From positions 3,286,001-3,350,000 of the forward strand of contig NC_018748.1 in NCBI RefSeq assembly GCF_000263195.1: a DNA stretch of 64,000 nucleotides, written 5' to 3'. The notes under the pieces were generated by a model, which was not told where the DNA came from, did no database searches, and saw only the letters and a list, made by a program, of their open reading frames with translations. How positions within the stretch are numbered: position 1 is the first letter of the stretch; every line of letters begins with the position of its first letter. The position numbers were made by a program, and so were the translations under genes. Positions 1 to 64,000 of this stretch are shown here, piece by piece. Origin of the DNA: Emticicia oligotrophica DSM 17448 (GTDB taxonomy: Bacteria > Bacteroidota > Bacteroidia > Cytophagales > Spirosomataceae).

Positions 1-176
1 TATTTTTTATTTTTTGTATGTACAACTGTATAATTACAGTTACCTTCTAATCTTATAATTTTTTCAACTGGTACATCAACAAATTTGTTAAAGCAGTGCA
101 ACCTTATCTGTTTTTGCTTTCCTTCGTTATTACTTTTTGCAATTGAGTAGCTTTGTGTATGGTTTAGATTTTCCAT
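1..176 (-). CDS. LytTR-type DNA-binding regulator, N-terminal fragment cut by the window edge
   Basis: An open frame starts at ATG 176-174 on the minus strand and stays open for 58 codons to the left edge, so the gene is partial. The N-terminus is polar (MENLNHTQSYSIAKSNNEGK). The second half contains VDVPVEKIIRLEGNCNYTVV, which matches the beginning of a LytTR DNA-binding domain: a basic strand, a hydrophobic pair, then the (E)GNYT signature. LytTR proteins bind DNA through beta strands and usually act as response-regulator outputs. There is no room for a receiver domain before the LytTR segment, so this looks like a stand-alone LytTR protein. The call rests on about 35 residues. Confidence 0.6.
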   Translation of the reverse strand, partial: MENLNHTQSYSIAKSNNEGKQKQIRLHCFNKFVDVPVEKIIRLEGNCNYTVVHTKNKK

Positions 177-391
177 TGTTTTAGAGAATTTGTTACAACA
201 AACTTAACTCTTAAACAATTAAAAGTAAATATACTAAAAAAACAAATCGATTTGTAACTTTTTGATTTTCAGTGATTTAATGAAAAAATATTGATTAAAA
301 TACGTAGAAATACCTAATGAATTACGTAATTCTACGCAGATATATTAAAGTATTTACATTGTAAAAATATACTAGAATCTGACATTATTCG

Positions 392-399
392 TATCTTTG
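392..399 (+). promoter_or_regulatory. TAnnTTTG -7 promoter element of pheS
   Basis: TATCTTTG matches the Bacteroidota sigma-A -7 consensus and lies 28 bases before the chosen GTG start of pheS. It shows that the in-frame TTG at 397 is part of the promoter and not the start codon. No clear -33 TTTG partner was seen. Confidence 0.5.
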
Positions 400-426
400 T
401 GCATAAATTTATTAAACGGTATAAGG

Positions 427-1464
427 GTGTTAGATAAGATTCAAGACTTACTACGTGAAGTTGATGCTGTTGTGGTCAATAGCAAAGAAGACTTAGAAAA
501 ATTTCGACTAAAATTTATCAGTCGAAAAGGCTTATTAAATGAATTATTTGATGAGTTTAAAACTGTACCTAATGAGCAGAAAAAGGCTGTAGGCCAAGAA
601 CTCAACAAACTTAAAAATCTTGCTGAGCAGAAATTAAGAGATTTTACCGAGGCTCTTGAGCAAAGTGCAGGAAGTGCTGATGCAAATAAAGGCTTGGATT
701 TAACCCTGCCTGTGGCTCCAAATTTTGCTGGTACGGTTCACCCTCTAACGCTTACTCGTCAGCGAATCTTAGAAATTTTTGCACGTATGGGATTTAATCA
801 TGAAGATGGACCTGAGGTAGAAACGGATTGGTATAATTTTACCGCTCTAAACTTTGCTGAAAATCATCCCGCACGTGAAATGCAAGACACTTTCTTTGTT
901 GAGAAGAAAGATGTGCAAAAAGATGATGTGTTGCTTCGAACACATACCTCAAATGTGCAAGTACGTTTAATGGAGCATAAAAAGCCGCCTATTCGTTCTG
1001 TAATGCTCGGTAGAGTGTATAGAAATGAAGCTATTTCCGCACGTGCACACTGCCAATTTCACCAAATTGAAGGGCTTTATGTGGATAAAAATGTAAGTTT
1101 CAAAGATTTGAAAGATACATTATACCATTTTGCAAAAGAAATGTTTGGACAAGATACAAAGATTCGTTTGCGTCCGAGTTATTTTCCATTTACTGAGCCT
1201 AGTGCCGAAATTGATATTTCTTGTTTCATTTGTAAAGGTTCGGGCTGTAATATTTGCAAACATACAGGTTGGGTAGAAATTGCTGGCTCGGGTATGGTAG
1301 ACCCTAATGTCTTAGAAAATAGTGGTATTGACTCAGAAGAATATACAGGTTTTGCCTTTGGAATGGGTATCGAACGTATTACGATGCTTAGATATGGCGT
1401 AAGAGACCTAAGATTATTTTTTGAAAATGATGTGAGATTCTTGCGTCAGTTTGAAGGAGCATAA
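427..1464 (+). CDS. pheS: Phenylalanine--tRNA ligase alpha subunit
   Basis: This is the catalytic alpha subunit of the (alpha-beta)2 phenylalanyl-tRNA synthetase, which charges tRNA-Phe in the cytoplasm. The N-terminal coiled-coil arm occupies about residues 1-90. Class II motif 2 (FHQIEGLYVD) and motif 3 (GFAFGMGIERITMLRYGVRD) are intact. A four-cysteine patch, CFICKGSGCNIC, sits just before motif 3. The GTG at 427 was chosen as start, giving 345 residues, because it follows the promoter motif and gives a normal N-terminus. The upstream TTG at 397 lies inside the -7 element. pheT is not adjacent, so the two subunits are encoded at separate loci. The gene is closed by a strong shared terminator. 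Confidence 0.95.
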   Translation: MLDKIQDLLREVDAVVVNSKEDLEKFRLKFISRKGLLNELFDEFKTVPNEQKKAVGQELNKLKNLAEQKLRDFTEALEQSAGSADANKGLDLTLPVAPNFAGTVHPLTLTRQRILEIFARMGFNHEDGPEVETDWYNFTALNFAENHPAREMQDTFFVEKKDVQKDDVLLRTHTSNVQVRLMEHKKPPIRSVMLGRVYRNEAISARAHCQFHQIEGLYVDKNVSFKDLKDTLYHFAKEMFGQDTKIRLRPSYFPFTEPSAEIDISCFICKGSGCNICKHTGWVEIAGSGMVDPNVLENSGIDSEEYTGFAFGMGIERITMLRYGVRDLRLFFENDVRFLRQFEGA

Positions 1465-1555
1465 GAGACTATATTTAAACTAATTTACGGTGCGTATCTG
1501 TTATGTGTCGTTTAGGTGACTCCGTTAGTATTAGAAGATACACTTTAATAAAATC

Positions 1556-1607
1556 AAAAAAATCGACTTTAGTCTAATTATCTTATTTGACTAAAGTCGA
1601 TTTTTTT
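1556..1607. terminator. Bidirectional intrinsic terminator between pheS and the SpoU methyltransferase
   Basis: A perfect 19-bp inverted repeat (arms 1556-1574 and 1589-1607, 14-base loop) has a run of seven A on one side and seven T on the other. It can therefore end transcription from both convergent genes. Confidence 0.9.
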
Positions 1608-1655
1608 GCAAAAGTATCAGTCAGTTAAAACTGATGGCAATAAGTGATATTTCTT

Positions 1656-2195
1656 TCAATTTTTGTTGGTGTGTACTTTACTTACAAAATCCCAACAGAT
1701 AATTCCTACGGTGACCGAAATATTTAGCGAATGTTTAGTGCCAAACTGAGGAATTTCAATGCAATTATTCGCTAGTTCAACTACTTCTTGATTGACTCCA
1801 AAAACCTCATTCCCAAATACAAAAGCATATTTCTGGTCGGCATTGGGTTTGAATTCGTTGAGCATCGTGCTATTTTCTACTTGCTCCACGGCCATTACCA
1901 TGTAGTCTTCTGACTGTAACTTCTTTACTAATTCCACTACATTATCGCAGTATTCCCAATCAACAGATTCAGTTGAGCCTAAAGCTGTTTTTTCGATTTC
2001 ACGATGAGGAGGTGTGCCAGTAATGCCACACAAATAAATTTTTTCAACCAAAAAAGCATCTCCTGTACGAAAAGCCGAACCAACATTATTCATGCTGCGG
2101 ATATCGTCAAGAATCAAGCAAATATTATTTTTAGGGGTTTCTTTAAAATCTTCTACTGACAAGCGATTGAGCTCATCCATTTGCAGTTTCTTCAT
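1656..2195 (-). CDS. SpoU/TrmH-family RNA 2'-O-methyltransferase
   Basis: This is a predicted SAM-dependent ribose methyltransferase of the SPOUT (trefoil-knot) superfamily acting on tRNA or rRNA. The three family motifs are visible: motif 1 NVGSAFRT near residue 37, motif 2 FGNEVFGV near residue 128, and motif 3 with SLNISVTVGI near residue 156. At 179 residues it is the compact form without an extra substrate-binding domain, close in size to TrmL-type enzymes. The exact target nucleotide cannot be read from the sequence. It converges on pheS across a shared terminator, and a -7 motif lies upstream at 2257-2264. Confidence 0.88.
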   Translation of the reverse strand: MKKLQMDELNRLSVEDFKETPKNNICLILDDIRSMNNVGSAFRTGDAFLVEKIYLCGITGTPPHREIEKTALGSTESVDWEYCDNVVELVKKLQSEDYMVMAVEQVENSTMLNEFKPNADQKYAFVFGNEVFGVNQEVVELANNCIEIPQFGTKHSLNISVTVGIICWDFVSKVHTNKN

Positions 2196-2256
2196 TAATT
2201 TTCAAAAACAGATATTTTAAACAATTATTGTTTTATTTTGCTGGTAAATTATTGAG

Positions 2257-2264
2257 CAAAGGTA
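2257..2264 (-). promoter_or_regulatory. TAnnTTTG -7 element for the SpoU methyltransferase
   Basis: CAAAGGTA on the plus strand reads TACCTTTG on the minus strand. It lies about 60 bases before the start codon at 2195. No -33 partner is evident. Confidence 0.4.
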
Positions 2265-2283
2265 GGTAAATTATTGTTTGTAA

Positions 2284-3816
2284 TTATGGTTGATAAATTC
2301 TGACAAATATATGTTTATCTAATTGCCCTGAAAAAAGGTCGGAATTAATACTATATCTAAAACTTTCGTCTTCAAAATCGTCTAAACTTAAACCAAATAT
2401 TTGTTTTGTTTTCAGTGTTTCTCTCAGTATTAATTCACTGCCAAGCACTAGTCTAATCTTTTCCCAGTCATTATTAAAGTATTCTTGAATTAATGGAAGA
2501 ATTTTACTGAAAAAAACTTTGCATACATCTTCAAGTGTCTGACAATCAAGGAGATATGCGTGTCCCAAGCAATGGTCTTTATCAATCAAAAATTCGATTC
2601 TTTGATTAATTTTTTGTATGAGTTTCTCTAAGTTTATTTCTTCAATTATTGGTAAAAGATGAAGCTGAGGGTGCATCTCTTTAAATTCAAACCTGCGTCT
2701 GAGGGCTAAGTCGAGCAAAGCAATCGAACGGTCAGTCGAGTTCATAGTACCTACTATATGAAGATTTGCTGGCACGCCGAATTTCTCTTGAGAGTAGGGG
2801 AGGGTTACCCAAAGTTCGTTTTTTGCTCCAATTCTTTTGTTATCTTCTATTAATGTAATTAGTTCACCAAATACTTTTGAGATATTCGCACGATTAATTT
2901 CATCAATGACTAAGAGGTAGCTGCCTGCTTTATTGAACTTTTTTATACGGTTTTCGGGCGAATCTCGAAAACACTCGTTGAAAGATTGATATCCTGCCTG
3001 CTGAAGTGCCGAGAGAGCTGCTTTATAAAAAATTCCTTTGTTTACTTCATAGCTGATTTGTCCGTTTTTATTGACAGGTCTAATACCTTCAATAAACTCT
3101 TCGTAAGAATAAGATTGGTGGAAAGTAATGAAATGATGTTCTGCTTGTTGAGTTAATTGTTGAACCTCATGTGTTTTACCGGTTCCGGGAGGCCCGACAA
3201 ATATTAGATTTAAAGGAATATTTAGTTTTTGTGAATAATTGGCGGGTTCTTCGGCCACTTCATTATCCTGCAATGAGACCTCGTATGAATCAGTTTGATT
3301 TTGATTTGAAATTTCCCAAAAGAATTCATTTCGAAGGCTTTCATCTTCTGCAAGTTGATACATAAAGTGATTATGAAATTCTTTCTTTTTGCTTGAGGTA
3401 GCCATTGCTTTGAGTTCTTCTAAGCAGTGTTGCCAAGCACTCATAATCTTTGTGTCTTCAAGTAATCTAAGATTTTCAGAAGGAATCTTTACAGAAATGA
3501 AATCTGAATTATCGGAAAGATATTGAGATTGTACTTCTTGGTATTTCTGAAAAAGATTTAGGTCATTTTTGAAGAATAATAATTCAAGCCATACACCACT
3601 TTGGCGATAAAGTTTAAGTGCTGCATAAAAATTGATATTGGCAGTAATGCCTTTATCTTTTCTTACCGAAAAGGCAATTCGAGGGTCATTGATGTCGATA
3701 TTCGTAATTTCGATTAATTCTTTGAGTAAGAAAAAAAACTTCAAACAGGCATTACGGTCATTGATTTCTAAGATTTTCTTGAAAAGAATATTTTTTTGTT
3801 CGTTAAGTTGACTCAT
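2284..3816 (-). CDS. McrB-like AAA+ ATPase (orphan)
   Basis: The C-terminal half is an AAA+ module of the McrB/dynein-like clade. It shows Walker A GPPGTGKT at residues 208-215, Walker [13 protein letters not shown] around 302-313, the McrB-type sensor GTMNSTDRS at 356-364 and an arginine-rich ALRRRF at 371-376. In McrBC restriction, McrB is the GTP-dependent motor that partners the nuclease McrC. The first 200 residues match no domain I recognise and would be the specificity region. No mcrC lies on either side, since the neighbours are a methyltransferase and a SusC gene. It may therefore work with a distant partner or in a different pathway. The family call is firm, the function open. Confidence 0.8.
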
Positions 3817-3867
3817 CTGAATAGTACCTTCTGTATTTGATTAAAATCGGGCCATACTGAATAGATG

Positions 3868-3875
3868 CAAAAGTA
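3868..3875 (-). promoter_or_regulatory. TAnnTTTG -7 element for the McrB-like gene
   Basis: CAAAAGTA on the plus strand reads TACTTTTG on the minus strand, 52 bases before the start codon. The rest of the 3817-4140 gap is AT-rich and shows nothing else recognisable. Confidence 0.45.
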
Positions 3876-4140
3876 TCTAATTTTTTGAAACGTTTTAAGT
3901 ACAGGATTCGTTATTAATGTCTGTACTTATGTTTTTAGTTAATTTCTTCAAAAATAGCCTTTTGGCTTTTTCCTCAATCTGCATAATTTTTCTTTTGTTT
4001 TTTTATAATTGGCCAATTTTTATTCTATAATTTTTAATAACTACTTGATTATATAAATTTTTTAATAATATCAAAGCGGTTCAATATTAGAATTCAATTA
4101 GAAAAAACAAATTTTTACTAATTTTTTTTAAAATAGTGCT

Positions 4141-4148
4141 TATTTTTG
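4141..4148 (+). promoter_or_regulatory. TAnnTTTG -7 element of the first susC gene
   Basis: TATTTTTG lies 40 bases before the ATG at 4188, a normal spacing for Bacteroidota promoters. The -33 region has no obvious TTTG. Confidence 0.45.
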
Positions 4149-4187
4149 TGTTGATAATTTAATTTATTCATCTAAACAACAAACTAA

Positions 4188-7100
4188 ATGAAGAAGAAAA
4201 ATCTACTTCTTAGTATGCTGGGTCTCTTCTTATCTTTGGCTGTATTGGCTCAAAGTAAGAGAGTAACTGGTAAAGTATCATCGTCGGATGATGGGTCGGC
4301 ATTGCCGGGAGTATCGGTACAAGTGAAAGGTACGACAAGAGGTACACAAACTAACAATGACGGAAATTTTGCTATTGATGTAACTGCAAACGAAACTTTG
4401 ATTTTTAGTTTCATCGGTATGCAAACGACTGAGGTGCCAGTTGGCAGTAAATCGGTAATCAATGTTACATTAGCTAACGACGGTGTGCAATTAGAGCAAT
4501 TGGTTGTAGTTGGTTATGGTACTCAAAATCGTAAAGATGTTACATCTGCAGTTTCAACTATCAAAGGAGATGCGATAAAGTCGATTCCTGCACAATCATT
4601 TGACCAATTACTATCAGGTAAAGCTGCTGGGGTAAATATCAATATTCCTAACGGTTTATTAAATAACCCACCAGTAATTCGTGTACGTGGTTTTAACTCA
4701 ATTACTTCTAGTTCATATCCATTAATCGTTGTTGATGGTGTGATTGTTTTCTCACAAGATGCTGGTGCGGTAGGCCCAGGCGGTATTGCTCAAAACCCGT
4801 TGTCAGATATCAACCCTAATGATATTGAGACTATCGACATTTTGAAAGATGCAGCTGCTACGGCAATCTATGGTTCTCGTGCTGCCAATGGTGTATTGGT
4901 AATTACTACCAAGAAAGGAAAAGCTGGAAAATCAACAATTACTTATGATTCTAACTATGGTTGGACAAAACCATTCAGATTATTTAATTTGTTGAATGCT
5001 TCTGAGTATATCATGATGAAAAATGAAGCAGAACAAAACAGAGCTACTTTGGCTGGCCAACCATACAGTCCGTTGTATTTTGAGAATCTTGACCCGAACG
5101 GTAAACCATACGATACTAACTGGTACGACTACGTTTTCCAAACAGGTTTCCAACAAAACCATAATATTAATATTTCGGGTGCTACACCAAAATCTTCTTA
5201 TTATTTCTCAGGTGGTTATACAAACCAAGAAGGTTTCTTAAAGAAAAATACTTTTGAACGTAAAAATGCACGTTTGAACATTAGCCATAACGTAACTGAG
5301 AAGTTAATTTTTGGAGCAAACGTTACTTACAGTTCATCGAACTCATTCTCTCCAAACAGTGGTTCATTGCAAGGTACAAACTTCAATACTGGTGGTTTAG
5401 GTCGTGTGCCATTGGTTACTGCACCAAACGTACCTGCGTATTTACCAGATGGTTCGTATAACATCAACTCTTCAGGAGCATTGGCAAACACACCAGGTAA
5501 CTTATTGAACAAAGACCGTAGTGGATTTTATAACCCAGTTGTATTATTAGACTTAGATAAGGCTTCTGCTCAAAACGACCGTTTCCTATCTAATGTTTAT
5601 GCTACTTATAATTTCACTAAGAATTTATCGTTCCGTACTGACTATGGTATTGATAACCAAACGGTAGATTCACGTACATTCAATAACCCAATTCATGGTG
5701 ATGGTTTTGCTGCAAAAGGTATTGCAAGTAACTATTTATACAAGAGTATGCGTTGGACTTGGCAAAATTATTTGAATTATAACCAAAGATTTAGCGACAA
5801 ACATACTGTAAGTGCAACATTAGGTACAGAACAACAATATACTAAGCGTAATATGTGGAGTGGCTCTCGTCAGACAGTTGCTGACCCATTCTTTAATACT
5901 TACGAAGGAAATTACACTGTAAACAACAACCCTCCGTTTAACTTCCTTACAGAAAATGGTTTCCAGTCTTACTTTGGTCGTGTGACTTATGACTTCTCAA
6001 AACGCTACTATTTCACAGGTAGCTTGCGTCGTGATGGTCTTTCTGCTTTGGCAGCTGGTAAGAAATTTGGTAACTTTTATGGTTTATCGGCTGGTTGGAA
6101 CTTAGCTGAGGAAACATTCTTCAAAGATGCTTTAGGAGATAAAGTTTCTACATTGAAGTTAAGAACAAGCTACGGTAAAGTTGGTAACGCAGGTATCAGT
6201 GATTTCGCTTCATTGAGTCTATATGACTTTAGTAACTATGGTGGTTCTGCTCCGGCATTATTCTACTCACAGGCGGGTAATCCTGATTTGAAGTGGGAAA
6301 CAAGTACGAAGTTAGATATTGGTTTGAACTATGGTTTCTTGAAAGATAGAATCACGGGTGAGATTACTTATTATAAAAACAATATTGACGGTTTGATTTT
6401 GAACTCTCCATTGGCTCCATCAATGGGTGTACCTGGTAACTCAGTTGCTAAAAACGTAGGTTCGATGTACAATGAAGGTTTAGAATTTTCTTTGAGTGCT
6501 TCTGTAATCAATAACAAAAATTTCAGATGGAATACTTCATTCAACTTGGCTACTCAAAAGAATAAAGTTACGGCTCTTGCTGAAGGAAATGCTGATATCT
6601 TCGGTGTAACTCAATTAGAGACAGCGAACATTACACGTGTTGGTTATGCTTTAGGTAGCTTGTATGTAGTTGAAACAAGAGGAGTAAACCCAGCTACTGG
6701 TCAACGTATCTTCGTTAACGGTAAAGGTCAAGAAGTACAATACTCTCACGCAGTAGCTACTGGAAAGAGCCGTTGGACATTCCTTGATGGTACAACTGCA
6801 CCTGCGATTACGGCTGCGGCTGACTCAAAAATCATGGGTAATACAATTCCGAAAGTATATGGTGGTTGGGATAATAACTTTGGCTACAAGAAATTCGATT
6901 TATCAGTTAGCTTAATTTATGCAGCTGGTTTCTATGTATATAATGGTACTAAAGCTGGTTTGCATGACCAACGTTTCTGGAATAATGCTTCTGATATCTT
7001 AGACCGTTGGACTGAAACTAATACTGGTGGTTCATGGCCAAGAGTAGTATATGGCGATAATATTTCTAATGGTTCTTCATTCCCAATTTCAAACAATGTT

Positions 7101-7352
7101 GAGAAAGGTGATTTCATTAAATGCCGTAACATTGCTTTAGGTTATAACCTTCCAACAACTGTTATCAACAAAATTAAGATGACGAATGCAAGAGTGTTTG
7201 GTCAAGTAACTAATGCTTTCATGCTTACGAAATATACTGGTACTGACCCTGAGACATCATCAAATGGTAACTCAAACTTAGCCCCAGGTATTGACCGTAA
7301 CTCAATTCCACAAGCAAGAACATTCTCTTTTGGTTTAAGTTTAACATTCTAA
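4188..7352 (+). CDS. SusC/RagA-family TonB-dependent outer membrane receptor
   Basis: At 1054 residues this is a TonB-linked outer membrane transporter that imports oligomers captured by its SusD partner. In order it has a signal peptide ending VLAQ (residue about 22), a carboxypeptidase-D regulatory-like domain (about 26-100), a TonB-box-like stretch LEQLVVVGYGTQ, a plug domain (about 115-240) with IRVRGFNS and the SusC hallmark KDAAATAIYGSRAANGVLVI, and a C-terminal 22-strand barrel ending in FSFGLSLTF. It is followed after 19 bases by its SusD gene and clearly forms an operon with it. The substrate cannot be deduced, as no glycoside hydrolase or regulator is adjacent. Its first 80 residues closely match the second SusC at 9695. 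Confidence 0.95.
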   Translation: MKKKNLLLSMLGLFLSLAVLAQSKRVTGKVSSSDDGSALPGVSVQVKGTTRGTQTNNDGNFAIDVTANETLIFSFIGMQTTEVPVGSKSVINVTLANDGVQLEQLVVVGYGTQNRKDVTSAVSTIKGDAIKSIPAQSFDQLLSGKAAGVNINIPNGLLNNPPVIRVRGFNSITSSSYPLIVVDGVIVFSQDAGAVGPGGIAQNPLSDINPNDIETIDILKDAAATAIYGSRAANGVLVITTKKGKAGKSTITYDSNYGWTKPFRLFNLLNASEYIMMKNEAEQNRATLAGQPYSPLYFENLDPNGKPYDTNWYDYVFQTGFQQNHNINISGATPKSSYYFSGGYTNQEGFLKKNTFERKNARLNISHNVTEKLIFGANVTYSSSNSFSPNSGSLQGTNFNTGGLGRVPLVTAPNVPAYLPDGSYNINSSGALANTPGNLLNKDRSGFYNPVVLLDLDKASAQNDRFLSNVYATYNFTKNLSFRTDYGIDNQTVDSRTFNNPIHGDGFAAKGIASNYLYKSMRWTWQNYLNYNQRFSDKHTVSATLGTEQQYTKRNMWSGSRQTVADPFFNTYEGNYTVNNNPPFNFLTENGFQSYFGRVTYDFSKRYYFTGSLRRDGLSALAAGKKFGNFYGLSAGWNLAEETFFKDALGDKVSTLKLRTSYGKVGNAGISDFASLSLYDFSNYGGSAPALFYSQAGNPDLKWETSTKLDIGLNYGFLKDRITGEITYYKNNIDGLILNSPLAPSMGVPGNSVAKNVGSMYNEGLEFSLSASVINNKNFRWNTSFNLATQKNKVTALAEGNADIFGVTQLETANITRVGYALGSLYVVETRGVNPATGQRIFVNGKGQEVQYSHAVATGKSRWTFLDGTTAPAITAAADSKIMGNTIPKVYGGWDNNFGYKKFDLSVSLIYAAGFYVYNGTKAGLHDQRFWNNASDILDRWTETNTGGSWPRVVYGDNISNGSSFPISNNVEKGDFIKCRNIALGYNLPTTVINKIKMTNARVFGQVTNAFMLTKYTGTDPETSSNGNSNLAPGIDRNSIPQARTFSFGLSLTF

Positions 7353-7371
7353 TTTTCGACAACGAATTATC

Positions 7372-8814
7372 ATGAAAAATACAATATATACTAAATTACT
7401 TATCACTGCCCTCTTGGCATTTTCGATAAGTAGCTGTAAAGAAGACTTACTAGACCCAGTTCCTAAGACTTCAGTATCTGATTTAAGTGCATACGATACG
7501 CCAGACCGAATTGAGTCATTAGTAAATGGTCTGTATCGTGGGGTAAAGAATGGTAACTTTTTAGGTGGACGTTATTTTATTTATAATGACATCAGAGGAG
7601 AAGAATTCTTAAACCAAACTAACAATGGTGTGACTGGTCTTCAGACTTGGAACTTCACTGTGAATGCTTCTTCAAATGAAGTAAACAACCTTTGGAACTC
7701 AGCTTATGCGGCTGTCAACAATATGAATCTATTTTTAGATAAAGTTGATGCTGCTCCAGCTAAGATTACTACCGAAAAGATAGCTAACTATAAAGGTGAA
7801 GCTCGTTTCTTACGTGCATTAACCTATTTTTCATTGGTAAATGTTTACGCTCAACCATTTACAAAGGATAATGGTGCTTCATTGGGCTTACCATTACGTT
7901 TGAAAGGTGAAACAGGTGCAGGTAATTCAAATAATTTGAAGCGTTCGACTGTTGCAGAAGTTTATTCACAAATTTTAGATGATTTAAACTTTGCTGAAGC
8001 AAACTTACCAGCAAACTACTCAACACAAGATTTGAACGTTACACGTGCACACAAAAATTCAGCTATTGCTCTCAAAGTAAAAGTTTACTTAGCAATGGGT
8101 AAATATAATGATGTGGTTAACGAAGCGTCTAAGATTGTTCCTGCGGCAGCACCATATAAAGCAGCTAATGGTGTAAGACATGAATTAAATGCAAATTTTG
8201 CATCAATTTTTACTTCTTACAGAACTCTTGAGTCAATCCTTTCGATGCCAATGGCTACTAATGACGTGCCGGGTACACAAAATCAATTGGCATTCTACTA
8301 TTTAGCTGGTCCAGTTGGTGGTGGTGAGTTTTCTTTGAATCCAACGGGTATCTATGGCTCAAAAAGCTTTGAAGATACAGATGACCGTAAAAAACTTACT
8401 TCAGTTAGTGGTACAAGAATTTATTTAACTAAATTCCCAGGAGGCTCACCTTACATTGATTGGGTTCCAGTAATGCGTTATGCTGAAGTACTTTTGAGTT
8501 ATGCAGAAGCTAGAGCTCGTCTGACAGTTGGTGTTGATGCTTCGGCAGTAGCTATGTTGAATGCTGTACGTTCTCGTTCGAAGGGTTCGGTACTAGCTCC
8601 AACTACTAAAGAAGAATTAATCTCAGCAATTCTTACTGAGCGAAGAATAGAATTTTTAGGAGAAGGATTAAGAGCATTTGATATCAGTCGTTTGAATGCA
8701 CCGTTCCCTGCAAAAGGCCCGGTTAATGCTGTAAATCCTAGCCAATCAGAATATATTTGGCCAATTCCTACAACAGAATTAGCAGTAAATAAAGACTGCG
8801 TTCCTAATCCTTAA
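7372..8814 (+). CDS. SusD/RagB-family substrate-binding lipoprotein
   Basis: This surface lipoprotein forms the lid of the upstream SusC channel and captures substrate. The lipobox ISSC places the lipidated Cys at residue 22. The following residues KEDLLDPVPKTSVSD are typical of the SusD N-terminus, and the protein ends with IPTTELAVNKDCVPNP, the usual SusD C-terminal signature. Central helices with repeated aromatic and Ala-rich stretches fit the TPR-like fold. At 480 residues it is of normal length. It is co-transcribed with the preceding susC and followed by a terminator at 8854-8888. Confidence 0.93.
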   Translation: MKNTIYTKLLITALLAFSISSCKEDLLDPVPKTSVSDLSAYDTPDRIESLVNGLYRGVKNGNFLGGRYFIYNDIRGEEFLNQTNNGVTGLQTWNFTVNASSNEVNNLWNSAYAAVNNMNLFLDKVDAAPAKITTEKIANYKGEARFLRALTYFSLVNVYAQPFTKDNGASLGLPLRLKGETGAGNSNNLKRSTVAEVYSQILDDLNFAEANLPANYSTQDLNVTRAHKNSAIALKVKVYLAMGKYNDVVNEASKIVPAAAPYKAANGVRHELNANFASIFTSYRTLESILSMPMATNDVPGTQNQLAFYYLAGPVGGGEFSLNPTGIYGSKSFEDTDDRKKLTSVSGTRIYLTKFPGGSPYIDWVPVMRYAEVLLSYAEARARLTVGVDASAVAMLNAVRSRSKGSVLAPTTKEELISAILTERRIEFLGEGLRAFDISRLNAPFPAKGPVNAVNPSQSEYIWPIPTTELAVNKDCVPNP

Positions 8815-8853
8815 TCGGAAATAATAGGAAATAAGTTTTAAAAATAATCCTTC

Positions 8854-8888
8854 AAAAACGCCATATGAAATAAGATATGGCGTTTTTT
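8854..8888 (+). terminator. Intrinsic terminator of the first susCD operon
   Basis: Perfect 13-bp arms AAAAACGCCATAT (8854-8866) and ATATGGCGTTTTT (8875-8887) flank an 8-base loop and are followed by a T run. Confidence 0.9.
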
Positions 8889-9652
8889 GTTTTTTACCGT
8901 TTATTTGTGCTGCCTAATTGAAATAGTACAAAATTTAATTTATTAATAAATTTTCGGGATAAGCTTATTGCATATTTTTAAAATTTACTAAGTGGTTAAA
9001 ATTGTACTATATTTTAAAATAATCATATCTGCATTTTTTGATTTTAAAAAAGCTTTTCTCTCCAAAAAGCATTACCAATCAATCATTTTAATACAACTAT
9101 TTTTTCACTTTAATAAGTGCCCGTATTATCTCCTAAATTAGTGTGAATTGATTGGGTAAATATTAGAAAAGTACAAATTTTGCCTAATTGTTTTTTTTCG
9201 TTTAAAATTCTTGAAATATTTAGTGATAGACTATACTTTATGACAAAATTTTCTATGTATTTTGTCTATGTTTTTAAAAATGATATAGATGGAAAATAGT
9301 ATTTTGTCGAAATAATATTATTAAATAGTAGTCATGCATACTATTTAAAGAATAAATATAATTGTATTTTTTCAAGAATTTTTGTTTACATATAGCTAAT
9401 AGGTAAAACTACTTAATTGTACTATTATTTAATACTTAAAAATTAGGTATTAGTGGTACTAAACCAAAATATATTTTGCTATTTGTAATATTTAACAAAT
9501 AATAAGTATGTATTGTATTTATTTAATAATTAAATTAATTAAAGCAAGAAAGTTGCCAAAAATGCATAAAATATTTCTTGATTTCTAAAAAATGTTATAT
9601 GTTTAATTCAAGAAATTGCAAAAGTGCTATTTCAACTTGCATTTGAAATAAG
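8889..9652. other. Long AT-rich gene-free stretch upstream of the second susC
   Basis: About 760 bases hold no credible coding frame, RNA gene or strong hairpin. Small features seen are a 10-mer TGCCTAATTG present twice (8911 and 9181) and a 7-bp inverted repeat TATTTGT/ACAAATA at 9480-9501. It may contain the regulatory region of the downstream operon, but no operator can be named. Confidence 0.5.
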
Positions 9653-9660
9653 TATTTTTG
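9653..9660 (+). promoter_or_regulatory. TAnnTTTG -7 element of the second susC gene
   Basis: TATTTTTG lies 35 bases before the ATG at 9695. The same octamer occurs at nearly the same distance from the first susC. Confidence 0.45.
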
Positions 9661-9694
9661 TAGAAGTTAATTATCATTTATAACCTAAACTAAA

Positions 9695-12600
9695 ATGTAC
9701 ATGAAGAAGAATCTACTTCTTAGTTTGCTAGGAGTCTTTATGTCTTTGGCCGTGTTGGCTCAAGGTAAAAAGATTACTGGTAAAGTAACGTCATCAGATG
9801 ATGGCTCAGGATTGCCGGGTGTATCGGTACAAGTAAAAGGTACTTCAAAGGGGTCTCAAACAGACATAGAGGGTAATTACTCTATTGAAGCTCCATCTGG
9901 AAGTACTTTGGTATTTAGTTTTGTGGGTATGAACACCCAAGAAGTGAAAGTAGGTAACCAATCAGTAGTAAACGTTTCTTTGGGAGCTGATACTAAGCAA
10001 CTCTCAGAAGTAGTTGTAACTGCCATCGGTATTCAACGTGAGAAGAAAGCCTTGGCTTATGCAGTTTCAAACGTAAACGCTGAAGCTCTTCAACAACGTT
10101 CAGAACCAGATGCCCTTCGTGCATTAAATGGTAAAGTTCCGGGTGTAAACATTATCTCTGGTGGTGGTGCTCCTGGTCAGGCTACTCGTATCACAATTCG
10201 TGGTGCAAACTCATTTACTGGAAATAACCAGCCTTTATTCGTTGTTGATGGTATTCCTTTCGATAACTCGGTGAATGCGACTGATGGTTTTAACCAAAAT
10301 ACAGTAACTTCAAACCGTGCTTATGACATTGACCCTAATAACGTTGAGTCAATGACTATCTTGAAAGGTGCTGCTGCTTCTGCTCTTTATGGATCACGTG
10401 CAGCCAATGGTGTAGTGGTAATCACAACTAAAGCTGGTAGCAAAAATGCTAAAAAAGGTTTAGAAGTAACATATAATTCATCATACTCTACTGAGAAAAT
10501 TTCAACTGTTCCTGATTACCAAAATTCATATACCCAAGGTTCTAACCAAACTTATAATGGTGGTTTCATTGGTAACTGGGGTTCTGCATTCCCAGCTGAG
10601 GTTGACCGTATCAACCAAGCTTTAGGTTTTGAGCGTTATTCAAAAATTATTGATGGTAATTATGCTGCTGGTTTTGTTCCAAACCCAATCGTAGGTGTTG
10701 CTTATGGTGCAGCTCGTTATAAAACTGCATTCCCACAGTTTTTAGATGCTAATGGAAACGCAGTTCCTTATGAACTGAAGCCTTATGATATCATTGGTGG
10801 TTTCTTCCGTCGTGGTAATGTTGTTGAGAATAGCTTTAATATCAGCTCGACTGGTGATAAAACTACTATCAGTGCTGGTGCATCTCGCATGACTAACCAA
10901 GGTATTATCCCTAACTCAAACTCAGACCGTACGACTTTGAACTTTGGTGGTAATGCAACTTTAGCAAATAAATTAAATATCAGTGGTAACGTAAACTACG
11001 TAAGCACCAACCAAAAATCACCACAATCAGGTGCTGGTTATTTTGCTGACTACGGTGGTTTAGCTGCTTCAGGTTCTATCTATTCTCGTTTATTCTATTT
11101 ACCTCGTAACTATGATTTGAATGGTCTTCCATTTGAAAACCCAGTTACTGGTGCAAACGTATTCTATCGTGCCTTAGATAATCCACTTTGGACTGCGAAA
11201 TACAATACTTATACTAGCCAAGTAAACCGTGTATTCGGAAACATGGCCTTGAATTATGATGTAACTCCTTGGTTAGCTTTAACTGCAAAAGGTGGTATCA
11301 ATACATATAGTGAGACACGTAGAGAGGTTTATCGTCCGGGTGGTAACTCTGTTCCACTAGGTCAGGTTACACGTCGTGATATCACAAATACAGAATTAGA
11401 CTTCACTTTCTTAGCATCTGCTAATAAAGATATTACTGAAAACATTAATATGCGTTTATTAGCGGGTTTCAATGCTAACCAACGTTATAATAATATTGCT
11501 TTTGCTTTAGGCCAAACTATCATTGACCCTAACTTATTGATTTTAGGTGGTACAAACACTCAGTTTGCATCAGAAAGAAGAAGCTTACGTCGTTTATATG
11601 GTATCTTTGCTGAATATGGTGTTTCATACAAAAACTATGCTTTCTTAACAGCAACAGTTCGTAATGACCACTCTTCAACTTTACCAAAAGCAAACAATAG
11701 TTATATTTATCCTTCAGTAAGTGGTTCATTTATCTTTACTGAAGCTTTCAAATTACCAACGAATATCTTGAATTTTGGTAAGATTCGTGCAAACGTTGCG
11801 AAAGTAGGTAAAGACGCTGACCCTTATCAAGTATTTACTACTTATAATTTCGCGGTTCAGTACTTCAATGCGTCTCCAATTTCAGCAACTTCTATTCCAA
11901 CTACGTTGAATAATGCTACTTTGAAGCCTGAATTTACAACTGAATATGAAGTTGGTACAGAATTACAATTCTTCAAAAACAGAATTGGCGTTGACTTAGC
12001 TTATTTCAATCGTGTTTCTACAGACTTGATTGTAACTGCTCGTATCCCTACATCATCTGGTTTTGATTTCAAAGCAACAAATGCTGGTAAAATTAAAAAC
12101 TACGGTGTTGAATTAGGTTTAACATTGGTTCCAGTTAAGTTAAACAATGGCTTCACTTGGACTTCATTTGTGGCATTTACACGTCTTCGTTCAGAAGTTG
12201 TTGATGCTGGCCCAAGTGGTGAGTTATTCTTAGGTGGTACTGGTTTATCATCATTAGGAACAATGCACCGTAATGGTTTCCCTTATGGTATGATTTATGG
12301 TTCAAGAAATGCTCGTGATGACCAAGGTAATGTATTAATCAACCCAACAACTGGTTTACCATTACAAGAGCCAACTTCACAAATCTTAGCAAATCCTGCT
12401 CCTAAATATACTTTAGGTTGGACAAATACATTGAGTTTCAAAGGATTTAACTTGTCAGTATTGATGGATTACCGTCATGGTGGAAGTATGTTCTCTGCTA
12501 CAGCTGCTTCATTATTGTTGAGAGGCCAGTTGAAATTCTCTGAAGACCGTGAAGGAATGCGTGTAATTCCAGGTGTTTTAGGCGATCCTCAAACATACAA

Positions 12601-12982
12601 GCCATTGTTGAATGATGCAGGAAAAACTATTCCTAACACTATTCCAATGACTGCGTTCCAATCACACTTCTCAAATGGTTTTGGTGCTTATGGTGCTGAT
12701 GAAACAAATATCTATGATATCACTACTATTCGTGTACGTGAGGTTTCATTGGGTTATACAGTTCCTAAAGCTTTCTTGAAGAAAACATTGCCATTCTTTG
12801 GTAGTATGAGACTTTCAGTTTCTGGTAGAAACCTTTGGTTCAAATCACCAAACATGTTAACTGGTTTGAATTTCGACCCAGAGGTACTATCGAACTTTGC
12901 TGACTCAAATATCCAAGGTTTCGACTTAGGTGCAGCTCCATCAACTCGTCGTTTTGGTGCTAACTTATCTGTATCGTTCTAA
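9695..12982 (+). CDS. SusC/RagA-family TonB-dependent outer membrane receptor (second locus)
   Basis: This 1095-residue TonB-dependent receptor has the SusC architecture: signal peptide ending VLAQ, carboxypeptidase-regulatory-like domain ITGKVTSSDDGSGLPGVSV, TonB-box-like SEVVVTAIGIQ, and a plug with ITIRGANSFTGNN and LKGAAASALYGSRAANGVVV. A large barrel follows, ending RFGANLSVSF. Two ATGs compete as start, 9695 and 9701. The first keeps the same upstream context (CTAAA-ATG) as the paralogue, whereas the second matches its protein start MKK. From residue 85 on it differs strongly from the first SusC, so a different substrate is likely. The SusD partner is 146 bases downstream. Confidence 0.95.
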   Translation: MYMKKNLLLSLLGVFMSLAVLAQGKKITGKVTSSDDGSGLPGVSVQVKGTSKGSQTDIEGNYSIEAPSGSTLVFSFVGMNTQEVKVGNQSVVNVSLGADTKQLSEVVVTAIGIQREKKALAYAVSNVNAEALQQRSEPDALRALNGKVPGVNIISGGGAPGQATRITIRGANSFTGNNQPLFVVDGIPFDNSVNATDGFNQNTVTSNRAYDIDPNNVESMTILKGAAASALYGSRAANGVVVITTKAGSKNAKKGLEVTYNSSYSTEKISTVPDYQNSYTQGSNQTYNGGFIGNWGSAFPAEVDRINQALGFERYSKIIDGNYAAGFVPNPIVGVAYGAARYKTAFPQFLDANGNAVPYELKPYDIIGGFFRRGNVVENSFNISSTGDKTTISAGASRMTNQGIIPNSNSDRTTLNFGGNATLANKLNISGNVNYVSTNQKSPQSGAGYFADYGGLAASGSIYSRLFYLPRNYDLNGLPFENPVTGANVFYRALDNPLWTAKYNTYTSQVNRVFGNMALNYDVTPWLALTAKGGINTYSETRREVYRPGGNSVPLGQVTRRDITNTELDFTFLASANKDITENINMRLLAGFNANQRYNNIAFALGQTIIDPNLLILGGTNTQFASERRSLRRLYGIFAEYGVSYKNYAFLTATVRNDHSSTLPKANNSYIYPSVSGSFIFTEAFKLPTNILNFGKIRANVAKVGKDADPYQVFTTYNFAVQYFNASPISATSIPTTLNNATLKPEFTTEYEVGTELQFFKNRIGVDLAYFNRVSTDLIVTARIPTSSGFDFKATNAGKIKNYGVELGLTLVPVKLNNGFTWTSFVAFTRLRSEVVDAGPSGELFLGGTGLSSLGTMHRNGFPYGMIYGSRNARDDQGNVLINPTTGLPLQEPTSQILANPAPKYTLGWTNTLSFKGFNLSVLMDYRHGGSMFSATAASLLLRGQLKFSEDREGMRVIPGVLGDPQTYKPLLNDAGKTIPNTIPMTAFQSHFSNGFGAYGADETNIYDITTIRVREVSLGYTVPKAFLKKTLPFFGSMRLSVSGRNLWFKSPNMLTGLNFDPEVLSNFADSNIQGFDLGAAPSTRRFGANLSVSF

Positions 12983-13068
12983 TTTATTTGGGCTTTTAGA
13001 AATGTAAAGCTTTTAGTTAAAATGATATAAAAGCACCCTAATGAGGCTTTAAGAAAATTATTTTAGTG

Positions 13069-13110
13069 ACTAATAGCTAATTACTAATAACTAACAGCTA
13101 ATAAGCTAAC
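13069..13110. repeat. Low-complexity CTAATA-type repeat between susC and susD
   Basis: Imperfect reiterations of CTAATA/CTAACA (for example ACTAATAGCTAATTACTAAT) fill the gap just before the susD start. No hairpin or protein is implied. Confidence 0.5.
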
Positions 13111-13128
13111 CAAAAATCGTAAATAGAA

Positions 13129-14808
13129 ATGAAATTAAAATACATATCAAAAGTATTACTTACTACGGGTCTAATAAGCCTGTTAAGTGGGTGTAATTTG
13201 ACGGACTTGGATATTAATCAAGATCCTAACCGACCGACTGTAGCTTCTACAAAACTTTTGTTGCCTACTGCTGAAATTGCTGTTGTGAACGCTATTACTG
13301 CCGTGAACGACAACGCAATGGGGTTTGCAGGTTTGTTGAGTAGTGCTGATAACTTCGATTTGAATAACCAGTCTTACAATGGTACTTGGAATGGCTTCTA
13401 TCGTAATATGAATAACGTTGAGGCAATTATCAAAGCAAGTACAAATAGCCCACACTATTTGGGTGTTGGACAAGCATTGAAAGCGTTTGCTATGGGTAAC
13501 TTCGTTGATACTTTTGGCGATTGCCCTTATACTGAAGCATGGAAAGGTAATGCTGAAACTGCAATTACATCACCGAAATTTGATAAAGACTCTGATATCT
13601 ATGAAGCTTTAATTAAACTTTGTGATGAAGCTGTTGCAAACCTTTCGAAAACAACTGCTGACCCATTAAATGCAACTGCAGATTTCATGTATGGTGGTTC
13701 TGCTGCAAAATGGATTAGATTTGCTAAATCGGTTAAAATCAAGTTATTATTGAACTCTAGAAAGGGCCGTGCAAGTGGAAATGCTGATTTAGCTGCCGCA
13801 ATTGCTGCGGGTGGTTATATTACTTCTGCTGCTGATGATTTTACTTACAACTTTAGTACTGCTTCTTCTCCAGAAGGACGTCATCCTTGGTTCCAATCTG
13901 CTTATTTAGCTGATAATGGTTTTGCATATCCTGCACACCAATTAATGGAAGAAATGATTTTTAATAAAGACCCACGTTTAGATTTCTATTTCTACCGTCA
14001 GACAAGTACAATTCTTGACCCAGCTAACCCAACTGATAGAGGTACAATTCCTTACGGTGGTACATACTTAGTTCGTAAGCCATCATTCTTAGCTAAATGG
14101 GCGAATGTATTTGGTTCAGCACCTAGCAACGATGATTTGAAATACATTGCTGGTTTCTTTGGTCGTGATAGAGGAGATAATACGGGTGTTCCTCAGGATG
14201 GTGCTCTTCGTACTGCTCCTGGTTGCTATCCTGCTGGTGGTCTTTATGGTGGTCGTTCAGTTACGCCAAGAGCATTAACAGGTGGTAGAGGTTCAGGTAA
14301 TGGTATTTGGCCATTGCTTACAAGTAATAATTTGAAGTATTATCAAATTGAAGCTATTCTTGATGGTACAGCTTCTGGTGATGCTAAGGCTTTATTTGAA
14401 GCTGCTATCAGAGAACATATCTCTCGTGTTGTGGCTTTAGGTTTGAAAGTTGATGCAGCAAATGCTGTTGCTCCAACTGCAGCTTACATTAATGATTATG
14501 TTGCAGCTCAATTGAAATTATATGATGCGGCTCCATCGAACGCTGCGAAGTTGAATGTAGTGATGAAGCAAATGTGGTATTCTTCTTGGGGACAAGGTAT
14601 GGAAATTTGGAACGCAATGCGTCGTACTGGATTCCCTACAACAATTAATAACCCAATTATTAAGCCACCAAGACAATACGCTTTACGTTTGCCTTATCCG
14701 TCGCAAGAAGGTAGCTTGAACCCTAATGCAACACCTAAATTGACAGAGGTAATCTTCGATAGAGACCCTGTGTTCTGGGATAAGGTTAAAATTAAATGGG
14801 AATTCTAA
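13129..14808 (+). CDS. SusD-like (SusD/RagB superfamily, type 2) lipoprotein
   Basis: This substrate-capturing outer membrane lipoprotein pairs with the second SusC. The lipobox LLSGC gives a lipidated Cys at about residue 22, followed by NLTDLDINQDPNRPT. That DINxDPN-x-PT motif is the hallmark of the SusD-like_2 branch. Other typical features are the TPR-like helical core and a Trp/Tyr-rich region around MWYSSWGQGMEIWNAMRRTG near residue 490. At 559 residues it is longer than the first SusD and belongs to a different subfamily. This supports a distinct substrate, possibly non-glycan. Confidence 0.9.
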   Translation: MKLKYISKVLLTTGLISLLSGCNLTDLDINQDPNRPTVASTKLLLPTAEIAVVNAITAVNDNAMGFAGLLSSADNFDLNNQSYNGTWNGFYRNMNNVEAIIKASTNSPHYLGVGQALKAFAMGNFVDTFGDCPYTEAWKGNAETAITSPKFDKDSDIYEALIKLCDEAVANLSKTTADPLNATADFMYGGSAAKWIRFAKSVKIKLLLNSRKGRASGNADLAAAIAAGGYITSAADDFTYNFSTASSPEGRHPWFQSAYLADNGFAYPAHQLMEEMIFNKDPRLDFYFYRQTSTILDPANPTDRGTIPYGGTYLVRKPSFLAKWANVFGSAPSNDDLKYIAGFFGRDRGDNTGVPQDGALRTAPGCYPAGGLYGGRSVTPRALTGGRGSGNGIWPLLTSNNLKYYQIEAILDGTASGDAKALFEAAIREHISRVVALGLKVDAANAVAPTAAYINDYVAAQLKLYDAAPSNAAKLNVVMKQMWYSSWGQGMEIWNAMRRTGFPTTINNPIIKPPRQYALRLPYPSQEGSLNPNATPKLTEVIFDRDPVFWDKVKIKWEF

Positions 14809-14826
14809 TAGAGCTCTGAGGACAAT

Positions 14827-14860
14827 GATATGAGATGGCGGTCAACTAAAGTCTCATATC
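14827..14860 (+). other. Intercistronic hairpin between susD and the downstream lipoprotein gene
   Basis: Perfect 9-bp arms GATATGAGA (14827-14835) and TCTCATATC (14852-14860) enclose a 16-base loop. No T tract follows, so it is more likely an mRNA-stability or expression-ratio element than a terminator. Confidence 0.5.
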
Positions 14861-14902
14861 TTGAATCAAAATCTCATTAAAAACTTTAAAACAGTATTTA
14901 AA

Positions 14903-15619
14903 ATGAAAAAAATATTAAGTTTGACAATAGTTAGTGCTCTACTATTTGCCATTAGTGCATGTAGAGATGAATCATTGAATCCGTTGCCGACGTTCCTTCC
15001 AGGAGTTCATGCGTTCACTGTATTTGATGGAATTAATTTTAATGGAAATCTTCTTGCAAGACCTCAACCTTATGAAGTTGATAACGCAAGAAACTTCCCT
15101 AAAACTGGTCAAGGTTCGGCCAAAGTTGATTTTAAAACTCGTTGGGTTTCATTAGATAATAAGCTTACTGTAAACAAAATTGAAATTTACGTGAGAATGT
15201 TGGAGTCATACAATGACCCAGATGGTAACCCTAAAGTTGCTGATTTAAGTGGTAATGGTAAAGGTAAATTGATTACAACAATCAGTTCTCCACAACCAAA
15301 TCGTAAATGGAATAACTTCAGTATTACACCTCAGCAAATTTTTGATGCATACAAAACTGCTTCAGTAAAGTATGACAAAGTAAATGCTGTAAATGTATTT
15401 TCTAACCCAGCAAGACCAAGACCTACAGGTGAGTGGTTGAGACCAGCAGAAACAGCTACTTATGGTGCAGTATCAGCTGACTCATTCATAATTACTTGGG
15501 TTCTTTACACTACTGATGGTCAGATATTTAATACTTGGAATCCTGATTCAATTTGTGCTGACCCAACTTCAGTTTCTGAAGCGAACTCAAACTGCCAAAT
15601 TGCATTTAGTGTAAGATAA
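14903..15619 (+). CDS. Uncharacterised lipoprotein in SusE-like position
   Basis: The predicted product is 238 residues, starting at ATG 14903. This start gives a clean lipoprotein leader (MKKILSLTIVSALLFAISAC), while an upstream in-frame start would bury the signal. After the lipid Cys comes RDESLNPLPTFLPGVHAFTVFD, then a beta-rich, Asn- and Pro-containing body with no catalytic motif I recognise. The C-terminus contains two cysteines (SICADP and SNCQIAF) that could form a disulfide. Its place after SusC and SusD suggests a surface ligand-binding accessory like SusE/SusF, but that is inference from position only. Confidence 0.7.
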   Translation: MKKILSLTIVSALLFAISACRDESLNPLPTFLPGVHAFTVFDGINFNGNLLARPQPYEVDNARNFPKTGQGSAKVDFKTRWVSLDNKLTVNKIEIYVRMLESYNDPDGNPKVADLSGNGKGKLITTISSPQPNRKWNNFSITPQQIFDAYKTASVKYDKVNAVNVFSNPARPRPTGEWLRPAETATYGAVSADSFIITWVLYTTDGQIFNTWNPDSICADPTSVSEANSNCQIAFSVR

Positions 15620-15642
15620 TAAGAATTTGATTTCAAATTTCA

Positions 15643-15650
15643 TATCTTTG
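15643..15650 (+). promoter_or_regulatory. Possible TAnnTTTG -7 element for the copper/heme monooxygenase gene
   Basis: TATCTTTG lies 45 bases before the ATG at 15696. The predicted start of transcription would fall at the foot of the hairpin at 15652-15681, so promoter and terminator signals overlap here. Confidence 0.35.
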
Positions 15651-15651
15651 G

Positions 15652-15690
15652 AAGAGCAGACCGCATCATTGGTCTGCTCTTTCTGTTTGT
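15652..15690 (+). terminator. Terminator of the second susCD operon
   Basis: Perfect 11-bp arms AAGAGCAGACC (15652-15662) and GGTCTGCTCTT (15671-15681) have an 8-base loop. The tail is T-rich but interrupted (TTCTGTTTGTATTTT). Confidence 0.7.
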
Positions 15691-15695
15691 ATTTT

Positions 15696-16970
15696 ATGTG
15701 GACGAAAAAATACCTATTTTTATCTGTAATAATTTTACTTTCATTTGTTGACTTGAAAGCCCAACAAGTGAGTGAGATTAATTTTTATGAGCATATTGCC
15801 CCAATTATTCATAAGAATTGTACGCCTTGTCATCAACCAAATAAAGTTGGGCCTTTTAATTTGATTAGCTACGAAGATGTAGCAAAGCGTGCGAAGTTTA
15901 TTGCACGTGTAACAGAAACACGCTATATGCCACCATTTCCTGCTGATAGGAAATTTCAAGCTTATTTGAATGAAAGAAGTTTAACGGTTGGGGAAATTAC
16001 CAAAATAAAGTTATGGATAGAAGGTGGATTAAAAGAAGGCGTAAAGAAAAACTCCTCAATTAATATTTCTACACAGAAAGAAGAAACTAAACCTGATTTA
16101 ATACTAAAAATGAATAAACCATATCAGGTTTTGGGTGAAAATGTTGAAGATTTTAGGTTTTTTAATTTACCAAGTAATACAACTATTAGCCAATATATTA
16201 CAGGTATTGGTTTCAAACCGGGCAATAAAAAAGTGGTTCACCATAGCCGATTGATGGTTGATACAACCAACTCGATGCGGGAAATAGATGGATTGTCAGA
16301 AACTGATTCCCGCATTTATGAGTTTCAAAAAACAGCCTTAAAAGATGAGTTTCTGTACGGATGGGTACCAGGAAATGATAAAATTCAATTTCCAAAAGGT
16401 ACTGGAATTAGGCTCAATGCCCAATCTGATTTTTTACTAAATATGCACTATGCACCATCGCCAATTCCAGATACTGACCAATCAGAAATTGAATTGTATT
16501 TTGCTAAAGAGCCGATTGAGAGAGAAGTGAAAAACTTTATTTTGCGTGAAAATGATATTTCGAATAAGCCTTTTTTAATTAAAGCTGGCGAAAAAGCTAC
16601 TTTCTTTATTTCGAAAAAAATTGATAAACCGATGTCTTTGATTTCGGTATTACCACACATGCACTTAATTGGTAAAACTTTTAGGGCATTTGCAATCACT
16701 CCCGATGGGGAAGTTGTAAATTTAGTAAAGATTGATAGTTGGGAATTTAATTGGCAAATGACTTATCAGTTCAAAAAACTCTTGAAAATTCCTGCGGGTA
16801 CAACTTTTATTGTTGAAGCCTCTTATGATAATTCCGTAGAAAATCCTGAAAATCCTTACAATCCACCACGAGAAATTGGCTATGGTTGGGGTACGAAAGA
16901 TGAAATGCTAAATTTGGTTTTATATTACCTTGATTACAAAGAAGGAGATGAAAATATCGAACAGAATTAA
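15696..16970 (+). CDS. c-heme / copper type II (PHM/DBH-like) monooxygenase
   Basis: This 424-residue exported protein starts at ATG 15696 with a signal peptide ending LKAQ. The N-terminal part is a monoheme c-type cytochrome: CTPCH at residues 42-46, with a likely distal Met in YMPPFPAD at 78. The C-terminal part carries all copper ligands of the peptidylglycine hydroxylating / dopamine beta-monooxygenase fold: H182-H183 (VVHHSRLM), H251 (LLNMHY), H321/H323 (LPHMHLIG) and M404 (GTKDEMLNL). Such enzymes hydroxylate C-H bonds with O2, and the heme could deliver electrons in place of ascorbate. The substrate is unknown. Its stop codon overlaps that of the convergent thioredoxin-fold gene, and a related protein is encoded at 50315-51664. 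Confidence 0.85.
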   Translation: MWTKKYLFLSVIILLSFVDLKAQQVSEINFYEHIAPIIHKNCTPCHQPNKVGPFNLISYEDVAKRAKFIARVTETRYMPPFPADRKFQAYLNERSLTVGEITKIKLWIEGGLKEGVKKNSSINISTQKEETKPDLILKMNKPYQVLGENVEDFRFFNLPSNTTISQYITGIGFKPGNKKVVHHSRLMVDTTNSMREIDGLSETDSRIYEFQKTALKDEFLYGWVPGNDKIQFPKGTGIRLNAQSDFLLNMHYAPSPIPDTDQSEIELYFAKEPIEREVKNFILRENDISNKPFLIKAGEKATFFISKKIDKPMSLISVLPHMHLIGKTFRAFAITPDGEVVNLVKIDSWEFNWQMTYQFKKLLKIPAGTTFIVEASYDNSVENPENPYNPPREIGYGWGTKDEMLNLVLYYLDYKEGDENIEQN

Positions 16971-17542
16971 AGACCACAGCCTACTGGTTCGATGTATTTT
17001 TTCTTAATTTTTTGATGATTCTTTAGTGCAGAAATGGCATCTAATAAATAAAATTCTGTTGGGGCAGCTCGATTTCTTCCTAAACCATAAAACCAATTAT
17101 CAATTGCACCGTGGTAACGTATTTTGTTACGTTTATCTACTAAAAAAACTTCTGGAGTAAAGTTGGCATTTAATTTCTTGAGAAGTTGGCGTTTGGAGTC
17201 ATAAATGATAGGAAGTTTAAAACGATATTCTTCTCGAAATTCGGCAAGAACATTTTTATCAATCGGCTTAAAAGGATAAACTACATATAATTTGATATTT
17301 TCTTTGGAAAATTGCTCATCAAACTCCGTTAGGTTTTTGGTGTATTTTTGGCAAATCGGGCATTCAGGGTCGAAGAAAATAATGACAGACAACTCGTTTT
17401 TATGAAGTTTCTTAAAGTCGATTATTTCATCGCCATCAGTGGGAAGTTTTTGTGCCAATGTGAAAAATGAAAAGAATATTGGAATCAAAGCTAAGCCCTG
17501 ATTCCATTTTTTGAAGGTTATTTTTGAAAGTGCCCAACTCAT
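16967..17542 (-). CDS. Exported thioredoxin-fold (redoxin) protein with CxxC motif
   Basis: This 191-residue protein has an N-terminal signal or anchor segment (about residues 13-30) followed by a thioredoxin fold. The redox motif CPIC sits in FFDPECPICQKY near residue 60, and the cis-Pro strand TPEVFLVDKRNKIRYHG near residue 128. The C-terminus ends EPVGCGL, adding a third cysteine typical of redoxins that accompany cytochrome/copper monooxygenases. It probably keeps periplasmic thiols or metal sites reduced. It overlaps the upstream PhoD gene by 4 bases (ATGA) and its stop overlaps that of the convergent monooxygenase, leaving no room for a terminator. Confidence 0.8.
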   Translation of the reverse strand: MSWALSKITFKKWNQGLALIPIFFSFFTLAQKLPTDGDEIIDFKKLHKNELSVIIFFDPECPICQKYTKNLTEFDEQFSKENIKLYVVYPFKPIDKNVLAEFREEYRFKLPIIYDSKRQLLKKLNANFTPEVFLVDKRNKIRYHGAIDNWFYGLGRNRAAPTEFYLLDAISALKNHQKIKKKYIEPVGCGL

Positions 17543-18852
17543 TTTAGTTCACTGGCTTTGATTTCTTTACTCCAAACCTCTTTTCCATCTTTATCCATGA
17601 TATTTATTTTCAGAACACGGTCAGTTCTTTTTCCCGAAACTTCCAATAAACCAAAGTTGTGTTTGGTAACACCCGTGCCTTCTACATAAACATCTTTTTC
17701 TTCTTTTACTGGTGCTGAAGCCCCCGAAGTGAGAGCCGAAACTGTCAAGTCATACAACGGATAAGTACCTGCACGTTCAACCTTACAGAGAGAAGTCCAA
17801 TGGCGATCTCCGCTGATAAATATTACTCCTGGTATTTTTTCTTTTGCAATCAAATCAAATAATTGATTTCTTTCTTCTTCGTAATTGGCGTAGTTTTCAA
17901 AAATTTTAGCAGGATTCCCGACTTGTCCACCTACAACCAAAAACTTAAATGGAGCATTTGAGAATTTTAGAGCATCAATCAACCACTGTAATTGTTTCTG
18001 ACCAAAATAATCTCTTGAACCAGTTGAGCGGTCGTTAGGGGTTCTCCACCAGCGGTCATCTAATAAAAAGAACTGACAATCAGCCCATTGGAATGAACCA
18101 GTTACACCTTCTTTATCAAAAGCATAATTAAGATTTCCCCAAAAAAGCTTAAAGACATCAAGAGTTTGTTGCTTGCTTACAAATCCTCTGTCCGAATCGT
18201 TCGGCCCAAAATCATGGTCATCCCAAATAGCATAGTTATGTACATTGGCTAAAAGCGGTTGCATTTCGGGCAATGAACGCGTATGAGTGTATCGGTGTAA
18301 AATACCCGTCTTGGTATTCCAATCAGGTTCTCTCAAATATACATTATCACCTCCCCAGAGCATAAAATCGGGTTTAGTTTTATAAATACTTGTGAAGATT
18401 TCATATTCCGAACCATAAGGCTTACCTGGGCGGTCGAAGGCCTCTTCATTTACATAAGTACAACTTCCTACTGCAAACTTAAATGCAGGTGGGTCAGTAC
18501 GCCATTGCCAAAGGCTTTGGGTTTGAAATTCGAGTGGATAATTAAAGTCTACTTTTTTTTTATCTACATAAACTTCATAAGCATATCTTTTTCCAGGAAG
18601 GACATTATCAGCGATTAATTTAGCTACAAAAGCTTCAGATTTATTAGTTTTTATTTCATCTGTTGAAAATTTTGTGGAAGGTTTCTCAATGTCCCAGTAC
18701 ATAAACTTGACATTGGCTTCTTTTTGCGTTTGTACCCAAAGTAAAACTTCTTTCATTTCAGAATACCCAAGCATTGGCCCCGATTGAATCTGTGCGAAAG
18801 AGAAAAGATTAATACTGAAAAATGCAGAAAATAGTAAAAGTGTTTTTCTCAT
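17539..18852 (-). CDS. PhoD-family alkaline phosphatase / metallophosphoesterase
   Basis: This is an exported phosphodiesterase/phosphatase of the PhoD type, probably releasing phosphate from organic esters in the periplasm. ATG 18852 gives the leader MRKTLLLFSAFFS...FAQ, and a TTG 27 bases upstream is less likely. After a beta-sandwich N-domain, the catalytic domain shows GSCTYV, GGDNVYLREPDW, WDDHDFGPNDSDRG and GDRHWTSL, the usual metal-binding series. At 437 residues it is complete. It is the first gene of a two-gene operon with the thioredoxin-fold protein. Together with the PiT transporter and porin 8 kb away it fits phosphate scavenging. Confidence 0.88.
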   Translation of the reverse strand: MRKTLLLFSAFFSINLFSFAQIQSGPMLGYSEMKEVLLWVQTQKEANVKFMYWDIEKPSTKFSTDEIKTNKSEAFVAKLIADNVLPGKRYAYEVYVDKKKVDFNYPLEFQTQSLWQWRTDPPAFKFAVGSCTYVNEEAFDRPGKPYGSEYEIFTSIYKTKPDFMLWGGDNVYLREPDWNTKTGILHRYTHTRSLPEMQPLLANVHNYAIWDDHDFGPNDSDRGFVSKQQTLDVFKLFWGNLNYAFDKEGVTGSFQWADCQFFLLDDRWWRTPNDRSTGSRDYFGQKQLQWLIDALKFSNAPFKFLVVGGQVGNPAKIFENYANYEEERNQLFDLIAKEKIPGVIFISGDRHWTSLCKVERAGTYPLYDLTVSALTSGASAPVKEEKDVYVEGTGVTKHNFGLLEVSGKRTDRVLKINIMDKDGKEVWSKEIKASELK

Positions 18853-18876
18853 TTGATTGGTTGATAATAGTTTTTT

Positions 18877-18884
18877 CAAAATTA
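18877..18884 (-). promoter_or_regulatory. TAnnTTTG -7 element for the PhoD operon
   Basis: CAAAATTA on the plus strand reads TAATTTTG on the minus strand, 25 bases ahead of the ATG at 18852. Confidence 0.4.
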
Positions 18885-18953
18885 CGCTTTAAAATCAAAT
18901 TCATAAATTAATATTCTGTAAATTCATTACTTTCGGTTTTCAAAGATTAGGCG

Positions 18954-18961
18954 TACTTTTG
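18954..18961 (+). promoter_or_regulatory. TAnnTTTG -7 element of the DUF3127 gene
   Basis: TACTTTTG ends 24 bases before the ATG at 18985. It includes the base at which a spurious in-frame GTG (18961) would start. Confidence 0.45.
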
Positions 18962-18984
18962 TGAAAATTTATTTAACACGTACA

Positions 18985-19368
18985 ATGGAAATTAGAGGTA
19001 AACTTATTCATTTATTAGCTCCACAAACAGGTGAAGGAAAAAATGGTCCTTGGAAAAAACAAGATTTTGTTATTGAAACAGACGGACAATATCCAAAGAA
19101 AGCTTGTTTAACAATTTGGGGCGATAAACATAATGAAACATTTTTGACAATCGGCAATGAAATCGTAGTATCGTTTGATGTTGAAAGTCGTGAATATAAT
19201 GGTCGTTGGTACACTGACCTAAAGGCATGGAAAATCGAATTGGCTAGTGGTATGGAAGATGCTGCTCCTGCACCGAACTATAAATCTTCTGGGCCAGTTC
19301 AACCAACCTCTCCAGCACCTGAGTTTACAGTATCTGCTGGTGGCGACTCTGACGATTTGCCATTCTAA
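18985..19368 (+). CDS. DUF3127 protein with SSB-like acidic tail
   Basis: This 127-residue cytoplasmic protein starts at ATG 18985 (MEIRGKLIHLLAPQTG). The first 85 residues are a small beta-rich domain of the DUF3127 family, with WKKQDFVIETD, ACLTIWGDK and IVVSFDVESREYNGRWYTDL, consistent with an OB fold. A Pro/Ala/Ser-rich linker (about 90-115) then leads to the acidic tip GGDSDDLPF. That layout mimics bacterial SSB, whose DDIPF tip recruits DNA-processing partners, so a nucleic-acid-linked role is inferred but not proven. It sits just upstream of lysA. Confidence 0.8.
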   Translation: MEIRGKLIHLLAPQTGEGKNGPWKKQDFVIETDGQYPKKACLTIWGDKHNETFLTIGNEIVVSFDVESREYNGRWYTDLKAWKIELASGMEDAAPAPNYKSSGPVQPTSPAPEFTVSAGGDSDDLPF

Positions 19369-19383
19369 AATGATTAAATCTTT

Positions 19384-19421
19384 CGGATATTCGTTAGCAT
19401 AAACGAATATCCGTCATTCGT
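19384..19421 (+). promoter_or_regulatory. Alternative-pairing hairpin in the lysA leader
   Basis: A perfect 12-bp hairpin (19384-19395 with 19402-19413, loop AGCATA) ends 20 bases before the lysA start. A third segment, ATTCGT (19416-19421), repeats part of the first arm and could pair with ACGAAT of the second arm instead. No T tract follows. A cis-regulatory role is possible. Confidence 0.45.
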
Positions 19422-19432
19422 AATTTGAACCA

Positions 19433-20653
19433 ATGTTTTCTATCCAAAATATCAGTGTTGATTCTTTAGTCGAGCAATTTGGCACGCCAGTTTATGTCTA
19501 TGATGGTCATAGAATTGAAGAACAAATTGCCAAAATGCGAAGTGCATTTGCCGGTACAAATCTTAAAATAAAATACGCTTGTAAAGCACTTACCAATGTG
19601 AGCATCATGAAGTTGATGCGTAAAAATGGGGTAGATATTGATGTGGTTTCAGTGCAAGAAGCACATCTAGCTTTATTGGCGGGCTACGAACCCAACCAAA
19701 TTCAATATACACCAAGTGGCGTAGCGTTTTCGGAAGTGCAGGAAGCGGTTGAAATGGGCTTAAGAATGAATCTTGATTCATTGCCACTTCTTGAAAAATT
19801 TGGACAAACTTACGGTAATCGTTACCCAATTTGTTTACGTATTAACCCACATATCATGGCGGGTGGTACGCTTAAGATTTCTACGGGGCATAAAGATTCA
19901 AAATTTGGTATTTCTATAGAGCAAGCTGAGGAAATCAATGCGATTGTTCAAAAATATGGCCTTAATGTAGTGGGTTTACACCAACATACAGGTTCGGATT
20001 TTAAAAATGCTAATGTAATTGTTGAGGCAGCCGAAAAGCTTTTTGACCTAACTTTCAAATATTTTCCAAACATTCAATTCATTGATTTAGGCTCTGGTTT
20101 CAAAGTAGCTTATAAAGAAGATGACCATGTGACGGATATGGAAAAATTGGGTAATGAAGTGGTGAAAGTATTCAACCAATTCTGCGGAAAATTAGGCCGT
20201 GAAGTTGAACTTTGGTTTGAACCGGGTAAGTTTTTGGTAAGTGAAAGTGGTTATTTATTGGTTCGTGCCAATGTAGTAAAACATAATCCTGCTCGTAATT
20301 TCATTGGTGTTGATTCTGGTTTAAATCACCTCATCCGCCCAATGATGTATGACGCCTATCACGAAATTATCAATGGCTCAAATTTGGATGGTGAAGAAAA
20401 AGAAATGTATGATATTGTAGGATACATTTGCGAGACCGATACTTTTGGTAAAGACCGATTATTGCCCATAACGAAAGAAGGTGATATTATGGTTATCAAA
20501 AATGCAGGAGCTTATGGTTTTTCGATGGCATCGAATTACAACTCTCGTTTCCGCCCAGCCGAAGTTTTGATTTATAATGGAATTCCGCATCTCATTCGTC
20601 AGCGAGAGACTATGGAAGATATTCTGAAAAATCAAGTAATGGTTGATTTGTAA
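19433..20653 (+). CDS. lysA: Diaminopimelate decarboxylase
   Basis: This PLP enzyme of fold type III converts meso-diaminopimelate to lysine, the last step of lysine biosynthesis. The PLP lysine is K51 in IKYACKAL. HQHTGSDF, IDLGSGFKV and the phosphate-binding EPGKFLV are present, and CETDTFGKDR near residue 335 supplies the substrate-binding Cys of the partner subunit. At 406 residues it has normal length. It is preceded by a conspicuous hairpin in the short gap after the DUF3127 gene and followed by a terminator. Confidence 0.95.
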   Translation: MFSIQNISVDSLVEQFGTPVYVYDGHRIEEQIAKMRSAFAGTNLKIKYACKALTNVSIMKLMRKNGVDIDVVSVQEAHLALLAGYEPNQIQYTPSGVAFSEVQEAVEMGLRMNLDSLPLLEKFGQTYGNRYPICLRINPHIMAGGTLKISTGHKDSKFGISIEQAEEINAIVQKYGLNVVGLHQHTGSDFKNANVIVEAAEKLFDLTFKYFPNIQFIDLGSGFKVAYKEDDHVTDMEKLGNEVVKVFNQFCGKLGREVELWFEPGKFLVSESGYLLVRANVVKHNPARNFIGVDSGLNHLIRPMMYDAYHEIINGSNLDGEEKEMYDIVGYICETDTFGKDRLLPITKEGDIMVIKNAGAYGFSMASNYNSRFRPAEVLIYNGIPHLIRQRETMEDILKNQVMVDL

Positions 20654-20701
20654 TAGATTAATAATTGAACGCAAGTTAAATCAAATAAATTAATATAATA
20701 G

Positions 20702-20732
20702 AAAAGGGGCTTAATTACTAAGTCCCTTTTTT
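20702..20732 (+). terminator. Intrinsic terminator of lysA
   Basis: AAAAGGGGCTTA (20702-20713) pairs with TAAGTCCCTTTT (20719-20730) through one G-T wobble, followed by T residues. Confidence 0.8.
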
Positions 20733-20750
20733 ATTTCATAATCAAAATCA

Positions 20751-20758
20751 TATTTTTG
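20751..20758 (+). promoter_or_regulatory. TAnnTTTG -7 element of the acyl-CoA dehydrogenase gene
   Basis: TATTTTTG lies 64 bases before the ATG at 20823. No -33 partner is evident. Confidence 0.4.
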
Positions 20759-20822
20759 TAAAGCAATAAAACGCTGTTTTGCAAAATATTATTCACAGTT
20801 TTCAAGCATAGATTTTAATATC

Positions 20823-22034
20823 ATGATTCCTTCTCAACAAACTTTCCAACGCTCAAATAAAAAAGATGAATTTGAATCGCCTGATTTTTATCAAATAGAT
20901 GATTTATTTACCGACGAACAACTCATGATTCGCTCGGCAGTTCGTGATTTTGTTAAAAAAGAGATTTCACCAATCATTGAAGATGCTGCACAAAGATGCG
21001 AATTTCCTGAGTTTATCGTGAAAAAAATGGGTGATATGGGTGTTTTCGGGCCAACTATTCCGCTTGAATATGGTGGACAAAGCTTTGATTATATTTCGTA
21101 TGGATTGATGATGCAGGAAATTGAAAGAGGAGATTCAGGTATGCGTTCTACTGCTTCAGTGCAAGGTTCGCTCGTGATGTTCCCGATTTATAAATATGGA
21201 AGCGAAGAACAAAAAAAGAAGTTTTTACCAAAACTAGGTAGTGGCGAATATTTGGGTTGTTTTGGCTTAACCGAACCAGATTTTGGGTCAAATCCAAGTG
21301 GAATGACTACAAATTTTAAAGAAGATGGCGACCATGTAATTTTGAATGGTTCAAAAATGTGGATTTCTAATTCACCAAGAGCAGATGTGGCTGTTGTTTG
21401 GGCGAAAAATGAACAAGGACGAATCAAAGGTTTAATTGTTGAAAGAGGAATGGAAGGTTTTAGTACACCTGAAATTCATGGAAAATGGTCATTGAGAGCA
21501 AGCATTACAGGGGAATTGGTATTTGACAACGTGAGAGTGCCAAAATCGAATATCTTACCAGAAGCCGATGGCTTGAAAGCTCCAATGTCTTGCCTTGATA
21601 ATGCTCGTTATGGCATTGCTTGGGGAGCATTAGGAGCCGCAATGGATTGTTATGAATCGGCTAGAAGGTATGCAATGGAGCGTATTCAGTTTGACAAACC
21701 AATAGCTTCGTTTCAATTAGTACAGAAAAAATTGGCTGAAATGCTCACCGAAATTACTAAAGCTCAGTTGGTTTGTTGGAGATTGGGTAATCTTAAAAAT
21801 GAAGGGAAAGCGACATCAGCTCAAATTTCTTTGGCTAAAAGAAATAATGTAGCCATGGCTTTAGAGATAGCCCGTGAAGCAAGACAAATGCACGGAGGGA
21901 TGGGAATTACAGGTGAATACTCAATCATGCGTCATCAAATGAATCTTGAATCAGTGGTTACTTATGAAGGCACACATGATATTCACCTATTGATATTAGG
22001 AAATGCCATTACTGGAATTCCTGCTTTTAAATGA
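20823..22034 (+). CDS. gcdH: Glutaryl-CoA dehydrogenase-type acyl-CoA dehydrogenase
   Basis: This FAD enzyme oxidises and decarboxylates glutaryl-CoA to crotonyl-CoA in lysine/tryptophan catabolism. The FAD-binding LTEPDFGSNPSGM and WISNSPRADV motifs are present. The family end TYEGTHDIHLLILGNAITG contains the catalytic Glu (E382), a sequence that separates GCDH from other acyl-CoA dehydrogenases. At 403 residues it is full length. Biosynthetic lysA immediately upstream gives a lysine theme, but a separate promoter and terminator make co-transcription unlikely. Substrate assignment rests on similarity to the family only. Confidence 0.85.
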   Translation: MIPSQQTFQRSNKKDEFESPDFYQIDDLFTDEQLMIRSAVRDFVKKEISPIIEDAAQRCEFPEFIVKKMGDMGVFGPTIPLEYGGQSFDYISYGLMMQEIERGDSGMRSTASVQGSLVMFPIYKYGSEEQKKKFLPKLGSGEYLGCFGLTEPDFGSNPSGMTTNFKEDGDHVILNGSKMWISNSPRADVAVVWAKNEQGRIKGLIVERGMEGFSTPEIHGKWSLRASITGELVFDNVRVPKSNILPEADGLKAPMSCLDNARYGIAWGALGAAMDCYESARRYAMERIQFDKPIASFQLVQKKLAEMLTEITKAQLVCWRLGNLKNEGKATSAQISLAKRNNVAMALEIAREARQMHGGMGITGEYSIMRHQMNLESVVTYEGTHDIHLLILGNAITGIPAFK

Positions 22035-22114
22035 TCGTAGAACGATTTTCTAAATTGTTCCTATTAATGCTTAGGACAATTTGGAAAATTATCCTACAAT
22101 TCAGTAAAAATCCT

Positions 22115-22122
22115 TACTTTTG
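22115..22122 (+). promoter_or_regulatory. TAnnTTTG -7 element of aspS
   Basis: TACTTTTG lies 67 bases before the aspS ATG. No -33 element was recognised. Confidence 0.45.
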
Positions 22123-22189
22123 CAGAAAAATTGGCCGTAATATTGAAAATCAATATAAAAGTCTTGTAATTGATAAAGAAAACTGAAAA

Positions 22190-23938
22190 ATGTTAAGAAC
22201 TCATACGTGTGGAGAACTCAGAATTTCTGATGTAAACAAAACCGTTTCACTCAGCGGTTGGGTACAAGTTGTGCGTGATAAAGGTGGTATTATCTATATC
22301 GACCTTCGTGACCGTTATGGAATCACGCAGTTGATTTTAAATGAAAGCACTACCGATGCTAATGTGATAGCTACTGCTCGTACACTTGGACGTGAGTTTG
22401 TGGTTCAAGCTACTGGTGAAGTAGTTGAGCGTGTTTCAAAAAATGATAAAATCGGCACGGGTGATGTAGAATTGAAAGTTACAGCACTTGAAATCTTGAA
22501 CCCTGCGAAGTTACCCCCATTCATGATTCAAGATGATACAGATGGTGGTGATGATATTCGTATGAAGTATCGCTACCTTGACTTACGCCGCAATGCAGTA
22601 CGTCAGAACCTTCAGTTGCGTCATAAAATGGCCCAACAAACACGTATCTTCATGGATGGCAATGATTTTATTGAGGTAGAAACGCCAGTTCTTATTAAAT
22701 CAACGCCAGAAGGTGCTCGTGATTTTGTTGTGCCGAGCCGAATGAACCCAGGTGAATTTTATGCATTGCCACAATCGCCACAAACATTCAAACAATTATT
22801 GATGGTTTCGGGCTTCGACCGTTACTACCAAATTGTGAAATGTTTCCGTGATGAAGATTTGCGTGCTGACCGTCAGCCTGAGTTTACTCAAATCGACTGT
22901 GAAATGTCGTTTGTTGAGCAAGAAGATATTCTAAAAATGTTTGAAGGATTAGTTCGTCATCTCTTCAAAACAGTAAAGAATATTGATATGCCAGAAGTAC
23001 CACGTATGACTTACGCTGATGCGATGCGTTTGTATGGTTCTGACAAACCTGACACTCGCTTCGGAATGGAGTTTGTTGAATTGACCGATGCTGTTCAAGG
23101 AAAAGGCTTCCAAGTTTTTGATGCGGCTGAATTGGTAGTAGCAATTAATGCAAAAGGATGTGCAGAATATACTCGTAAGCAAATTGATGAGCTCACAGAA
23201 TGGATGAAACGTCCACAAATCGGAGCAAAAGGCTTAATTTATGTGCGTTATAATCCAGATGGTACTTTAAAATCTTCGGTTGATAAATTCTATTCAGAAG
23301 AAGATTTAAAGGTATGGGCAGAGCGTTGTGGTGCTGAGAAAGGAGACTTGATTTTAGTACTTTCGGGCGAAACTGCTAAAACTCGTAAGCAAATGAATGA
23401 ACTTCGTTTGGAAATGGGTAGCCGTTTAGGTTTAAGAAATCCAAATGAGTTTAAGGCTCTTTGGGTATTAGATTTCCCGTTATTGGAGTATAGCGAAGAA
23501 GAAAACCGTTGGTTTGCTATGCACCATCCGTTTACGAGTCCAAAGCCAGAAGATATTCCATTGTTAGAGACTGATTTAGGTGCAGTGAGAGCAAACGCCT
23601 ATGACATGGTTATCAATGGAACAGAAGTTGGTGGAGGCTCGGTGCGTATTTTCCAACGCCCATTACAACAAAAAATGTTTGAAATTTTAGGTTTCAGCGA
23701 AGAAGAAGCTAAAAAACAATTTGGTTTCTTAATGGATGCATTTGAATATGGTGCACCACCACACGCTGGTATCGCCTTTGGTTTCGACCGTTTGTGTTCA
23801 ATCTTCGGTGGGGCAGATTCAATACGTGACTTCATCGCGTTCCCTAAAAATAATTCAGGACGTGATATGATGATTGATTCACCATCAACCATCGATGCTA
23901 AACAAATGGATGAATTGAAGATTAAGACTGTTTTATAA
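22190..23938 (+). CDS. aspS: Aspartate--tRNA ligase
   Basis: This class IIb aminoacyl-tRNA synthetase charges tRNA-Asp. It has an N-terminal OB anticodon-binding domain (about 1-105, [20 protein letters not shown]). The catalytic core shows motif 1 around [20 protein letters not shown], motif 2 [18 protein letters not shown] and motif 3 [16 protein letters not shown] bacterial-type GAD insertion (about 280-410) separates motifs 2 and 3. At 582 residues it is the usual bacterial length. A strong terminator shared with the convergent D-aminoacylase gene follows. Confidence 0.96.
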
Positions 23939-23991
23939 AACAATTTATGAATTAGTGAAAACACTGACGTGTGTCTCATTAATGTTAAAAC

Positions 23992-24030
23992 AACTAAAAA
24001 TGCAACTCAATTTGAGTTGTATTTTTAGTT
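23992..24030. terminator. Bidirectional terminator between aspS and the D-aminoacylase-like gene
   Basis: A near-perfect palindrome (23992-24010 with 24012-24030, one G-T pair) centred on CAATTTG has A-rich and T-rich outer parts. It can serve both convergent genes. Confidence 0.8.
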
Positions 24031-24072
24031 TTCAGCCAAAATTAGTTAATTTTCCGAGCAGATACTCGTAGA

Positions 24073-25761
24073 CTATATCGAAGTCTTTTGTTTTTTCCAT
24101 CCTGGACCCTTTACAAAACGTCCAGATTTTACACCTGTATGTTTCCCGTTTTCTACCACTTGTTTACCATTGACAATTACATGCAGCATTCCTTCTGCTA
24201 ACTGATGTGGCTTTTCGAAGGTAGCTTTATCTTGAATCTTATTAGGGTCGAAAATGACAATATCGGCATAATTTCCAACAACTAAACGACCTCTTTTCTG
24301 AATTTTTAGGTTATCACAAGGCAATGAAGTAAGCTTTCTGATAGCTTCTTGTAGGGTGATGACTTGTTCTTCTCTTACATATTTTGCCAATAAACGTGCA
24401 AAATTTCCGTAAGCACGTGGGTGAGAACTCGACTTCAGAAATACGCCCGATGCACTCATGGAAGCTGCATCAGAGCAAAAGCTCATGTAAGGTAATTGGA
24501 TTTGTTTCTTAATATTATCTTCATTCATCAAGAAATAAACCACATCAACTCTTGAGCCATCCGCCACAACTAAGTCCATGGCAGTTTCGTACCAAGTTTT
24601 CTTTTTCATGGCAGCTACTTCCGCTAAGGTTTTGCCTAAATATTTGCGTAGAGAATCTTGCTTGAAACCAATTAAAAGTGTCTTATCGGCACCTGCAGCT
24701 AAGCAAAGATTTTCCCAATCATTTTGAGGTGTGCTCATTTCTTTACCAACTTTTGCTCGAATTGAACTCGATTTTAATCGCTTACTCCACTGGTCAAAAC
24801 CTCCTTCTTGAACCCAAGGTGGCATTGCGGCATCGAGCCCCGTGGCCCCCGCAATATAGTTGTACATATCAGCTGAAATATTTAAACCAGCTTTTCGTGC
24901 ACTATCAATTTTTGAAATAACCTTATCAATTTTATACCAATTATTCTTACCAGCAGCTTTTAAATGATAAATTTCCGCATGAATGTTGGCTTCTTTCGCA
25001 ATAGTAATCAACTCCTCAACTGCTTCTTCGAGTTTATTTCCTTCGCTTCTCATGTGAGAGATATACATGCCGCCATATTCGGAAGCAACTTTCGATAATT
25101 CGATAAGTTCATGCGTATCAGCATAAGTTCCTGGTGTATAAATTAATGCCGATGCCACTCCCATAGCTCCTTCTTCCATGGCGAGTTTTACGTGTTTTTT
25201 CATCCGTTCAAGTTCTTCTGCTTTTGGAGGGCGATTATCATAGCCCAATTCCATCGCTCTAACAGTTGAGGCACCTACAAATGAAGCTACATTCGTTGAT
25301 ACACCACGCTTCTCAAGGTACTCAAGGTATTCTCCAAGTGTTTTCCATTTAATCTCATATTTTAGATTTCCTTGTGATTTTTGAGAATAGTCCTTCATTG
25401 CATCGGTCATTGGCCCCATTGAGTCACCTTCTCCCATTACTTCTAAAGTTACTCCCTGCATGATTTCACCCAATGAACGTCCATCTTCAATCAAGCTTTC
25501 TGTGCTCCAGCTAAGCATATTTACAAAACCTGGGGCAACGGCCATTCCATTGGCATCAATAGTTTTAAGAGCAGCCTTCCCTTTTAGATTTCCAATAAAT
25601 GCTATTGTATCGCTTTTAATCGCAATATCAGTCAGTACAGGCTCAGTGCCATTTCCATCGAAAATTAATCCGTTTTTTATAATTAGGTCGTATTGTGGGG
25701 CCTGCTTACAAGAAAGTAATAAGCTTACAAATGCTAAAAGAAAGAGTTTTGGTTGTTTCAT
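24073..25761 (-). CDS. D-aminoacylase-like amidohydrolase lipoprotein with altered metal site
   Basis: This 562-residue lipoprotein (lipobox LLLSC, Cys 18, from ATG 25761) belongs to the N-acyl-D-amino-acid deacylase branch of the amidohydrolase superfamily. The N-terminal beta domain DLIIKNGLIFDGNG and the C-terminal VVGNYADIVIFDPNKI are typical. The beta-strand-1 HxH metal motif, normally in APGFIDxHTH, reads APGFVNMLSW (NML at 81-83). The usual metal-bridging Cys region is VMGEGDSMGP. The later ligands remain: ISHMRSEG, EIYHLKAAG and the SDA aspartate. It is either a one-metal enzyme or a distinct subfamily with another substrate. It is probably periplasmic. Confidence 0.8.
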   Translation of the reverse strand: MKQPKLFLLAFVSLLLSCKQAPQYDLIIKNGLIFDGNGTEPVLTDIAIKSDTIAFIGNLKGKAALKTIDANGMAVAPGFVNMLSWSTESLIEDGRSLGEIMQGVTLEVMGEGDSMGPMTDAMKDYSQKSQGNLKYEIKWKTLGEYLEYLEKRGVSTNVASFVGASTVRAMELGYDNRPPKAEELERMKKHVKLAMEEGAMGVASALIYTPGTYADTHELIELSKVASEYGGMYISHMRSEGNKLEEAVEELITIAKEANIHAEIYHLKAAGKNNWYKIDKVISKIDSARKAGLNISADMYNYIAGATGLDAAMPPWVQEGGFDQWSKRLKSSSIRAKVGKEMSTPQNDWENLCLAAGADKTLLIGFKQDSLRKYLGKTLAEVAAMKKKTWYETAMDLVVADGSRVDVVYFLMNEDNIKKQIQLPYMSFCSDAASMSASGVFLKSSSHPRAYGNFARLLAKYVREEQVITLQEAIRKLTSLPCDNLKIQKRGRLVVGNYADIVIFDPNKIQDKATFEKPHQLAEGMLHVIVNGKQVVENGKHTGVKSGRFVKGPGWKKQKTSI

Positions 25762-25873
25762 GATAGAGGTTTCAATCAATTTGACCTAAAAATATGGAAA
25801 AATGTCAACTTTTGAAATCATTGCCTTAGAACGAACCGTAATAATGAGCAAATGCCCCACTATAAAGTAGAGC

Positions 25874-26380
25874 TTAACTTTTCTTTTGGTAGGTTAAAAT
25901 CGAAATAGGATAGGGGGTGTTCTCGCCGATTTGAAATTCTTTGCGTTCGATAATTTCATAAGCTGACTCATTAAATTCAGGGAAAAATGCATCTCCTTGA
26001 AATTCATCATGTACAATTGTCAGATAAATTCTATCGGCATATGGAATTGCCCACCTGAAGATTTCTTCACCACCTAACACAAACACTTCGGCTTCGTTTT
26101 TACATTTTTCAAAGGCTTCTTCTAAACTACGTACTACCTCAAAACCTTCATCAACTACATAATTTTCTTGTCGGGTGATAACGTAATTGCCAGCTTCTGA
26201 CCAAAGTCTATGGGGATTATCGTAACTTTTCCTTCCCATAATCATTTTTTTACCTTTACTCACCATTTTCAAGTTATCCCAGTCGGCAGCAATTGGTTCC
26301 CAAGGCAAAGCATTATTTAATCCAATGGCTCTATTTTCGCTCATGGCTGCTATTAATGAAATTATATTAGGTTTTGTCAT
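25874..26380 (-). CDS. folA: Dihydrofolate reductase
   Basis: This enzyme makes tetrahydrofolate from dihydrofolate with NADPH. ISLIAAMSENRAIG, ALPW, the acidic active-site residue in AADWDNLKM, the NADPH-binding MGRKSYDN and the FVLGGEEIFRWAIPYADRIYLT block are all present in order. At 168 residues it is normal for a chromosomal FolA. It lies upstream of the D-aminoacylase gene on the same strand, with a gap of about 110 bases that holds no clear signal. Confidence 0.92.
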   Translation of the reverse strand: MTKPNIISLIAAMSENRAIGLNNALPWEPIAADWDNLKMVSKGKKMIMGRKSYDNPHRLWSEAGNYVITRQENYVVDEGFEVVRSLEEAFEKCKNEAEVFVLGGEEIFRWAIPYADRIYLTIVHDEFQGDAFFPEFNESAYEIIERKEFQIGENTPYPISILTYQKKS

Positions 26381-26563
26381 GATTTAATGTAAATTTTACT
26401 TTAAAATATTGAATCTTAGTGGAAATATTATCTCAATTCTTTATAGTCTTAACAATTTGATAACATTGGATTTTTCTTGAATTAATCAAAATTACTCAAT
26501 TTTGTAGCAAATTTATGTACACCAATAGAATCAATTATTCTTATAACTAAACTCTAAAAATTT

Positions 26564-27979
26564 ATGTTTGGCTTAGAAACCGACATTTTCTTACTACTGT
26601 CATTCTGCATCTTAGCTGCTTGTGCATTTGAATTCATTAATGGTTTTCATGATACTGCCAATGCCGTTGCTACTGTTATTTATACAAACTCATTGAAACC
26701 AACGCAAGCAGTAGTATGGTCGGGTTTGATTAACTTTATTGGGGTAATCACCGGTGGAGTAGGGGTTGGAATGAGTATCGTAAACCTTTTACCAGTAGAA
26801 CTCCTAATCGACCAAAATGTTTATCATAGTATAGCCATGGTATTAGCACTTTTATTTAGTGCAATTATCTGGAACTTCGGAACGTGGTATTTTGGTATTC
26901 CAGCCTCAAGTTCACATACACTTATCGGGGCAATCTTGGGAGTAGGTTTGGGCTACGCTCTTTTACCAGACAACAAAATGGGTGTTGCAGCCGTAAACTG
27001 GGATAAAGCTAGAGAGATTTTTTCAGCACTCTTCTTATCACCAATGGTAGGCTTTGCGTTGGCTGTATTTTTAATGTTTGCACTTCGCCGCTTACTTAAT
27101 AAGCAAATAAGAAAGCAAGTTTTCGAAGAACCCAATAAAGATGAAGTACCACCAATTTGGATTCGTGCCATATTGATTACAACTTGTACTTTAGTAAGCT
27201 TTTTCCACGGACGTAATGATGGTCAAAAAGGTATTGGCTTGGTGATGCTCATTTTAATAGGTATTCTCCCAACTTATTTTGCGATTAACAAAACGGTTGA
27301 TTTCCAAACTTTAAAACCTGAATTGGCTACTATTTCAAGCCAAATTTCTTTGATAGATACTACGCATGCTTCAACAGCAGAAAAAGAAAAAATTCATAAA
27401 ATACACGAAAGTATTAATTTTTTAAATTCTGTTGCCGATAGTGGTAAAGTTGAGAAAACCAATGCTTTAGATGTGCGAAAAGCTCTTCTAACAATTAGTA
27501 GTACTACTAAGAAATTGATTGAAGACGAAGAAATTATATTGAGCGATAATAGCAAAAAAATATTAAAAGACCTCGCAACTAAAGAGGAAAAAGGTATCCG
27601 TCGTTTCACTGACCACGCTCCAATGTGGGTTATTTTAATGATTTCTCTGTCATTGGGTCTTGGAACAATGATTGGTTGGAAACGTATCGTTGTAACCGTT
27701 GGGGAAAAAATCGGAAAGTCTCACCTCACTTACGCACAAGGTGCTTCTGCCGAATTAGTAGCTGCTACTACCATTGGTTTAGCTTCTTGGTTCAAACTTC
27801 CAGTTAGTACTACTCACGCATTATCTTCGGGTATTGCTGGTACAATGGTAGCAAGTAAAGGTATTAAAAACTTGCAAGCAGGTACTATCAAAAATATCCT
27901 TTTGGCATGGGTACTTACTTTGCCAGTTGCCATACTGCTTTCTGCTTCTTTGTTTGTATTCTTCCGCTGGGTATTATAA
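26564..27979 (+). CDS. pit: PiT-family inorganic phosphate transporter
   Basis: This inner membrane phosphate symporter carries the duplicated PiT signatures GFHDTANAVAT (near residue 27) and PASSSHTLIGAILG in the first half, and HGRNDGQKGIG and PVSTTHALSSGIAGT in the second. About ten membrane segments surround a hydrophilic central loop (about 240-345) rich in Lys and Ser. At 471 residues it is a standard-size PiT. The next gene encodes a phosphate-type porin, so the pair could carry phosphate across both membranes. Confidence 0.92.
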   Translation: MFGLETDIFLLLSFCILAACAFEFINGFHDTANAVATVIYTNSLKPTQAVVWSGLINFIGVITGGVGVGMSIVNLLPVELLIDQNVYHSIAMVLALLFSAIIWNFGTWYFGIPASSSHTLIGAILGVGLGYALLPDNKMGVAAVNWDKAREIFSALFLSPMVGFALAVFLMFALRRLLNKQIRKQVFEEPNKDEVPPIWIRAILITTCTLVSFFHGRNDGQKGIGLVMLILIGILPTYFAINKTVDFQTLKPELATISSQISLIDTTHASTAEKEKIHKIHESINFLNSVADSGKVEKTNALDVRKALLTISSTTKKLIEDEEIILSDNSKKILKDLATKEEKGIRRFTDHAPMWVILMISLSLGLGTMIGWKRIVVTVGEKIGKSHLTYAQGASAELVAATTIGLASWFKLPVSTTHALSSGIAGTMVASKGIKNLQAGTIKNILLAWVLTLPVAILLSASLFVFFRWVL

Positions 27980-28026
27980 AAAATTGAAAGAAGATTACTC
28001 CAAAAGAGTTTTTGCTTAAAAAATAC

Positions 28027-28057
28027 TATAGAGACATTGTTAGACAGTGTCTCTATA
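28027..28057 (+). other. Hairpin between the phosphate transporter and the porin gene
   Basis: TATAGAGACATTGT (28027-28040) pairs with ACAGTGTCTCTATA (28044-28057) over 14 bp with one T-G pair and a 3-base loop. Only weak T content follows, so it may be partial termination or transcript processing. Confidence 0.6.
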
Positions 28058-28159
28058 ATACTATTATACAGGTTTAAGTAACTCAATTGGATGAAAAAAA
28101 AACTCTTTTTTGCCAATATGGCTCTAACGAGTCGTATAATATTTACCAATTACACCAAT

Positions 28160-29482
28160 ATGAAATTCTTCAGTTTATTACACTCAAAAAGAGTGCTAAT
28201 TTTTGCTATGCTATTGTTTGGCTTGTCGGCAAAAACGTATGCTCAACAGAAAGGGTCTTTGATGGATGTTGATACTACAATGCTCAAAAGATTACTTTTA
28301 ACCATGAAAAAATATGAGTATGTCGGTATTAGTGGTTATATTCAGCCTCAATATCAATTCATTCAATCTGAAGGTGCTAAATCCTTCAATGGTGGTGATT
28401 TTGCAGCAGGCGTAAATAATCGTTTTATGTTACGTCGTGGGCGTCTAAGGTTTGATTTTGCTCGATTTGATAAAAATAATTTACCACAATTAAACTTTGT
28501 ATTTCAGTTTGATGGAACTGAACGTGGAGTAGTAATTAGAGATTTTTGGGGAAGGTTTTATGAAAATAAGTTTAATTTATTTTCGGTAACTACTGGGATG
28601 TTTGCTCGTCCATTTGGTTTTGAGGTAAATTATGGTTCTGCAGACCGAGAATCGCTTGAACGTGGTCGAATGTCACAAACCTTAATGAAAGTAGAGCGTG
28701 ATTTAGGCCTTATGCTCTCCATTGAACCTCGAACAAAACAATCATTTGTAAGGTATTTAAAATGGGATTTTGGTTTATTTAATGGACAAGGATTAACTGC
28801 AACTTCCGATTTTGATAATCATAAAGATGCAATTACTCGACTTTCATTAAAACCACTAAAATTAAGTCAGAAACTAATTGTGAGTGGTAGTGTTTCGGGG
28901 CTTTTTGGTGGAATGGAGCAGTTTACGAAATATATCTACAAAATGTCTGATGCTGAAACAAAAGCATTTTTTGTAGATTCTTCATCATCAAATATTGGTA
29001 AGATAGCCCCAAGAAAGTATTATGGTGCAGATATTCAAGTAAAAATTCCTAATAGAGTAGGTAATACAGAATTTAGGGCTGAATATATTAGAGGAACGCA
29101 AACTGCAACTCAAAGTTCAAGCGAAACACCGGGCGTGATTCCAACTTTAAATGGGAAAAATGCTCCCTTGTATATACGAAACTTTGACGGTGCGTATTTT
29201 TATTTCTTACAACATTTAGGCAGTAAAAAACACCAATTTGTAGCTAAGTATGATTGGTATGACCCTAATAAAAAAGTGAAAGGTAATGAAATTGGCAAAG
29301 GTTTTACAGCTGCCGATGTAAGGTTTAATACTTTTGGCTTGGGTTATGTAGTTTATCCAAATGATAATTTGAAAATAACTTTTTGGTATGAAATACCTAA
29401 AAATGAAAAAACAAATTTAAATGATTATACCAGTGATTTGAAAGATAATAATTTCACTTGTAGAGTACAATACCGTTTTTAA
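28160..29482 (+). CDS. Phosphate-selective porin (OprO/OprP family)
   Basis: This outer membrane beta-barrel porin of the O/P family has a predicted product of 440 residues from ATG 28160, with a signal peptide ending KTYAQ. The chosen start avoids an upstream in-frame ATG (28091) that would add 23 unnatural residues. The family's early segment VGISGYIQPQYQF, FMLRRGRLRFDF and FVFQFDGTERGV mark the first strands, and the barrel ends with an aromatic YRF. It follows a PiT transporter gene after 180 bases and a hairpin. The ligand is inferred from family and neighbour. Confidence 0.85.
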   Translation: MKFFSLLHSKRVLIFAMLLFGLSAKTYAQQKGSLMDVDTTMLKRLLLTMKKYEYVGISGYIQPQYQFIQSEGAKSFNGGDFAAGVNNRFMLRRGRLRFDFARFDKNNLPQLNFVFQFDGTERGVVIRDFWGRFYENKFNLFSVTTGMFARPFGFEVNYGSADRESLERGRMSQTLMKVERDLGLMLSIEPRTKQSFVRYLKWDFGLFNGQGLTATSDFDNHKDAITRLSLKPLKLSQKLIVSGSVSGLFGGMEQFTKYIYKMSDAETKAFFVDSSSSNIGKIAPRKYYGADIQVKIPNRVGNTEFRAEYIRGTQTATQSSSETPGVIPTLNGKNAPLYIRNFDGAYFYFLQHLGSKKHQFVAKYDWYDPNKKVKGNEIGKGFTAADVRFNTFGLGYVVYPNDNLKITFWYEIPKNEKTNLNDYTSDLKDNNFTCRVQYRF

Positions 29483-29505
29483 TTACTAACCTTTTATTTA
29501 TAGTC

Positions 29506-29540
29506 AAAATCCTGTTGATTAGTCGACAGGATTTTTGTTT
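29506..29540 (+). terminator. Intrinsic terminator after the porin gene
   Basis: AAAATCCTGTTGA (29506-29518) pairs with TCGACAGGATTTT (29523-29535), including one T-G pair, and is followed by further T residues. Confidence 0.85.
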
Positions 29541-29593
29541 TTCAATGATAAAATTATGCAACAATAATGGTAATTTTTTGAGAAATAAATCAT

Positions 29594-29627
29594 TTTGTGA
29601 GAAAAGAAATATTTTTTCTTAAATTTG
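29594..29627 (+). promoter_or_regulatory. Complete TTTG / TAnnTTTG promoter of the sterol-desaturase gene
   Basis: TTTG at 29594-29597 and TAAATTTG at 29620-29627 are 22 bases apart, near the Bacteroidota consensus spacing, and lie 29 bases before the ATG. Confidence 0.6.
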
Positions 29628-29656
29628 TATAATAATTATTATGCAAGCATACCACT

Positions 29657-30928
29657 ATGGAAACCTACGGAAAAATCTTAACGATTGCTATGCCAGCCTT
29701 TTTGTTGTTAGTTTTATTAGAAAAAGTTTACGGCTGGATTTTTAAAAAAGATGCTTTTAAACCCTTGGACACCATTTCAAGTTTGTCATCGGGTTATACA
29801 AATGTAGTGAAAGATGTTCTTGGTTTAAGTGTATCTATTTTGTCGTATCAATGGATGGTGAGCCATTGGACGGTCTATAAAGTAGAATCAACAATTTGGG
29901 TTTATATCATTGCCTTCATTGCTCTCGATTTTTCGGGATATTGGGTTCATCGTTTGTCGCATGAAATTAACTTTTTTTGGAATAAGCATGCCATTCACCA
30001 CAGTAGTGAAGAATTTAATTTAGGTTGTGCCTTACGTCAAAGTATTTCTTCTTTTGTGAGTCTGTTTACTATATTTTTACTTCCTGCAGCCCTTTTGGGT
30101 GTAGAGCCAAAGGTAATTGCCATTGTGGCTCCATTACACCTTTTTGCCCAATTTTGGTATCACACGGTTTACATTGGCAGAATGGGTTTTCTCGAAAAAA
30201 TTATCGTAACACCCTCACATCACCGCGTGCATCATGCCATCAATCCTGAGTATTTAGATAAAAATCATGGCCAAATCTTTATTTTTTGGGATAAAATTTT
30301 TGGTACTTTTCAAGAAGAACTTCCCAATGTGCCACCAGTATATGGTATTACTCGTCCAGCAAGTACGTGGAATCCAATCAAGATTAATTTTCAACATCTT
30401 TGGCTTTTAATAAAGGATGCCGCACGTACAAAAAGTTTGAAGGATAAATTTAGAATTTGGTTTATGCCCACAGGCTGGCGGCCAGCCGATGTTGCAGAGC
30501 GTTTCCCAGTAAATAAAATTGAGGACATCTATCATTTTCAAAAGTATGCTCCACAAGTATCAAATTCGATGTTGGTTTGGATTTGGGTACAATTTTTCTT
30601 TACCTTTTCTTTGCTATACCACCTTTTTGGGAATATTGCCAAAATTGGGAGTCCAAATATCTTTATCTATGGAGGATTCATTTATTTGATAGTTTTTGCA
30701 TACACCGAGTTGATGGATAAAAATCCGTATGCTTTACTTTGGGAAGCTCTTAAAAATGTAGTTGGTTTTTATATCATATTCTCAACGGGTGATTGGTTTG
30801 GATTAAGTCAACTGGTTGCTTGGGGGAAACCAGCCCTAATAGCCTATTTAATTGTTTCGATGATTCTTACATCTTACTTTGTTTTGGTAGAACTCAAACA
30901 AGAAAATTCACAAACACAAATGGCATGA
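29657..30928 (+). CDS. Sterol desaturase / fatty acid hydroxylase family membrane oxygenase
   Basis: This 423-residue integral membrane di-iron oxygenase shows the full histidine set: HRLSH (about residue 100), HAIHH (about 113), HHRVHH (about 193) and the NHGQIFIFWDKIFGT segment. Five or more hydrophobic helices precede and follow the catalytic core. An extra C-terminal membrane region makes it resemble alkylglycerol monooxygenase more than simple fatty acid hydroxylases. The likely action is hydroxylation of a lipid. The substrate is unknown and no lipid operon surrounds it. Confidence 0.85.
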   Translation: METYGKILTIAMPAFLLLVLLEKVYGWIFKKDAFKPLDTISSLSSGYTNVVKDVLGLSVSILSYQWMVSHWTVYKVESTIWVYIIAFIALDFSGYWVHRLSHEINFFWNKHAIHHSSEEFNLGCALRQSISSFVSLFTIFLLPAALLGVEPKVIAIVAPLHLFAQFWYHTVYIGRMGFLEKIIVTPSHHRVHHAINPEYLDKNHGQIFIFWDKIFGTFQEELPNVPPVYGITRPASTWNPIKINFQHLWLLIKDAARTKSLKDKFRIWFMPTGWRPADVAERFPVNKIEDIYHFQKYAPQVSNSMLVWIWVQFFFTFSLLYHLFGNIAKIGSPNIFIYGGFIYLIVFAYTELMDKNPYALLWEALKNVVGFYIIFSTGDWFGLSQLVAWGKPALIAYLIVSMILTSYFVLVELKQENSQTQMA

Positions 30929-30974
30929 GAATGTTGGTATAGTCATTTATGAAATATCCCTAAAATTATACTTT

Positions 30975-31005
30975 AGCTCTGCAAATTTCCTTTGCAGAGC
31001 TTTTT
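30975..31005 (+). terminator. Intrinsic terminator after the sterol-desaturase gene
   Basis: Perfect 11-bp arms AGCTCTGCAAA (30975-30985) and TTTGCAGAGCT (30991-31001), a 5-base loop and a T run. Confidence 0.88.
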
Positions 31006-31069
31006 GTTTGATGAAATTCGTCGAATTATTTGTAAATTGCTACAACTAACTTTCAACCCATAAGCACTA

Positions 31070-32215
31070 ATGAACTCATTTTATAAAATTGCAACTCGAA
31101 TTACTTTTTTATTAGTCATCACACTTTTTCATTCTCAAGCACAAGTATTAAAAACTGTCTATAAAGATGCCTTTAAAATAGGTTGTGCTGTTAACCCTGC
31201 CATTGTTTCGGGCAAAGATAGTGCTGCTCAGAAAATCGTTTTAAAGCATTTTAATACGATTACAGTAGAAAATGTCATGAAAGCCGCACTCATTAATCCA
31301 CAACCAGGAATATTCAACTTTGGTCCAGCAGATGATTTTGTGGCTTTCGGAAAAAAAAATAATATGTTTATCATTGGGCATACATTGGTTTGGCATAACC
31401 AAACACCCGATTGGTTTTTTCAAGATGAAAAGGGTAAGCTTAAAAGCAAAGAGGCAGTTGCCGAACGCCTAAAAGAGCACATTAGAGCTGTTGCTGGAAG
31501 GTATGCAGGAAAGGTAGATGCTTGGGATGTAGTAAATGAAGTGATGGGAGAAGATGGAAAGTATCGTTCAACAACTTGGGTAAATGGTATTGGAGATGGA
31601 GATGAATTAGTGAAACTTTCCTTTAAATATGCTGCTGAATTTGCACCTAATACTGAGCTTTACTATAATGATTTTAATGCTTGGAGACCCGAAAAACGTG
31701 ATGGAATAGTACGTATGGTGAAAATGCTTCAAAAAGAAGGCATCAGAATTGATGGTATTGGTATTCAAGGCCACTGGGGGCTTAATTATCCTAAAACTGA
31801 ATATATTGAAGCTGCTATTGATGCTTATGCTGCTTTAGGATTAAAGGTAATGATAACCGAACTTGATGTGGATGTATTACCATTAACTAAAGAAGGACAA
31901 ATTATAGGTACAGGAATGTCGCATCCACAGTTTCAGTTAGAGGAATTTAAGACTTATCTCGACCCTTATCAAAATGGATTACCAGCTGATATTCAGCAAA
32001 AATTAGCCAATAGATATGCAGAGTTATTTCAGATTTTCTACAAAAAAAGAGATAAAATCGACCGTGTAACGCTTTGGGGCGTACAAGATGCTATGTCATG
32101 GAAGAATGATTACCCGATTCCCAACCGCACGAACTACCCATTGTTATTTGATAGAAAGTATCAAGCCAAACCAGCTTTAAAAGCAGTACTGGAAGTTCCA
32201 AAAAAAAATAAGTAA
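31070..32215 (+). CDS. Endo-1,4-beta-xylanase, glycoside hydrolase family 10
   Basis: This 381-residue exported GH10 enzyme has a signal peptide ending HSQAQ. The TIM barrel contains GHTLVWHNQTPDW, the acid/base Glu E157 in WDVVNEVMG and the nucleophile E264 in MITELDVD. The end LWGVQDAMSWKNDYP supplies the conserved Trp. There is no carbohydrate-binding module. It hydrolyses internal xylan bonds, probably in the periplasm or at the surface. It is monocistronic between two terminators, and neither SusCD pair lies beside it, so this is not an obvious xylan utilisation locus. Confidence 0.93.
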   Translation: MNSFYKIATRITFLLVITLFHSQAQVLKTVYKDAFKIGCAVNPAIVSGKDSAAQKIVLKHFNTITVENVMKAALINPQPGIFNFGPADDFVAFGKKNNMFIIGHTLVWHNQTPDWFFQDEKGKLKSKEAVAERLKEHIRAVAGRYAGKVDAWDVVNEVMGEDGKYRSTTWVNGIGDGDELVKLSFKYAAEFAPNTELYYNDFNAWRPEKRDGIVRMVKMLQKEGIRIDGIGIQGHWGLNYPKTEYIEAAIDAYAALGLKVMITELDVDVLPLTKEGQIIGTGMSHPQFQLEEFKTYLDPYQNGLPADIQQKLANRYAELFQIFYKKRDKIDRVTLWGVQDAMSWKNDYPIPNRTNYPLLFDRKYQAKPALKAVLEVPKKNK

Positions 32216-32217
32216 TA

Positions 32218-32262
32218 TTATTATGTTCTCCTTGCTTTATTCAGAGAAGGAGAACATAATAA
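32218..32262. terminator. Bidirectional terminator between GH10 and patatin genes
   Basis: Perfect 16-bp arms (32218-32233 and 32247-32262, core ATGTTCTCCTT/AAGGAGAACAT) separate the two convergent stops by 48 bases. Confidence 0.85.
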
Positions 32263-32263
32263 A

Positions 32264-33175
32264 CTACCCAAATAATTGCTTGTGTCCAAATTCATAACCT
32301 TGTTTGATTATCTCTTTGATATCGGTAGTCGTGAAATTAGTTAGTTCAATGTGTAATGGTTCACTTGGGCGTATAACAGTAAGTTTTACTTTTTTTGAAA
32401 GATGGAAAGGCCCTATACTTGCATAGTTTTGCGTATAATTTTCGGCCCATTCGATATCGCTATTTTCAAACTGATTGACTGTAATATCTTTAATTCGTTC
32501 AATTAAACTAAAGAAACTTCTATAATTGAAATGCTCTAATGGGCGATTTTTAGGGTGAGTTGCTACACAATATATTTCGGTTGCCCCATCTTCAATAGCC
32601 TTTCGAAGTGGAACTACTTCACGAAGACCGCCATCCATGTAAACTTCACGGTGGTCTCCACCTATTTGAATGGCGGGCATAATAAATGGTAACGAACTAC
32701 TCGCACGAAGATAATCTAAAAAATGCTGTTCAAGAGGGTCAGTATAATGCATCGCCCCAGTATTGATATTTACGGCTCCAACTTTTAATTTAACGGGACT
32801 TCGGCGAAGGGTTGTGAGATTTAAGTATTTTTTTAGTTTTTCGTGTAAAGGATTTGTGTCAATTAAACCATCAAACCTACTTAGAAGCGTATCAATTCCT
32901 AAGGAGAACTTAGATTTTAAAACACCAATATCTGAAGGTTGGGTAATATTTTCGAGCCAAAATTGTAGTAATCGCTTATTCACCATATCCCAGTCGATAC
33001 CTCCCTTTTCAATGAATTGGTTACCCGCTTCATTAACCATGAAAGAGGCATTTAGGGCACCTGCCGAAATTCCATAAATCATTTCGGGCTTGAAACCCGT
33101 TTCTAAAATTGCATGAATTACTCCTACTTGCCAAGCACCTTTGAGCGAGCCGCCACCTAAAACTAAAGCCTTCAT
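32264..33175 (-). CDS. Patatin-like phospholipase
   Basis: This 303-residue serine lipase/acylhydrolase starts at ATG 33175, an upstream TTG being less likely. The oxyanion loop LGGGSLKGAW lies at residues 6-15, the nucleophile elbow YGISAGA is near 35, and the catalytic Asp sits in YMDGGLREVVPL. No signal peptide is present, so it is likely cytoplasmic or membrane-associated. It probably hydrolyses phospholipid or other acyl esters. It converges with the xylanase gene across a terminator and has no functional neighbour. Confidence 0.88.
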   Translation of the reverse strand: MKALVLGGGSLKGAWQVGVIHAILETGFKPEMIYGISAGALNASFMVNEAGNQFIEKGGIDWDMVNKRLLQFWLENITQPSDIGVLKSKFSLGIDTLLSRFDGLIDTNPLHEKLKKYLNLTTLRRSPVKLKVGAVNINTGAMHYTDPLEQHFLDYLRASSSLPFIMPAIQIGGDHREVYMDGGLREVVPLRKAIEDGATEIYCVATHPKNRPLEHFNYRSFFSLIERIKDITVNQFENSDIEWAENYTQNYASIGPFHLSKKVKLTVIRPSEPLHIELTNFTTTDIKEIIKQGYEFGHKQLFG

Positions 33176-33472
33176 TTGTTTGGTTAGATAATTGTCATTC
33201 AATAATAGGAATGAAAAACTTATTTCTAAAGAAAAATAACTAAAATGTTTTCAATCGTAAACCAAACTTTATCAATGATTGAAGTGTTGTCTTAGATATA
33301 GCGATAAGTATTCTTACTCATTTAAACGATTAGATATTTATTGGTATAAAATCAAGAATTATTTGAATTTAATCATTAATAGCAACATATTTTCTGATAA
33401 TTTTCAAAAAAAATCAGAAAACATACGTAAAATTGCACACGTAGAGCAAAACAACATTTTGCTCGTTCTTTC

Positions 33473-34447
33473 ATGCCATTAGATATTAATCAAATACAAG
33501 CACCGATAGAGCAGGATTTGGAGATTTTCGAGAAGAAGTTTCGCCAGTCAATGAAGACCGACGTAATGTTACTCGACCAAATCATGAAGTATATCATTCA
33601 TAGAAAAGGTAAGCAAATACGTCCGATGTTTGTCTTCCTTATGGCTGGTACCATTGGTCAAATTAATGAAGCAACTCATCGAGGAGCGGCTCTCATTGAG
33701 CTACTTCACACGGCCACACTTGTGCATGATGATGTCGTTGATGACTCGAACTATCGTCGTGGCTTCTTCTCCATTAAAGCTCTCTGGAAAAATAAAATAG
33801 CAGTATTAGTAGGCGATTATCTACTCTCACGTGGTTTGTTGCTTAGTGTAGATAATGGTGATTATGATTTACTTAAAATTGTATCAACCGCGGTAAAGGA
33901 ATTAAGCGAAGGTGAACTTTTACAGATTGAAAAAGCTCGTAAACTTGATATTACAGAAGATGTTTACTACGAAGTAATTCGACAAAAAACGGCATCTCTT
34001 ATTGCCTCTTGTTGTGCAGTTGGGGCGGCTTCTGTAAAGGCAAGTGCTGAAGTTGTTGCAAAGGCTAAACTTTTAGGAGAGAAAATTGGAATGGCTTTTC
34101 AGATAAAAGATGATCTCTTTGATTATGGTGATGCCGAAATTGGAAAACCAACAGGTATTGATATCAAAGAGAAAAAAATGACCTTGCCTTTGATTTATGC
34201 TCTCAATAATGCCACTTGGTCTGACAAAAGAAATATTATAAACTTAGTAAAAAATGAGTCAGAAAACCCTAAAAAGGTTGCTGAAGTAATAGATTTTGTG
34301 AAGAAATCTGGTGGCATTGAATATACTACTCAAGTGATGAAACGCTTCGTGAAAGAAGCAAACGACATCCTCTTTACATTTCCCGAATCTGCTTTCCGTC
34401 AATCATTACACGATTTAGTTCTGTTTTCTATTGAACGTACAAAATAA
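33473..34447 (+). CDS. Polyprenyl diphosphate synthase
   Basis: This trans-isoprenyl chain-elongating enzyme makes a long-chain prenyl diphosphate, for example for menaquinone. Of the two Asp-rich magnesium sites, FARM is LVHDDVVDDS at residues 84-92 and SARM is QIKDDLFD near residue 210. The substrate-binding GKQIRP is at 46-51. Small residues ahead of FARM (HTATLVHDD) favour a product longer than farnesyl, but length cannot be fixed by eye. At 324 residues it is a typical size. The 270-base gap upstream is AT-rich with no recognised signal. Confidence 0.9.
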   Translation: MPLDINQIQAPIEQDLEIFEKKFRQSMKTDVMLLDQIMKYIIHRKGKQIRPMFVFLMAGTIGQINEATHRGAALIELLHTATLVHDDVVDDSNYRRGFFSIKALWKNKIAVLVGDYLLSRGLLLSVDNGDYDLLKIVSTAVKELSEGELLQIEKARKLDITEDVYYEVIRQKTASLIASCCAVGAASVKASAEVVAKAKLLGEKIGMAFQIKDDLFDYGDAEIGKPTGIDIKEKKMTLPLIYALNNATWSDKRNIINLVKNESENPKKVAEVIDFVKKSGGIEYTTQVMKRFVKEANDILFTFPESAFRQSLHDLVLFSIERTK

Positions 34448-34583
34448 TTGAAAAATTTAGAATATTTCATGCATTTAAAATATTTTGTTTATTCCGAAAT
34501 TTTGATATAGATAATATGTATTGAATATTTTGATTGAATGATATAGATTATTATTTCTAAATATTTAATATTTTCAAAATAAA

Positions 34584-35426
34584 ATGAAAACTTATATTTT
34601 AACGCTCTCTTTAATAACAATCGTTGGCTCGGTAATGGCACAAAATAGGAAAATTGATGAAAAAAAAGTCGATAATTACCTAGTGAAATTACCCAATGAG
34701 ATGAATGTTTCGATGGTAGTTGAGGAAATGAACGGCAATAAAATTTATGAGTATCGACCATCTGTGAAAATGCCTTCTGCAAGTGTGATTAAAATTCCAA
34801 TATTAATGACATTGATGGGAAAAGTGGCAAAAAAAGAGCTTAGCCTTGAAGATACACACACTCTTTTGCACGAAGAAAAAACGGGTGGTTCGGGTGTTTT
34901 AGCTGAAATGTCTGATGGTAAAGTGTTTACCATTAGGGAATTAGCACAAGAAATGATTCGTTCGAGTGATAATACTGCTACTAATATTTTGATTAATAAA
35001 GTAGGTAGAGAATCTGTCAATGCTTATTTACAGCAATGGGGAATGTCTCAAACTAGATTAAACCGAGTAATGATGGATACGGAAGCTGTAAAGCAAGGTC
35101 GTGAAAATTATATCAATGCTCGCGAGGTAAATGCTTTACTACAAATGATTTATGGTCATAAAATAGCTACTCCCGCACTTTGTGACGAAATGTTAGAAAT
35201 GCTAAAAAACTGTGCAGATAAATCTACGATTCCGAGCCAGTTACCTCAAAACTTGTCAATTGCTCATAAAACAGGCACTTTAGCCTATGTACGTGGCGAT
35301 GCCGCCATCGTATTTACTCAAAATCCCTTTGTCATCTCAATTTTTGTAGAAGGCTTTGATAAGGAATCAACCGCCGAAAAGGTCATTGGCGATTTAGCTA
35401 AAATTTGTTGGAATAGCTTGAAATAA
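34584..35426 (+). CDS. Class A serine beta-lactamase
   Basis: This 280-residue exported serine beta-lactamase has a signal peptide ending GSVMAQ. All class A catalytic motifs are intact: S67-V-I-K70, S128-D-N130, E174 in RENYIN (the Glu166/Asn170 equivalents) and K229-T-G231. It would be periplasmic and could hydrolyse beta-lactams. The spectrum cannot be read from the sequence. No LysR- or BlaI-type regulator, transposase or integron is beside it, and base use matches its neighbours, so it appears to be resident. Its stop lies 3 bases from the convergent fpg stop. Confidence 0.88.
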   Translation: MKTYILTLSLITIVGSVMAQNRKIDEKKVDNYLVKLPNEMNVSMVVEEMNGNKIYEYRPSVKMPSASVIKIPILMTLMGKVAKKELSLEDTHTLLHEEKTGGSGVLAEMSDGKVFTIRELAQEMIRSSDNTATNILINKVGRESVNAYLQQWGMSQTRLNRVMMDTEAVKQGRENYINAREVNALLQMIYGHKIATPALCDEMLEMLKNCADKSTIPSQLPQNLSIAHKTGTLAYVRGDAAIVFTQNPFVISIFVEGFDKESTAEKVIGDLAKICWNSLK

Positions 35427-35429
35427 GTT

Positions 35430-36233
35430 TTATAAAACCTGTCGTTTTGAACAAAAAAAGGTTGTCCGACCGCCAACTTTTGAAATAGAAATGGGTTCAC
35501 CACAAGCAGGGCATTTACCAATTAATGTTTGCTGTTGAATTCCCCAACCACGTGCGTGAATGAGAAAGTTTTTAGGGAAATCATTATAATTGGCTTGTAA
35601 ATCAATTGCAGTCTGAATAACCAGTTTAATTGCTTGATGGATATCAATTATTTTTTGGTTTGATAACTGATTAGAGGAACGTTCGGGGTGAATTTTAGCT
35701 TGAAATAAGACATCATCTACAATCCAATTACCAATGCCAGCCACGGTAGATTGGTCTAATAGAACCGATTTTATTGGAGCATTTTTCTTTTTTAAAGTTT
35801 TTGCCAATTCTTCAATCGAAATTTCTAGGGCGTCTTTATTTATCTTCTTTTTTAAAAGATATTCTTCGATATTTTCTACAATACCAATTCTTTCAAACTT
35901 TCTCGGGCACAAGAATCCAAGTTTAAATCCATTGGCAAACTTAAAAACTATTCTTGCGAAACGTGGGGTATCTTCTTCATCACGGAAATAGGCTAAATCT
36001 CCTGTCATACCAAAATGGAAATGAAGCCAATAAGGTGCATCAAGTTGGATAAAAAGATTTTTGCCGATTCGTTTCGTTCCAATAAATTGCTTATTTCTAA
36101 GCTTTTCTATAAGCAAATCATAGTCGGTCGTAAGAAGTTTCGTATCTTCTACAAATACATCAGCAATTGGCTGAAAAAGGCTTGTTTCTTCAAAATATCT
36201 ACGATAAGTTTCTACTTCTGGTAATTCGGGCAT
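35430..36233 (-). CDS. mutM: Formamidopyrimidine-DNA glycosylase (Fpg/Nei family)
   Basis: This is a base-excision repair glycosylase/AP lyase. The mature N-terminus PELPEVET provides the catalytic Pro and Glu. The H2TH region is DQSTVAGIGNWIVDDVLFQAK, quoted here only in part (AGIGNWIVDDVLFQA). The zinc finger begins CPACGEP but ends TTFFCSKRQVL, so the expected fourth cysteine is an arginine (codon CGA). Binding of zinc by three cysteines plus another ligand, or a zincless finger, are both possible. At 267 residues it is normal. It is convergent with the beta-lactamase gene with 3 bases between the stops. Confidence 0.88.
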   Translation of the reverse strand: MPELPEVETYRRYFEETSLFQPIADVFVEDTKLLTTDYDLLIEKLRNKQFIGTKRIGKNLFIQLDAPYWLHFHFGMTGDLAYFRDEEDTPRFARIVFKFANGFKLGFLCPRKFERIGIVENIEEYLLKKKINKDALEISIEELAKTLKKKNAPIKSVLLDQSTVAGIGNWIVDDVLFQAKIHPERSSNQLSNQKIIDIHQAIKLVIQTAIDLQANYNDFPKNFLIHARGWGIQQQTLIGKCPACGEPISISKVGGRTTFFCSKRQVL

Positions 36234-36347
36234 TCTGATTTACTTTTCTTGATTTAACTAAATTTAGTGTTTTTTGTTTGTAAAAGTATTTCAGAAGCAA
36301 TAGCCCAATATTCTTTCAAGTAATCAATATTTCTAGAGAAAAATCTT

Positions 36348-36355
36348 TACTTTTG
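36348..36355 (+). promoter_or_regulatory. TAnnTTTG -7 element of the M28 peptidase gene
   Basis: TACTTTTG lies 30 bases before the chosen ATG at 36386 and overlaps an upstream in-frame TTG, which argues against that earlier start. Confidence 0.5.
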
Positions 36356-36385
36356 ATTCATTCTTCAATCATTCGATTTACCGCT

Positions 36386-38614
36386 ATGAAAAAAAACTTA
36401 CCTATTCTACTAATTATATTTTTATTAAACTTTAGACTAGCCTCAGCACAAAGTTTGTTAGGTTTCAATGATAAAAATGCAAAAAAACAATTGGACTTAG
36501 AAAGCCAATTTGATGCTCGCTTAAATGCCAAAAATCTTCAAGAGTGGTTGAAGCAAATGTCGTCAAAACCTCATTATGTCGGTTCTCCGCACGACCGTGA
36601 TAATGCAGTTTATATGCGAGATTTGTTTCGTTCGTGGGGCTACGAAGCACGTATAGATACGTCATATACACTTTTTCCAACTCCTAAATTAAGACAATTA
36701 GAATTGGTGAGTCCAACGACTTTCAAGGCAGCTTTAGTAGAACCAGCTTTAAAAGAAGATGCTACTTCGAGCCAATTGAAAGACCATTTGCCTACTTATA
36801 ATTGTTTTTCGGCCAATGGTGACGTAACGGCCGAGTTAGTTTTTGTAAATTATGGTACACCAGCCGATTATGAGATTTTAGAAAAAATGGGCATTAGTGT
36901 ACGAGGTAAGATTGTCATTGTAAAATATGGTAATTCTTGGCGAGGACTAAAACCTAAATTAGCTGCCGAAAAAGGAGCGATTGGTTGTTTGATTTACTCT
37001 GACCCCAAAGATGATGGATACGGACAAGGCGATGTGTATCCAGCTGGGCCATTCCGTAATGAACATGGTGTTCAAAGAGGCTCGGTTTTAGATTTACCTG
37101 TACAACCAGGCGACCCTTTAACGCCAAACTATGGGCATACAAAAAATGCTAAAAAGTTAGATTTAAAGGATGCTACAACCATTATGACGATTCCTGTATT
37201 GCCTATTTCTTATGGTGATGCTCTTCCGCTGTTAAAAGCTATGGGTGGGCGTTTGGCTCCAGAATCTTGGGCTGGGCAATTGCCAATTGCTTATCATATT
37301 GGGCCTGGGCCTGCCAAAGTGCACTTGAAATTAGAATTTGATTTTAAGGTTGAGCCACTCTATAATGTGATTGCAGTAATGAAAGGTTCGGAGTTTCCTG
37401 ACCAATGGATTTTGCGTGGAAATCACCATGATGGGTGGGTTTTTGGAGCTGCCGACCCTTTAAGTGGAATGGTAGCAGAAATGGAAGAAGCAAGAGCCAT
37501 TGGAGAATTGACCAAGACTGGTTGGAGACCTAAACGCACGATTGTATTCTGTGCTTGGGATGGCGAAGAACCTGGCCTATTAGGCTCAACCGAATGGGCA
37601 GAAACTTTTCAAGATGAGTTACAGAAAAAAGCAGTGGTTTATCTAAACTCTGATGGAAACGAGCGTGGATTTTTATATGCGGGTGGCTCTCATACTTTAG
37701 AGAAGTTCTTTAATCAAGTATCTCGAAGTGTAATTGACCCACAGAAGAATGTTAGTGTTTCAGACCGCCTACGTGCAACTATGCTTGTAAATGGCTCGCC
37801 TGATTCGAAAAATGAAGCAAAAAATCGAAGTGATATTAGAATAGGAGCTTTAGGTTCGGGTTCAGATTTTACGCCATTTTTGCAACACTTGGGTATTTCA
37901 GCTATGAATGTTGGTTTTGGTGGTGAAGGTGAAGGCGGTGAATACCATTCGATTTATGATTCTTATGATATGTATGTAAGATTTAAAGACCCTGATTTTT
38001 CTTATGGAGTAGCTTTGGCCAAGACCATGGGTCGTACGGTTTTACGATTATCAGAATCAGAGGTTTTACCATTCGATTTTCAAAGTTTTGCTAATACCAT
38101 GCAAATGTATGGCGATGAAGTAGAAAAACTGCTTGAATCGCAGAAAGCAAAAACCGAGGAAAATAATCAGATGATAAAAGACGGTACTTTCGCCGCTGCT
38201 TCGGATTCGAAAAAGCCTTATACTTTGAAAATACTTGACGAAGTGCCGTATATTAATTTTGCCCCATTGAAAAATGCTCTGCTTCGCCTTGAGAAAAGTG
38301 CCAATACTTATGCTTCACTCATGAAAAATGCCGATGCATTAAATGCTGAAAAGTTGAAAACACTCAACGATATTTTGTATAAGGCTGAACGTTCGCTTTT
38401 ATCTACGGAAGGTTTGCCGATGCGTCCGTGGTATAAGCACCAAATTTATGCTCCGGGCTATTATACAGGATATGGTGTAAAAACTATGCCTTTGATTCGT
38501 GAATCAATCGAACAACGTAAATGGAAAGATGCGGAAGAAGGCGTTATGATTACAGCAAAAGCCCTTGATAAATTCACAAAACAAATTGATACAGCGATTG
38601 AGATTTTGAAATAA
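36386..38614 (+). CDS. M28 family metallopeptidase, glutamate carboxypeptidase II (PSMA)-like
   Basis: This 742-residue exported zinc peptidase has a leader ending RLASAQ. It has a PA (protease-associated) insert around residues 150-260. The catalytic M28 domain carries its zinc ligands in order: RGNHHDGWVFGAADPLSG, CAWDGEEPGLLGS (general base and ligand Glu), YLNSDG and GEYHSIYDSYD. A helical transferrin-receptor-like dimerisation domain forms the last 150 residues. It likely trims acidic dipeptides or peptides in the periplasm. It is a single-gene unit followed by two hairpins. Confidence 0.9.
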   Translation: MKKNLPILLIIFLLNFRLASAQSLLGFNDKNAKKQLDLESQFDARLNAKNLQEWLKQMSSKPHYVGSPHDRDNAVYMRDLFRSWGYEARIDTSYTLFPTPKLRQLELVSPTTFKAALVEPALKEDATSSQLKDHLPTYNCFSANGDVTAELVFVNYGTPADYEILEKMGISVRGKIVIVKYGNSWRGLKPKLAAEKGAIGCLIYSDPKDDGYGQGDVYPAGPFRNEHGVQRGSVLDLPVQPGDPLTPNYGHTKNAKKLDLKDATTIMTIPVLPISYGDALPLLKAMGGRLAPESWAGQLPIAYHIGPGPAKVHLKLEFDFKVEPLYNVIAVMKGSEFPDQWILRGNHHDGWVFGAADPLSGMVAEMEEARAIGELTKTGWRPKRTIVFCAWDGEEPGLLGSTEWAETFQDELQKKAVVYLNSDGNERGFLYAGGSHTLEKFFNQVSRSVIDPQKNVSVSDRLRATMLVNGSPDSKNEAKNRSDIRIGALGSGSDFTPFLQHLGISAMNVGFGGEGEGGEYHSIYDSYDMYVRFKDPDFSYGVALAKTMGRTVLRLSESEVLPFDFQSFANTMQMYGDEVEKLLESQKAKTEENNQMIKDGTFAAASDSKKPYTLKILDEVPYINFAPLKNALLRLEKSANTYASLMKNADALNAEKLKTLNDILYKAERSLLSTEGLPMRPWYKHQIYAPGYYTGYGVKTMPLIRESIEQRKWKDAEEGVMITAKALDKFTKQIDTAIEILK

Positions 38615-38649
38615 AGCTAGATTTTAATTATTGAAAAAATGAACTTCTA

Positions 38650-38726
38650 AAACTGAATTTATTCAGTTTATATTGGCAATAATTCCTTTGTTCCTTTAGT
38701 TCTTGAATTTATTCAGGAACTAGAGG
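38650..38726. repeat. Twin-hairpin element, copy A
   Basis: Two hairpins share the core TGAATTTATTCAG. The first is AAACTGAATTTATTCAGTTT at 38650-38669. The second has 15-bp arms (38693-38707 and 38712-38726) around the loop TTTA. The core starts are 50 bases apart. The same 20-mer and a second hairpin 51 bases further occur at 57072-57140. Confidence 0.65.
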
Positions 38727-38820
38727 ATGAAATGGCTTTAATAACATTAAAATTTGCCTATTTGCACAAAACACCTACTATTCTATTTAACTTGTATTTT
38801 ATTCAACCTCTAAACATATA

Positions 38821-40545
38821 ATGGCTAACCTCAATACAAAACTTAATAAAACCAACACCTACGATGCCATTGTAATAGGCTCAGGCATGAGTGGTGGCTG
38901 GGCAGCAAAAGAGTTATCGGAAAAAGGACTCAAAACATTGGTACTTGAAAAAGGTCGAATGGTCAATCACATTGAAGACTACCCAACCATGATGCTCGAC
39001 CATTGGGAAATGGAACATCGTGGAGCATTAACCGATGAAGACCGTAAACGCCATCATATTCAGATCAGAAGTGGTTTTGTCGGTGAATCTACCAAGCATT
39101 TCTTTACGAATGATATCGATAATCCTTACCAAGAAACTAAGCCTTTCGACTGGATTCGAGGCAACCACGTGGGTGGACGTTCCATAACGTGGGGCAAGCA
39201 CACGTATCGTTGGAGTAATTATGATTTTGAGGCCAATGCTCGTGAAGGTATTGCCATAGATTGGCCGATTCGCTACAAAGATATTGCTCCTTGGTATTCG
39301 TATGTAGAGAAGTTTGTGGGTGTAAGCGGTGAGAAATTAGGCTTAGACCATCTACCCGATGGTGAGTTTTTACCCCCAATTCCACTCAATTGTTTGGAAG
39401 ACCATTTCAAACAACAACTCAAAAATAAGTTCAAGAATCGTATTGTTACACCGGGCCGCGTGGCTCACCTTACGCAACCAACCGAAGTTCATTTGGCTTT
39501 AGGTCGAGGAAAGTGCCAAAATCGAAACCGTTGTTCGAGAGGTTGTCCGTACGGAGCATATTTTAGCAGTAACGCAGCTACTTTGCCTGCCGCTAACAAC
39601 ACAGGCAATTTTGTTATCAGACCTAATTCGATTGTTAAAGAAATTATATTCGATGAAGCTACGCAGCGTGCAACGGGTGTGCGAGTAATTGATGCTGAAA
39701 CCAAAGATGTAATTGATTTTAAAGCAAAAATCATTTTTTCTTGTGCTTCGTCACTAGCAACGACCCAGATTTTACTCAACTCTAAATCTAATCGTTTTCC
39801 GAATGGTTTAGGTAATGATAGTGGCGAATTGGGGCATAATATCATGGACCACCATTATCATGTTGGAGCTATGGGCGATTTTGATGGTTTGGAAGACCAA
39901 TATTATAAAGGGCGTAAACCAGCAGGGTTATTTATTCCGAAGTATGTAAATATTGATGAAGCCTCTAAAAACCCTAATTTTTTACGTGGTTATGATTACC
40001 AAGGTGCAGGGGCAGGCCGAGCTGGATGGGGTAGAGGTGCTGACCAACACGCAATCGGGGCAGAATTTAAGGAGTCACTTTATAAGCCGGGTGGTTGGAG
40101 CATGGGATTGATGGGTTTTGGCGAAGTGCTTCCTTACCACGAAAATAAAGTAACACTTGATGAATCGAAAGTTGATAAATGGGGTATTCCACAATTGGTT
40201 TTCGATGCTGAAATAAAAGATAACGAACTGAAAATGCGTAAGCAAATTATGGCTGATGCAGCAGAAATGTTGGAAGCGTCGGGTTTCAAGAATATTCGAA
40301 CTTTTGATAATGCAGGTGGTCTTGGAAATGGCGTTCACGAGATGGGTACTGCTCGTATGGGTAAAGACCCCAAAACATCGGTATTAAATGGCAATAATCA
40401 AATTCATGCCGTTAAAAATGTATTCGTAACTGATGGTGCTTGTATGACGTCTTCCAATTGCGTTAATCCTTCAATTACATACATGGCTCTTACAGCACGT
40501 GCTGCCGATTTCGCAGTTTCGGAGTTGAATAAGAAGAATCTTTAG
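38821..40545 (+). CDS. GMC-family FAD dehydrogenase with Fe-S cysteine motif
   Basis: This 574-residue sugar/alcohol dehydrogenase belongs to the glucose-methanol-choline family. The Rossmann FAD motif VIGSGMSGGWAAKEL is at about residue 18. GGRSITWGKHTYR binds flavin, and the catalytic His/Asn pair sits in VHEMGTARMG and NCVNPSIT. A C-x5-C-x3-C motif (CQNRNRCSRGCP) matches the 3Fe-4S binding pattern of FAD-dependent glucose dehydrogenase large subunits, suggesting electron transfer to a cytochrome rather than oxygen. There is no own signal peptide, so export would rely on the Tat-type small subunit encoded 103 bases downstream. Confidence 0.9.
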   Translation: MANLNTKLNKTNTYDAIVIGSGMSGGWAAKELSEKGLKTLVLEKGRMVNHIEDYPTMMLDHWEMEHRGALTDEDRKRHHIQIRSGFVGESTKHFFTNDIDNPYQETKPFDWIRGNHVGGRSITWGKHTYRWSNYDFEANAREGIAIDWPIRYKDIAPWYSYVEKFVGVSGEKLGLDHLPDGEFLPPIPLNCLEDHFKQQLKNKFKNRIVTPGRVAHLTQPTEVHLALGRGKCQNRNRCSRGCPYGAYFSSNAATLPAANNTGNFVIRPNSIVKEIIFDEATQRATGVRVIDAETKDVIDFKAKIIFSCASSLATTQILLNSKSNRFPNGLGNDSGELGHNIMDHHYHVGAMGDFDGLEDQYYKGRKPAGLFIPKYVNIDEASKNPNFLRGYDYQGAGAGRAGWGRGADQHAIGAEFKESLYKPGGWSMGLMGFGEVLPYHENKVTLDESKVDKWGIPQLVFDAEIKDNELKMRKQIMADAAEMLEASGFKNIRTFDNAGGLGNGVHEMGTARMGKDPKTSVLNGNNQIHAVKNVFVTDGACMTSSNCVNPSITYMALTARAADFAVSELNKKNL

Positions 40546-40648
40546 TTTAATGTATAATGGAAAATTGAGAATGGAAAATGAGTTTTGGTATTAGAAAATA
40601 TTGTTGACTTGTGGACTGTTGTCAGTTGACTAAATAATCAGAATCATC

Positions 40649-41242
40649 ATGAATCGTAGAGAATATATAAAAAATACAGCATTGGCATTGGGCTTGGGAG
40701 TTTCGGGAGTGGCTTTCTCCGAAATCTTCATCGCTTGTGCAAAAGATGCTAAATTAGACTGGAAACCAATTTTTCTGTCTGCTAATCAAGCGGCTATAAT
40801 TGCCGAAATCACAGAAACGATTTTGCCCAAAACTAAGACTCCTGGTGCAAAAGAATTGGGCGTGCCTCAGTTTATAGATAAAATGGTCAATGATACTATG
40901 GACGCGAAAGGGAAAGAACAATTTCGAAATGACCTTGAGGCTTTTGATGAGATTTGTAAAGATAAATATGGTAAAAATTTTATAGAACTTGAACCAGCCA
41001 AGCGAGAAGCCTATTTACTTGAACTTGAAAAAGAAAACCCACGCTCTGGTATGAGTTTGTGGGGAATTAACCTCGAACCAGATGCTCCGAAGCCTACATT
41101 CTACAAAACAGTAAAAAGCTTAACTTTATTTGGCTTTTATACTTCTGAAAGCATTGGTAAGAATGTATTAGTTTATGACCCTGTTCCGGGAGACTACATT
41201 GCGTGTATGCCTCTCAAAGGTCAAAATTCTTGGACCGAATAG
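40649..41242 (+). CDS. Gluconate 2-dehydrogenase subunit 3-like protein
   Basis: This 197-residue small subunit of a membrane-bound sugar dehydrogenase has a twin-arginine-like leader (NRREYIKNTALALGLG, then a hydrophobic stretch ending FIAC). The folded part includes AAIIAEITETILPKTKTPGAKE and the end VPGDYIACMPL, both typical of the family. These subunits act as Tat-exporting chaperones and partners for the GMC subunit, here the gene just upstream. No cytochrome subunit is encoded beside them. The gap between the two genes carries a short direct repeat, ATGGAAAAT, at 40557 and 40571. Confidence 0.9.
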   Translation: MNRREYIKNTALALGLGVSGVAFSEIFIACAKDAKLDWKPIFLSANQAAIIAEITETILPKTKTPGAKELGVPQFIDKMVNDTMDAKGKEQFRNDLEAFDEICKDKYGKNFIELEPAKREAYLLELEKENPRSGMSLWGINLEPDAPKPTFYKTVKSLTLFGFYTSESIGKNVLVYDPVPGDYIACMPLKGQNSWTE

Positions 41243-41312
41243 CGAAGCTGCTCTTCTCAGCGTTAGTAACCGTAGGTAAAATAAACTATTAGATAAACTT
41301 AATAAAATGCCC

Positions 41313-41352
41313 AAAAACTGGTGCCTGAGCGAAGTCGAAGGTCCAGTTTTTT
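41313..41352 (+). terminator. Terminator hairpin carrying a REP-like repeat in its loop
   Basis: Arms AAAAACTGG (41313-41321) and CCAGTTTTT (41343-41351) enclose one copy of the 23-bp repeat (TGCCTGAGCGAAGTCGAAGG). A T run follows, and the dehydrogenase operon likely ends here. Confidence 0.75.
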
Positions 41353-41415
41353 GCCTTTCATCACTCATTAATTGTAGCTCAATCAATTTTTCGACCCAAT
41401 TTGTGCCTTTTTCCT

Positions 41416-41423
41416 TATTTTTG
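41416..41423 (+). promoter_or_regulatory. TAnnTTTG -7 element of the M61 peptidase gene
   Basis: TATTTTTG lies 37 bases before the ATG at 41461. A TTTG at 41400 is too close to be the normal -33 element. Confidence 0.45.
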
Positions 41424-41460
41424 TTTTATACATTTTTAGTAATCTAAAAAAATATTACCT

Positions 41461-43332
41461 ATGCAAAAAACTTTGATGGTACTGTCTTTTGGTTTGCTCA
41501 TGGCAAGCTGTACAAAAAAGGCAGTGGTTAGTTCCTCACAAGCTTCAAATGGCTCTACTTATCAATATTCGGTTGATTTGACGAAGGTTGTAGATGATAA
41601 ATTAGAAGTTACGCTGATTAATCCAAAAATAGAATCAGAAGAGATTATATTTCGCCTCCCAAAAACAGTTCCGGGCACTTATTCAACTGATGATTATGGC
41701 CGCTATTTATCAGATTTTAAAGCATTCGATTCTAAAGGAAATTTACTGACTACTAATAAGTTAGATGTAAATAGCTATACAATTAAAGATGCGAAAAAGC
41801 TCCATAATATTAGCTATAAGATTGATGATACGTGGGATTCTCCTGAGATTAAAGGCACAAAGATTTTTGAACCAACTGGTTCTGATATAGTTGCCAACAA
41901 AGAATATTCAATCAATACGCATTGTTTCTTTGGGTATTTTGATGGAATGAAGCAAGTGCCTTATCAAGTTACCTTCACAAAGCCGAGTGGTTTTTATGGT
42001 TCAACTTCAATGGTAGCCAAAAGCAGTACTGCTACTACTGATATTTTTGAGATGAATAACTACATGGATTTGGTTGATGCTCCAATTCTTTACACACAGC
42101 CCGATACAACAGTTTTAAAAATTGGTGGAGCGGATATTTTGGTTTCGGTGTATTCGCCAAATAAAAAAGCATCTTCCAAAGAAATTGCAGCAAACATAAA
42201 TACTTTGCTTGAAGCACAAAAAGAATATTTGGGAGGAAAACTTCCAATCAAAAAATATGCTTTCTTAATTGTACTTTCTGATAACCCGAATCTGACGAGT
42301 TTTGGGGCTTTAGAACACTCATATTCTTCATTTTATTATTTACCAGAAGGAACTTCAGAGTCACTTTCACAGACAGTAAAAGATGTAGCGTCTCATGAGT
42401 TCTTTCATATTGTAACTCCATTAAACATCCACTCAGAAGAAATTGGGAATTTCGATTATAATGCTCCAAAAATGTCGAAACACCTTTGGATGTACGAAGG
42501 TTTAACTGAATATGCTGCTGGGCACATGCAAGCAAAATATAATCTTATTACGCTGCCAAAGTATTTGGATATGCTTCGTCAAAAGGTCTCGACCATGAAA
42601 AGCATGAAAGATAATTTGCCATTTACAGAAATGAGTGCCAATGTTTTGGATAAGTACAAAAACCAGTACATGAATGTTTATAACAAAGGAGCTTTGATAG
42701 GTCTATGTTTAGATATTAAGCTTCGTCAGTTATCAGATGGAAAGTACGGAACGCAATCTTTAATGCAAGATTTATCGAAAACTTATGGTAAAACGGTTTC
42801 GTTTAAAGATGATGAATTATTCGATAAAATTACTTCTTTGACTTATCCTGAAATTCGCCAATTTTTTGCAACCTATGTTGAAGGAAAAGAACCACTTCCA
42901 TTGGCAGAAATTCTACAAAGTGTAGGGATTGACTATATTTCAGAAGCCACGGTAAAACAAGCGAGTTTGGGTGGTGTAGCCATTGGTTTTAACCAACAAA
43001 CTGGTCGTTTGAAAATTACGAGTATTGATAAAGTCAACGAATTTGGTAAACAAATGGGATATAAAGCCAATGATGAATTAATTTCTATCAATGGCCAAGC
43101 TATGGAAATGATGAAAATTCAGACAATTATGACAGATTTCAACGCAAATACCAAAGAAGGAGAAATGGTGACGGTGGAAGTGGCTCGTAAAAATGCTGAA
43201 GGAAAAGAAGAGATTATTAAACTTTCTGCTCCCGCGATTTTAGTAGAAGTAAAGCAAAGAAATGTATTGAAATTGGCTGAAAGCCCAAGTGCTGAGCAAT
43301 TGAAACTAAGAAACCAATGGTTAAAACCATAA
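41461..43332 (+). CDS. M61 family (glycyl aminopeptidase-like) lipoprotein with PDZ domain
   Basis: This 623-residue lipoprotein (lipobox LMASC, Cys 17) has an N-terminal beta domain (about 35-230). The gluzincin catalytic domain carries H312-EFF-H316 and the third zinc ligand E346 in WMYEGLTEY. A C-terminal PDZ domain spans about 500-600 (GYKANDELISINGQAM). The family removes N-terminal Gly/Ala or cleaves peptides, here probably in the periplasm. The gene stands alone, between a REP-bearing terminator and a classical terminator. Confidence 0.9.
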   Translation: MQKTLMVLSFGLLMASCTKKAVVSSSQASNGSTYQYSVDLTKVVDDKLEVTLINPKIESEEIIFRLPKTVPGTYSTDDYGRYLSDFKAFDSKGNLLTTNKLDVNSYTIKDAKKLHNISYKIDDTWDSPEIKGTKIFEPTGSDIVANKEYSINTHCFFGYFDGMKQVPYQVTFTKPSGFYGSTSMVAKSSTATTDIFEMNNYMDLVDAPILYTQPDTTVLKIGGADILVSVYSPNKKASSKEIAANINTLLEAQKEYLGGKLPIKKYAFLIVLSDNPNLTSFGALEHSYSSFYYLPEGTSESLSQTVKDVASHEFFHIVTPLNIHSEEIGNFDYNAPKMSKHLWMYEGLTEYAAGHMQAKYNLITLPKYLDMLRQKVSTMKSMKDNLPFTEMSANVLDKYKNQYMNVYNKGALIGLCLDIKLRQLSDGKYGTQSLMQDLSKTYGKTVSFKDDELFDKITSLTYPEIRQFFATYVEGKEPLPLAEILQSVGIDYISEATVKQASLGGVAIGFNQQTGRLKITSIDKVNEFGKQMGYKANDELISINGQAMEMMKIQTIMTDFNANTKEGEMVTVEVARKNAEGKEEIIKLSAPAILVEVKQRNVLKLAESPSAEQLKLRNQWLKP

Positions 43333-43354
43333 ATAATTTAGCGTTCGAATTAAT

Positions 43355-43397
43355 AAAATGCCTCTTCAATAAATATTTTGAAGAGGCGTTTTATTTT
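43355..43397 (+). terminator. Intrinsic terminator after the M61 peptidase gene
   Basis: AAAATGCCTCTTCA (43355-43368) pairs with TGAAGAGGCGTTTT (43379-43392), one T-G pair, followed by a T run. The following 280 bases to 43674 are AT-rich without recognisable content. Confidence 0.88.
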
Positions 43398-43674
43398 TTA
43401 TTTACCTACCTAATTAATGGTAATCTAAGTTTTTAGTTTAGAAGAGCTATCAACTATACATTCACTTATTTGTTTGGTAAACTAAGTAAAATCTAAATCA
43501 AACAATAAAATCTTGAAAAAATTATATAAATTAATTAATTGTGAACATTAGAGTTTTTTATTTATCAATATGATTATCAAGGATTTTTAACTGATTTTAA
43601 TAATAAAAAGTAACCTTTTATTTATAGTAATCTAGATAGGTTTATAAAAAAAATACAAACTTTAGCTCAAATGC

Positions 43675-43705
43675 TTGCTTTATAAAATTATTGGCTGTAC
43701 TTTTG
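43675..43705 (+). promoter_or_regulatory. TTG / TAnnTTTG promoter of the DEAD-box helicase
   Basis: TTG at 43675-43677 and TACTTTTG at 43698-43705 are 20 bases apart. The element lies about 210 bases before the start codon and so predicts a long leader. Confidence 0.6.
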
Positions 43706-43711
43706 TGTTGT

Positions 43712-43913
43712 AGTAATAAAAGGCACATCCGTTTTGGGCCTCTGCGTCAATTAAATCGTTTTGAAGAGTATTATTCCTTCATTCAATTTCCTTTCAGAGC
43801 AGCAACGGGTGGTTCTCATCATTTGCTTTATCAATTTTTTTCGGCTATCGGGGCAATTCACGGTCTTGCGTGAGAACGGCAGTGTACGTTCCGACTAAAA
43901 CATTATATCCTTA
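43712..43913 (+). other. Long, comparatively GC-rich 5' leader of the DEAD-box helicase mRNA
   Basis: About 200 transcribed bases precede the ATG. They are richer in G and C than the flanking gap and contain paired segments, such as GTTCTCA (43812-43818) with TGAGAAC (43871-43877). Leaders of this kind are common for cold-shock RNA helicases. No known riboswitch was recognised. Confidence 0.5.
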
Positions 43914-45644
43914 ATGGAACAAGTAAAATTTTCTGACCTCCCAGTTTCAGAGTACATTCTTCGTGCAGTAGAAGAGATGGGTTTCGAGTTTTCAACACCA
44001 ATTCAATCTCAGGGGATTCCTGCAGTTTTGCGTGGCGGTGACGTAATCGGACAAGCTCAAACTGGTACAGGTAAAACTGCTGCTTTTGGTATTCCTGCCA
44101 TTGAAGCAGTAGATGTTGAAGACAAAAACACACAAGTATTGGTAATGTGTCCAACACGCGAGTTGGCATTGCAAGTAAAAGAGCAAATTCAAAAGCTTGC
44201 AAAGTATAAAAAAGGCCTTCATGTAGCTGCTATTTATGGTGGTGAATCGTATGAGCGTCAGTTTTTAGCATTGAAAAAAGGTGTTCAGATTGTAGTTGGT
44301 ACTCCCGGCCGTATCATGGACCACATCGACCGCAAGACATTATCATTGAGTAGCATTAAAATGGCTATCTTAGATGAGGCAGATGAGATGCTTAATATGG
44401 GCTTTAGAGAAGATATTGAGAAAATCTTGTCTTATGCACCAGACGAACGCCAAACTGTACTTTTCTCGGCAACTATGTCGCCAGAAATTCTTTCAATTGC
44501 TAAGCGTTTCCAAAAAGACCCAGAAGTTATTCGTACGGTTAAAACTGAAATTTCAAATGCAAATATTGAACAATTTTTCTTCCCAGTACGCCGTGAGGCT
44601 AAAATGGAAGTTATGACTCGTTTGATAGATGTAAACAACTTGAAATTGATGTTGGTATTTGCCAATACAAAATCAAAAGTTGATGAAATCGTGAGCGAAT
44701 TACAGATTCGTGGTTACGCCGCTGAAGGTCTTCATGGTGATATGCGTCAGCAAGTACGTACGCAAGTAATGAATAAGTTCCGTGCTGGTACTACAACAAT
44801 TTTAGTAGCTACCGACGTAGCTGCTCGTGGTATTGACGTTTCGGGGGTAGATGCTGTATTCAACTATGATGTACCGCAAGATTTAGAGTATTATGTTCAC
44901 CGTATTGGTCGTACAGGCCGTGCTGGTAAAACAGGAAAAGCATTTATGTTTATTTCTGGTCGTGAGAAATCTCGTTTACGTGAAATAGAATACTATACAA
45001 AAGTTAAAATCGAACAAGGCCAAATTCCTACATTGGCTGAGTTGATTAAAACGCGTCATCAAAAGTTTGTTGAGCAAGTAAGAGAAACGCTTACAGCAGG
45101 TATCGAAGAAAATTACGAAGATATCATCAATGAATTAAGTAATGAAGGATACTCTGATGTACAAATTATGTCGGCATTAATTAAGATGCAGGTGGGTACA
45201 ATTAAGAGTGAATTCTCGGATAATCAATTATCAGATAGCTATCGTGAGTCAAGAAGCAATGACCGTTTTGGTAGTCGCGATTCAAGAAGCACTTCAGGTC
45301 GTAGAGATAGCCGTGATGGTGGTCGTGATTTTGGACAATCTCGCGAGCGTCGTTTCGAACCAAGAGAAAGACGCCGTGAAGGTGGGCCATCGCGTGGTTC
45401 AGCTAATGGTGATATGGTACGTTTGTTTTTAAGCCTAGGTCGTAAAGACAACGTTGCACCAAACCATATTGTTGGTGCGATTACATCTGAGACTCGCATT
45501 GCAGGTCGTGCAATCGGACAAATTGATATTTATGATAAATTTAGCTTTGTTGAAGTTCCACAGGCAGATGTAAAGCGTGTATTGGAAGGAATGCAAGGTA
45601 AAACTATCAATGCTCGTCAAGTAAGCATGGAAATTGCTAAATAA
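43914..45644 (+). CDS. DEAD-box ATP-dependent RNA helicase with DbpA-type RNA-binding domain
   Basis: This 576-residue RNA helicase of the DeaD/CsdA type probably unwinds rRNA or mRNA structures. The Q motif STPIQSQGIP is near residue 28, Walker A AQTGTGKT is at 48-55, and PTRELALQV, DEADEMLNMGF (about 153), SAT and HRIGRTGRAG follow in order. An Arg/Ser/Asp/Gly-rich linker spans about 437-500. The last 75 residues (VRLFLSLGRKDNVAPNHIVG) are a DbpA-like RNA recognition fold. The gene has its own promoter, a long structured leader and a strong terminator. Confidence 0.94.
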   Translation: MEQVKFSDLPVSEYILRAVEEMGFEFSTPIQSQGIPAVLRGGDVIGQAQTGTGKTAAFGIPAIEAVDVEDKNTQVLVMCPTRELALQVKEQIQKLAKYKKGLHVAAIYGGESYERQFLALKKGVQIVVGTPGRIMDHIDRKTLSLSSIKMAILDEADEMLNMGFREDIEKILSYAPDERQTVLFSATMSPEILSIAKRFQKDPEVIRTVKTEISNANIEQFFFPVRREAKMEVMTRLIDVNNLKLMLVFANTKSKVDEIVSELQIRGYAAEGLHGDMRQQVRTQVMNKFRAGTTTILVATDVAARGIDVSGVDAVFNYDVPQDLEYYVHRIGRTGRAGKTGKAFMFISGREKSRLREIEYYTKVKIEQGQIPTLAELIKTRHQKFVEQVRETLTAGIEENYEDIINELSNEGYSDVQIMSALIKMQVGTIKSEFSDNQLSDSYRESRSNDRFGSRDSRSTSGRRDSRDGGRDFGQSRERRFEPRERRREGGPSRGSANGDMVRLFLSLGRKDNVAPNHIVGAITSETRIAGRAIGQIDIYDKFSFVEVPQADVKRVLEGMQGKTINARQVSMEIAK

Positions 45645-45670
45645 TATTTGATTGACTGATAGTATATTTA

Positions 45671-45712
45671 AAAGCGAAGTAAAAGTTTTTATGGCTTTTG
45701 CTTCGCTTTTTT
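45671..45712 (+). terminator. Intrinsic terminator of the DEAD-box helicase gene
   Basis: AAAGCGAAGTAAAAG (45671-45685) pairs with CTTTTGCTTCGCTTT (45695-45709), one T-G pair, ending in T residues that also start the next hairpin. Confidence 0.88.
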
Positions 45713-45760
45713 CATAAAATCGGGCCTTCGGCTTCGCTCAGGCACCGATTTTATGAAAAA
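45708..45760. repeat. REP-like repeat inside a 16-bp hairpin
   Basis: Perfect arms TTTTTCATAAAATCGG (45708-45723) and CCGATTTTATGAAAAA (45745-45760) enclose a reverse-oriented repeat copy (GCCTTCGGCTTCGCTCAGGC). The arms carry T and A runs, so it may terminate transcription on either strand. Confidence 0.8.
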
Positions 45761-45808
45761 TCCTTAAGCTTGAATCATAATAAATTATAATTCAAGCTTA
45801 GGTGTTTT

Positions 45809-46195
45809 TTAGTTTTGTGTACATTCAGAATCAGTATGATTTTGAGCGAAGTCATTTACTGCCAAAGTAGGGTCATTCGGTGCCTGAGCGAAGTCGAAGG
45901 CCCGAAAATGGCTTTCATTTCTACATTCAGCAAGTTTGTGTAATTCATCAAAATCTCCCTTTATCAAAGCTTCTTTCTTTTTTCTACTCCATTTCTGAAT
46001 TTGTTTTTCTCTAAGAAAAGCCTCATCTATTCTATCAAACGCTTCATAATAAACGAGTTCGACAGGTCGATGTTTTCTTGTATGATTTGAACCTTCTCCA
46101 TTCTGATGTTGCTGTATTCGAAGTTCAAGATGGGTAGTGCTTCCAGTGTAGTAACTACCATCAAAGCATTTTAAAATATACATGAAGCCACGCAT
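45809..46195 (-). CDS. Small GIY-YIG nuclease-family protein with repeat-derived tail
   Basis: This 128-residue protein of the UvrC-like GIY-YIG class (UPF0213/COG2827-type) has its GIY-YIG core in MYILKCFDGSYYTGST at residues 5-20. Conserved Arg 26 (LELRIQQHQNG) and the Glu-containing FLREKQIQKWSRKKKEALI follow. The domain ends about residue 90. The tail is encoded by repeat sequence: RAFDFAQAPNDP (98-109) is a full REP-like copy and DFAQNH (115-120) a partial one. Further copies lie on both sides. Nuclease activity is inferred, with an RNA or DNA target unknown. ATG 46195 or 46183 may be the start. Confidence 0.85.
   Translation of the reverse strand: MRGFMYILKCFDGSYYTGSTTHLELRIQQHQNGEGSNHTRKHRPVELVYYEAFDRIDEAFLREKQIQKWSRKKKEALIKGDFDELHKLAECRNESHFRAFDFAQAPNDPTLAVNDFAQNHTDSECTQN
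45878..45904. repeat. REP-like repeat copy inside the GIY-YIG gene
   Basis: This forward copy (GGTGCCTGAGCGAAGTCGAA then GGCCCG) is flanked by short complementary arms TTCGG/CCGAA. A partial copy TGAGCGAAGTC lies at 45843-45853. Both are read as protein tail on the minus strand. Confidence 0.85.
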
Positions 46196-46240
46196 AAAGT
46201 TGTGTTAGTAAAAGTTGTCTGAATTTAACCAAATGCCTTG

Positions 46241-46262
46241 CCTTCGGCTTCGCTCAGGCACC
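46241..46262. repeat. REP-like repeat copy upstream of the GIY-YIG gene, reverse orientation
   Basis: CCTTCGGCTTCGCTCAGGCA plus CC is the inverse of the copies at 45878 and 46383. Confidence 0.85.
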
Positions 46263-46279
46263 AGTCAGTTTAGTAGTCT

Positions 46280-46401
46280 GAATTTGAGAAATCTTTTAAA
46301 ATTTTCAAATCTGTGCCTAAACGAAGCCGATATTTATGTGCTCTACTAAGAATTTGAGAAATTTGATAATAATTTCAAAATCGGTGCCTGAGCGAAGCCG
46401 A
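46280..46401. repeat. Two direct units of about 52 bp, each ending in a REP-like copy
   Basis: Unit 1 (46280-46330) and unit 2 (46350-46401) both begin GAATTTGAGAAAT and end with a repeat copy (degenerate TGTGCCTAAACGAAGCCGA and intact GGTGCCTGAGCGAAGCCGA), 70 bases apart. This stretch explains most of the gene-free gap 46196-46420. Confidence 0.75.
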
Positions 46402-46412
46402 AGGCCCGATTT
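46378..46412. repeat. REP-like repeat within AAATCGG/CCGATTT arms
   Basis: This intact forward copy at 46383-46405 is flanked by 7-bp complementary arms (46378-46384 and 46406-46412), next to the 3' end of the lipoprotein gene. Confidence 0.8.
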
Positions 46413-46420
46413 AAAGATTT

Positions 46421-46795
46421 TTATTTTATATATTTCTCCTTCACGGTCATTTCCCAATCGCCTAAGCTACCGTAAAGAACCATTGAACCAAAACGAAACT
46501 TATCTATAATTTCAGTTCCTTCAGAAACAGAATCATAAAACTCTTTATCAACGGGGAGTTCAAACTCAATCGCATTTACGGCATCTTTTATATGCTTTTT
46601 TATACTTAAAGAAAGATGCGATTGTTTCAACTTTAGTTTTAACATATACTTAGGCCCTTTGGCTTCTGTCCCAGCTTTTAAGGCATTTACTTGGGCGACA
46701 AGGGCAGCATTCTCTTTCTTAAGATTTTCCAATTCTTCACTATTTTTGCAAGAAACAAGCAAAAATGCAGCAAATATGATGAGGTATGATTTCAT
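46421..46795 (-). CDS. Small coiled-coil lipoprotein, unknown function
   Basis: This 124-residue lipoprotein has lipobox LLVSC (Cys 16). A short heptad segment follows (ELENLKKENAALVAQVNALK, about 21-40) and would form a coiled coil. The rest is a compact alpha/beta region with KYMLKLKLKQSHLSLSIKKH and an end containing GSLGDWEMTVKEKYIK. I recognise no family. It lies 22 bases downstream of the Gfo/Idh gene on the same strand and is probably co-transcribed with it. Confidence 0.75.
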   Translation of the reverse strand: MKSYLIIFAAFLLVSCKNSEELENLKKENAALVAQVNALKAGTEAKGPKYMLKLKLKQSHLSLSIKKHIKDAVNAIEFELPVDKEFYDSVSEGTEIIDKFRFGSMVLYGSLGDWEMTVKEKYIK

Positions 46796-46817
46796 CTGAT
46801 AAAGTTTTAATTTTGGT

Positions 46818-48101
46818 TTATACTAAATCCCAACCTTTTCTAGGCTCTCGTGAGAGTAAGGCATTGGCATCGGCATCATGTTTGAACTTTTCTTTTTTCG
46901 GATTCCAATGTAGTTCTCTTCCAAGGCGATACGAAATCAGTCCTAAATGCATTGGCATGGTCATTTTTCGAGCATATTCAAGGTTCGATTGGGGTTGAGT
47001 TCTATTTTTTACAGCCGTAACGAAATTTTGTTGGTGACCTTCTGAGCGAATAATCGTTTTTGGAATCTCCGGAATATCAGTCATCGTTACCCCATTGATT
47101 GTTATTTCTTTCGAACTATAATCACAGATAAGTGTACCTTTTTCGCCCTCGAAATAAGCACCAATTCCTCTTTTTTCAGCACCGGGTACGTTTGGTGGAG
47201 TAGAAGTCCAATAGAGTTTTAAATCTTCAAAATCATACTCAATATCAATCCATTTTGGGGCATCACCTGTTCCTTCTGGAGCTTCTCCTTTGGCACTTAT
47301 ACGTGTAAGATTTTTAGGGTCAATTGCCCACCAAACCACATCCGCAATATGGCACCAGAAATCTTGAAAAACACCGCCAGAATAATCAAGGAAATAGCGA
47401 TAAGTAAAATGACAACGCTCTGGTGTATATTGTGAATAAGGAGCGGGGCCAAGCCACATATCCCAGTTGAGGCCTTCAGGCGGATTTTGGTAATTTGATG
47501 GCCCGAGAACTGGTGGAAAACCTGTTTTCCAAAGTCTAACTGTTTTTACTTTACCGATTGCTCCTGATTGAATAATTTCTGCCACACGATGATAATTCTC
47601 ACCTGCATGAATTTGTGTGCCTAACTGAAAAATACGGTCGTATTTTTTCATAGCTTTTAGCATCTGTTGCCCTTCTCGTACATTATATGAAAGAGGTTTT
47701 TCTCCATAAACATCTTTTCCTGCTTGAAATGCCATAATTGCTACTTGCGAATGCCAATGGTCAGGAGTTGCACAAGTAATAGCATCTACATCTTTGCGGT
47801 CAAGAATGTGTCGAAAATCTTCGTAACCTTGTGCTTTATTGTCAGGGTGTAGGTCTTGTAATAATTTCTGTGCTTTAGCTAGATGATTTTTGTCTAAATC
47901 GCACAGCCCTACGATTTCTACTTCTGGTAAGCCAGCAAACCATTTGAGATGTTGGCTACCCATGCCGTTGATACCAATATGAGCTACACGCAGGCGGTCA
48001 CTTGGAGCAACTTTACGAGCAAAGGTTGGAGTAAAGGCCAAGCCTAGTGCGGCAAGACTACTTTGTCGGATGAAATCTCGACGGTTGAGTTGATGTGACA
48101 T
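46818..48101 (-). CDS. Gfo/Idh/MocA-family oxidoreductase with Tat-type leader
   Basis: This 427-residue NAD(P)-dependent dehydrogenase-like protein probably acts on a sugar derivative. It has a twin-arginine leader (LNRRDFIRQSSLAALGLAF). The N-terminal Rossmann domain (VAHIGINGMGSQHLKWF, CDLDK) contains the catalytic-Lys signature GEKPLSYN near residue 127, and a C-terminal alpha/beta domain carries DYSGGVFQDFWCHIAD. Exported Gfo/Idh proteins with this leader are frequent in Bacteroidota. The substrate is not deducible. The genes on either side give no sugar pathway. Confidence 0.88.
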   Translation of the reverse strand: MSHQLNRRDFIRQSSLAALGLAFTPTFARKVAPSDRLRVAHIGINGMGSQHLKWFAGLPEVEIVGLCDLDKNHLAKAQKLLQDLHPDNKAQGYEDFRHILDRKDVDAITCATPDHWHSQVAIMAFQAGKDVYGEKPLSYNVREGQQMLKAMKKYDRIFQLGTQIHAGENYHRVAEIIQSGAIGKVKTVRLWKTGFPPVLGPSNYQNPPEGLNWDMWLGPAPYSQYTPERCHFTYRYFLDYSGGVFQDFWCHIADVVWWAIDPKNLTRISAKGEAPEGTGDAPKWIDIEYDFEDLKLYWTSTPPNVPGAEKRGIGAYFEGEKGTLICDYSSKEITINGVTMTDIPEIPKTIIRSEGHQQNFVTAVKNRTQPQSNLEYARKMTMPMHLGLISYRLGRELHWNPKKEKFKHDADANALLSREPRKGWDLV

Positions 48102-48165
48102 TGAATAATGCTAATTTTAGAGTTGAATATTGGAAAGCAATTTAGAAATTTTAAAGAAAACATTT

Positions 48166-49533
48166 CTATAAAGTACCAATCTTTTCATCAATCCAATGAG
48201 CATGTTCTTTGAGCCATTGCTTCATTCGACTTATCTCTTTTTCATGCGAACCCTTTGTTGAGTTGGGTGTAATTCGATGATTTAGGATATTCCATCTTTC
48301 AAAGTTTCTGGCAACCATATTTCTATTTGTAATGCTTTCATTATAAGTAGAAACAACTTTATATAATTGATTATCAGATAATTCTTGAGTTCTTAGTGTT
48401 TGCCAACGGCTAACCAACTTTTGTTTGAAATATTCATCAGTAATTAATCTTTTCCACCAAAAAGGTACAAGCCAAGTATCTTCTGAGCAGTATTGGTTAT
48501 ATTGGTAAACCCATGCGTGGCGGTTCATGCCATCACAAAAGCCGTTATCTGAGCCAAAAGCAATGTCAATATCCCAAATCGGTCCCATTTGTAGCTTTTT
48601 ATCACGGTCTTTTTGAAGATAAGTACTTAGGCGATAACCATCATGGTTTTGAAATAACTCCGTGAGAATGAAATAATCAACAAAGCTATCGACATCTATA
48701 TAAGAACGATAACCTTTTTGTTCATCTTTAAAATTATCTGAAGCCAAGGCTTTCTCAAAGCTATGGATGTAATTTTGAATATAGGTCTTTTGAATAGAAT
48801 TAATGTTTTTAGGCTTAGGGTATTCGTAAAGAAAATGGGGCGTTTGTTGAGTAGTTATTTTCCCTTTAAAATCGAATTGAGAAGCGAAAGAGTTTTCTTC
48901 AGTATAGTTTGATTCTTCAGGATTATTGCCCGCTGTTTTATCAATTTTAATGATATACCCACCTGTTATTTTATTAGCTGAAGTGTCATTTTTGCTCAAT
49001 TTACTTAGTTTTATTCGGTCATTATCTTGTTTGAGTTTTTCCATTAATACATAAAATCCCATGAACTTTCCATTAATTTCAACCTCAACAAATTCAGTTC
49101 GAGAAGCATATCTGCCAATATCATTGGATAATTTGTAAGCCACGGCATTTCGAAGTAATGTTTTATCTCCGTAAGGGCCATGTAATATCCAAGCAGAGTT
49201 TTTGGATAAATTTAAAATCGATGCCGCTTTTGAGTCATTTTTTTCATTTCTAAGTTCAAATCCATAAGATTTTTTATCGTAAAATAGCTGTGAACTAGCT
49301 CCTCTAAGTTCAATTCCGATTGGAGATTGAAAGATTACACTATCACCCAAAACGATTTTTAAATTGGCTGTGCGTTTTGGGTCATCAACAATTTCTTTAT
49401 CTGACTGAATAATAAAATAAGGTGTTTGTGGACTACGTGGAGTTCGAATAACGAAGTTATCGTTTTGGTGTGAATTATTACAGTTGAGTAAACCCCAAAG
49501 CAGAAGCAGGGGTAAAAAGAAAGTTAATTTCAT
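48166..49533 (-). CDS. CotH-family protein-kinase-like lipoprotein
   Basis: This 455-residue exported protein (leader ending LLNC, possible lipoprotein Cys 18) belongs to the CotH family, atypical kinases first known from spore coats. Visible family motifs are GIELRGASSQ, KSYGFEL, FYVLMEKLKQD and the metal-binding MGPIWDIDIAFGSDNG. The organism type does not sporulate, so a role in phosphorylating or organising extracellular proteins is only inferred. It stands in a minus-strand run of unrelated envelope genes. Confidence 0.85.
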   Translation of the reverse strand: MKLTFFLPLLLLWGLLNCNNSHQNDNFVIRTPRSPQTPYFIIQSDKEIVDDPKRTANLKIVLGDSVIFQSPIGIELRGASSQLFYDKKSYGFELRNEKNDSKAASILNLSKNSAWILHGPYGDKTLLRNAVAYKLSNDIGRYASRTEFVEVEINGKFMGFYVLMEKLKQDNDRIKLSKLSKNDTSANKITGGYIIKIDKTAGNNPEESNYTEENSFASQFDFKGKITTQQTPHFLYEYPKPKNINSIQKTYIQNYIHSFEKALASDNFKDEQKGYRSYIDVDSFVDYFILTELFQNHDGYRLSTYLQKDRDKKLQMGPIWDIDIAFGSDNGFCDGMNRHAWVYQYNQYCSEDTWLVPFWWKRLITDEYFKQKLVSRWQTLRTQELSDNQLYKVVSTYNESITNRNMVARNFERWNILNHRITPNSTKGSHEKEISRMKQWLKEHAHWIDEKIGTL

Positions 49534-49664
49534 TATTATAGCTTTTTCAAATTTTGACCCCTAAATTGATGAAATGGCTTAACTATTCAAATGAAAAATT
49601 GATATAAGGAGAGTATAGCTTTATGATTGGCTTGTCTTTGGTTGAATAAATAAATTATCTAGAT

Positions 49665-50264
49665 TTACTTCGAAATCACGGTAGGAGAGAATTTCTCGTA
49701 TTTGTAGTGCCCAATAATTTTGTAATTAAACAAACAATCCTCCATTACTTGTCCAGCACCGATATTATGAACAATCAAAGGTCTTTGTCCATCGCTTGAT
49801 TTTCTATTAACTACGATGCCAATATGCGTAAGATTATCTTCTAAAAGCCAACAAATAATATCGCCAACTTGATAATCTTTTGGATTTTTGGTGATGGGTT
49901 TTGCCGTGCCGTGCCTTGAAAAAAATATCATCAAATTAGGTACTCTTCGATGGTCGATATTTTTATCGGTATGTTTGAGTTTCCAACGTTTCGGATATTT
50001 TTCGAAGTGTTTTTTCATATCTTCGTGCACTTCCTTTTGTAAATCAATTCCTAATTTTCGGTATGCTCTTACAACAACATCGGTGCATACGCCTTTATTA
50101 CTAGGCACATCGCCGTTTGGATATTTTATGATAAAATAGGTGGGGTCATATTCTACTTTGTGTTTAGTAAGTTCAATGGCGGCATCAGATAACTTTGAAG
50201 CAAAGTTAGATTGGCCGAATACTAACTGAGTGAAACCTAAAAAAAGTAGCAGTTTTGCCTTCAT
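49665..50264 (-). CDS. DUF1287 protein (NlpC/P60-like exported protein)
   Basis: This 199-residue exported protein (leader ending LVFGQ) matches DUF1287. The segment GVCTDVVVRAYRKLGIDLQ contains the candidate nucleophile Cys near residue 60, THIGIVV the first His, and IVHNIGAGQVMED the second, an arrangement like papain-fold cell-wall peptidases. Activity on peptidoglycan is inferred from this fold only. It lies 50 bases downstream of the copper/heme protein gene on the same strand. Confidence 0.85.
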   Translation of the reverse strand: MKAKLLLFLGFTQLVFGQSNFASKLSDAAIELTKHKVEYDPTYFIIKYPNGDVPSNKGVCTDVVVRAYRKLGIDLQKEVHEDMKKHFEKYPKRWKLKHTDKNIDHRRVPNLMIFFSRHGTAKPITKNPKDYQVGDIICWLLEDNLTHIGIVVNRKSSDGQRPLIVHNIGAGQVMEDCLFNYKIIGHYKYEKFSPTVISK

Positions 50265-50314
50265 TATTGAGGAATTTTAGAAAAATTCTATCATAAAATC
50301 CAAATAACGTTCAT

Positions 50315-51664
50315 TTACTCTTCGTAATAATAACCAAAGATGATACCCATTTCATCTTCAGTTGTAAGTCCAAAACGCACGGTTTGGTCAGAGGTATTGT
50401 TATAGGTAATTCTTGATGTGAGACCTTCTCCTTTTTTGAGAGAAATAAAAGGTGCATAATTAATTTTTTCAGGATGTTCCCAATTAGTTGAGGTATAAAC
50501 AACTTCTCCATTTCTCGCACCACCTTTTATCAAAATCTCAAATTTTTCGCCATATTTATGCGTGTGTGAAAACAACATGACAATTTTTACATTTTTATCA
50601 AAAGTAAAGTCTTTTGTAAGAACGGTTCTTTGTTTGGGCGGTAGATTAAGGTTTTGATTCCCGAAATCAATTACCTTTAAAACATTCTTTACATTTTCTT
50701 TTTTGGTAGTATAAAGGTTGATATCTACTTCACCACTCAAAGCTTTGGTTCCTTTATTATAGTAATGCGAATTCATATCAAAAGTGGCATTGGCAGGTAC
50801 TTCAACTGCTGTTCCTTCAGGAAAAGTATAATCAGAATTTGCCTCGCTTCCACCAAAATTAAACACATGGTTGCCCATCTGTGCAAATGTTACGAGATTA
50901 TAAGAGCCGTCAGAGTTACGTAAATCTCTTACTTGGTTTAACGGTGCTAGGTTTACATTATTTCTAAAGCCATATAAAATAAAATGATGGCTACCCGGAC
51001 GCATACTTATTTGCATACGATTCACATAAACGGTCTCGGTATTACCTAATGGCTTTCGAACAAAAAACTCTCTTTCAAAATTTGGAGCTACCTCAAACTT
51101 ATCTAAGGTCATTTGATACCCCGTACCCGCGGCCGGGACAGGTAAACCAGTAAAAGTTGCCGCACTTGGTGTTGTGTCATTGAGGAGTGAAGGGTCGGCA
51201 ACGTTGCCAGTTTCTGGTGCACCTGCTTCAATCCATCTTCTAATAAATTCAATCTGACCTTCTGGTAGTAAGTCGCTACCTAAGGGCATTACAGCTCCAT
51301 AGGATTTACCATTATGGTGAGAATTATCATAAATAAGCTTATGGTAAAATAAGCTTTCGAGCGATTTGAAGGCTTTTACTCGTTTAAATCCATCTTGTTT
51401 TGCACCAACATTAGTTGGGTCAATTTCGAATAAATTTTTGTAAGATTTTCCCTTAGCTAAAACAAGTTTATGTTGTGCATAAGTGCCATCACTTTCAGAT
51501 GCATGACAACCACTAATTGCACAGTTTTTTGTCAGAATTTTATCTTGAATTAGATCAAAACTAGCGGCATTTACATCAATAACCTCTTTTGGAGCACATG
51601 AGTGCATGAGAGTTGAGGTGAGTATAGCTGCAGTTGAAAATGCTGCGAGAAAAGTAAATTTCAT
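50315..51664 (-). CDS. Second c-heme / PHM-like copper monooxygenase, lipoprotein
   Basis: This 449-residue protein has lipobox LMHSC (Cys 23). A cytochrome-like N-terminus follows, with a CX4CH heme motif CAISGCH (48-54) and a possible distal Met in AVMPLGSDLL (126). The C-terminal two thirds carry the complete PHM/DBH copper ligand set: H226-H227 (GSHHFILYG), H300 (DMNSHYY), H367/H369 (FSHTHKYG) and M439 (TTEDEMGII). It shares layout, but little direct identity, with the protein at 15696-16970. A surface or periplasmic O2-dependent hydroxylase fed by the heme is the likely role. The substrate is unknown. Confidence 0.82.
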   Translation of the reverse strand: MKFTFLAAFSTAAILTSTLMHSCAPKEVIDVNAASFDLIQDKILTKNCAISGCHASESDGTYAQHKLVLAKGKSYKNLFEIDPTNVGAKQDGFKRVKAFKSLESLFYHKLIYDNSHHNGKSYGAVMPLGSDLLPEGQIEFIRRWIEAGAPETGNVADPSLLNDTTPSAATFTGLPVPAAGTGYQMTLDKFEVAPNFEREFFVRKPLGNTETVYVNRMQISMRPGSHHFILYGFRNNVNLAPLNQVRDLRNSDGSYNLVTFAQMGNHVFNFGGSEANSDYTFPEGTAVEVPANATFDMNSHYYNKGTKALSGEVDINLYTTKKENVKNVLKVIDFGNQNLNLPPKQRTVLTKDFTFDKNVKIVMLFSHTHKYGEKFEILIKGGARNGEVVYTSTNWEHPEKINYAPFISLKKGEGLTSRITYNNTSDQTVRFGLTTEDEMGIIFGYYYEE

Positions 51665-51777
51665 AGAAGTGTCAGGTCGATAGCTTTAGTTGATAACGAA
51701 ATTATATAAAAAAACTTTCTTTTTGACCAAAAACTGTATGAAAGGTTTATATTTTTTATTAAAAATAGCTGAAATGC

Positions 51778-52680
51778 CTACGATTTACTTAATTTTTCAC
51801 GCTGACCCACATAAAGTCCAACTATTACTAAAGCTGTACCGAGAAAAGTATGATAGGTAATGGGTTCATCGAGTAGAAAATACGAATAGATGAAACCAAA
51901 AATAGGACATAAAAATAAATAAAATGAAGCTTTTACTGCATCGACTTTAAGCAAATAGAGCCATAGATTTACGGCAATAACCGATACTGGCACAATTAGC
52001 CAAAACTCTGATAAATAAAAAGTTAGGTTGTAGTTGTTGGGTTTGTTATGCATCAATAAGGTAAGTGGAAGCATTAATAAACCACCAAGAAATACTTGCC
52101 AACCATTGATGGCTGTGCGAGAAAGTTTCCAGTCGATGTTTGAATAATAAATAGTACCTATTGAATAAGAAAGCATACACAAAAACATATAGAATAGGCC
52201 GAGAGGTGTGGCAAAGCTATTTTGTATGAGTGGGTAACAGGCGAGTCCAACGCCAATCATTCCAAGAAAAACCGCCATCCATTCAGAAGATTTAACTTTT
52301 CTACCCAACCAAATGGCCGATAAAACACTAATAAATAACGGGTTTGTGGCGGTTGATAAACTCCCAATTCCAGCAGCAACTTCACTAACGCCCAATACGA
52401 AAAAGCTTAAATAAAGTGTTACATTCAGTAAGCCAAAAATGGTTAGTTCTTTCCATTCTTTCCCTTGTGGTAGTCGGTCTTTTTGGATAAAAATCGAGTA
52501 GGCCAACATGCCAAGTCCAGCAACAATAAACCTATACTGAAAAAGCACAAGTGGTTCAACCGAGCGAAGGCCAATTTTAGCAGCTGCTGAAGCCGAAGCC
52601 CACAACGCAGCAAAAAGAATTCCGAGAAGAATGGTTTTTAAATTCAAAGGCTTAATTTGATTTCTTTTGTAAATATCCAA
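51778..52680 (-). CDS. EamA/DMT-family transporter
   Basis: This 300-residue inner membrane transporter has ten hydrophobic segments arranged as two EamA repeats, the second around WQVFLGGLLMLPLTLLM and FLCPIFGFIYSYFLLDEP. The latter is the family's conserved end. It probably exports a metabolite or amino acid. The start is uncertain. TTG 52680 overlaps the antiporter gene by 29 bases, while TTG 52647 would begin just after the antiporter stop and cost only 11 residues. No ATG is available. Translational coupling with the antiporter gene is likely. Confidence 0.85.
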   Translation of the reverse strand: MDIYKRNQIKPLNLKTILLGILFAALWASASAAAKIGLRSVEPLVLFQYRFIVAGLGMLAYSIFIQKDRLPQGKEWKELTIFGLLNVTLYLSFFVLGVSEVAAGIGSLSTATNPLFISVLSAIWLGRKVKSSEWMAVFLGMIGVGLACYPLIQNSFATPLGLFYMFLCMLSYSIGTIYYSNIDWKLSRTAINGWQVFLGGLLMLPLTLLMHNKPNNYNLTFYLSEFWLIVPVSVIAVNLWLYLLKVDAVKASFYLFLCPIFGFIYSYFLLDEPITYHTFLGTALVIVGLYVGQREKLSKS

Positions 52681-53896
52681 CTAATTTGCCTAAACTCAAA
52701 CCTTGTACCAAAACAGCAAATAAAACCACAATATAGGTTATACTAATAATGACAGGTTTTTGCTCAAAATCTGGGAGTGAAAGAGCCAAAGCAATAGAAA
52801 TTCCACCACGAAGTCCTCCCCAAGTCATCACAAATGGGAAGTTTTTGTTTAAAACCTCTTTAAAATTTAAGGCTTTAAAGGGTATTATGATTGATAAATA
52901 CCTGATTATCAGTACGACTAAGATAGTTGCAATACCAATGTAACTATAAGTGAATAAATTAGGAATATTGACAATAGCAAAGCCAATCAACACAAAAAGA
53001 AAGGCATTGAGGAGGTCATCAATCAGTCCCCAAAAAGTATCGACTTGTTGTTTGGTAATATCCGACATCGCGGTTTTTCTTCCAACATTTCCAATGTATA
53101 AACCCGCTACGACCATAGCTAAAGGTCCTGAAGTGTGCAAGTATTTAGCCAGCGTATAGCCTCCCATGACCATGGCAAGGGTAATCATTACTTCAGTTTG
53201 GTAATGGTCAATGGTTTTAAGTAATAAATTTCCTGCATAACCAATTAAGAAGCCAAGTAATAAACCACCGCCAACTTCAATTAAAAATGTTTCCCATATT
53301 GCTTGAAAAGATAATGAGGCAGCATGATTTTCTTCGAGTGTGTGGAGAATTGTAAGAAAAACAACAACTCCTACTCCATCATTAAAGAGCGATTCTCCCG
53401 TAATAATCACTTCCTCATTTTTAGGTACTTTGGCCTCTTTTAGAATCCCTAAAACCGCGATTGGGTCGGTTGGAGAAATCAAGGCTCCAAACAAAAAACA
53501 ATAAACAAGCGGAATATCAAAACCAAAAACTGGTGCCAACCAATATAGAGCATAGCCAATTAGAAAAGTGGCTAAAAGTACCCCCAGCATAGTAAATACG
53601 ATAATCGGACGCCTTTGTTCATTGAGCTGCTGAATATTTACATGTAAAGAACCCGCAAAAAGTAGGAAACAAAGCATATATTCAAGCAGGAAGTCTGAAA
53701 AATTAAAGCTTTCTACAAATGTTTTAAATACTTCGGCATCTGGATAACTTTTTGAAATGACCAAGATTCCTAATGACATCATTACGGCAATCAGCATCAA
53801 ACCAATGCTATTAGGTAGTTTGAGAAATTTGATGTTGATATAAGAAAATATCGAACAAAAAATAATGAGCCATGTAAGTGTAACAAAAATATTCAT
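52652..53896 (-). CDS. CPA1-type Na+/H+ (cation/proton) antiporter
   Basis: This 414-residue inner membrane antiporter has about 12-13 membrane helices. The substrate-binding segment LISPTDPIAVLGILK and the signature GESLFNDGVGVVVFLTI (near residue 167) identify the NhaP/NHE-like branch. The Asp pair in these motifs carries protons and cations. The long cytoplasmic C-terminal domain is absent. It starts 23 bases after tatD and overlaps the next transporter gene, so the three genes are probably one operon. A second, unrelated antiporter (NhaD) is at 61484. Confidence 0.9.
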   Translation of the reverse strand: MNIFVTLTWLIIFCSIFSYINIKFLKLPNSIGLMLIAVMMSLGILVISKSYPDAEVFKTFVESFNFSDFLLEYMLCFLLFAGSLHVNIQQLNEQRRPIIVFTMLGVLLATFLIGYALYWLAPVFGFDIPLVYCFLFGALISPTDPIAVLGILKEAKVPKNEEVIITGESLFNDGVGVVVFLTILHTLEENHAASLSFQAIWETFLIEVGGGLLLGFLIGYAGNLLLKTIDHYQTEVMITLAMVMGGYTLAKYLHTSGPLAMVVAGLYIGNVGRKTAMSDITKQQVDTFWGLIDDLLNAFLFVLIGFAIVNIPNLFTYSYIGIATILVVLIIRYLSIIIPFKALNFKEVLNKNFPFVMTWGGLRGGISIALALSLPDFEQKPVIISITYIVVLFAVLVQGLSLGKLVGYLQKKSN

Positions 53897-53919
53897 AGAG
53901 TTTGAGTGGTAAATAAATG

Positions 53920-54699
53920 CTATGCTATCAAAGATAGTGCATTTTTGGTAGTTTGCTGTACTACTTCGCTGAAATCTGTTTGTTTGATTTCGGCTATGCG
54001 GCGAGCCACTAATTCTATATAAGAAACCTCGTTGCGTTTGCCACGGAAAGGTACAGGAGCCAAATAGGGTGAATCAGTTTCGAGCACAATATTTTTTAAA
54101 TAAATGTGCGGCAAAACATTATCCATACCTCCATTTTTAAAAGTAGCTACCCCACCGATGCCCAATAAGAAATTAATTTCAACTACTTTTTTGGCTTCTT
54201 CTAAATTACCTGAAAAACAGTGAAAAATGCCACGTAAATCTGACCAACCAAATTGTTTGATTAGCTCAATGCAACGCAAAATGGCATTATGTTGGTTATC
54301 TTTAGAATTTCGAGAATGGATACAAATCGGCAAATTATATTTCTTGGCTAAAGCCAGTTGACGTAAGAAAACTTCTTCTTGTTGAGCTACAAAAGTTAAA
54401 TCCCAATAGAAATCAAGACCAATTTCGCCAATCATAATAAATTTTCTACGTTCTAACCATTCCTCAACAAGTGCTAATTCTTCTTCAAAATTTTCTTTGA
54501 CATAACAAGGATGTATCCCCATCATGGCGTGGCAAATATCAGGATATTGTTTTTCAAGTGCCAACATGCCATCAATTGTTTCGTGGTCGCAGTTGGGCAT
54601 CCAAATTTGTTTTATACCAGAAGAAAAAGCCCTTTCGAGCATCACATCACGGTCTTGGTCAAATTGCTCGTCATAAATATGAGCGTGCGTTTCAATCAT
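53920..54699 (-). CDS. tatD: TatD-family metal-dependent hydrolase
   Basis: This 259-residue cytoplasmic metal-dependent DNase or hydrolase has TIM-barrel metal ligands ETHAHIYDE (residues 3-11), the Glu in IGEIGLDFY near 93, PICIHSRN, FHCFSGN and the Asp in LETDSPYLAP near 205. The order and spacing match TatD. It may act in DNA repair or turnover. It leads a probable operon with the antiporter and the EamA transporter. Confidence 0.92.
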   Translation of the reverse strand: MIETHAHIYDEQFDQDRDVMLERAFSSGIKQIWMPNCDHETIDGMLALEKQYPDICHAMMGIHPCYVKENFEEELALVEEWLERRKFIMIGEIGLDFYWDLTFVAQQEEVFLRQLALAKKYNLPICIHSRNSKDNQHNAILRCIELIKQFGWSDLRGIFHCFSGNLEEAKKVVEINFLLGIGGVATFKNGGMDNVLPHIYLKNIVLETDSPYLAPVPFRGKRNEVSYIELVARRIAEIKQTDFSEVVQQTTKNALSLIA

Positions 54700-54771
54700 T
54701 TTTTGTTAAATTTTATAAAAAAATACTTTATGCCTATTATTCTAAAATAAGCATTGTCCAATTTAGTTCCT

Positions 54772-56130
54772 TTAAAGAAGGTTAATTATTTTATCTGCTT
54801 CTCTGATTCCGCTTAAATATGCTCCATGTGCCGTTGAAAAGTAATCAACTTCTGTGTGTTCACCAGCAAAAAATAGTCGGTCATTTAATTCTTCGGCTAA
54901 ATCTTCAAAATGTTGCATTTCAGTACCCACGGCAGTAAATGAATAAGAACCAAAACTATTTTCATTTCCACCCCATTTGGTACGAAGCATATTTGTTGGT
55001 TTGGGAATATTATTGCCATACATATCTTTCAAATGAGCCATTATTTCATCAATAATTTGTGCATCAGACATTTTTTCGGTTTGCCGTGCATAATTGGCAT
55101 AAGCAAAAGTCATAAGTGCATTAACGTTAGGCTGTGCCTTTTTTAGGTTTACAAAATAGTTAAACTTATCACGAATTTCTGGCGTATAAGAAATATACTG
55201 AACATTGTCCCAAAATGCAGTATTCCAAGTAAGTAAAAACTTATTCACGCAACTCATTCCAATTTTCTGAATTGCATTTTGCTTAGAATTTGGAAGCGTT
55301 GGAATAAAATTAATCGTATTGGCTTTAAGCACACCTAATGGAACACTTACCAACACATAGTCTGCTTCGCTAATATTTCCCCCATGAAAAACTTGTACTT
55401 TGGCATTTGAATAGTCGATTTTTGTGACTCGCTGATTCAATTGAATATCAAGCCCTTTCGATAAATACGTTGGAATAGTATCATAGCCGTTGATAGAAAT
55501 GGTTTCTACACCATTAAAAACTTCTCCTTCATCATACAACGTAGATGAAAGCTTATCTAAATCGCCCGTGTCGAAAGTTAGGTAGGTTGAAAGAAAGAAT
55601 TTCCATAATCTATCATTGATTTTAGTAGGATACATTTTATTAAAAACTGCTTCGAAACTCTCATTCGCACTACCATTTTTCATCAAAGATTCTAGCATCG
55701 AATAATATTCATCCTCTGTCTTATCATACAAAATTGTACTTCGAACTATACCACCAATATCAAATGACTTCTTGCTGTCATCATCGGTGAACGCGGTGGT
55801 CATTCCAGCTTCTTGGGCTAAAGTAGTTATTGGGTTTTTATCAATTCCATGAATCCAACTTGCCCCTTCATCAAAAGCGATACCTAAACTTCTATTGGTT
55901 CGTAAACGACCACCAATTCGGCCTTGTGCTTCCAGTACCTTTACTTGAAAACCTGTTTCTTTTAATTTTTTGGCAGCAGCAAGTCCAGAAATACCCGCTC
56001 CAATAATGAGTACTGATTTGCTACTTGGGTTTATTGTTTCTTTGTTACAAGCCGAACTCAGTAAAACGGGAGTAATAAAAGGAATAGGAAGTTTGGAGAA
56101 GGTTTCTTTGAGGAATTTTCGTCTTTGCAT
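54772..56130 (-). CDS. Flavin-containing amine oxidase, exported
   Basis: This 452-residue FAD amine oxidase has a leader combining a twin-arginine start (MQRRKFLKETF) and a lipobox-like LLSSAC (Cys 28). The Rossmann motif VLIIGAGISGLAAAKKL is near residue 40, followed by GRIGGRLRT. The C-terminal FAD segment LFFAGEHTEVDYFSTAHGAY is intact, as are the substrate-side Trp and Gly residues in TKWGGNENSFGSYSF. It oxidises an amine or polyamine outside the cytoplasm. The gene begins the long minus-strand run and diverges from the glycosyltransferase gene. Confidence 0.88.
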   Translation of the reverse strand: MQRRKFLKETFSKLPIPFITPVLLSSACNKETINPSSKSVLIIGAGISGLAAAKKLKETGFQVKVLEAQGRIGGRLRTNRSLGIAFDEGASWIHGIDKNPITTLAQEAGMTTAFTDDDSKKSFDIGGIVRSTILYDKTEDEYYSMLESLMKNGSANESFEAVFNKMYPTKINDRLWKFFLSTYLTFDTGDLDKLSSTLYDEGEVFNGVETISINGYDTIPTYLSKGLDIQLNQRVTKIDYSNAKVQVFHGGNISEADYVLVSVPLGVLKANTINFIPTLPNSKQNAIQKIGMSCVNKFLLTWNTAFWDNVQYISYTPEIRDKFNYFVNLKKAQPNVNALMTFAYANYARQTEKMSDAQIIDEIMAHLKDMYGNNIPKPTNMLRTKWGGNENSFGSYSFTAVGTEMQHFEDLAEELNDRLFFAGEHTEVDYFSTAHGAYLSGIREADKIINLL

Positions 56131-56287
56131 GGTTGATTTTTTTTAATTGCCACAGCAGATTAGGCATAGAAAAATAATTTTATGGCATGTAAAATAGCCA
56201 TTGTAAAAATCATAACGATGATTGGATTAGAAAAGATATGAGCGTTAAAATATTTTCTCAAAATTATCATGATAAAATCAAAAATCT

Positions 56288-56295
56288 TAACTTTG
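56288..56295 (+). promoter_or_regulatory. TAnnTTTG -7 element of the glycosyltransferase gene
   Basis: TAACTTTG lies 18 bases before the ATG at 56314 and inside a possible longer frame starting at 56269, which favours the shorter start. Confidence 0.45.
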
Positions 56296-56313
56296 GTCGT
56301 AAAACCCCCTTCA

Positions 56314-57069
56314 ATGAAAATTTCTGTAGTAATACTTACACTTAATAATATACGTACGATTAAAGAAGTGCTAATTGCAGTAGTTGGCTGGGCTGATGAA
56401 GTTTTTGTGCTCGATAGCGGAAGTACTGACGACACTTTAAATGTGGCCGAGGAATTCGGGTGTAAGATTGAATATCGTAAATTTGATGGTTTTGGTACTC
56501 AAAAACGTTATGCGGTAGATAAGGCAAAAAACGATTGGATTTTCATTGTAGATTCGGATGAAGTAGTAACCGAAGAATTGAAAAATGAAATTAATATTTC
56601 ATTGCAAAGTGATGACTATCAAGGATATATGATTCCCAATACACTTTTCTTTTTAGGAGGAATCATGCGTTATGGAAGGGAATATAAAATGCCACATTTG
56701 CGACTTTTTAATAGGAAATTCGGCAATTATAATGACCGTGAAGTGCACGAGGATGTTGAACTTAAAGGAAAAATAAAAACTTTAAAAAATCACATTATCC
56801 ATTATAGCTATACAGATTTGGCTGAAGTTTTTCTGAAAATCAACAATTATTCCACTCGCGGAGCCAACGAATTATTTCGACGAAAAAAAGGGGCTTCCAT
56901 ACTTAAAGTTATCACTAAGTTCCCAATTACTTTCTTGACAGAATACCTCATTCGACTTAATTTTTTGAACGGATACCGTGGCTTTGTTTGGTCTTTTGCA
57001 CAAAGTGTATATGGTACTATGAAGTATTTGAAGTTGAGAGAAATGAATGAAAAGGGAAAAAGTAAATAA
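56314..57069 (+). CDS. Family 2 glycosyltransferase (WaaE/KdtX-like)
   Basis: This 251-residue GT-A enzyme starts at ATG 56314 with MKISVVILTLNN. DSGSTDDT and the metal-binding DxD-like IVDSDEVVTEEL near residue 85 are typical, as is the acceptor-side NDREVHEDVELKG. The C-terminal hydrophobic and basic segment YRGFVWSFAQSVYGTMKYL suggests membrane contact. The closest known architecture is the lipopolysaccharide-core glucosyltransferase WaaE. A role in LPS or another surface glycan is inferred. No other glycan genes are next to it. Confidence 0.87.
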   Translation: MKISVVILTLNNIRTIKEVLIAVVGWADEVFVLDSGSTDDTLNVAEEFGCKIEYRKFDGFGTQKRYAVDKAKNDWIFIVDSDEVVTEELKNEINISLQSDDYQGYMIPNTLFFLGGIMRYGREYKMPHLRLFNRKFGNYNDREVHEDVELKGKIKTLKNHIIHYSYTDLAEVFLKINNYSTRGANELFRRKKGASILKVITKFPITFLTEYLIRLNFLNGYRGFVWSFAQSVYGTMKYLKLREMNEKGKSK

Positions 57070-57071
57070 CT

Positions 57072-57140
57072 AAACTGAATTTATTCAGTTTTAAAGATAA
57101 AATAAATCATTCGGTCTTTTAACTACTGAATTCATTCAGT
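57072..57140. repeat. Twin-hairpin element, copy B
   Basis: AAACTGAATTTATTCAGTTT at 57072-57091 is identical to copy A at 38650. A second hairpin, ACTGAATTCATTCAGT, lies at 57125-57140. The cores start 51 bases apart. Confidence 0.65.
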
Positions 57141-57162
57141 GAAACCTTTTATAAAATAAAAA

Positions 57163-57687
57163 ATGACCAAAATTGGTTTAATATCCGATACACATGGTTT
57201 TTTAGATGAAGCAGTATTTGAACACTTCAAAGATTGTGATGAAATTTGGCATGCAGGAGATATTGGGTCAATTGAAATAATAGAAAAGCTTGAAAGATTC
57301 AAACCAACTCGCTTTGTTTTTGGTAATATTGATAGCAAGGAAATTCAGTGGCGAGTACCAGAAAATCAGCATTTTACACTCGAAGGTTTAGAAATTTGGA
57401 TGACCCATATTGGCGGTGCTCCTCCGAAATATAATCCAGCTGTAAAAAAACAGTTCAAAGTAAAAATACCCGATGTTTTTGTGTGTGGACATTCACATAT
57501 TCTAAGAGCAATGCGTGATATTTCCATGAATAATATGATTTACTTAAATCCTGGGGCTGCTGGTAAAGAGGGATTTCATAAAATGAAAACTTTACTTAGA
57601 TTTATCTTGGATTCAGGAAAAATGTCTAACTTAGAAGTTATCGAGTTAGGTTTTCGAGGAACTGCACATTCGACCACGAAATCATGA
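57163..57687 (+). CDS. YfcE/MJ0936-type metallophosphodiesterase
   Basis: This 174-residue cytoplasmic calcineurin-like phosphoesterase has all metal motifs: ISDTHG (7-12), HAGDIGS (31-37), FGNID (near 54), WMTHIGG and CGHSHILRA (near 110), and ends with YLNPGAAG. It hydrolyses phosphodiester bonds in small molecules. The natural substrate is unknown. Its stop overlaps the next gene's ATG by 4 bases, so the two are translated together. Confidence 0.9.
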   Translation: MTKIGLISDTHGFLDEAVFEHFKDCDEIWHAGDIGSIEIIEKLERFKPTRFVFGNIDSKEIQWRVPENQHFTLEGLEIWMTHIGGAPPKYNPAVKKQFKVKIPDVFVCGHSHILRAMRDISMNNMIYLNPGAAGKEGFHKMKTLLRFILDSGKMSNLEVIELGFRGTAHSTTKS

Positions 57688-59189
57688 AAAACTATTTTAA
57701 GAAAATAACTTTAATCACTTTCTTTTTAACTGCGGTAGGTGCGTCGTTTGCTCAACTTACACAAACTAAAAGACTTGAGTTTATTCAACGAAATGATATT
57801 GAAGAAGAAAATTTGTTGATTCCCCTCAAAGAAAAAGGAGTTCTGTTGATGCAGTCGAAAGTAGAGCCTTTTCACCAGAAATCTACTTTTGAATTTATAA
57901 AATTTGATAGCACATTAACGCAAGTATGGAAGACTTCTTTCATTCCCGAACCTGATTATGATTTGATAAAAACTTACCGTAATGAAAGATACATTTTTGT
58001 ATTATTCAGAAAAGTTGGAAAAAATGAAATAAGTGTTTTAAGGGTTGACTACGAGACAGGGGATAAAACGTACGCTGAAGGTAATTTGCTCACCAGCATG
58101 GATATTGAGCATTTTGTGGTGATGAAAAGTAAGGCCTACATTGGTGGTAAATATAACGATAGACCAGTTGTAGTAATGTTTAGCTTTTTTGATTATACTT
58201 CAAAAGTCTTACCAGAAATACATAGCAATCACTTGGTAATCAATGAATTGGATGTTGATGAGCACGGAGAGTTTTTGTATTTAATGCTTAAAAATGACCG
58301 TACTTGTCAGTTTATTGTCAAGAAGTATTCTTATGAAGGGAAACTATTAAAAACCTTATCATTGGGAAATCGAGATACTACACCTATAACAGGCGAGATT
58401 CTGAATATTGATAAAGAAAATCCGATTTTAGTAGGTAATTATGCCGATGGTTGTTCTTCTTTAGCATTAGGGTTTTATGTCGATTATTTGAATGAAGAAT
58501 CTAAAATTCAATATATTAATTTTGCTGATTTGAATAATTTCTTTGGTTTCATGAATGCCAAGCGAGAAGAAAAAATTAAAAAGCGAATCAAAGAGAAAAA
58601 ACAAAAAGGTAAAGATGTAAAACTAAGGTATCGGTTATTTTTACATGATATTGTTCCTTCAAATGAGGGTTGGATAATGTTGGCCGAGATATTTTATCCA
58701 GAATATAAACCACCACAAGGAAGTGGCTCGGCTGTTTGGAATAACTGGCGAAGCTACCGAATTAATGGGGATGTTTATAATAATTTTAGATACTCACACG
58801 CCATTATTTGTGGCTTTGATAAAACAGGTAAATTACTATGGGATAATAGTGTATCATTGAAAGATATAGAAAGTAGTGAGCTCAATGCTAAAGTGCAAAT
58901 TACTCAACAAAATGATTATCATATTTTGGCATATCCCGATGAAAAACTTATTCGTACTGCTGTAATTAAAGGAAATGAAAAAGTTAAAAATTTAGAAAAT
59001 TTTGATATCAAAGCTTCTTCAGAAACTGATAGAATCGTTGATGTAGCTCGCACAAATTTAGCAGCTTGGTATGGTCATAGTTTTTTGGCTTATGGTTATC
59101 AAAGCGTAAAGCGTAATAATGAGCTAGCTAATACTGATGTTTTTTTTATTACGAAGTTGACTTACACACTTAAAGAAGATAAAGAATAA
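57684..59189 (+). CDS. Secreted protein of unknown function
   Basis: This 501-residue exported protein has a signal peptide ending ASFAQ. The body alternates beta-strands and aromatic turns in a way that suggests a beta-propeller-like repeat, for example VWKTSFIPEPDYDLIKTYRN, KRLEFIQRNDI and VVVMFSFFDY. A highly basic insert rich in Lys/Arg/Glu (EEKIKKRIKEKKQKGK) lies near residue 290. I recognise no family or catalytic motif. The 4-base overlap with the phosphodiesterase and the 3-base gap to the MscS gene place it in a three-gene operon. Confidence 0.75.
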   Translation: MKNYFKKITLITFFLTAVGASFAQLTQTKRLEFIQRNDIEEENLLIPLKEKGVLLMQSKVEPFHQKSTFEFIKFDSTLTQVWKTSFIPEPDYDLIKTYRNERYIFVLFRKVGKNEISVLRVDYETGDKTYAEGNLLTSMDIEHFVVMKSKAYIGGKYNDRPVVVMFSFFDYTSKVLPEIHSNHLVINELDVDEHGEFLYLMLKNDRTCQFIVKKYSYEGKLLKTLSLGNRDTTPITGEILNIDKENPILVGNYADGCSSLALGFYVDYLNEESKIQYINFADLNNFFGFMNAKREEKIKKRIKEKKQKGKDVKLRYRLFLHDIVPSNEGWIMLAEIFYPEYKPPQGSGSAVWNNWRSYRINGDVYNNFRYSHAIICGFDKTGKLLWDNSVSLKDIESSELNAKVQITQQNDYHILAYPDEKLIRTAVIKGNEKVKNLENFDIKASSETDRIVDVARTNLAAWYGHSFLAYGYQSVKRNNELANTDVFFITKLTYTLKEDKE

Positions 59190-59192
59190 ATT

Positions 59193-59708
59193 ATGCTTAG
59201 AATTCTGATTAATGATACCGAACGCATTTTCATGATGTTGTTTTGTTTGCTGGCAGCATTTATTGTTAATCTTTTACTACAAAAAATTCTTTTCAAAAAT
59301 ATTATCAAAAACTTATCTGAAAAAGCTGATATTACACGAATAAAGTTTTTTCAACATCTTACAACTACCGCCATTTGGTTGATTGGAATTGGCCTTGCTT
59401 TTTCTTTTATTCCTGCCTTTTATACTTTGAGCCATACGATTTTAGCAGGTGCGGGACTTATTTCAATCGTAGTAAGTTTATCATCTCAGCAAGCACTCAG
59501 CAATATTATCAGTGGAGTTTTGTTGATTGTTTATAAGCCATTCAAAATTGGGGAGAAAATTAAAGTAGGCGATATTATGGGTAGGGTAAATGATATTGAT
59601 TTGCGTCAAACTACATTAATTGACGAAGTTGGCAATATTATTATTATGCCGAATTCTAATATTGGCAGTCAAACAATAATCAAGCTGATAGAGAAAGGGA
59701 ATGATTAA
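59193..59708 (+). CDS. Short MscS-type mechanosensitive channel
   Basis: This 171-residue inner membrane protein has two or three hydrophobic helices, then the pore-lining helix ILAGAGLISIVVSLSSQQALSNII (quoted in part: GLISIVVSLSSQQALSNI). The MscS beta domain follows, with YKPFKIGEKIKVGDIMGRV and the typical TTLIDEVGNIIIMPNSNIG. The protein stops there, lacking the alpha/beta C-terminal cage found in the usual 280-residue form. It may be a minimal but functional channel, or a truncated copy. It follows the secreted-protein gene after 3 bases. Confidence 0.85.
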   Translation: MLRILINDTERIFMMLFCLLAAFIVNLLLQKILFKNIIKNLSEKADITRIKFFQHLTTTAIWLIGIGLAFSFIPAFYTLSHTILAGAGLISIVVSLSSQQALSNIISGVLLIVYKPFKIGEKIKVGDIMGRVNDIDLRQTTLIDEVGNIIIMPNSNIGSQTIIKLIEKGND

Positions 59709-59725
59709 TGCATAATTAAAAAAGC

Positions 59726-60661
59726 CTATAAAACCTTAGCTTTTAACTTTTTTGCAAGTTTTTGGCCATCAATTGCAGGCATTAAATAAAGGGCGGTTGA
59801 GAGCCAATCCGAACTGCTTCCATCTTTAGCAATGATACTTATTTGGTGTGGTTCTGCGTAGCCAATTCCAGTTTTTGGGTCAAGAATATGAGCATATTTT
59901 TTCCCTTCAATCTCTACAAATTGATAAACATCGCCCGAAGTAGAAATTCCGCGGTTTTTTAAATAGTATTTCATGTTTTTTATGATAATTTCCCAACCCT
60001 TTGGAGAATCGTTAGGTGCGTCGGAAACTAAAATATTTCCACCAGCTTCTATCAAAGCAGAATTTATCCCATTTTCTTTCAGAATCTGCATCATTTTATC
60101 TTCGGCATAGCCCTTTCCAATTCCTCCAAAATCTAAACGCATACCCTTTACATCAAGCTTAATAGATTGATTTTTAGAGTCAAAAACTATTTTTTCAATG
60201 CCAACTCTTTGTTTGGCTTCTGCAATTTGTGAATTTGTAGGTAGTTGCTTTTGTCTTTTCATACGTCGCCATAACTGACTAAGCGGGCCAATAGTTACAT
60301 CGAAATAACCGTCTGAATATTTAGTTGCTTTGACCGATTCCTGTAAAATATTCCATAAATCTTCACTAACTTTTACATACTGGTCACTGCCTGCTGTTCG
60401 ACAAAGTGTGTTGGTTTCACTGTCTTCTCTATAATCGCTCAAAATCATATTCAATTCATCTAAGCGTATGAATGCCTTTTTAACAGCGGTTTTGGCTTGA
60501 ATGGAATCGGAAGCATAAACAACTACTCGAAACATGGTGCCCATTTGTGGGTGTGAAAACTCATATCTTGTTTGTGCAGAAAGATGCATGGATAAAAAAA
60601 GGAATAGCCCTATAAAGCTACTCCTTTTTTTGACTATATTTTTTGAAAAAAATCTATTCAT
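59726..60661 (-). CDS. apbE: FAD:protein FMN transferase
   Basis: This ApbE-type enzyme transfers FMN covalently to Thr/Ser of exported flavoproteins, such as NQR/RNF subunits. At 311 residues it has a signal sequence ending MHLSAQ. HPQMGTMFRVVVY, the flavin-binding LDFGGIGKGYAEDKM, IEAGGNILVS, GISTSGDVYQF and HILDPKTG are all present. Its ATG overlaps the TAA of the preceding gene by one base (TAATG), so translation is coupled. A terminator-like hairpin lies inside its first codons. The target flavoprotein is not in this window. Confidence 0.92.
   Translation of the reverse strand: MNRFFSKNIVKKRSSFIGLFLFLSMHLSAQTRYEFSHPQMGTMFRVVVYASDSIQAKTAVKKAFIRLDELNMILSDYREDSETNTLCRTAGSDQYVKVSEDLWNILQESVKATKYSDGYFDVTIGPLSQLWRRMKRQKQLPTNSQIAEAKQRVGIEKIVFDSKNQSIKLDVKGMRLDFGGIGKGYAEDKMMQILKENGINSALIEAGGNILVSDAPNDSPKGWEIIIKNMKYYLKNRGISTSGDVYQFVEIEGKKYAHILDPKTGIGYAEPHQISIIAKDGSSSDWLSTALYLMPAIDGQKLAKKLKAKVL
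60594..60631 (-). terminator. Terminator-like hairpin inside the apbE start region
   Basis: Read on the minus strand, AAAAAAAGGAGTAGC (60631-60617) pairs with GCTATTCCTTTTTTT (60608-60594), one mismatch and an 8-base loop, ending in seven T. It lies 30-68 bases inside the apbE coding sequence. Confidence 0.6.
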
Positions 60662-61359
60662 TATTTAATTTCAAATAAAGCATCTGCTAAATTGGTATTT
60701 GCTTGAACTTTGGTTGCTGTCAGTGCTAATTGGGCCATACCTAAATCTTGGTTCATTTTATGGGCAATTTTTATACCACTTACATCTTTGTAGTCAGAAA
60801 AATCAGAAGTGATAGTTTGAGTACCCATCGGAGTTTCAGCAGTAATTACTTGGCGTATTTTAAATCCAGTAGTGGCATCATAAAATTCGGTCATTTTTAC
60901 CTCACCTATAGCAACTTCAAGTTTGTGAGCATCGGCATCGCCTACTTTTTCTTTACCAATATACGTTAGTTTTGCCCCTAAAGCACCATATTGAGCTTCT
61001 GGAACAATATACGATTGCATTGCGATAGCTTTCACTTTTTCTGCATCAGTAATATCTTGAGAGCCTTGCATTCCACCGATTTGAGCTTTTGTACCATCGC
61101 AAACTTGCTTTTGTACTTCACCCATACCTACGATACTTATCGCTTGGAGGAATTTATTGGTTGGTTTTTTCTGAATCAAAACTTCTAGTGACTGACCTTG
61201 AATTTCGCCAGACATGGTCATAGATAAATCTTTAATTTTAGCGATAGCATCATTGCCACCTACTGCTTTTACATAATTAGCTATTACTTCATCGGCAGTT
61301 TGAGCAAAAGTCAACGTGCTTACAAAAAAGGCAGCTAATGCAAGACTAAATTTTTTCAT
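60661..61359 (-). CDS. LolA-like periplasmic protein
   Basis: This 232-residue exported protein (signal ending LTFAQ) has a mostly beta half-barrel pattern, the TADEVIANYVKAVGGNDAIA start and the FSDYKDVSGIKIAHKM segment. Both are common in proteins annotated as outer-membrane lipoprotein-sorting or LolA/LolB-like. The fold binds acyl chains or hydrophobic ligands. It is first in a coupled pair with apbE and probably abundant, since a terminator-like hairpin follows in the apbE start. Function is inferred from fold resemblance only. Confidence 0.7.
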   Translation of the reverse strand: MKKFSLALAAFFVSTLTFAQTADEVIANYVKAVGGNDAIAKIKDLSMTMSGEIQGQSLEVLIQKKPTNKFLQAISIVGMGEVQKQVCDGTKAQIGGMQGSQDITDAEKVKAIAMQSYIVPEAQYGALGAKLTYIGKEKVGDADAHKLEVAIGEVKMTEFYDATTGFKIRQVITAETPMGTQTITSDFSDYKDVSGIKIAHKMNQDLGMAQLALTATKVQANTNLADALFEIK

Positions 61360-61483
61360 TGTGTTTTTGGTATAGTTAAAGTTTAAAACTTAAGCAAAGG
61401 TGTAAAACGGTCAACGATATTCCAAATATTTTAGGATAATTGGTTTTTAAGAATTTCGTAAGGTTAGAAATAAGGCTGAGCTT

Positions 61484-62743
61484 TCACAAAATTATATAGA
61501 CAACTGCCCCTGCGAAATAGCCAAGAAGTGCCAAAAGTGAAATTCGCTTCAAATACCAAATAAAATCAATTTTTTCCATACCCATTACTGCAACTCCAGC
61601 CGCAGAACCAATGATTAGAATACTGCCGCCAGTACCCGCACAATAGGCCAAAAATTCCCAAATTCGGTGGTCTGTCGGAAATGTTGAAAGGTTGTACATT
61701 CCCATAGTTGCGGCTACTAAAGGAACATTATCTACTACTGATGAGGCCAAGCCGATTAATAAAATGATAAGGTCTTGATTACCAATCGAATCATTCATAC
61801 TTTGAGCTAAATTGCTCAATAAACCAGTAGATTCTAAGCAGCCAATGGCCAATAAAATACCTAAAAAGAATAGAATACTACTCGAATCTATTCGACTTAG
61901 GGCATAAGAAGCTGTAAAAGGTTTGCGTTCTTCTTCGTCTTTGGCACTATGTAGGATTTCTCCAACTACCCATACTACTCCTAAACCAAGCATCATACCC
62001 ATATAAGGAGGAAGATGGGTGATTGTTTTAAAAATCGGTACAAAAAGAAGCGAACCTAAACCTACAAAAAACATTGTATTTCGTTCTTTAGCAGTAGTTT
62101 CTGCAAAATCTTTCTCTTCAACTAGCTTACTATCAATTTGCTGGCCTTTCAATTTTAAACTTATAGCTGCAAGCGGTACAACCAAAGAGATTAGACTTGG
62201 AATAAATAGGCCCTTCATGATATTTATAGCCATAATTTGCCCTCCAATCCAAAGCATTGTGGTCGTCACATCACCAATTGGCGACCACGCCCCGCCTGCA
62301 TTGGCTGCAATAATTACCACACCAGCAAAAAACTTACGTTGGTCTGCATGAGCAATAATTTTTCTTAATAATGAAACCATTACAATCGCCGTAGTAAGGT
62401 TATCAAGAGCAGCCGAAAGGAAAAAAGCTAAGAAACTAATCACCCAAAGAAGCGTTACGGCACTTTTACTTGAAATTTGGTCGGTAATAATCTTAAATCC
62501 TTGGTGAGCATCAATTAACTCGACTATGGTCATGGCTCCAAGCAAGAAAAATAAAATTTCTGCAATACTAGCCAAATGATGAGAGAGGTGCTCTTGTATT
62601 GCATGACTATCAGAGCCGCTCATTGCATATACTGTCCAACAGATTGTCCCAACGAGTAGGGCAGAAGCCGTTTTATTAATTTTTATAGGGTGTTCGAATG
62701 CAATGGCCAAATAGCCAATGATGAATATAATAGTAATAAGCAT
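61484..62743 (-). CDS. nhaD: NhaD-type Na+/H+ antiporter
   Basis: This 419-residue inner membrane antiporter of the NhaD/arsenite-permease-like superfamily has about 12 helices. FFLSAALDNLTTAIVMVSLL carries the conserved Asp-Asn pair, AGGAWSPIGDVTTTMLWIGGQ the Pro/Asp/Thr-rich half-helix, and LASSVVDNVPLVAATMGMY the second repeat's equivalent. ATG 62743 was taken as start, since an upstream TTG would add nine polar residues. It exchanges sodium or lithium for protons. It has no obvious operon partner. Confidence 0.92.
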   Translation of the reverse strand: MLITIIFIIGYLAIAFEHPIKINKTASALLVGTICWTVYAMSGSDSHAIQEHLSHHLASIAEILFFLLGAMTIVELIDAHQGFKIITDQISSKSAVTLLWVISFLAFFLSAALDNLTTAIVMVSLLRKIIAHADQRKFFAGVVIIAANAGGAWSPIGDVTTTMLWIGGQIMAINIMKGLFIPSLISLVVPLAAISLKLKGQQIDSKLVEEKDFAETTAKERNTMFFVGLGSLLFVPIFKTITHLPPYMGMMLGLGVVWVVGEILHSAKDEEERKPFTASYALSRIDSSSILFFLGILLAIGCLESTGLLSNLAQSMNDSIGNQDLIILLIGLASSVVDNVPLVAATMGMYNLSTFPTDHRIWEFLAYCAGTGGSILIIGSAAGVAVMGMEKIDFIWYLKRISLLALLGYFAGAVVYIIL

Positions 62744-62848
62744 GATGTGGTTAAATTGATTGAATGACAATATTACAAATAATCGTAAGCTTTATCAACC
62801 TTTTACAAGGCCCCATCAAGCCCCGCAACCACTCATTCAAAAAATTAA

Positions 62849-62879
62849 TTGAGCTGATAAAACTATTTCTCTATTTTTG
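62849..62879 (+). promoter_or_regulatory. TTG / TAnnTTTG promoter of the membrane-anchored Ppx/GppA-like gene
   Basis: TTG at 62849-62851 and TATTTTTG at 62872-62879 are 20 bases apart, the best spacing in the window, 43 bases before the chosen ATG. Confidence 0.6.
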
Positions 62880-62921
62880 CTCAACACTTATTTTAATTTA
62901 AAAATAAAACTAATTAAGAAA

Positions 62922-63965
62922 ATGAACAAACTAACACCTCTTTCAAGATTTCTGATAATGCTTGTAATTCTTGGAACTATCTTTTTTGGTGGAAAATATG
63001 TCTTTGAGAATACTTCTTGGGGAAAAAGTATGTTGGCTAAAAGTGCCGAAGAACAATCTCAAACTGATACAAAAGCTCCCGAAAATGGTCCTGCTTCCGA
63101 AACTTCGAGTAGCGAAAACTCATCTTCTTCAAGTGATACTGAAGCAACTGCTAGCAGCGAAAGTAGCTTTAGCTATGTAGCACCTGAACCTATCAATGGT
63201 AAATTGAAAGGAGTAGTTGAGCTGGGTGCTAGTGGTTTTAATTCTTTTATTGTGCGAATAGATAAAGATAAAAACTGGAAGCTTGAAAAGGCAGAGTTTG
63301 GGAATAGTTTAGTAACTGAAAATATGGCAACCGATGAAGATATTCGTGCAGGTTTGAAGCAATATATTGGTAAAATGCTTGATTTTGGCGTGGGTGGTCG
63401 TGATATTCACTTTGTGGTGAGTTCAGGAGCGGTAAAGGCAGAAGTTACTCAAAAAATTGTTAAAAATTTAAAATCAATCAATTATTTTGTAAATACAGTT
63501 ACGCCAGAGCAAGAAGGTGCTTTAGGATTAAAATGTGTTTTGCCTAAGGATTTTGAAGATGAAGCTTTTGTAGCAGATATTGGTTCAGGAAACACTAAAA
63601 TTTCATGGATTAAAAATGGCGGTGTTACAGCGGTTGAAACTTATGGAGCTAAATACTTTCAAAATGGGCTAGATGATGGTAAAGTATATGATGAAGTAAA
63701 GGCAAAATGCAACGATATTCCTAGCATGAAACGTAAAACTTGCTTCATCATCGGTGGAGCTCCATTTTCGATGGCCAAACAAACACGTGTAGGGAAAGAA
63801 CGCTATACTGTTTTGAAAGCCCCTAAAGATTATAAAATGGATGATGCGAAAGGAAAAGCTGGTGTAAATATTTATAAAGCTATCAAAGATGCTACTGGAT
63901 GCGAACAATTTGTTTTCGACTGGGATGCTAACTTTACAATTGGTTTTTTATTGAATTTGCCATAA
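62922..63965 (+). CDS. Membrane-anchored actin-fold (Ppx/GppA-like) protein
   Basis: This 347-residue protein starts at ATG 62922. A single membrane helix (about 8-28, FLIMLVILGTIFFGGKYVF) is followed by a Ser/Glu/Thr-rich linker (about 45-85). The soluble domain resembles the ASKHA/Ppx-GppA fold: VVELGASGFNSFIVRID as phosphate-1-like motif, FVVSSGAVKAEV, NTVTPEQEGALGL, and VADIGSGNTKIS as phosphate-2-like motif near residue 215. True Ppx enzymes lack such an anchor and linker. A role in sensing or hydrolysing polyphosphate or (p)ppGpp is possible, but the catalytic Glu was not located with certainty. Confidence 0.65.
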   Translation: MNKLTPLSRFLIMLVILGTIFFGGKYVFENTSWGKSMLAKSAEEQSQTDTKAPENGPASETSSSENSSSSSDTEATASSESSFSYVAPEPINGKLKGVVELGASGFNSFIVRIDKDKNWKLEKAEFGNSLVTENMATDEDIRAGLKQYIGKMLDFGVGGRDIHFVVSSGAVKAEVTQKIVKNLKSINYFVNTVTPEQEGALGLKCVLPKDFEDEAFVADIGSGNTKISWIKNGGVTAVETYGAKYFQNGLDDGKVYDEVKAKCNDIPSMKRKTCFIIGGAPFSMAKQTRVGKERYTVLKAPKDYKMDDAKGKAGVNIYKAIKDATGCEQFVFDWDANFTIGFLLNLP

Positions 63966-64000
63966 TTCCCAAAAGTATAACTTTCAATTAAAAGTCGGCA

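Follow-up and report, generated by a model that had tools for sequence, protein, structure and literature searches.

Tagged hairpin repeats accompany a small GIY-YIG nuclease gene in Emticicia oligotrophica and at related loci

REP-like repeats are widespread in bacteria. In the REP/RAYT and REPIN systems, the partner of the repeats is an HUH/Y1 tyrosine transposase. A different kind of enzyme is found in the Ssn proteins, which were reportedly described in 2025 by Chenal and others in Nature Communications as site-specific, single-strand specific GIY-YIG nucleases with cognate NTS repeats in Neisseria. Thousands of homologues are said to exist, different homologues going with different sequences. 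A further class of tagged hairpins, the CGTC-tagged REPs, includes Neisseria dRS3 and occurs mostly as head-to-head dimers. A 2013 survey records them from five phyla including Bacteroidetes, most of them in α-Proteobacteria, and presents this large class as apparently having no dedicated transposase (PMC3733652).

The window analyzed here is a 64-kb stretch of the 5.22-Mb genome of E. oligotrophica. It contains a small GIY-YIG ORF (PF01541 profile match, E = 3.2e-18), flanked by a DEAD-box helicase gene (43914-45644, plus strand) and a small ORF (46421-46795, minus strand) for which no Pfam match was found at E values up to 0.001. Elsewhere in the genome the profile search gave a single further PF01541 match, in an open frame of 612 aa that is UvrC-like by size; the ORF in the window is by this search the sole small GIY-YIG gene. 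NCBIfam gave no match above a cut-off, and an Rfam scan of 45600-46500 returned 19 matches at E up to 1, every one far under its gathering score. A GIY-YIG fold is predicted for the protein with a mean pLDDT of 95, and in an alignment of 37 sequences Y16, G18, R26, H30, and E63, which we take to be the catalytic positions, are invariant. A fold search placed UPF0213 proteins nearest among solved folds, with Slx1 next. The UPF0213 entries (PDB 1zg2 and 1ywl, 43% and 36% identical in the fold alignment) have the same domain as the nuclease, and stem from structural genomics, where they are named hypothetical proteins. E. aquatilis encodes a GIY-YIG protein that is 88% identical (locus L062). In the tail of the E. 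oligotrophica ORF (45809-45922), the stretches FDFAQAP and DFAQN are repeat-encoded and form part of the C-terminus, as though repeats had made their way into the gene at its 3′ end.

Table 1. Features of the 64-kb window at the small GIY-YIG gene, with the distant repeat copy.
Feature	Position	Strand	Exact 22-nt core	Remarks
Distant copy	41314..41349	plus	41320-41341	intergenic, within a hairpin resembling a terminator; arms unlike those of the other copies
Terminator-like inverted repeat	45671..45716	plus		GCGAAG..CTTCGC followed by a run of T; lies behind the DEAD-box helicase gene and marks the left edge of the variable region; present likewise at the other Emticicia sites read (by eye)
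Repeat copy 1, long hairpin	45712..45756	minus	45725-45746	boundary repeat; altered form in E. aquatilis (G085) and G062
Small GIY-YIG nuclease ORF	45809..46195	minus		128 aa, of which residues 1-91 (45923-46195) are conserved
Repeat copy 2	45879..45900	plus	45879-45900	within the 3′ end of the nuclease ORF
Repeat copy 3	46241..46262	minus	46241-46262	upstream of the nuclease start; hardly any pairing of outer arms
Degenerate repeat copy	46313..46330	plus		from alignment
Repeat copy 4, hairpin	46377..46412	plus	46383-46404	right boundary repeat

Four of the five exact cores, two on each strand, lie within about 190 bp of the GIY-YIG ORF. When the whole window was searched with up to three mismatches, no core beyond the five exact ones was found (0.00 expected from 100 shuffles). 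The degenerate copy is beyond the reach of such a search, and is borne out by an alignment in which 46300-46330 and 46371-46401 agree at 84%. A cluster in both orientations at the gene, a degenerate forward copy, and a single further copy in the rest of the 64 kb had all been claimed in the preliminary description of this DNA, and all three were recovered. Eight stretches were folded as DNA and compared with 200 shuffles each. Four of them beat all shuffles and one was reached by a single shuffle, while the remaining three (41306-41356, 45868-45912, and 46232-46276) folded weakly, with z between -1.9 and -0.6. Because of these three, the hairpin argument rests on covariation and not on folding energy.

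Further copies occur in the rest of the E. oligotrophica genome, where 12 exact 18-nt cores were found. Placed randomly, 12 copies would give about 0.002 per given 1-kb stretch. With a 19-nt core and up to two mismatches there were 32 matches, compared with 0 for a reversed-pattern control. The repeat has the anatomy of a tagged hairpin, which consists of an unpaired 5′ tag (GGT or TGTCA), a covarying 4-bp stem, and a fixed tip, GAGC-loop-GYCGA. Position counts around the core locate the conserved tag outside the stem on the 5′ side only. Across nuclease loci, counted with a maximum of two copies per locus (77 of 149 and 65 of 125 used), stem pairs 2-4 were formed in 88-95% of cases within a copy, compared to 38-81% between loci. 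For 36 copies from 24 loci of the E. oligotrophica genome, the first seven pairs were formed in 85% within a copy and in 67% when arms were swapped between copies; none of 2000 permutations reached the within-copy value. The loops are mainly 2 nt (TT in 65 copies, CT in 59) or 3 nt long (GGA in 49, GAA in 35, GTA in 17, GCA in 9), with other loops in 29 copies. GNA triloops between C and G form very stable DNA mini-hairpins. In another genome (G084), contigs C17 and C113 end in tandem repeat cores with a 40-bp period, and copies elsewhere are dispersed.

The association of repeat and gene was examined at 68 loci, which were obtained with the conserved 91 aa of the nuclease as query from a collection of 84,980 species, each represented by a single genome. 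A generalized core, TGAGC(N2-3)G[TC]CGAA, was set from the window copies and an earlier set of family loci. It was found at most 600 bp from the gene in 53 of the 68 loci, or in 51 of 65 without three same-genome loci (L062, L068, and L120) whose genomes had been used in setting the motif; L106 and L108, whose proteins do not differ in the part compared, were each counted. Within this distance there were 168 copies in 95.5 kb and farther away 42 in 912.7 kb, a 38-fold difference, and the reversed pattern gave 0 in both. When only non-ORF DNA was considered, which excluded copies inside predicted ORFs of at least 90 aa (86 near and 15 far), 82 copies in 22.9 kb compared with 27 in 144.6 kb, a 19-fold difference. 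A test that used no motif agreed with this: a 13-mer common to both 500-bp flanks was present in 42 of 64 loci (four of the 68 had a flank under 200 bp and were dropped), compared with 460 of 9240 random placements. The preliminary description had inferred a link between nuclease and repeats from a single locus, and GIY-YIG genes elsewhere do lie close to the repeats. The link between gene and repeat is real.

The exact motif was missing from 15 of the 68 loci, several of which have other flanking repeats. Neither the core nor any other flanking repeat shared across the gene was found at L123 and L124, and the core was absent from the UvrC-like locus L002. At the core-less GIY-YIG loci L071, L080, L085, L091, and L092, other sequences were found to be common to both flanks; these are possibly different repeat families with different specificity. 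A tandem run of four GIY-YIG matches, 336 bp apart, was also seen (G066:C8:113943-115148).

Since many copies are located between genes in terminator-like hairpins with A/T tracts, the repeats could be kept by host selection, as structural hairpins or as ordinary terminators that act in both directions, with the nuclease as a passenger in safe sites. Moreover, two orthologous Emticicia sites keep terminator-like hairpins while their cores change. As an account of the whole, this explanation is unlikely. A terminator would need neither the invariant GAGC..GYCGA tip nor the one-sided 5′ tag, and it would not lead one to expect the 19-fold excess beside the nuclease over other non-ORF DNA of the same loci.

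Gene and repeat were also compared across 150 genomes of the family, with the number of PF01541 matches as a proxy for the small gene, given that the UvrC-like gene usually accounts for one match. By this proxy, genomes with at least two matches (n = 90) contain a mean of 22.3 copies and those with fewer (n = 60) a mean of 4.0 (Mann-Whitney p = 1.8e-4). At least 10 copies were found in 33 of the 90 and in 7 of the 60. These seven genomes count against a reading of nuclease and repeats as one system; four of them are close Emticicia relatives. In nine genera with both kinds of genome, mean copy number was higher with the gene in eight and lower in one, several values being near zero. Repeat frequency therefore differs with the gene, as the link proposed in the preliminary description implied.

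The type of repeat was found to follow the type of enzyme. All copies of a locus have the same loop length in 56 of the 62 loci that hold several; shuffling gave a mean of 15.1 such loci and a maximum of 24. On a nuclease tree of 88 rows, the loop classes require 13 changes compared with about 23 when shuffled, and the GTCA tag 2 compared with 12.2, with 0 of 500 shuffles as low in either case; rows free of a label (18 for loops and 16 for tags) were omitted from these counts. When unlabeled loci were included, the 2-nt class required 16 changes (0 of 500), and the 3-nt class, which is less clearly clustered, 19 (3 of 500). Loci with other tags showed no clustering on the nuclease tree (76 of 500 shuffles as low). 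The tree is built on 91 columns and is short and poorly resolved, with many open forks. It leaves out L062, L068, and L120, whose genomes are the same as those of L036, L041, and L046, as well as L125, L127, L128, L129, L043, L039, and L053, for which the alignment was short or missing. Even without recognition, the linkage of gene and repeats in one cassette could produce such clustering of repeat types.

At the level of whole genomes, one loop length prevails by at least 4:1 in 33 of the 40 genomes (of 150) with at least 10 copies. Among 18 genomes with at least 10 copies, the loop class at the nuclease locus is that of most copies in 14, by a hand tally that includes local copies, which in G073 and G011 are a large share of the genome count. 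Agreement was found for 12 of 14 3-nt loci and for 2 of 4 2-nt loci, so that locus and genome match well among 3-nt genomes and at best tentatively among 2-nt ones. Agreeing examples are G008 (2-nt locus, 208 vs. 1), G096 (3-nt, 123 vs. 0), and E. oligotrophica itself (34 vs. 0). Locus and genome disagree in G064, G023, G093, and G112. In G056 the one nuclease locus read, L179, is flanked by 3-nt repeats in a mostly 2-nt genome (36 vs. 4) with three PF01541 matches. Except for G064, these discordant genomes (G023, G093, G112, and G056) have at least three PF01541 matches, which by the proxy means at least two small genes.

These results also bear on the possibility that a Y1/HUH transposase, of the RAYT or IS200 type, moves the repeats and that the GIY-YIG gene merely lies at an insertion hot spot. 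The E. oligotrophica genome does have nine PF01797 matches; a core was found once about 0.85 kb from the PF01797 locus L209, and L205 has a GAGCAAAGCCGA core at a distance of about 0.5 kb. A repeat cluster was seen at none of the eight PF01797 loci read in this genome, the ninth match having given no locus. Moreover, a hot spot in one genome leaves the association at 53 of 68 loci fetched by GIY-YIG unexplained, and the same holds for the clustering of loops and tags on the nuclease tree, which makes this origin of the repeats quite improbable.

In three genomes of another genus (G056, G069, and G040), the repeats form REPIN-like doublets. Among 19 inverted doublets, which had been picked as doublets from the match list, 18 have a spacing of 66-69 bp; in the remaining one it is 83 bp. 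Their inner junctions are conserved, the middle is variable, and the outer arms are site-specific. Folded as single-stranded DNA, one stretch of this type gave z = -16.8. At the G056 nuclease locus L179, such a doublet was seen by eye on either side of the gene. Copies in the E. oligotrophica genome are mostly single, with some inverted pairs of varied spacing.

The preliminary description had proposed a comparison of orthologous loci, and within Emticicia sites with and without the gene were both found. The gene is at the same place, with the same repeat arrangement, in E. oligotrophica (G000) and E. aquatilis (G085), where the exact cores have GAA loops (four) and GGA loops (three), respectively. 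In G062 the gene is absent and two inverted, altered boundary repeats are kept. G110 has one chimeric remnant, whose left half resembles the left repeat of G085 and whose right half resembles the right one. Other DNA is present at the orthologous site of G128 and G123, and in the remaining five genomes of the genus the two flanks were matched at non-adjacent places. By eye, this other DNA is partly alike between G123 (L134 and L148) and G128 (L132), and insertions may be especially frequent in this intergenic region. E. aquatilis has another small GIY-YIG match (G085:C10:239756-239983), which is broken by TAG and is probably a decayed copy. The copy at 41320 and that at G000:C5:2080827 had been considered as insertions facing an empty site. 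This was rejected, as the orthologous sites read carry altered, partial, or other hairpins; in the alignment of such sites, G062 and G123 cannot be relied on at their left ends.

In a tree of the neighboring gene, G000 is outside a clade of G085, G128, G110, G062, and G123 (support 100/99), with G102 unresolved beside them. By event count alone, two gains on the species tree are fewer than three or four losses. This would suit a homing endonuclease that stands alone, carries its cassette to new sites, and leaves the repeats as insertion scars, and so would the inverted boundary repeats, the gene-less sites, and the one fused remnant in Emticicia, as well as the related loci that come from records named as distant taxa. 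Scars would not be expected in the numbers seen in repeat-rich genomes, from dozens of copies to more than 200, and the genes of G000 and E. aquatilis share both locus and repeat arrangement; we consider homing very improbable. Based on this shared position and arrangement, an ancestral gene with several losses is the likelier history. Copy numbers of 42 in G085, 34 in G000, 12-22 in the gene-less members of the G085 clade, and 0-9 in other gene-less species fit a decay of the repeats after loss of the gene.

Taken together, the sequence evidence suggests that nuclease and repeats are probably one system, which may shape bacterial genomes, namely a small single-domain GIY-YIG enzyme with a largely coinherited cognate recognition element. 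The best reading is that of a putative site-specific nuclease with cognate single-stranded hairpin sites, which would work like RAYT/REPIN but with a GIY-YIG enzyme. Such a nuclease would recognize the element as folded single-stranded DNA, on the lagging strand or in incoming DNA, and would nick it. Nicking could maintain the repeats and occasionally spread them via repair or template switching, and could make the gene region deletable between inverted copies. Among the many copies that are now found between genes in terminator-like hairpins, some may end transcripts. More tentatively, and with considerable doubt, the nuclease might drive copy-and-paste of tagged single-stranded hairpins in the form of REPIN-like doublets. 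REP mobility would then have a second enzymatic solution, of a non-HUH kind, whose specificity could be read from the 5′ tag and from the length and letters of the loop, and the nuclease would be a candidate for the enzyme that CGTC-type REPs apparently lack.

GIY-YIG homing endonucleases are located in an intron or intein or in their own target gene, whereas the ORF described here, around which the Rfam scan was made, is free-standing and intergenic. Among the matches listed in searches of literature titles and abstracts, GIY-YIG enzymes were never linked to REP-like repeats, and six core strings had no occurrence in the literature searched. An 18-nt palindrome of Caldithrix was considered and rejected, as its sequence differs (PMC5317091). 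The likeness to REP/RAYT pairs noted in the preliminary description stands with respect to architecture, a nuclease gene among tagged hairpin repeats, and fails with respect to the enzyme, which is from a different fold family (GIY-YIG, PF01541). REP/RAYT and REPIN systems share with the present one a nuclease gene flanked by repeats, an imperfect hairpin whose 5′ tag is unpaired, inverted doublets, which here keep a fixed spacing in some genomes, and a repeat type tied to the enzyme type (PMC3116915; PMC8266576; PMC3733652). The REP/RAYT hairpin is preceded by GTAG, while the tag here is GGT or TGTCA, and copy number is lower in the genomes counted here than in REP/RAYT and REPIN systems. The TGTCA tag is similar to the CGTC of CGTC REPs, a likeness that concerns the tag and leaves stem and loop sequence aside.

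Enzymes and repeats in pairs that differ in loop and tag provide a natural matched set for studying single-stranded hairpin recognition. The association further hints at repeat partners for many of the small GIY-YIG proteins whose function is unknown. With regard to Ssn as reportedly described, the E. oligotrophica nuclease system is probably a Bacteroidota branch of that family. Two features reportedly typical of Ssn are found here, a small stand-alone GIY-YIG domain with its conserved residues intact and a specific sequence in many genomic copies that is associated with the gene; compared with Ssn, the element anatomy, loop classes, and doublets are known here from sequence only. If Ssn is as reported, systems of this type have been described before, and the present analysis contributes their Bacteroidota branch, with the anatomy of its element, two classes of loop and two tags in step with the enzyme, the doublets, and the sites that lack the gene.
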